From a virus: a stretch of 21,874 bases of DNA. Location: the IMG/VR virus record IMGVR_UViG_3300010354_000782, positions 1 to 21,874 of that record; one strand, written 5' to 3'. Below, piece by piece: positions 1-21,874 of this stretch. The first letter of the stretch is position 1, and every line of letters begins with the position of its first letter. The translations under genes and the position numbers were made by a program. The notes under the pieces are model-generated. The model ran no database searches and was not told the DNA's origin. It saw only the letters and a list, made by a program, of their open reading frames with translations.

Positions 1-232
1 CAGAAACGTATCCGCCTCCACCACCGGCACCACTGGTTCCAAAATAACAAGAACCAGAAGCTCCTCCACCACCCCATACTTGAGCAGTAATATTAGAAAC
101 TCCAGTAGGAATAAGAAAATTACTTTCTACGAAAGGAATTACTGTAGTGAATGGTTTAGCATTTCCTGTGGTAGGAAATTCATTACTCAAAAAAGTTCCA
201 CCACCAGTGAATAACATCTGAATAATAGACAT
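1..232 (-). CDS. Glycine-rich virion protein, N-terminal part (cut by window edge)
   Basis: The reading frame opens at an ATG at 232 and runs off the left edge, giving 77 residues with no stop. It starts MSIIQMLFTGGG, then has a short beta-like stretch (TVIPFVESNFLIPTGVSNITAQVWGGGG) and a rising glycine content (GTSGAGGGGGYVS). The pattern of a few strands, then QVWGGGG, then Gly runs matches the glycine-rich domain common in phage tail-fibre and tail-tip proteins. It begins 2 bases after the stop of the 833-aa gene, so it is the next gene of the same late operon. Its full length and function cannot be told from this fragment. A role in the tail fibre or another virion surface part is inferred from domain type and position. 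Confidence 0.7.
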   Translation of the reverse strand, partial: MSIIQMLFTGGGTFLSNEFPTTGNAKPFTTVIPFVESNFLIPTGVSNITAQVWGGGGASGSCYFGTSGAGGGGGYVS

Positions 233-234
233 AA

Positions 235-2736
235 TTATAGACCAACTCCAGAAATTAAAAATGTATTAGTAAACCCTGGGCCAGATGGTTGTCTATCCAC
301 ACATAACAAAGTTGCAATACCATTTCTAGATAAGTTTCTATTTGATGATACATTACTGTTTTGAGCACCTAAAATGAGTGCAGATCCTCCAGCCTGAATA
401 CTGATAGTGACAGTATTTCTATTTACGATTGTAACTGCATCTCCAACTTGGAAATCTCCATCCTGTATGGTAATATTACTAAGAACTATTCTAGACTTAC
501 CAACATCTGCCGATGTAATAGCTGCAGGAGCTGCTTCTGGTATTGGTTCTCTTGGTGGAATTGCTCTGAAATTGCCATTCAAATCAGATAATGTTCTAGT
601 TGATGGATTATATTTTAATCCCCCTGCATACATTGTTGCCGCAATAGCAACGCCATTAATTGCAAAATCAACATCATCAGTAGGAACTCCGGGTAGATAA
701 AAGCTCCTAGTATCTGTAAGGGGGTCAACTGCTGTAATAGCAATACCAGTGGTTCCTCCAATAGCAGAAAGAGAAAATTCTGACCAACTTATACCGATTC
801 CAGTGTTGTTAAAATATGTGCTTCCAGTTGCAACTAAAACTTGAGCCTCAGATCCAATAAAACCACCACCAAATTGACCAAATGGGGACAGTGCTGCAAT
901 TGTCAAAATTCCAACTTGACCAAATGGAGTCCCATCAGTAGTTCCTAAAGCAAGATTTGTAATTCTTGCATTATCAATTGTTGCAATTCCAATTGTTGCA
1001 ACACCGATTGTTGCAATTCCAGTTGTAGGAACAATTAAATTTTTAACTGAACCAAACCCAATCGTAGCAACACCTATATTTGCTGCAGTAATAGTTGCAT
1101 AACCAATCGTTGCTATTCCAGAAGGTAGATTTAAATTAGTAACATTAAGATTGGGAACAGTAGCCACTCCACTCACATAAAGGTCATTTAGAGTGGATAG
1201 ACCACTAACTCTCAACCTTTGCAAGATTCCTACTTCTTCCAAGAAAGAAGTTGTAACAGAAGATCCGACTGTCGATATACTCAGAACAACATTTCCGTCT
1301 ATTTTATATACCTTATTAATTGGGAAAATATTAATATTTTCTGAGGATCTTAAAGAGTCTGTTAATGAATTATACGTAAATCTCTTCTGACTTGCTCCAA
1401 TACCAATTTCAATTCCAGCATCATTTAGTAAAACACTATCAGATATTGTAGTCGCAATTCCAACTCTAGCATCGGCAATCATAACAACGCTAGAATAGAT
1501 CTGTGTGGTTCCACCATCTACATAAAGATCGCCCTTAATTCTTACAATTCCAGTATCATCTCCAACTACTGCAGGATCAATTATAATTTCTGAAGGTCCA
1601 CTTATAATTCCAGTAGTTGAGAACCCTAGACTACCGATAAAGATACCATCTGCAGTTGTCTCAAGTTTTTTAACATTATCATAATATAATTCTACTGCTC
1701 CATTAGTTGTAAAGACTGCATAATTTTCGGTCAATGAAGTATCTTTAAATTCAATGTTATCACCTGCGATTACTAAGTTCCCCGTTGGATTATTTTCAAG
1801 TATGTAACTATTGTTTGTTGCCGAATCGTGGTATATCGAAAGATCACTTGATACACCAACAGTGATTTTAGAATCATCTGGAAGAGATAATGTTCCGGCA
1901 ATTCCGGTATTGCCATTCACATAAAGTCTATATTGATCATCTATTGCAGTTGTTCCAATTCCCACTGAAGTGACAGAAGAATATGCTCCAACATATACCT
2001 CACCTTTTTGTGGGGCAATATTAATATCTCCAGTATCAAGATTTGCAGTTAATACATTGTATTCCCCAGTAAAATCTGTTCCGATTGGAATTCCTTTTAC
2101 TGTAAAAGCATTATAGTCTCCTGGAACATCCGGACTTACTCCAAACTCATCTCTTCTGCGAGTATCAATCCGAACTACTCCGCCAACTCGACTCGTATCT
2201 ACAACACCAACCTGAGAAACGTTTGCTGCCAGACTAACTAACAACCCATCAACTTCTGTGAATAATCCCGAAGTGACAGTATTTGCTAATCCTGAAAATG
2301 TCATTCCAGAATCTGTAGTAGCGCGAGAACCTGGAAGATCGCCAATTAAAATATTACTTGCTTCTTTGTCTGTGATTAAATGAATTTCAGAAAGTGGAGT
2401 TGTTGTTCCAATTCCAATTTTTCCATCATTCTTTAAATTAAAATAAGGAATTCGTGGAGGATCGTTCTGATCTGCAAGGTCTTTATTATCAATTAAAAGA
2501 ACATCACCAGTTCCTTTCTGCAGAATTCTAACTGCAGGAAAAGGGTCTCTTGAAATAATATGAACTCTTGCACCTATTGCTTGGGAAGTTCCAATACCAA
2601 CAGTTCCCGTATCATTATCAACATTAAAGAAAACATCTTGAATTGCAGATGGATACGGGTCAGGAGGAACAGGTTCTTCTACAAATTGCTCTTCTAATAA
2701 TTGGGCAAGATATTCTTCTTCATTTAAACCAGCCAT
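235..2736 (-). CDS. Fibre-like virion structural protein with GIGT/GIATIG repeats (833 aa)
   Basis: This is a large, Gly/Thr/Ile/Val-rich, beta-repeat protein with no recognisable enzyme motif. VGIGT or IGIGT motifs recur near residues 46, 107 and 258, as in fibre proteins that carry intramolecular-chaperone repeats. Residues 275-370 hold the marine-phage fibre module (YVNGNTGIAGTLSL, DLSIYHD, VELYYDNVKKLETTADGIFI). Residues 540-590 are a run of GIATIG-type hexads. The C-terminus (740-833) looks like a compact cap (DVGKSRIVLSN, AVTIVNRN). The N-terminus is acidic (NEEEYLAQLLEEQ) and could dock on the baseplate. The ATG at 2736 follows an AAGGA about 11 bases upstream and lies 14 bases after the oxygenase stop. 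It is probably a tail fibre or other elongated trimer; the exact T4 counterpart is not clear. Confidence 0.75.
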   Translation of the reverse strand: MAGLNEEEYLAQLLEEQFVEEPVPPDPYPSAIQDVFFNVDNDTGTVGIGTSQAIGARVHIISRDPFPAVRILQKGTGDVLLIDNKDLADQNDPPRIPYFNLKNDGKIGIGTTTPLSEIHLITDKEASNILIGDLPGSRATTDSGMTFSGLANTVTSGLFTEVDGLLVSLAANVSQVGVVDTSRVGGVVRIDTRRRDEFGVSPDVPGDYNAFTVKGIPIGTDFTGEYNVLTANLDTGDINIAPQKGEVYVGAYSSVTSVGIGTTAIDDQYRLYVNGNTGIAGTLSLPDDSKITVGVSSDLSIYHDSATNNSYILENNPTGNLVIAGDNIEFKDTSLTENYAVFTTNGAVELYYDNVKKLETTADGIFIGSLGFSTTGIISGPSEIIIDPAVVGDDTGIVRIKGDLYVDGGTTQIYSSVVMIADARVGIATTISDSVLLNDAGIEIGIGASQKRFTYNSLTDSLRSSENINIFPINKVYKIDGNVVLSISTVGSSVTTSFLEEVGILQRLRVSGLSTLNDLYVSGVATVPNLNVTNLNLPSGIATIGYATITAANIGVATIGFGSVKNLIVPTTGIATIGVATIGIATIDNARITNLALGTTDGTPFGQVGILTIAALSPFGQFGGGFIGSEAQVLVATGSTYFNNTGIGISWSEFSLSAIGGTTGIAITAVDPLTDTRSFYLPGVPTDDVDFAINGVAIAATMYAGGLKYNPSTRTLSDLNGNFRAIPPREPIPEAAPAAITSADVGKSRIVLSNITIQDGDFQVGDAVTIVNRNTVTISIQAGGSALILGAQNSNVSSNRNLSRNGIATLLCVDRQPSGPGFTNTFLISGVGL
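967..1119 (-). repeat. GIATIG-type hexapeptide coding repeats
   Basis: Residues about 540-590 of the 833-aa protein repeat G-(I/V)-A-T-I-G with small interruptions. In DNA this is a set of imperfect 18-base units of the type attgttgcaattccaa. Such short hydrophobic repeats fit a beta-helix or triple beta-spiral shaft. They are coding repeats, not a CRISPR array. Confidence 0.8.
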
Positions 2737-2750
2737 AAGTCAATAATCCT

Positions 2751-3419
2751 TTAGAATGATAACCATTGATTGGGGTGAGGCAATGCTTGATGATAAAGTT
2801 TATATTCTTCTTTTAAGCATAGTTTAATGTCACCTGCGATTACATATCTATCAGTTAAATTATCTTTCTTTAAAGTTGAATGAATTAATTTACTGGGAAA
2901 TATAACAACTGTCCCTTCATGAGGTGTAATTGTATAATTATCGCAATTGTATCGATTAAACTTCCTAATCAAATTATATTTATTCGTTGTTTCAAAGAGC
3001 GCATCTGCAACCTCATTCATATTATCTTTATTATGAACGCAAAATTTATCGGAAGATTCATCTGACGAAATGTAATAGCAAAAAGAAATATCAGATGCAT
3101 TATGAGTGTGTGGTTTTAATTGAGGAATATCTTTGTTATGATATCCAATCCAAGATTTAGTGATATAAAACTCTAACTTATAAGAATCAACATCAAATAA
3201 TTCAAGATACTTAACCACAGAACGTTTTAATGAATCAAAAAAACTTTTATAATTTGGATTTAAATGTAAAGAACTTCTTCCAGAATTTTCTGGAGTATCA
3301 TTTTCATATCCATTAAACCAAAGAGTTTTTAGTTCTTCAAAATATTCGTTTTTAAATTCTTGGTGAACGTCTATTTCATCTTGAGCAACAACTATAGGAA
3401 AAACTTCGTGAACCTTCAT
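2751..3419 (-). CDS. 2OG-Fe(II) oxygenase family protein
   Basis: The 222-aa protein has the double-stranded beta-helix signature of the phage and marine bacterial 2-oxoglutarate/Fe(II) oxygenases. Near residues 103-115 it has HTHNASDISFCYYI, giving the first iron ligands (H104 or H106 with D110). Near 163-180 it has TPHEGTVVIFPSKLIHS, giving the distal His180. It is followed by DRYVIAGDI, whose Arg191 would bind the 2OG carboxylate. This matches the family form H-x-H...S-x-YY...G-x-(L/V)-x-FPS-x-x-x-H...R. The gene lies 3 bases after the 262-aa gene and 14 bases before the fibre gene. The substrate is unknown. Hydroxylation of a virion or host protein is inference only. Such genes are common in cyanophage structural regions. 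Confidence 0.8.
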   Translation of the reverse strand: MKVHEVFPIVVAQDEIDVHQEFKNEYFEELKTLWFNGYENDTPENSGRSSLHLNPNYKSFFDSLKRSVVKYLELFDVDSYKLEFYITKSWIGYHNKDIPQLKPHTHNASDISFCYYISSDESSDKFCVHNKDNMNEVADALFETTNKYNLIRKFNRYNCDNYTITPHEGTVVIFPSKLIHSTLKKDNLTDRYVIAGDIKLCLKEEYKLYHQALPHPNQWLSF

Positions 3420-3422
3420 ATA

Positions 3423-4211
3423 TCAAGTATTAATATTATATTCATCATTATCGCCTGGATAATCGTTAGGTGTCAATCCTTCATACTCAGGAATTAACTT
3501 ATCACCGTCAATTCTTTCCGCATAGATTGTATAAAAACAGTCTATCGGCAGTCCACCATTTGATTGTAATGTAACTTGCTCATCATTCCAACCTTTTACA
3601 ATTATATCTTGATGAGAACCAATAGGAGTTAATGTGACAGTAATATTTTTAATATCTACAAAATCTTTCCAATAATCTGGAAGTTCAATTGTGTTTTTAT
3701 TTTTGACTCTACCACGAATATAAACATCATTGGAAGGACTTTCTGGACAAGTGTGTCTTAATCTCCAACCTTCTTTTGATGGGTGAGGAATATCAAAGTT
3801 TTTCTTATTTGATAATCTATGTCCACCACAGTTAGACCATACATCACCCTGCGCTTTTAAACTTCCTCCTAAAAAAATATCAGTTCCGGCAGTAATTGTT
3901 CTTGAAACATCTAAGTGATCAAAAATAGCAGCATTTCCTTTTACTGCAAGGGAATATGGAGAATGATTTACAACTTTACAAGCTGCTAAATTTCCAGGAA
4001 TTACGCAAGGGGGAGAGTCTCTATTCTTATTTGGACCGATCATTACGGTTGCCCAAATAGAAGGAAATGTTTTCGCGTTCCCGAATATAGCTGGTCCTTC
4101 GGCAAACATAGATCCACGAATTTCATTCGGACCTCTTCCTAAAATTTCCGGTTTTCCAAATCCAAGAAAAAGTCTTTTTCCTACAGCAATATCATCGAAA
4201 GAAAATGCCAT
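3423..4211 (-). CDS. Virion structural protein with IPHP motif (262 aa)
   Basis: No enzyme signature is visible. The first 130 residues are a series of short beta-like segments (GKPEILGRGPNEIRGSMFAEGPAIFG, AVKGNAAIF, ITAGTDIFLGGSLKAQGDV) suggesting a stacked beta or spike-like body. Residues 139-168 contain NFDIPHPSKEGWRLRH followed by C-x-E-S-P and DVYIRGRV. This resembles a motif (FDIPHP...HRLRH...E.P...Y.RG) found in virion and fibre-related proteins of many phages. The remaining C-terminal part resembles a small beta-sandwich (NITVTLTPIG, IIVKGWNDEQVTL, FYTIYAER). It sits 11 bases after the spike-like gene and just before the oxygenase. A role at the tail tip or baseplate is inferred from context. 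The IPHP segment is sometimes linked to self-processing of fibres; that is not shown here. Confidence 0.7.
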   Translation of the reverse strand: MAFSFDDIAVGKRLFLGFGKPEILGRGPNEIRGSMFAEGPAIFGNAKTFPSIWATVMIGPNKNRDSPPCVIPGNLAACKVVNHSPYSLAVKGNAAIFDHLDVSRTITAGTDIFLGGSLKAQGDVWSNCGGHRLSNKKNFDIPHPSKEGWRLRHTCPESPSNDVYIRGRVKNKNTIELPDYWKDFVDIKNITVTLTPIGSHQDIIVKGWNDEQVTLQSNGGLPIDCFYTIYAERIDGDKLIPEYEGLTPNDYPGDNDEYNINT

Positions 4212-4222
4212 TTTTTTAATAC

Positions 4223-4807
4223 TTAAACTACGAAGTTTCCTTTATTATGTAGTTTGGCAATTTTAGATGGATATTTAGATTTTTTACCTTTGGAAGATCC
4301 AGTAGCACAATCAACCAATCCACCATAGATGTCCATAGAAGCATCTGCCACTAGTTGCATAACACCAGAAGAGAAGAACTTACATACTGAATCGGAATTC
4401 AATCTAATATTCTTAGAGTTTAATGTAATATCTTCATTTGACTCTAAAAGAATAGTTCCAGTTTTATTATCGCCACCTTTAGCAATCAGTTGAATATTTT
4501 CAGCATCAAGTTTGATTCTTCCATTCTTTGCCTTTAAAACAATATCACCATTAATTGCCTCAAAATAAATGGAATTAGAATTGTATGGAATATCATCACC
4601 TGCCTTAACATTAAATGCCCCAGGGCATCGGAGGATAGTCCAACCAGTTCTATGAGAGGTTGCATCCAATGTCATATAATGACGATAATCATATCCACTT
4701 CTTACCATATAAGCAGAGAGAACATTATCGTTATGAATATGCCCTCTCTTAGTTTCACTATCTTTAGTTCCCTTTCTATGGGCGTGATAGTTTTTCCTTT
4801 CTGCCAT
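4223..4807 (-). CDS. Beta-helix spike-like virion protein (194 aa)
   Basis: Residues about 83-165 form short, regular beta repeats (GDIVLKAKNGRIKLDAENIQL, GTILLESNEDITLNSKNIRLNS, GVMQLVADASMDIYGG). This is the pattern of the triple-stranded beta-helix in the T4 gp5 C-terminal needle and related spikes. The N-terminus is basic and His-rich (HAHRKGTKDSETKRGHIHND) and the C-terminus is Lys-rich. The ATG overlaps the TAA of the upstream gp5 3' part by one base (TAATG), which suggests translational coupling. By position after gp5 it may supply, or cap, the needle part that the local gp5 does not clearly encode. The spike fold is read from the repeat pattern and the function is inferred. Confidence 0.7.
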   Translation of the reverse strand: MAERKNYHAHRKGTKDSETKRGHIHNDNVLSAYMVRSGYDYRHYMTLDATSHRTGWTILRCPGAFNVKAGDDIPYNSNSIYFEAINGDIVLKAKNGRIKLDAENIQLIAKGGDNKTGTILLESNEDITLNSKNIRLNSDSVCKFFSSGVMQLVADASMDIYGGLVDCATGSSKGKKSKYPSKIAKLHNKGNFVV

Positions 4808-6489
4808 TAGAATTTACCTACACAATCAATAACTGAAATTACTTTCTCTCCCAAGGAAGGACTCATAACATCAATATTATCTCCAACTCTATTTACCTTG
4901 AATACTGGAATCAATTCTGCATTATAACCAGTCTCAGTTTCAACAAAAATTTCAGGCATCTCAGTAAATCCTTCTGCACCTCTTACAATATTGACTCCAA
5001 GTAATGAACCAACACCATTGAAAATTGGTTCTAAAATTGCACCTAAGTTTGGTTCCATAACAATTTTATCTTCTGGACTATAATCAAATCCAGAACTGAC
5101 CACATAGACTTCTTCAAGTTCTAATATCACGGGATATTGACCATTAGATAAAGTAGGTGATTCTGGTGAAATAGAAGTCACAACTCTATCAGTCAAATCA
5201 GGAGCAGTGATTGTTCCTGAGTTTGAAACTTTATAAGGAATTCCTCCAGGAATAACTTCAAGAATATTTCCATTTACATCTGAAATAGTCTCAGAAGAAC
5301 CTGCAGGAAGAGTAACAGTATCTCCTGGATTTAAATTGATAGTTTGACCAGGATCATAAGGTCTATCATAATCTAAGGTCGATCTTCTTACTTCTGTTTG
5401 ATCTTTTGTTTTCCATATTCTTCCTTCCCCACCAGTATCTCCATCGGGAGCAGGTAAATATCCAGTTCCAGGATCTATAATAATAACTCTCGCTACACCT
5501 CCAGCGGATGGAATTTGTGAATTAGTAGAAATTCCTGATGCTGGACCTTGAACTTTCTCAATTCTAAATGTGGCACCAGTTCCACCTTCAATAGTTACGA
5601 CATCTCCAACCTTATAATCAACTCCAGGGTCATAAATTGAAATACTAACTATTGCTCCACCTACTGCATCATCTTCATCTAAATTAATATCGTCCTCAAT
5701 TTCTATATTGACTGTCAATCCAGTTCCAGACCCACCTATTGTTGAAACATTTGAAGAATCTTCATAATCAACTCCCGAAGAAACTAAAGATATTTCTGTT
5801 GGAACTCCAGTAACATTATCATTATTTGGAGTATTTAAAGTATTTGGAGTATTTGGAGTATTTGGAGTATTTGGAGTATTTGCTGCGAAATCTGCAGCAG
5901 CATCAGTTGTGTTTGAAATCTGATCAAACAATGCTAAATTTTCGTCCCCCGACCAAAAATTATTTTGATTAGCTAAATTAACAAGAGTGGAATCTAAACC
6001 AAGTCCTGTTCCGGTTCCACCTTTATTAAAGTTATTCAGAACTACTTTTCCTACTGCACCCCTACCCTTTCCGCAAGGATCGCTAAAAGAAACAAAAGGA
6101 GCATCGACATAACCAGATCCGGGGCTAATCATATCAACTCCAATAATATCTCCAGATGCACTTACAACAGCGTTTGCTGCTGCCCCAAGACCACCACCCC
6201 CAAAAAAGGAAACCTTCGGTGGACCACATAAGATTGCACCAACATTACAAGTATCCTCAAATAAATCTGAAAAATCTAAACTCTTTAATGAACTTCCAAT
6301 AGAATCTCCAAGTGAGGTAACTTGTCCAACTGCACCAGTAACTTGTCCAACTGCACCAGTAACTTGTCCAACTACGCCACTAGCTTGATTTGCTAAATCA
6401 ACTGCTTGACTGCCAACTTTCTTTGCTTTATCGAATACTGACTTTAATTTTGCAAGAGATTCTCCATTATCCCCAGCACCACCCCACAC
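4807..6489 (-). CDS. gp5: gp5 baseplate hub protein, 3' part after an in-frame stop (560 aa from GTG)
   Basis: The first possible start is a GTG at 6489, but it is not convincing. The only SD-like sequence (GGAG) is one base from it, and the same frame stays open and coding-like back to 6690. I read this as the 3' part of gp5 rather than a separate gene. The product starts with an amphipathic stretch containing three VGQVTGA units. It then has a Thr-Pro-Asn run and five or six beta segments of the type (I/V)-x-x-x-G-x-(G/D)-Y, for example ISPGSGYVDAP, VSSGVDY, YDPGVDY, IDPGTGYLPAP and VSSGFDY. Such G-(S/T)-GY segments are frequent in cyanophage hub proteins and probably form a beta-rich spike extension. 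There is no lysozyme domain. It ends in TAA at 4807, overlapping the next ATG. Confidence 0.65.
   Translation of the reverse strand: MWGGAGDNGESLAKLKSVFDKAKKVGSQAVDLANQASGVVGQVTGAVGQVTGAVGQVTSLGDSIGSSLKSLDFSDLFEDTCNVGAILCGPPKVSFFGGGGLGAAANAVVSASGDIIGVDMISPGSGYVDAPFVSFSDPCGKGRGAVGKVVLNNFNKGGTGTGLGLDSTLVNLANQNNFWSGDENLALFDQISNTTDAAADFAANTPNTPNTPNTPNTLNTPNNDNVTGVPTEISLVSSGVDYEDSSNVSTIGGSGTGLTVNIEIEDDINLDEDDAVGGAIVSISIYDPGVDYKVGDVVTIEGGTGATFRIEKVQGPASGISTNSQIPSAGGVARVIIIDPGTGYLPAPDGDTGGEGRIWKTKDQTEVRRSTLDYDRPYDPGQTINLNPGDTVTLPAGSSETISDVNGNILEVIPGGIPYKVSNSGTITAPDLTDRVVTSISPESPTLSNGQYPVILELEEVYVVSSGFDYSPEDKIVMEPNLGAILEPIFNGVGSLLGVNIVRGAEGFTEMPEIFVETETGYNAELIPVFKVNRVGDNIDVMSPSLGEKVISVIDCVGKF
5822..5880 (-). 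repeat. 9-base tandem repeat coding Asn-Thr-Pro
   Basis: On the plus strand the unit gtatttgga is repeated about six times with minor changes. It codes an (N-T-P)n linker in the gp5 3' part. The phase is kept, so copy-number change would only alter linker length. Confidence 0.85.
6317..6379 (-). repeat. 21-base tandem repeat (3 copies)
   Basis: Three head-to-tail copies of gtaacttgtccaactgcacc(a), the last slightly diverged, code the heptad (VGQVTGA)n. A 21-base, 7-residue period suits a helical or coiled segment. The second copy is identical to the first, so the duplication is recent or maintained. Confidence 0.85.
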
Positions 6490-6693
6490 ACTCCATTGAT
6501 CTGTAACTTGAGAAGCTGGCTTTGATTCACAGCTAAAGAAACCCTGTAAAGATTTAACAGACTCAAAAATATTTGCAACGGCATCGATTTTAAATCCACT
6601 AAATCCTTTTAAAGAATTTCCTATTGCACCTATACTTGAAACAACTCCAAGTAGAGAATTTAAAGGTGTTAAAATATTATCAAGAGCACCTTA
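6490..6693 (-). other. In-frame TAA (6691-6693) and open coding-like stretch joining the two parts of gp5
   Basis: Downstream of the TAA at 6693-6691 the same frame stays open for 67 codons to the GTG at 6489 and on to 4807. The translated bridge starts GALDNILTPLNSLLGVVSS, ends FFSCESKPASQVTDQWSV, and looks like normal protein. It continues the hydrophobic, glycine-spaced pattern that ends the upstream part (LVGKIAGFL). No ATG, GTG or TTG occurs in this frame within the stretch. The two parts differ by no frameshift, so a single base change (for example from GAA, CAA or AAA) would restore a 997-residue protein. Confidence 0.8.
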
Positions 6694-7800
6694 AAGAAAT
6701 CCTGCTATTTTTCCAACTAAACCACCAACAAAATTTTCAATGACGCAAGCAGCAACATTTACGATTTTACTGACAAGAGATCCTAAGAATTTTCCAACTA
6801 AACCAAATAATCCTTTAACTACTTTATCAAAGACACAAGAAATTTTATTTAATGCTTTATCCTTTGCCTTTTTTACTTTAGGTCTTTCATTCGGGAAAAA
6901 GAAATGATAAGTATCTTTTACTGCATTATTAACTCTCTCTACAGTATTTTTTCTTAATTCTTTAACGATCCACTTAACTTTTTCTGAGACAAACTTAGTT
7001 GCCTCATCCATTGCCTTTTGTATTTTTTCGGAATACTTATTAATTAATCCCTTTTGCTCCGTTCCGAATTTTGAAAGATCTCTTGTAATCAATTCTACTT
7101 TTTGAACTAGATTACGAATATCAATTTGCAATCCTTTAATCTGATTAGCGCCATCACGTCTTGGTTTTGCTTCAGGTGTTGGAATATTTCCTTCTTTCTT
7201 TTGCGACTCTTCTTGAGCAGAATGATTAGATTGATTTTGACCTACTGTTGATTGCTGAATTGTTGGTTGTGGATCTACAGGAGTTCTTCCTGGTGGTTTT
7301 ACCTGTGTTGCAGCAACCTTTTCCTTTTTTTCTTTAATTGCCTGCTGAGATCTTCTATCTAATTTTTCGTATCCGTCAAAGGGAAGAAAAGGAACTTTTG
7401 GAATATTACGAGTTACTGTAACATATTCATTATTAGATAAAACTCCCATAATGACAGGAACTTGTCCATCCTCACCATCCATGAAGAATCCAAAGACAAA
7501 AGTTCCTTGTCTAAGTTGAGTAGATTCAGATGCTGTTGCTCCTCCAGAGCCAGCAGTCACAGGATACATTACAGTTGCCCAAGGTAAGTCATTATCGGGC
7601 AAAGCTTCACTATCCGCAGTATGATATCCCATAATTCGGACTCTATATCTTTCACCAAATCCCTTATGTTCGGAGTTAGTTAGTGTCCTTTTTCCAGGTT
7701 GATTGGTTTTCCACTTTGTGGCATCGGCAATCTGTCCGACCCACCAAACAAATCCGTCTCTACCTAGAAAATGTTTTTTAAATAATTCCTGTTCAATCAT
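6691..7800 (-). CDS. gp5: gp5 baseplate central hub protein, N-terminal part (OB fold)
   Basis: Residues about 12-125 match the T4 gp5 N-terminal OB-fold domain: GRDGFVWWVGQI, RYRVRIMGYHT, LPDNDLPWATVMYPVT, GTFVFGFFMDGEDGQVPVIMGVL. This domain sits on gp27 in the hub. Residues 150-215 are a polar Pro/Gln linker, 215-300 a probable coiled coil, and 318-369 a hydrophobic glycine-spaced tail. The T4 lysozyme domain that should follow the OB fold is absent. The ATG at 7800 overlaps the end of the 71-aa gene by 8 bases. The frame stops at TAA 6691 but continues in the same frame afterwards, so this is probably the first 369 residues of a longer hub protein. Identity as gp5 is firm; whether the stop is biological or a sequence error is open. 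Confidence 0.88.
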   Translation of the reverse strand: MIEQELFKKHFLGRDGFVWWVGQIADATKWKTNQPGKRTLTNSEHKGFGERYRVRIMGYHTADSEALPDNDLPWATVMYPVTAGSGGATASESTQLRQGTFVFGFFMDGEDGQVPVIMGVLSNNEYVTVTRNIPKVPFLPFDGYEKLDRRSQQAIKEKKEKVAATQVKPPGRTPVDPQPTIQQSTVGQNQSNHSAQEESQKKEGNIPTPEAKPRRDGANQIKGLQIDIRNLVQKVELITRDLSKFGTEQKGLINKYSEKIQKAMDEATKFVSEKVKWIVKELRKNTVERVNNAVKDTYHFFFPNERPKVKKAKDKALNKISCVFDKVVKGLFGLVGKFLGSLVSKIVNVAACVIENFVGGLVGKIAGFL

Positions 7801-8008
7801 CGTATACTCTACACTCTAATGCATCTGGGTGAGAATCGCAATATAACTCTAATGGCGATGGGTCATGATTTTCATCTGGATGATTTACTTGATACTGTTC
7901 AAGTGCTTCAACTTCATCTTCAAGATGACGACGACGTTGTCCACTAGTAGTTGGGTTATTTAATTCATCAAGATCATCATTAATATGTTGCTGAAGTGTT
8001 CTGTCCAT
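7793..8008 (-). CDS. Small acidic conserved phage protein (71 aa)
   Basis: I place the start at the ATG at 8008, one base after the gp27 stop (8010). An upstream in-frame ATG at 8047 would overlap gp27 by 38 bases and add 13 residues. The product (MDRTLQQHINDDLDELNN...) is strongly acidic, with a helical middle (RRRHLEDEVEALEQYQ) and a C-terminal motif LYCDSHPDALECRVYDD. A C-x6-8-C tail of the form YC..NPDA.ECRVY-D is familiar from small cyanophage proteins, but no function is known to me. It lies between the two hub genes gp27 and gp5 and overlaps gp5 by 8 bases, so it is co-translated with them. A chaperone or minor hub role would be a guess. Confidence 0.65.
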   Translation of the reverse strand: MDRTLQQHINDDLDELNNPTTSGQRRRHLEDEVEALEQYQVNHPDENHDPSPLELYCDSHPDALECRVYDD

Positions 8009-8009
8009 T

Positions 8010-9353
8010 TTACTTGATGGTAGTGCTGTTGAATGAATCACGAACAAGTGTTAAACTTGTATAAGTATCCGTTGGAGTAATCCTATGACATAAACTTGCA
8101 ATTAAATAAAATCCTTTTGTCTCTTTATTTGGTTGTTTGTTGTTCTTTTTAGCCAGATCAGGAAAATCACATTCAATTATATCACCCGCCCTAAGACTAA
8201 AGTCACCTGGAATAACAATATTAGTCTTAATTGTATATAGTTGATTATATCTCATAATTGCTTGAACCATTGTCTTTGGTGCATCAAAGTTAGGTTGTTT
8301 AGGATTATTTTTCCAGGTTTCAAGTTGTTTGTCTGGAGTTTCTCCGGACGGCAATGCTCCAAGATCCAGAAGTAAATTCATAAATCTTGATGGAGTTTGT
8401 GTAAATTCATCTGGAACAAATAATATATTATCTTCGGCAGGTTTAATCTTATCCTTCTGATCGTCCTTCAAAGTATAATTCCGTATTTCGTAATCCAGTG
8501 CATAAAAATCAAAGAACAAACTACGATTAGCATAAGTTCCCATTAGAAGATTTTGTTGAAGATCCATGTCCCTTTCAATATCAACATATGTAATTTTTGT
8601 AGTATAATCTGTTTGACCTTCTATATTTGGTGCATTAGTATAAACAAACTTTTTACCGTCTTTTGGTGGTTGAGAAAGTAAAACATCAATAGATTTAAAT
8701 TTAAATCCGTCATATGTTTCAAAAAAGAAATATCCAGCAGCTCCATTAATTTTTCCAGATGCCTCTGGAACACTTTTAGATGCTAACCAAGTGCAAACAT
8801 AGAAAGGTTTTCTATCATTGCCTATAAAGTTATATGGAAGAACTGTTGCATCAATATCCAATTTCTTCTTTGTCTTTAACCCCTTTGGATCAGTTAATAT
8901 TGTTCTAATGTTGTCAGATATTTTTCCATCATATCTTTTAACAACTCTGGATTGTTCATTTGCCAAAAATTCTCTTGTGCATAATTCTAAGATAAAAACA
9001 TCATTAGATGTTCCTGGATTAACATTTTTAATTCTATTGATATAAAAACCATTAAGGTCAAATGTTAAAGTAGTTTCTTTTTCTTGAGAGTCTGAAAATT
9101 CTATAGCAACTCTTTCACCACCTCGAATAGGTATTCCATCTAGAATACCTATCATATCATCTTTATAAGGTTCTAATCCTCCACTGTCAGCAATGATAAC
9201 ACTCAAAGATAATGAATTGGATAAAACATTCTCATAATATTTTAATTCAACAATTAAAGATTTAATATCAACTCCTTTATCATTATCATCTCCATTCGTG
9301 GGGAAGATAGTAAATGTTTTAATATCAGAAGCATTAACCTGTTGATTTGACAT
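8010..9353 (-). CDS. gp27: gp27-like baseplate hub protein
   Basis: The 447-aa protein has the layout of the myovirus tail hub (T4 gp27 / gpD-like). An N-terminal beta domain (IKTFTIFPTN, SLIVELKYYENVLSNSLSLSVIIADSGG) is followed by a hub domain with GGERVAIEFSD and FYINRIKNVNPGTSNDVFILELCTREFLANEQSRV. The C-terminal barrel contains LRAGDIIECDFPD and GFYLIASLCHRITPTDTYTSLTLVRDS, the usual ending of hub proteins. It should form the trimeric ring that joins the tail tube to gp5. It starts 5 bases after the 1524-aa gene and is followed directly by the small acidic gene and gp5, which fits a hub operon. The length is slightly above that of T4 gp27 (about 390 aa). Confidence 0.85.
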   Translation of the reverse strand: MSNQQVNASDIKTFTIFPTNGDDNDKGVDIKSLIVELKYYENVLSNSLSLSVIIADSGGLEPYKDDMIGILDGIPIRGGERVAIEFSDSQEKETTLTFDLNGFYINRIKNVNPGTSNDVFILELCTREFLANEQSRVVKRYDGKISDNIRTILTDPKGLKTKKKLDIDATVLPYNFIGNDRKPFYVCTWLASKSVPEASGKINGAAGYFFFETYDGFKFKSIDVLLSQPPKDGKKFVYTNAPNIEGQTDYTTKITYVDIERDMDLQQNLLMGTYANRSLFFDFYALDYEIRNYTLKDDQKDKIKPAEDNILFVPDEFTQTPSRFMNLLLDLGALPSGETPDKQLETWKNNPKQPNFDAPKTMVQAIMRYNQLYTIKTNIVIPGDFSLRAGDIIECDFPDLAKKNNKQPNKETKGFYLIASLCHRITPTDTYTSLTLVRDSFNSTTIK

Positions 9354-9358
9354 TAATC

Positions 9359-12300
9359 TTATAACTTATAGAGTGCTGAAGCTAAAGCATGGCGAACAGA
9401 AAGCGCGGTAACTTCTTTATTATTTAACCCACCAGAAATAGGTAAAGGAGATCTACCACCAGATTGCCCTACTACAGATTGTCCTTGCATAGGTGGCAAC
9501 ATAACTATACTTTGTTTTCCACCTTGATCATAAGATGGTTTTTGTTTGAGTTGATCAAGATTTGCCATCTCTTTTGCATAAAATTCTTTTGATGGATCTC
9601 CATAGATTGTCCCTGAAGATAAAGCTTCATCAGAAAATCCTCCACCACCTTCAGCACCGGGCTGGGTTCCTGATTGTTGAGCAATATCTGCTGGTGGAGG
9701 ACCACTACCTACAGGAATTGATCCTCCAAAAAATTCATTTAGAAGTGCTCTAACTTTTCTGGATCCAGCATAATCTTTCTCACCAACAGGACCACTACCT
9801 CCCCATTGATGCCCAGGAATATCAAATGCTAAACCGGAATAATGGTAAGAACCTGTTGCGTGACCACCTACACTATCAAACCCTTTAAATTCCGTGACTT
9901 TAACACCCTTAGATTTAAAGAATTTATAAGCATCAATCGCAGTTTGTCTATCACTAAAAGCAACGTGATCGTGATAATTATCAGGTGTTCCGTGCCCTGC
10001 TCTATCGTATGCTTTTCCTGCAATATTAGGACTGTTAGGATCTCCTGTTAAGTATTCTACGATTTTACCTTTAGTTCCCGACCCACCACCCTTTGCAGGA
10101 TCTCCATAAATTGTTCCTGAACTTAAAGCAGAATCAGAGAAAGATGACTGACCTGAAGTTCCTGGTGCGGTTGATCCAGGCATAACATTGTGTTGTGATG
10201 GAGTTCCTGAAGTTTCTGGAACTGAACCATCAGGTTCAATCGTTCCGCCAAAAGGAGCTTCTTTACTATACTTCGATAATGGATTAAATCTTGAAAGGAC
10301 TGCATTCTTAGGTCTTCCAGTATCTTGTGGATTTGTTGCTGCTTCCCAATGTAAGTGAGGTCCTGATGATTTTCCAGTGCTTCCAAGTTCTCCAAGAACA
10401 GTTCCTTTCTTTACTTTCTGACCTGCCCTCACAAAAGGAGGTTTATTCATATGACCATAAAAATGTCCAATTCCTTTATCATCAATCCAACTTACCCAGT
10501 TACCATATCCAGCAGAAGGTGATGGTGGAGAAGTTGCTTCAACAGTTCCATCAGTGAATGCTTGTAATTTTTCTCCTGTAGTTCCTGCAATATCAACTCC
10601 CATATGCATACCAGGAGATAATGCAAAGTTTCTCATTCCCATTCCTGAAGTAACAATACGACTTCCTCCCATAGCAAACTTAGGAAGAAGATGATGGTTA
10701 AATCCATATCCACCGCCCATATGTGATTTAATCATATTACGAATTTTATCTCCACCACTTCCCGGAGCATCATTTTGACTTAATTTATATAAATCCCATT
10801 TATCTCCAGAACCACCCCAAGCTGATGGTCCATAATTATCAGGATCCTTAGTAGCCCCTAAATCATATCGTGCTGGACTATTTTTTATCCCATCCTTCAT
10901 AGAACCAACTTCAGCATGAGTTGCTACGTTTCTAACATTAATCATACCAGCATTCCAACCCCAAGATTTTGCAATATTAGCTGCTTCTTTTGCCATCGCA
11001 TCATATTGTTTATGAGTTGGTGCTTGTGATCCAAAATTATTTTCTGTTGCTCCAGACATTCCTGCAACAGACAATCCAACACCATCACGATTTCTGTATA
11101 ATGTATGTCCTCCTGGAGTACTAAAATTTGAATATGGGAGTATTTGATGTTTCTTTCCATCTCCGGTAAAAACTGCGTGGTATCTATCCGTATAACCTGC
11201 TGGATTATTCCTAGCGGCCACATTCCAATGCAGATATATTTTACCTTTTTTTCCAGCCTTCAGATCTTTTGGATCAGGAACATTTCCATTACCATTACCA
11301 TTACCTCCCGGTTTAGAATTTGATGCGATTTTATATTTTTCTACACTTTTATTATATCTTGCTAAAAATCCCTTGGAATGAACATTCTCTTGACTTCCAC
11401 CTGGAAGTGATGGCCATACCCCTCTTAATTTTCTAGCAGCTATCATCGGATCTTTTTTCAGATCAGCAAGAAGTTTTTGTTCCCCACCGTAAAGACTTGC
11501 TAAATATGCTCTAGTAATTTTAGTCTGATTTTCTGGAGAAAACAAATCTGTTTCATAATTTAATCCAGCTGCTTCTGTCCTTTCTTTTAAAACATTTGTG
11601 CCATCAAAAACAGGAATTTGTTGAAACGCTCCTAATGCCCCACTACCTTTAATTGCTCTTTGTCGCATTCCAACTTCTCTTGCCTCAGAAATTGTCATCT
11701 TTGTTAAATTAGGAACAACTTTCTGAGGATTAACAGAATTCCATCCACCTTCTGCTCCAGCTATAGCCTCCATAAAAGCTTTAATTTCTGGTGGTGCATC
11801 ACCTGGAAGGCGGCCGCCACCACCACCGCCACCACCGCCACCTCCGCCGCCGCCACCACCGCCACCAGGAGCGGATGGGGTCTCTTTCCCCTCTTCAATG
11901 GAAGGGAACAAACCTTCTCTTGATTTTACTTCATAAAATATTTTTCTCTTTGCCCACTCAGTTAAATTCTTAGATAATGGTCCAATAATCCTTTTGTTTA
12001 GACCAGGAACGGTGAATTCATCATCCTCTAATGCTTTACCAATAGTAAATCCAAGGTCTTGAGCAGCTGCATCAGTCTGAGTCTTCTCAACCTTTGCCCC
12101 CATACCAATATCAATACCCATCTTCAATAGTTGACCTACAAAAGGTGTTCCTGCAAAGACAGAAGAAAGAGTCTTAAATCTTTCTAAACTTTTTTCGTCT
12201 TTAAGAACATCTTCTTTTGCTCTATTTTCAACATCTGGAGAAACTTTAGATGTTGCTACTGCAGGTTTCGCTTGTATGCTGGTAGTTCTACTTGGCATTG

Positions 12301-13933
12301 TTCTAGAACCGCCACCAACTCTACCCGCTGCATACTTTTGTTCAACGGGAGGAGCTGCTCTATTTGCTGATTTCGCTCCCGAAGTTACTTTATCATAAAT
12401 CGATTTTCCTGCCCAATCACCAACTGCACTACCCAAAAATCCACCGATTGCTTTTCCAGCTGCTGCCCCTATCAGAGTGCCGGCAAAAGGAACAACAGAA
12501 CCAATAGCTCCACCAACAGCACCACCAAGAACTCCAATAAGACCAGCTCCTAGTGCCGCGCCTGCTGCGCCAGCAGCTGCTCTACCAGGATTTTCACCTA
12601 AAGCAATATCAATACCCATTCCAATTAGAGCACCAACTAGAGGAACTCTCTTAAAGATTTTAGAAAATATTTTAAGTCTATTCAATAATTTTGATGACCC
12701 TTTACCACCAGCACCCGTTGTTACTGTGGGTCTATCTCTTAATGGATTTCTAAAATCAAATCCACCAGCACGACCACCTCCGCTGGTTGTTACACCAGGT
12801 CTCTGTCTAAATGGATTTCTAATATCAATACCGCCAGCACGGCCCCCTCCAGATCCTGTTACTTTAGGTCTTCCACCTTGTCCAGGTTGAGGACGTTGGA
12901 GAGCACCAGCCGCCGCACCAGCCGCAGAAGATCCTCTGCTACCAGGAGTAGATGCACCAATCAATACTGATAATGGTCCTTTAATCAATCCAGTAACAAG
13001 GTTACCAAATCTTGGGAATAATTTTCCAATAATACCACCAGCTTTACTTAAAAGTTTTCCAATTAACTTAGCAGGTGGTCCAATAATTTTAGCAGTTAAT
13101 TTAGCAACAGTCTTTATTTGTTTAGGAAATACTGTTGTTAATGTAATAATTCCAAGTCTTAATACTTGCCAAGTATTTGACAATCCTTTTGAAATGACCC
13201 CAAACACTTTACCGATTTGAGGTATATAATTCCATAAGAAATTTAATAGGCTTCCAATTAGAACATTGCTAATAAAATTCCAAATCATATCGAAAAGACT
13301 TAACTTTTTCTTTGGAATTTTTAGTTTTCCACCTCCATCTTTTTTGGGTGTCTTTTTTTCAAGATCCGATTCTTTTTCAGATGCTTTTTGTTTGCTTCTT
13401 AAAATTCTTTGATTTCTTTGATCTCTTAAAGTATTTGCTAAATTAGTTCCTAGAACTCCTTTAATCTTAATCAGAGTTTCTTTAATTGCTGTTAATTCTG
13501 TAATTAAATCTCCACCATCTGTCTTTTTATCAGAAGAGGTTGCTGGTGCCGATCCTTGAGATCTAACAATAGAAGTCGATTTAGTCTTAACTAATGCACC
13601 ACCACCTCCACCTTTAGAACCTTGTGGGATTAATTTTCTTGTTGATACTTGTTTATTATCCTTTTTGCCTTTACCAAGACCACCAAGTGCAGATTTTACT
13701 AGAGTGCCCCCAATTCCTCTTACAGCAGCACCACCAAGCCCTCTCAATAATCCTCTACCACCTCCCCTAACAGCAGCACCACCAAGACCTCTCATCAATC
13801 CACCACCAGCACCCCTTACTGCTGTAGACCTAACTAATGCACCACCACCGCCCCTGACAGCAGCACCTGCGGCACCTCTAACTGCCGCTCCACCTAGTGC
13901 TCTTAATGCTAAACCGCCGAGTAAAGGAAGCAT
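9359..13933 (-). CDS. Giant tail protein with lysozyme-like, amidase, M23 and M15-like domains (1524 aa)
   Basis: Order of parts: residues 1-90, Gly/Ala/Arg repeats (GGAAVRG); 145-200, charged helical region; 208-330, hydrophobic helices (SLFDMIWNFISNVLIGSLLNFLW...); 430-515, Gly/Ala membrane-like stretch; 690-707, 18 consecutive glycines. Next come four enzyme-like domains. About 716-866 is lysozyme-like (AGAEGGWNSVNP with a candidate catalytic Glu, GALGAFQQIP, TDLFSPENQTKI). About 898-1052 is an N-acetylmuramoyl-L-alanine amidase (YLHWN, THAEVG, RYDLG giving His/His/Asp zinc ligands). About 1095-1215 is an M23 endopeptidase (HMGVD and HLHWE both intact). About 1295-1405 is M15-like (HDHVAF, GSYHYSGLAFDI). 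It lies between a tape-measure-like gene and gp27. It is inferred to be a tail-lumen or hub protein that opens the cell wall at infection. A strong SD (AGGAG, 8 bases upstream) supports the start. Confidence 0.75.
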   Translation of the reverse strand: MLPLLGGLALRALGGAAVRGAAGAAVRGGGGALVRSTAVRGAGGGLMRGLGGAAVRGGGRGLLRGLGGAAVRGIGGTLVKSALGGLGKGKKDNKQVSTRKLIPQGSKGGGGGALVKTKSTSIVRSQGSAPATSSDKKTDGGDLITELTAIKETLIKIKGVLGTNLANTLRDQRNQRILRSKQKASEKESDLEKKTPKKDGGGKLKIPKKKLSLFDMIWNFISNVLIGSLLNFLWNYIPQIGKVFGVISKGLSNTWQVLRLGIITLTTVFPKQIKTVAKLTAKIIGPPAKLIGKLLSKAGGIIGKLFPRFGNLVTGLIKGPLSVLIGASTPGSRGSSAAGAAAGALQRPQPGQGGRPKVTGSGGGRAGGIDIRNPFRQRPGVTTSGGGRAGGFDFRNPLRDRPTVTTGAGGKGSSKLLNRLKIFSKIFKRVPLVGALIGMGIDIALGENPGRAAAGAAGAALGAGLIGVLGGAVGGAIGSVVPFAGTLIGAAAGKAIGGFLGSAVGDWAGKSIYDKVTSGAKSANRAAPPVEQKYAAGRVGGGSRTMPSRTTSIQAKPAVATSKVSPDVENRAKEDVLKDEKSLERFKTLSSVFAGTPFVGQLLKMGIDIGMGAKVEKTQTDAAAQDLGFTIGKALEDDEFTVPGLNKRIIGPLSKNLTEWAKRKIFYEVKSREGLFPSIEEGKETPSAPGGGGGGGGGGGGGGGGGGRLPGDAPPEIKAFMEAIAGAEGGWNSVNPQKVVPNLTKMTISEAREVGMRQRAIKGSGALGAFQQIPVFDGTNVLKERTEAAGLNYETDLFSPENQTKITRAYLASLYGGEQKLLADLKKDPMIAARKLRGVWPSLPGGSQENVHSKGFLARYNKSVEKYKIASNSKPGGNGNGNGNVPDPKDLKAGKKGKIYLHWNVAARNNPAGYTDRYHAVFTGDGKKHQILPYSNFSTPGGHTLYRNRDGVGLSVAGMSGATENNFGSQAPTHKQYDAMAKEAANIAKSWGWNAGMINVRNVATHAEVGSMKDGIKNSPARYDLGATKDPDNYGPSAWGGSGDKWDLYKLSQNDAPGSGGDKIRNMIKSHMGGGYGFNHHLLPKFAMGGSRIVTSGMGMRNFALSPGMHMGVDIAGTTGEKLQAFTDGTVEATSPPSPSAGYGNWVSWIDDKGIGHFYGHMNKPPFVRAGQKVKKGTVLGELGSTGKSSGPHLHWEAATNPQDTGRPKNAVLSRFNPLSKYSKEAPFGGTIEPDGSVPETSGTPSQHNVMPGSTAPGTSGQSSFSDSALSSGTIYGDPAKGGGSGTKGKIVEYLTGDPNSPNIAGKAYDRAGHGTPDNYHDHVAFSDRQTAIDAYKFFKSKGVKVTEFKGFDSVGGHATGSYHYSGLAFDIPGHQWGGSGPVGEKDYAGSRKVRALLNEFFGGSIPVGSGPPPADIAQQSGTQPGAEGGGGFSDEALSSGTIYGDPSKEFYAKEMANLDQLKQKPSYDQGGKQSIVMLPPMQGQSVVGQSGGRSPLPISGGLNNKEVTALSVRHALASALYKL
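9591..9641 (-). repeat. FSD-AL-SGTIYGDP-K motif, copy 1
   Basis: It codes GFSDEALSSGTIYGDPSK near residue 1440 of the 1524-aa protein, just after the M15-like domain. It is highly similar to copies 2 and 3 in both DNA and protein. Confidence 0.85.
10091..10144 (-). repeat. FSD-AL-SGTIYGDP-K motif, copy 2
   Basis: It codes SFSDSALSSGTIYGDPAK near residue 1270 of the 1524-aa protein, between the M23 and M15-like domains. It thus marks a domain boundary. Confidence 0.85.
11813..11866 (-). repeat. Run of 18 glycine codons
   Basis: Mixed GGT/GGC/GGA codons form an uninterrupted 18-Gly linker between the structural N-half and the enzymatic C-half of the 1524-aa protein. It is the most GC-rich spot of the window, and its edge includes a GCGGCCGC octamer. 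Confidence 0.95.
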
Positions 13934-13941
13934 CTTCTATT

Positions 13942-13946
13942 CTCCT
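13942..13946 (-). promoter_or_regulatory. Shine-Dalgarno of the 1524-aa gene
   Basis: AGGAG lies 8 bases before the ATG at 13933 and overlaps the TAG stop of the 954-aa gene. It supports this start and suggests coupled translation. Confidence 0.8.
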
Positions 13947-16809
13947 ACATTCCCCAGATGTTATAAATTGCAGCAGTTGTGATAATATTATGCTCACTGC
14001 TATCATAAGAATTAAAATACACAATTGGAGTTGATCCAGATTTTGTAGTTCCCGAGTTTGCAGTTCCTCCTTTTCCAATAGATGGTAATGGCAACATAGA
14101 TACGCTTGGTTGACTATCAGGAGTGCCTGGTATAGTAGGAGGTTTCCCAGGTGCAATAGAGGGGGAAGTTACGGGTGAAGCAACAGCAGTTGATGCTCCA
14201 CCTTGCTTTGCTAAAATGGATGCTATTAATACTTTCTTTTCTAATACTTCTCCAGTAAGTCCTTGTGCTTTACCTTCTTCTCTAGCTCTTGTAGCAGCTT
14301 CAAAAACTGCTGGATTAGATGCTCCAGGTTTTGTTGGATCTAACATTTTACTTAATTGATCCAATGACATTTTATTAAGTTGATCTTCAGATAATGATGC
14401 AGATGATGATGGTGAAGAAGGAATTAATGGTGTTGATGGTTGAGATGGAGTTGATTTCTTAGGTTCTCCTGTTTCACTTTGAGGATTTCTAGATCCAGAT
14501 CCAGTGGGTCCATTAGGTCCAGTGGGAATTAGTGGAGTGGATGGACTTACATAAGAGTCTTTTGCGGGGTCTCCATAAATTGTTCCTGAAGTCAACGCAG
14601 CATCAGAAAAACCAGGAGCGGCAGGAGCATCTGCCGCTGGAGAATCTGTAGATGTAGATTGATAATCCGCTGGATTATCAACGGCAACAGGTTGTTGTTT
14701 TAATGCCTCTGGGGCCCCGTGCTTAGAACCAGGCATCCAAGATCCGTTTGCTTTTGCAATTGCAAAGTCGACAGCTGCTCTAGATGCCATCGTCCTGGCC
14801 GTTTCATCAGATGTTCCAGGCCGTTTTTTCCATACGGCATAATTTGATTGATATGCTTGATTATACCAATAAGAAACTACAGCTTGGTCATCTAATTTTA
14901 TTTGAATATTTTTTATATTTTTATCAATATCCTTCTGACTTACATTATTGTTTAACGCAAATACTTTATATTCATTTATTAGATATTCCCTAACATTTGC
15001 AGAGTTAAGAACATTTTGACCTTCGTCACTGGAAGGATCTACTCCAAGTTTTGTATCATTATGTCCACTAAAAGTGCTAGCCCAATGCGCCTTAACCAAC
15101 TTATTAATTTGTTTTATTGTAAATGTGGATCCATTCTGAGATACTCTTAATGTGTATCCCTTTGGTGGACTTCCTACAGGGATGTATTTCGTAGAAAAAG
15201 TTCCTTTTTTATATTTCTCTGGATCGTAAATTTCTCCATTTACTATAAGTTGTCCATTTTTACTACGATTTACTGAAGGTTTTTTAACTTGAGATGGACT
15301 AGGACTAGGACTAGGTTTAGGACTGGGACTAGGGCTAGGTTTCGGACTAGGACCGCCAACTTGCCCTCCAGTTGATTTTGCCTCAATTTTAATATCTCCA
15401 AGATTAGCAACTCTTCTTGATGTTGAGCCGCCAAACATCTTATTAACTTTATCTAAGTATTCTGCTCCACCCAACCATTCAGCTGCACCAGGTTTTAAAA
15501 TATATTCACCTAAAGATAACGCAGTCAAGAATTTATCTGGACCTAATCCAGAAATATCATATGAAGTTGTTTTGGAATTTACAATTCCACCGTATTCTGA
15601 TGCAACATCACTAAAAGGATTCTTCTTTTCTCTTGGTTTTGAGACAGAACCTGCAGTGTTCATCTGAAGAACAGGAGTCTGTGGTGTAATTTGCCCTCCT
15701 GTAAATTTAAGTTGAACCTGTGGTTGAGCCTGTGGTTGTGGAGGTTGTTTTGGGTTTACTTGTTGTGGTTGAGGTTGAGGTTGTGGTGGGTTTTGTTGTC
15801 CAGTAATATTAGGTGCTTGAAGTACTGGAGCTTGTGGTATGTTCGGAATGTTTGCCTGCCCTATCTGAGGAGATCCAGGCAACATTTTTAATGCAGCATT
15901 CAAAAGACCAATCATGCCATTCAATGCAGAATTAATTGTATCGATAAAAGTTCTCACTGGTTGAACAACCATTTTATCAATAAATTGAATAACTGTATTA
16001 AAAAATCCAGTTATACCATCAATCAAACCCTGTATAGGTTTGAGAAGTATCATAGGATTTTCAAAAACAGACCAAAGAAAATTAATTGCAGACCCCAAAA
16101 GAACCATCAATATAAAGTTCTTAATCTTGTCAAAAATACTAGTGAAAGGTTTAGCAATTGCTTCTATTAAACCAGAAGCTCTTTTCTCATCTTTTTTATT
16201 TTCTAAACCTTGTTCTTTAGATCTTTTTCCACTCTTTTCAGATTCTCTTCTGAATAATTCAGAATTTTTTTTATCAGCAGAAGATTGCTTTTGTAAAACT
16301 GAAAGAATACTTTCGGTTAATCCTCTAATTTCTTTTACAATATCAAGTAAAGGTCCATTTAAAAACTTTTCTATTTCTCCAATCTTTTTTGAATTATCAT
16401 CTATTTGTTCTTCTTGTTCTTGGTCTTGCTCTGATTCTGGTGGTTGATACTTTGCCAAAGAAACTCCAGAACCTGGCAATAACTTGGCAGGATCTGTTAC
16501 TGGTTTTTGATTTGCCCCTTCACCCTGAGGTTTCTTATTGAAAAAAGAATCTACATTTATTCCTTTTTTGGATGTAGTAAATGTAGCACCCTTTAAATCT
16601 CTTACTCTTTTTCTTTCATTCGCAAGTTTTGCTAAATCTTCTGGAGATAACTTTGACTTTTCATCGAAAGCACCTTTTGCAATTGCTTCCTTCATCAAAG
16701 TCAAATATTCATCTTGGTCTAAGTCAAAGTTATCCTCTAACCCAAGAATTTTGGCAACCTCAGGATCTACTTCTTCTATTTGTTTTTTAGTAGGATCCTC
16801 GACTGACAT
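13945..16809 (-). CDS. Tape-measure/hub-like protein (954 aa)
   Basis: Residues 1-210 are charged and helical. Residues 215-310 are hydrophobic helices (FTSIFDKIKNFILMVLLGSAINFLWSVFENP...). Residues 320-366 are Pro/Gln-rich. Residues 415-460 (YDISGLGPDKFLTALSLGEYILKPGAAEWLGG...) resemble the LTPGEFV-type segment of tape-measure proteins. Residues 487-506 are a (PSPSPSPK) run. Residues 515-700 are a mixed alpha/beta domain I do not recognise. One FSD-AL-SGTIYGDP-K motif is at about 733-750, and the C-terminus is SVSMLPLP...YFNSYDSSEHNIITTAAIYNIWGM. The position right after gp26 and the gp51/T-like ORF is that of a tape-measure gene. T4 gp29 would be the functional counterpart, but I see no direct sequence match. 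The hydrophobic segment resembles that of the following 1524-aa protein. The ATG directly follows the stop of the small ORF (TAA-ATG). Confidence 0.7.
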   Translation of the reverse strand: MSVEDPTKKQIEEVDPEVAKILGLEDNFDLDQDEYLTLMKEAIAKGAFDEKSKLSPEDLAKLANERKRVRDLKGATFTTSKKGINVDSFFNKKPQGEGANQKPVTDPAKLLPGSGVSLAKYQPPESEQDQEQEEQIDDNSKKIGEIEKFLNGPLLDIVKEIRGLTESILSVLQKQSSADKKNSELFRRESEKSGKRSKEQGLENKKDEKRASGLIEAIAKPFTSIFDKIKNFILMVLLGSAINFLWSVFENPMILLKPIQGLIDGITGFFNTVIQFIDKMVVQPVRTFIDTINSALNGMIGLLNAALKMLPGSPQIGQANIPNIPQAPVLQAPNITGQQNPPQPQPQPQQVNPKQPPQPQAQPQVQLKFTGGQITPQTPVLQMNTAGSVSKPREKKNPFSDVASEYGGIVNSKTTSYDISGLGPDKFLTALSLGEYILKPGAAEWLGGAEYLDKVNKMFGGSTSRRVANLGDIKIEAKSTGGQVGGPSPKPSPSPSPKPSPSPSPSQVKKPSVNRSKNGQLIVNGEIYDPEKYKKGTFSTKYIPVGSPPKGYTLRVSQNGSTFTIKQINKLVKAHWASTFSGHNDTKLGVDPSSDEGQNVLNSANVREYLINEYKVFALNNNVSQKDIDKNIKNIQIKLDDQAVVSYWYNQAYQSNYAVWKKRPGTSDETARTMASRAAVDFAIAKANGSWMPGSKHGAPEALKQQPVAVDNPADYQSTSTDSPAADAPAAPGFSDAALTSGTIYGDPAKDSYVSPSTPLIPTGPNGPTGSGSRNPQSETGEPKKSTPSQPSTPLIPSSPSSSASLSEDQLNKMSLDQLSKMLDPTKPGASNPAVFEAATRAREEGKAQGLTGEVLEKKVLIASILAKQGGASTAVASPVTSPSIAPGKPPTIPGTPDSQPSVSMLPLPSIGKGGTANSGTTKSGSTPIVYFNSYDSSEHNIITTAAIYNIWGM
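14561..14614 (-). repeat. FSD-AL-SGTIYGDP-K motif, copy 3
   Basis: It codes GFSDAALTSGTIYGDPAK in the 954-aa protein, after an Ala/Pro-rich linker. It is the only copy in this gene; the other two are in the next gene downstream. Confidence 0.85.
15296..15352 (-). repeat. Pro-Ser coding tandem repeat
   Basis: Hexamer units of the type ggacta/ggtttа-like triplet pairs code a (P-S-P-S-P-K) run at residues 487-506 of the 954-aa protein. It is an extended, probably rigid linker. Confidence 0.75.
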
Positions 16810-16983
16810 TTATTGTTTTTGCTGTTGTTTTTGCCTTTCTTCTTCTAGATGCTGCTCTAGTAACATAACATAAACGTCACGTTCCCAAGGCATCATATTT
16901 TCAATTTCGGTCAATGAATATTTATGATACTGCATCAAAGCAAAATTCAACTTATAATAATTCTCAAGGTCCATATGGACCAT
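16810..16983 (-). CDS. gp51/T-domain-like small ORF; possible -1 frameshift extension of gp26 (57 aa)
   Basis: This short ORF starts at the ATG at 16983, 2 bases after the gp26 TAG. It ends with TAA at 16810, directly before the ATG of the 954-aa gene. The product is MVHMDLENYYKLNFALMQYH, then KYSLTEIENMMPWERDVYVMLLEQHLEEE and a Gln/Lys tail. The W-E-R-D-V-Y followed by an acidic helix resembles the small second part of phage tail assembly chaperones (lambda T-type; the place of gp51 in T4-like phages). There is no good SD before either ATG (16983 or 16974). The same frame is open upstream through CGC-GTA-GCA to a slippery T TTT TTC in gp26. It may therefore be made mainly as a fusion of about 298 residues. 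Either way it is real coding sequence, as it fills the gap exactly. Confidence 0.7.
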   Translation of the reverse strand: MVHMDLENYYKLNFALMQYHKYSLTEIENMMPWERDVYVMLLEQHLEEERQKQQQKQ

Positions 16984-17012
16984 TGCTACGCGAAAAAACT
17001 TGATAGCCCTTC
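16968..17012 (-). promoter_or_regulatory. Candidate programmed -1 frameshift cassette
   Basis: On the minus strand, in order: SD-like GAAGGG (17012-17007); 8 bases; slippery T TTT TTC (16998-16992) in the gp26 frame; 10 bases containing the gp26 TAG; then hairpin GGTCC-ATAT-GGACC (16981-16968). All three elements match the known dnaX-type arrangement. The -1 frame after the slip reads CGC GTA GCA ATG and continues through the small ORF. Confidence 0.6.
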
Positions 17013-17705
17013 AAGAACAACAGTGCTTTCAACATTTGTATTTGGGTTTGTAATCTTAACTTCATGAGAAAGTTTAGGCATTGTTTCAAAGAACTTTTCA
17101 ATTTGTTTAAATTGTGATGAGTTCATTTGATCTAAGAAATCAACAAGTTCTTTCTTAGTCACATCTGATGAAGACCAAACTTCTTCTGCGTTATAAATCT
17201 TAGCAATACAAGAAACAATCAAATCAAAAGACTGATCCATATTATTTCCAGAAGAGAAATCAAAATTACTCTTAATGAACTGATCTAATGAAGGATATTT
17301 CATTTCCATCATCAAAGTATCATCAATCTTAATTTGATTAGTGTGCTCCTCATTTTTCTTGACTTGGATATCATCTACAGCAATTTTAGTTAATACTGTA
17401 GTCTCACCATCATCTGGACAAATTAAATTAACTTCAATCTCTTCACCAACTGATTTTCCGCGAATGTTAAGGAACAAATATTCAATATCGAATGTAGGTA
17501 GAGTCTCAACTTTAATTCCTTTTGATTGAATGCAATTTTTAATAACGGTTTTGATTGCATTAGTAACTTCTTTTGTATTCTCACTTTCAAGGGCAAGAAC
17601 AAGAAGTTTTTCTTCTCTTACTAAAAATGGTCTATATCTAATCGATTCTCCAGTTGATGGCAATTCCAACTCATAAGTTGGTGTAGAAATCTTTGGTAAA
17701 GGCAT
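16986..17705 (-). CDS. gp26: gp26-like baseplate hub assembly protein / tail chaperone
   Basis: The 239-aa protein begins MPLPKISTPTYELELPSTGE, has IRYRPFLVREEKLLVLALES near residues 22-41, and ISCIAKIYNAEEVW-like and DFLDQMNSSQFKQIEKFFETMP segments in the C-half. This is the pattern of the T4 gp26 baseplate protein family. In T4 gp26 is needed to build the hub and is not clearly a structural part. The ATG at 17705 follows AGGAG at 17709-17713. A late-promoter-like AATAAATA lies 26 bases further up. It ends EGLSSFFA-TAG, with a slippery T-run just before the stop. The gene order gp26, small ORF, giant hydrophobic proteins mirrors the chaperone/tape-measure order of other tailed phages. Confidence 0.85.
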   Translation of the reverse strand: MPLPKISTPTYELELPSTGESIRYRPFLVREEKLLVLALESENTKEVTNAIKTVIKNCIQSKGIKVETLPTFDIEYLFLNIRGKSVGEEIEVNLICPDDGETTVLTKIAVDDIQVKKNEEHTNQIKIDDTLMMEMKYPSLDQFIKSNFDFSSGNNMDQSFDLIVSCIAKIYNAEEVWSSSDVTKKELVDFLDQMNSSQFKQIEKFFETMPKLSHEVKITNPNTNVESTVVLEGLSSFFA

Positions 17706-17730
17706 AATCTCCTATACAATTCAGGTGTTT

Positions 17731-17738
17731 TATTTATT
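17731..17738 (-). promoter_or_regulatory. Late-promoter-like AATAAATA before gp26
   Basis: The minus strand reads AATAAATA, 7 of 8 matches to the T4 late box TATAAATA, overlapping the gp54 stop. It lies 25 bases upstream of the gp26 ATG, a suitable distance. In AT-rich DNA such a match can occur by chance. Confidence 0.4.
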
Positions 17739-18639
17739 ACGCAATCCCAGAGGTTCCGGGAGGTCCAAAATCACCAACTGGTGCGTTAGTAGCATTTGGT
17801 GCAAAAGAGTCATAAGTAAATGTGTTTGGTAAATTTCTTAAACTATCATTAAAATATTGAGTTCCGTCCAATGCTGTTGCTGTAGTATATAACTCAGGAA
17901 CTCCTGGAGTAAATGGATAAGAAGGATTTAAAGCACCTCCATTTATTGCAGCTTGTCCTGCAGTATCTCCTATAATAGGAGGTTTTCTAGTTGTATTTTG
18001 ATAAGAAGCACTAAACCTATTATCCATTACATACCTAATGTAAGAAAAAGAAACAGTAACTTTCAATAAATCACTTGCATCATAAGATATTGGAGTCGAA
18101 ACTATATTAATTGGAAATGCTTGAATAAATTGATATGAAAGTGTAGGTCTAGAAGAAGTTTTACTTACATCTTTTTCAAATTTAATAAGATGAATATCAC
18201 TCTTATATCTTTTTGGATATTGCATTCTATAAAACGTCGCAGGATTTTTATACTGCTCTGATGTAAAATATTCCCCTTCACCGACAATAAAATTAATCCA
18301 TCCCTGGAAATATTTAATAACTGCATATTCATGATCGACATAAAAAGTCAAATCAATCGTATCATCGTAAATTCTACGATACACCATTTTTTCAGTGGAT
18401 CCATGATAATCATTATTAACTTCGTGTGTTGCCAAACTAGATCCAGGAAGACTTGCTTCACAACAAGCAAGATTAATCATTTCCTTATGCCTTACTTGAC
18501 TAACTCCCCTACTAGAAACAAAAGAATTTACGGAGGGGTTTGTCAATACTTCTACCATATAAACAGAAGTCTGCGCCGGACGCATCAATTTCTGTTTAAT
18601 TTCCGAAACCTTATAATGCTTTGCTACAGCTCCTGCCAT
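17737..18639 (-). CDS. gp54: gp54 baseplate tail tube initiator
   Basis: I choose the ATG at 18639 (MAGAVAKHYKVSEIKQKLM...), giving 300 aa, close to T4 gp54 (320 aa). A longer frame from 18753 adds 38 residues (DLLYIFEDFVDEIF...) but would run across the divergent promoter region and the start of gp4 on the other strand. Matches to the T4 tube-like fold include TFYVDHEYAVIKYFQGWINFIVG and, near residues 190-215, AFPINIVSTPISYDASDLLKVTVSFSYIRYVM. The latter aligns by eye with the T4 gp54 segment PISVSSPELSYDGDNQITTFDVTFAYRVM. The last 80 residues are Pro/Gly/Thr-rich and loop-like. gp54 binds gp48 on the hub and starts tube polymerisation. Here gp54 and gp48 are on opposite strands, separated by gp4. 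Confidence 0.82.
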   Translation of the reverse strand: MAGAVAKHYKVSEIKQKLMRPAQTSVYMVEVLTNPSVNSFVSSRGVSQVRHKEMINLACCEASLPGSSLATHEVNNDYHGSTEKMVYRRIYDDTIDLTFYVDHEYAVIKYFQGWINFIVGEGEYFTSEQYKNPATFYRMQYPKRYKSDIHLIKFEKDVSKTSSRPTLSYQFIQAFPINIVSTPISYDASDLLKVTVSFSYIRYVMDNRFSASYQNTTRKPPIIGDTAGQAAINGGALNPSYPFTPGVPELYTTATALDGTQYFNDSLRNLPNTFTYDSFAPNATNAPVGDFGPPGTSGIA

Positions 18640-18642
18640 TAG

Positions 18643-18650
18643 GATAAATA
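18643..18650 (+). promoter_or_regulatory. Late-promoter-like GATAAATA before gp4
   Basis: GATAAATA lies 28 bases before the gp4 ATG, in the 38-base gap between the divergent gp54 and gp4 starts. It matches 7 of 8 bases of the T4 late box. It would start a transcript about 10-15 bases before the ATG. Confidence 0.5.
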
Positions 18651-18677
18651 TTTTATTATATATTATGTAGTCAGGAT

Positions 18678-19133
18678 ATGAGGGATCGAGAAAGTAAATA
18701 TCATCAAGGAAGATTTCATCCACAAAATCCTCAAAAATATAAAGGAGATCCAAGAAATATTATTTACAGAAGTTCTTGGGAACTTCGGTTCATGAGATAC
18801 TGTGATCGAAAGGTAAATATTTTAGAATGGGGTAGTGAAGAATTTTTTATACCTTATGTCGACCCAACAACAAATAAAGTTAGAAGATATTATCCCGATT
18901 TCATTATCAAAGTTCAAGAGCAAAATGGATTGATTAAAAAATATTTAATTGAAGTCAAACCAAAAAAACAAACTAGGCCACCTGTTCGTTCTCCAAAAAA
19001 ACAAAATAAAACTTATATAACTGAAGCACTAACTTATGAAAAAAATGTTGCTAAATGGAGAGCAGCAAAAGAATGGTGTGATGATAGAAGAATAGAATTC
19101 AGAATTATCACAGAAGACGAATTAGGTCTATAA
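18678..19133 (+). CDS. gp4: gp4 head completion protein (nuclease fold)
   Basis: The 151-aa product matches T4 gp4 (150 aa) over nearly all its length: KYKGDPRNIIYRSSWELRFMRY, ILEWGSEEFFIPY, RRYYPDFIIKV, YLIEVKPKKQTRPPV and KWRAAKEWCDDRRIEFRIITEDEL. T4 gp4 joins filled heads to tails (head completion) and belongs to a nuclease-like family. The PD-(D/E)xK-type residues are present: E35 in the SSWE helix, D74 in YPDF, and E92-V-K94. The catalytic potential therefore seems intact. The ATG at 18678 has AGGA close upstream. The stop overlaps a perfect TATAAATA late box for gp48. A small head gene between divergent tail-tube genes is an economical late module. Confidence 0.93.
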   Translation: MRDRESKYHQGRFHPQNPQKYKGDPRNIIYRSSWELRFMRYCDRKVNILEWGSEEFFIPYVDPTTNKVRRYYPDFIIKVQEQNGLIKKYLIEVKPKKQTRPPVRSPKKQNKTYITEALTYEKNVAKWRAAKEWCDDRRIEFRIITEDELGL

Positions 19134-19136
19134 ATA
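19129..19136 (+). promoter_or_regulatory. Perfect T4-type late promoter TATAAATA
   Basis: An exact TATAAATA overlaps the last codons of gp4 (stop at 19131-19133). It would drive gp48-gp53 with a leader of about 75-80 bases before the ATG at 19223. It is the best late box in the window. Confidence 0.75.
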
Positions 19137-19142
19137 TACATA

Positions 19143-19193
19143 AAGAACTTTATCGTCAAAATGTTAATAAGGAATAAATCACATAAAGTTCTT
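19143..19193 (+). repeat. 11-base perfect inverted repeat in the gp48 leader
   Basis: aagaactttat (19143-19153) and ataaagttctt (19183-19193) are exact reverse complements around a 29-base AT-rich loop. It starts about 7 bases after the late box, near the expected transcript start. A second weaker stem follows: AAAC-CCC at 19194-19200 with GGG-(AGA)-GTTT at 19210-19219, which overlaps the gp48 ribosome site. The first stem has no U-run, so it is more likely a leader structure or protein site than a terminator. Confidence 0.65.
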
Positions 19194-19208
19194 AAACCCC
19201 TTGCGCGT

Positions 19209-19216
19209 AGGGAGAG
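19209..19216 (+). promoter_or_regulatory. Shine-Dalgarno of gp48
   Basis: AGGGAGAG, with GGAG 8 bases before the ATG at 19223, decides this start. Part of it can pair with AAACCCC upstream. Confidence 0.75.
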
Positions 19217-19222
19217 TTTCTG

Positions 19223-20623
19223 ATGGCAACACCAACATATGGAACAAGAGATGGAACAAGATTTGCAGTAAATGGAGTTCAATACTATACTCTAATTGAT
19301 TCTTCAGGTCCAACTAGAGGACAAATAACAATAAAAAGTCCAACTGCTCTCGGAAGTCTTCCAGGGGCGGGTGCTGCCCAAGATAGAACAGTTGGTGTAA
19401 TTCCATTAGATAATGCATTTCGCCCAACACCTGGAAGTGCAACTACGGCTGAAACAGCATATTTTTCGAGTGCTGCTGGTCAAAAAGCAACAAAAAATCA
19501 AGCAGTTGTTACCGCACAAAAAGCTGGGGCCCCAGATGCCCAGCAATTAATATTTCCAAATACTGCAGCAGCTCCAGCAGCTCCAGCAGCTCCAGCAGCT
19601 CCAAATAATGGAGCAGATCCAGCAGCACAAAATAACGGCAACGCTACTTATGATGCAAATACCAATCCATTTGGAGAAGCAGCAAAAAGATTGAACAATT
19701 ATGATAGAGGAGATCTTCTTGTTTACCCTTTAAATAGGCAAGGTATTGGTGGAGATTACATTCAATTTGAAATTAAATCATATAAAAAATCTGGATTAGC
19801 ACCAGCTGGAACGCAAGGATCAGGACGTTTTAGTGTTGCTTTAACTGGAATGGAAGATAGAAAATCAGAAACATTAGCAACTATTTGCCTTCCAATTCAA
19901 TCCGGAATTGTTGACTCAATGGCAGTCGACTGGGGAAGTGGAGAACTAGATCCAATTACTGCAGCATTTGCAAGTGCTGCTTATAATACAATCACTGCAG
20001 CAGGTGCCGCAGGTTCTGGAGATGCAAGTCAGTTTTTTAAGATAATGATGGGCACGAAGGACGATATAGGAAAATCTTTTTCATCGGCTAGTCCAGAATT
20101 AAGAGCAATGCTAGTCAATTATTTTACAGAAAGAGCAGTGAATACAAATGGATTACTTTCAAGAACAATCGGAGGAGCAATAAACAATAACCTTGAATTA
20201 TTATTCAACGGCCCAATGCTCAGAAGTTTTACATTTAACTTTAAACTGACGCCAAGAGAACCAAAAGAAGCAGAGTTGATTAGAGATATTATCAGATACT
20301 TTAAAAAGAGTATGGTTCCAGGTCTTTCAAACTCCAAATTATTCTTATTAGCACCAAATGTATTCAAAATAAGATACATTTACACTGGAAAAGGAGATAG
20401 AGCAGAAAATCATCCATATTTAAATAGAATTAAGGTAGCAGCATTAAGAGATTTTTCTGTTAATTACTCACCAGATGGAAATTATATGACGTATGATGGT
20501 CCAAATGGACTTGGAGCAGGATCAATGACTCAATATGATTTAAGTATGAGTTTTGGAGAGATTGATCCTATCTACGAACCAGATTATGAAAAGGGTGATG
20601 GTAAAACGGGAATGGGATGGTAA
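19223..20623 (+). CDS. gp48: gp48 baseplate tail tube cap
   Basis: The 466-aa protein carries the gp48 C-terminal pattern: LELLFNGPMLRSFTFNFKLTPREPKEAELIRDIIRYFKKSM (about 320-370), FKIRYIYTGKG, and a closing beta segment MTQYDLSMSFGEIDPIYE. T4 gp48 has the same FTWDLTPRS...IIxYF stretch. The N-terminal third (Gly/Thr/Ala-rich, with an APAAPAAP linker at about 115-127) is less conserved and makes it longer than T4 gp48 (364 aa). gp48 forms the hexameric platform above the gp27 hub, on which gp54 and then the tube assemble. It is preceded by a late promoter, a hairpin and a strong SD, and followed after 3 bases by gp53. Confidence 0.85.
   Translation: MATPTYGTRDGTRFAVNGVQYYTLIDSSGPTRGQITIKSPTALGSLPGAGAAQDRTVGVIPLDNAFRPTPGSATTAETAYFSSAAGQKATKNQAVVTAQKAGAPDAQQLIFPNTAAAPAAPAAPAAPNNGADPAAQNNGNATYDANTNPFGEAAKRLNNYDRGDLLVYPLNRQGIGGDYIQFEIKSYKKSGLAPAGTQGSGRFSVALTGMEDRKSETLATICLPIQSGIVDSMAVDWGSGELDPITAAFASAAYNTITAAGAAGSGDASQFFKIMMGTKDDIGKSFSSASPELRAMLVNYFTERAVNTNGLLSRTIGGAINNNLELLFNGPMLRSFTFNFKLTPREPKEAELIRDIIRYFKKSMVPGLSNSKLFLLAPNVFKIRYIYTGKGDRAENHPYLNRIKVAALRDFSVNYSPDGNYMTYDGPNGLGAGSMTQYDLSMSFGEIDPIYEPDYEKGDGKTGMGW
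19568..19603 (+). repeat. 9-base tandem repeat coding Ala-Ala-Pro
   Basis: Four exact gcagctcca units code (A-A-P)4 in the variable N-terminal third of gp48. They form a flexible linker and a likely site of length variation. Confidence 0.9.
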
Positions 20624-20626
20624 AAA

Positions 20627-21298
20627 ATGGCATACTACTTTAGATACATACCAAATTTAGAATATATTAATAGAAATGAATCTCAGGATCAAATATCAAA
20701 TTATACAAGAACAAAAAATTTATTCAAAAGGGGTAAAATTAGAGATGATATTTTTGGAAATCTAATCTTTTTTGAAAAATATAATATCATCGGAGATGAA
20801 AGACCTGATATTATTGCAGAAAAAATTTATGGAGATGCTTCTTTAGATTGGATCGTTCTTTTATCAAATAATATTGTCAATGTGTATGATGAGTGGCCAA
20901 TGTCTCAAGAATCCTTTGACAAATATTTGTTAGAAAAATATAATACTTATGATGTTGTTTATGGTACTCATCATTATGAGACCATAGAAGTTAAAGATAG
21001 TTCTGGAAATATTATTGTTAAATCTGGACTAGTTGTTCCATCATCATTTAGTGTCAGATATTTTGATTATGATTTAGGACAAGATAAGCAACTACTTAAT
21101 ATAACTGTTGCGATTTCCAACTATGATTATGAAGTAAGAATCGAAGAGAAAAAAAGAAACATTTTCTTGCTTAAATCGGATTATGTTCCTGTTGTTATGA
21201 ATGATATGGAAAATATAATGCCATATAAAGAGGGTGGAGATCAATACATTGACCCCACCCTTAAGAGAGTTGATAATATCAGACTTTACGAGAACTAA
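20627..21298 (+). CDS. gp53: gp53 baseplate wedge protein
   Basis: The 223-aa product has the gp53 family signature: RPDIIAEKIYGDASLDWIVLLSNNIVNVYDEWPMSQESFDKYLLEKY (residues about 64-110). In T4 gp53 this reads RPEELANAIYGNPQLYWVLLMCND...YGWITSQE. The N-terminus (YFRYIPNLEYINRNESQDQISNYTRTKNLFKRGKIRDDI) also fits. T4 gp53 closes each wedge and links wedges around the hub. The ATG is 3 bases after gp48, with GGGATGG as a possible SD. The stop at 21296-21298 abuts the stop of gp32 on the other strand with no gap and no visible terminator hairpin. Confidence 0.9.
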   Translation: MAYYFRYIPNLEYINRNESQDQISNYTRTKNLFKRGKIRDDIFGNLIFFEKYNIIGDERPDIIAEKIYGDASLDWIVLLSNNIVNVYDEWPMSQESFDKYLLEKYNTYDVVYGTHHYETIEVKDSSGNIIVKSGLVVPSSFSVRYFDYDLGQDKQLLNITVAISNYDYEVRIEEKKRNIFLLKSDYVPVVMNDMENIMPYKEGGDQYIDPTLKRVDNIRLYEN

Positions 21299-21874
21299 TC
21301 ACTCCTCAGCAAGACGCTTAAAGTAGCTCATTGCATCATCTTCATCCTCATCATCGACAGAAGAAATACGGTTGAGTTCTTCTTTCATACTCTGAGGAAC
21401 TGGAGGAGCAGATTTACTCTTCCGATAAGAAGCTTCAAGTTCTTCCATTACATTCTCTTCAGAAGAACGCTTAGGCATATAAGATTCATACTCTTCCTCT
21501 TCATCAGCGGAAGAAGTCTTAGGAGCAACTTTACCTACACCAAGAACATAGTTCAGGCGCTTCTCAAGTTCTTCATAAGTTTTGAACTGATCTGGAGCAA
21601 TGAGTGCTGAAAGAGAATACTCTTTCTTCCAGATTGCTTCCATTGCATCGTCATCATCAAGAAGAGGACCAGGAGAATCAAACTCGGATTTATCGTAGTT
21701 CCAATAACCTTCAACCTTACGAATTTTCAGGCGGAAGTTTGCTCCACCCCAAAAATCAAACGGGTTGATAGGAGTCTCATCTTCAAATTCTGGTTGCATT
21801 GCATTCAGAATTTTATCAAAGATTTTCTTACCGAACTTAAACAGGAAGACCTTACCTTCGTTCTCAGGGTTGGC
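21299..21874 (-). CDS. gp32: gp32 single-stranded DNA-binding protein, C-terminal part (cut by window edge)
   Basis: The frame is open from the right edge to TGA at 21299, giving 191 residues. It begins ANPENEGKVFLFKFGKKIFDKI, then PEFEDETPINPFDFWGGANFRLKIRKVEGYWNYDKSEF, a hallmark of the gp32 OB-fold core. A Ser/Lys/Pro linker follows, then an acidic tail (SVDDEDEDDAMSYFKRLAEE). That tail is where T4 gp32 contacts replication proteins. The ATG at 21799 is internal and not the true start. Codons here look less AT-rich than in the tail genes, as expected for an abundant early/middle protein. gp32 is a replication gene, so this edge marks the change from the late block to the replication block. 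Confidence 0.93.
   Translation of the reverse strand, partial: ANPENEGKVFLFKFGKKIFDKILNAMQPEFEDETPINPFDFWGGANFRLKIRKVEGYWNYDKSEFDSPGPLLDDDDAMEAIWKKEYSLSALIAPDQFKTYEELEKRLNYVLGVGKVAPKTSSADEEEEYESYMPKRSSEENVMEELEASYRKSKSAPPVPQSMKEELNRISSVDDEDEDDAMSYFKRLAEE

Follow-up and report, generated by a model that had tools for sequence, protein, structure and literature searches.

The sequence analyzed here (the window) is a 21,874-base virus record from IMG/VR, a fragment of an uncultured marine T4-like phage. A gp26 gene and a small ORF are adjacent on its minus strand, flanked by a tail-tube-family gene upstream and a tape-measure-like gene downstream (Table 1), and the closest named relative at the gp26/small-ORF locus is the Prochlorococcus phage P-TIM68. 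On the minus strand, gp26 ends with ..AGT TTT TTC GCG TAG, in which GCG separates a T_TTT_TTC heptamer from the stop codon, placing the heptamer 3 nt before the gp26 stop. The downstream hairpin is made up of GGTCC (16981-16977), ATAT (16976-16973) and GGACC (16972-16968). When this strand was re-read, the SD-like element, heptamer, TAG and stem proved to have been described correctly to the base in the original prediction. A -1 slip into the 57-codon ORF had also been proposed to give 298 aa, which agrees with the length of the predicted product (238 + 60 = 298 aa); the -1 frame translation across the junction is ..S S F F R V A M V H M D L E N Y Y...

Table 1. Features of the gp26 locus in the window and unannotated TAC-C domains in relatives (TAC, tail assembly chaperone)
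Feature	Positions	Strand	Evidence
Tail-tube-family gene (gp19/gp54-like), directly upstream	17737..18753	-	PF23849 Phage_TTP_2 E 1.9e-18; phrog_45 E 1.7e-34
gp26 gene, predicted TAC-N, zero-frame product 239 aa	16986..17705	-	PF12322, phrog_150, AlphaFold2 model
GAAGGG, SD-like, 8 nt upstream of the slip heptamer	17007..17012	-	Sequence; family-wide anti-SD pairing
Putative slippery heptamer T_TTT_TTC	16992..16998	-	In phase in 241/242 distinct junctions; codon invariance
gp26 zero-frame stop TAG	16986..16988	-	Sequence
5-bp hairpin GGTCC-ATAT-GGACC starting 10 nt past the heptamer; restricted to one lineage, potential stimulator	16968..16981	-	RNA fold, clade comparison
Small ORF, 57 aa, predicted C-terminal domain of TAC-NC	16810..16983	-	phrog_634, phrog_150 240-281/282, start-codon loss
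Tape-measure-like gene, 954 aa, directly downstream, TAA-ATG junction	13945..16809	-	Weak, phrog_4200 E 6.5e-4
TAC-C domain, Aeh1	L161:4717-4884
TAC-C domain, ACG-2014j	L175:4714-4893
TAC-C domain, ZPAH1	L285
TAC-C domain, LPCS28	L290

The tape-measure match is weak in the window and stronger in HTVC008M, where the gene in the corresponding region has a phrog_58 match (E 8e-12) and carries the annotation putative tail tape measure; one small ORF lies in between. On the other side of the pair, the gene before gp26 is annotated as gp54 in Aeh1. In the window, the listed TTG start of the tail-tube-family gene at 18753 overlaps a divergent gp4-like ORF (18678-19133), and translation probably begins at an internal ATG instead (MAGAVAKHYK..). 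Two other genes were observed in such neighborhoods. Downstream of both the pair and the 954-aa gene, positions 9359-13933 of the window code for a 1524-aa protein with Peptidase_M23, a sub-threshold Amidase_2 match and tape-measure-like PHROG matches. The gene that immediately follows the pair in S-PM2 (1167 aa, L171:4167-7670) matches ADP-ribosyltransferase-like families and a phage tail lysozyme domain.

Conservation around the putative slip site

Heptamer frequency alone was dropped as evidence, since no enrichment was observed in the window: TTTTTTC occurs 14 times compared to 16.8 expected, and 64 in-phase X_XXY_YYZ heptamers are present in the window's genes. As judged from the sequences, chance does not account for a heptamer that lies so close to the end of gp26 and is also conserved. 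The small ORF was in the -1 frame in every one of the 158 junctions examined first, comprising the window and 157 loci from viral contigs, some of which overlap, and the T-run occupied the same place in all junctions listed. A wider set contained 242 distinct gp26/small-ORF junctions, with gp26 identity down to ~26%, and took in Kyanoviridae, Pelagibacter and Methylophilales phages, Sinorhizobium phiM7, Aeh1, Schizotequatrovirus-type Vibrio phages and Pseudomonas phage Milchi. An alignment of this kind had been suggested as a check in the original prediction, and both T-run and frame were conserved in it: the small ORF was in the -1 frame in 241/242 distinct junctions and T_TTT_TTY was in phase near the gp26 stop in 241/241 (220 TTTTTTC and 21 TTTTTTT), counts that ignore relatedness of the sequences and hence represent neither independent events nor probabilities.

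Codon choice at the site was equally constrained. In each of the 240 sequences that have Phe there, the first Phe codon of the heptamer was TTT, and it was the sole column with a codon entropy of 0 among ~50 conserved degenerate gp26 codon columns. The base preceding this codon was T in 241/241, behind codons for S, D, N, A, G and T. In addition, the -1 frame of several relatives is closed by a stop at -13, right before the heptamer, implying that their second frame would be reachable only by a slip on the heptamer itself.

The one exception to the conserved frame was Stenotrophomonas phage IME-SM1, which has T5 at the slip site (L163:4736-4760). Moby (L264), the one relative read base by base, has T6 at the same site, and alignments of the other relatives are one base longer there. 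On this comparison, the T5 run is best explained as a deletion or sequencing error, and a +1/-2 frameshift lineage was discarded as an explanation. The annotated gp26 of IME-SM1 (280 aa) runs on in another frame because of the T5 run.

An SD-like element upstream of the slip, a dnaX-type feature and putative stimulator, was also present. Across the family, anti-SD pairing upstream of the slip was -6.86 kcal/mol, compared to -5.17 +/- 0.09 kcal/mol under synonymous recoding, and such an excess was absent at three control positions. The upstream Leu-Glu-Gly codons are skewed to G, towards an SD-like GGAGGG: GAG accounts for 66% of Glu codons at this site and 28% elsewhere, and GGG for 26% of Gly codons compared to 6% elsewhere. 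These data suggest that an SD-like element at translational spacing is under selection.

Homology of the pair and predicted fold of gp26

Gp26 of the window matches PF12322 T4_baseplate (E 6.6e-76) and phrog_150 (E 2.5e-80). Its AlphaFold2 model (pLDDT 87) was compared with solved structures, and the best of 999 aligned chains were 2ob9 (Z 8.0), 3fgx (7.8) and 3klu (7.2), values in a range where common arrangements can occur and which alone are borderline; the next match was at Z 4.9. With an rmsd of 4.1 over 84-86 residues, these three alignments were limited to the first ~90 residues of gp26. However, 2ob9 is the HK97 tail assembly chaperone, and all three proteins have been called phage tail assembly chaperones (PMC9603447); it is this agreement among the top three matches to the model, not Z alone, that gives the fold evidence its weight. 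A plain Foldseek search of the model against PDB returned nothing significant, with 2ob9 ranked fifth, and the gp26 profile gave only chance matches against the sequences of solved structures (best E 0.1).

The small ORF matches phrog_634 (E 4.7e-28) and positions 240-281 of the 282 positions of phrog_150 (E 4.1e-6), a family with its N part matched by the window gp26 and its C part by the small ORF. Among T4 proteins, gp26 matches PF12322 and positions 14-235 of phrog_150, and gp51 (249 aa) matches PF12322 with its N part and covers positions 13-280/282 of phrog_150, which points to T4 gp51 as the full-length equivalent of the frameshifted product. Because T4 gp51 spans phrog_150 and the small ORF matches only its end, the small ORF most plausibly corresponds to the C-terminal domain in a protein like gp51, for which gp26 supplies the N-terminal domain. 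The relation to gp51 that was originally proposed for the small T/gp51-like ORF therefore stands, but not as a small gp51; the ORF would rather be the C-terminal domain of a gp51-like TAC-NC. T4 gp51 is required for tail assembly and absent from the particle (PMC3004832), as expected of a chaperone.

Proposed decoding and its alternatives

Anatomy, conservation, homology and fold point to gp26 and the small ORF as one TAC cistron that is very probably decoded in two ways via programmed -1 frameshifting; the slip, its efficiency and the chaperone action are predictions. Most ribosomes would halt at TAG, yielding TAC-N (gp26, 239 aa). A minority would slip back one base on T_TTT_TTC, with Phe-tRNA in both P and A sites, bypass TAG and produce TAC-NC (298 aa), with the small ORF as its C-terminal domain. 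Likely helpers of the slip would be the upstream SD-like GAAGGG and, in this clade, the downstream 5-bp hairpin. By analogy to lambda G/GT, the N domain may coat the tape measure protein encoded just downstream, and the C domain may recruit tail-tube subunits.

Alternatively, gp26 could stop at TAG and a separate 57-aa protein could start at its own ATG, through reinitiation or leaky coupling, with the T-run being incidental. An ATG is indeed present a few bases after the stop in the window and in many relatives, reinitiation after such a close stop is possible, and database records annotate two CDS. However, 68 of the 241 relatives have no ATG, GTG or TTG between the slip and the conserved core of the small ORF. 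A candidate start with an SD-like motif was found in only 30/241, compared to 141/235 gp26 starts, and the motif was present at 70/172 starts of the gene downstream. The window does keep an ATG, with no SD preceding it, consistent with the original observation that the small ORF lacks a good SD of its own. The residues before the usual ATG are themselves conserved, with R in 88% of sequences right after the slip. None of the six T's varies, even where synonymous codons would allow it, and in T4 gp51 the same C domain forms one protein with an N domain resembling gp26, so that two genes are a very improbable arrangement here. RNA polymerase, instead of the ribosome, could also slip on T6 and generate mRNAs of altered length, as T runs can cause such slippage and 21/241 junctions have T7 rather than T6C. 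Yet polymerase slippage would not need the X_XXY_YYZ phase, which is always kept, the run is short for it, and the apparently selected SD-like element at translational spacing would act on ribosomes; we regard this transcriptional route as extremely unlikely, even more so than two genes.

The role of the hairpin was considered separately. In the window, the RNA fold has -9.7 kcal/mol (z -1.7), and a perfect 5-bp stem located 10 nt downstream of the heptamer could be taken for an essential, conserved frameshift stimulator, as in dnaX. Among junctions with H-M-D at the hairpin place (HMD clade), stems alternate between GGTCC/GGACC and GATCC/GGATC, and all 5 pairs were kept in 31/60 distinct segments, compared to 22.6 +/- 1.9 in synonymous shuffles (maximum 28), although the hairpin overlaps conserved coding sequence. 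Outside this clade, however, it was fully formed in just 2/96 distinct segments, where the slip site is equally conserved. An essential role is therefore unlikely, and the hairpin as a family-wide element was dropped; unlike the SD-like element, a conserved downstream stem-loop of the dnaX type occurs in the window and its clade and not across the family. The hairpin would be at most an accessory of the HMD clade. Thus, of the dnaX/lambda-like cassette originally proposed, the hairpin is real in the window, but the cassette does not generally include it.

With frameshifting as the preferred mode of decoding, assignment of gp26 as TAC-N and of gp26 plus the small ORF as TAC-NC is supported. The G/GT-type chaperone pair suggested in the original prediction is likewise favored by the conserved frame and slip site, recurrent start-codon loss, gene position, fold and homology to gp51.

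Other lineages and known systems

Six Ackermannviridae-type gp26/TAC-C junctions (L167, L283, L284, L286, L287 and L289) keep the -1 frame, lack the T6 run and have an NTT_TTY site near the gp26 stop. A TAATG stop-start overlap was present in 4/6 of them; Kuja and phiA8-29 have no nearby ATG. Scans of viral_contigs for Vibrio and Ackermannviridae gp26 found no relatives. Tentatively, and with some doubt, the mode of making TAC-NC may have changed more than once, being based on an invariant combination of SD and T_TTT_TTY in marine and many other T4-like phages, on two divergent genes in T4, and on a relaxed NTT_TTY site or a TAATG overlap close to the same position in Ackermannviridae. If true, these changes would form a natural set of comparisons for finding out why the slip is required.

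The proposed decoding also has consequences for annotation. A TAC-C domain was detected in the -1 frame after gp26, unannotated, in Aeh1, ACG-2014j, ZPAH1 and LPCS28 (Table 1), and a joined gp26-small ORF annotation was found in none of the named genomes examined. It was reported that cyanophage gp51 has ~20% of the normal length, with the first ~200 residues missing, and that gp51 seemed absent in Aeh1 (Sullivan et al. 2010, PMC3037559). Both the short and the "missing" gp51 would be explained if most "gp51" annotations in marine T4-like phages represent not a gene but the C-terminal part of a chaperone made by frameshifting. A simple annotation rule, joining the two ORFs at T_TTT_TTY, could then be applied to hundreds of genomes.

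Among known systems, lambda G/GT also consists of a pair of overlapping ORFs ahead of the tape measure gene, with a -1 slip close to where the first one ends, and the N domain of the window gp26 resembles the tail assembly chaperone of HK97. Lambda G/GT slips on GGGAAAG, whereas the window would use T_TTT_TTC with an upstream SD-like element. In E. coli dnaX, an SD-like element lies upstream of a homopolymer-type heptamer, a hairpin lies downstream, and the slip is in the -1 direction. The window has the same set of features; however, the dnaX slip leads to a shortened product (gamma) and that in the window would lead to a longer one, and the window hairpin is clade-specific. The pair belongs to the same family as T4 gp26 and gp51 (PF12322/phrog_150), with the same TAC-N/TAC-NC relation, but T4 makes the two forms from two divergent genes, 26 and 51, whereas the window would make them from one cistron with a -1 slip. 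Vladimirov and colleagues are said to have found frameshifting kept in several T4-like groups, with T4 using separate genes 26 and 51.

According to PMC12846349 and PMC10885494, TAC genes of T4-like phages were identified by Vladimirov, Gautam & Davidson 2022 (Virology 566:9-15). The poly-T slip, which the window shares, is attributed to T4-like TAC-N genes in PMC12846349, citing Vladimirov et al. 2022. The statement in the original prediction that such a pair was not known to be described for T4-like marine phages does not hold for T4-like phages in general, given this work as cited in PMC12846349: the arrangement is already known there, and the window adds another case. In the literature searched by name, no prior report in cyanophages was found. 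In Vandenendeviridae and Andersonviridae, which are other phage families, a T-run in the 3'-terminal part of the TAC-N gene likewise serves for a -1 slip, and the C domain is commonly listed as a hypothetical gene of its own; their motif is GTTTTT, i.e., T5 preceded by G (PMC12846349).
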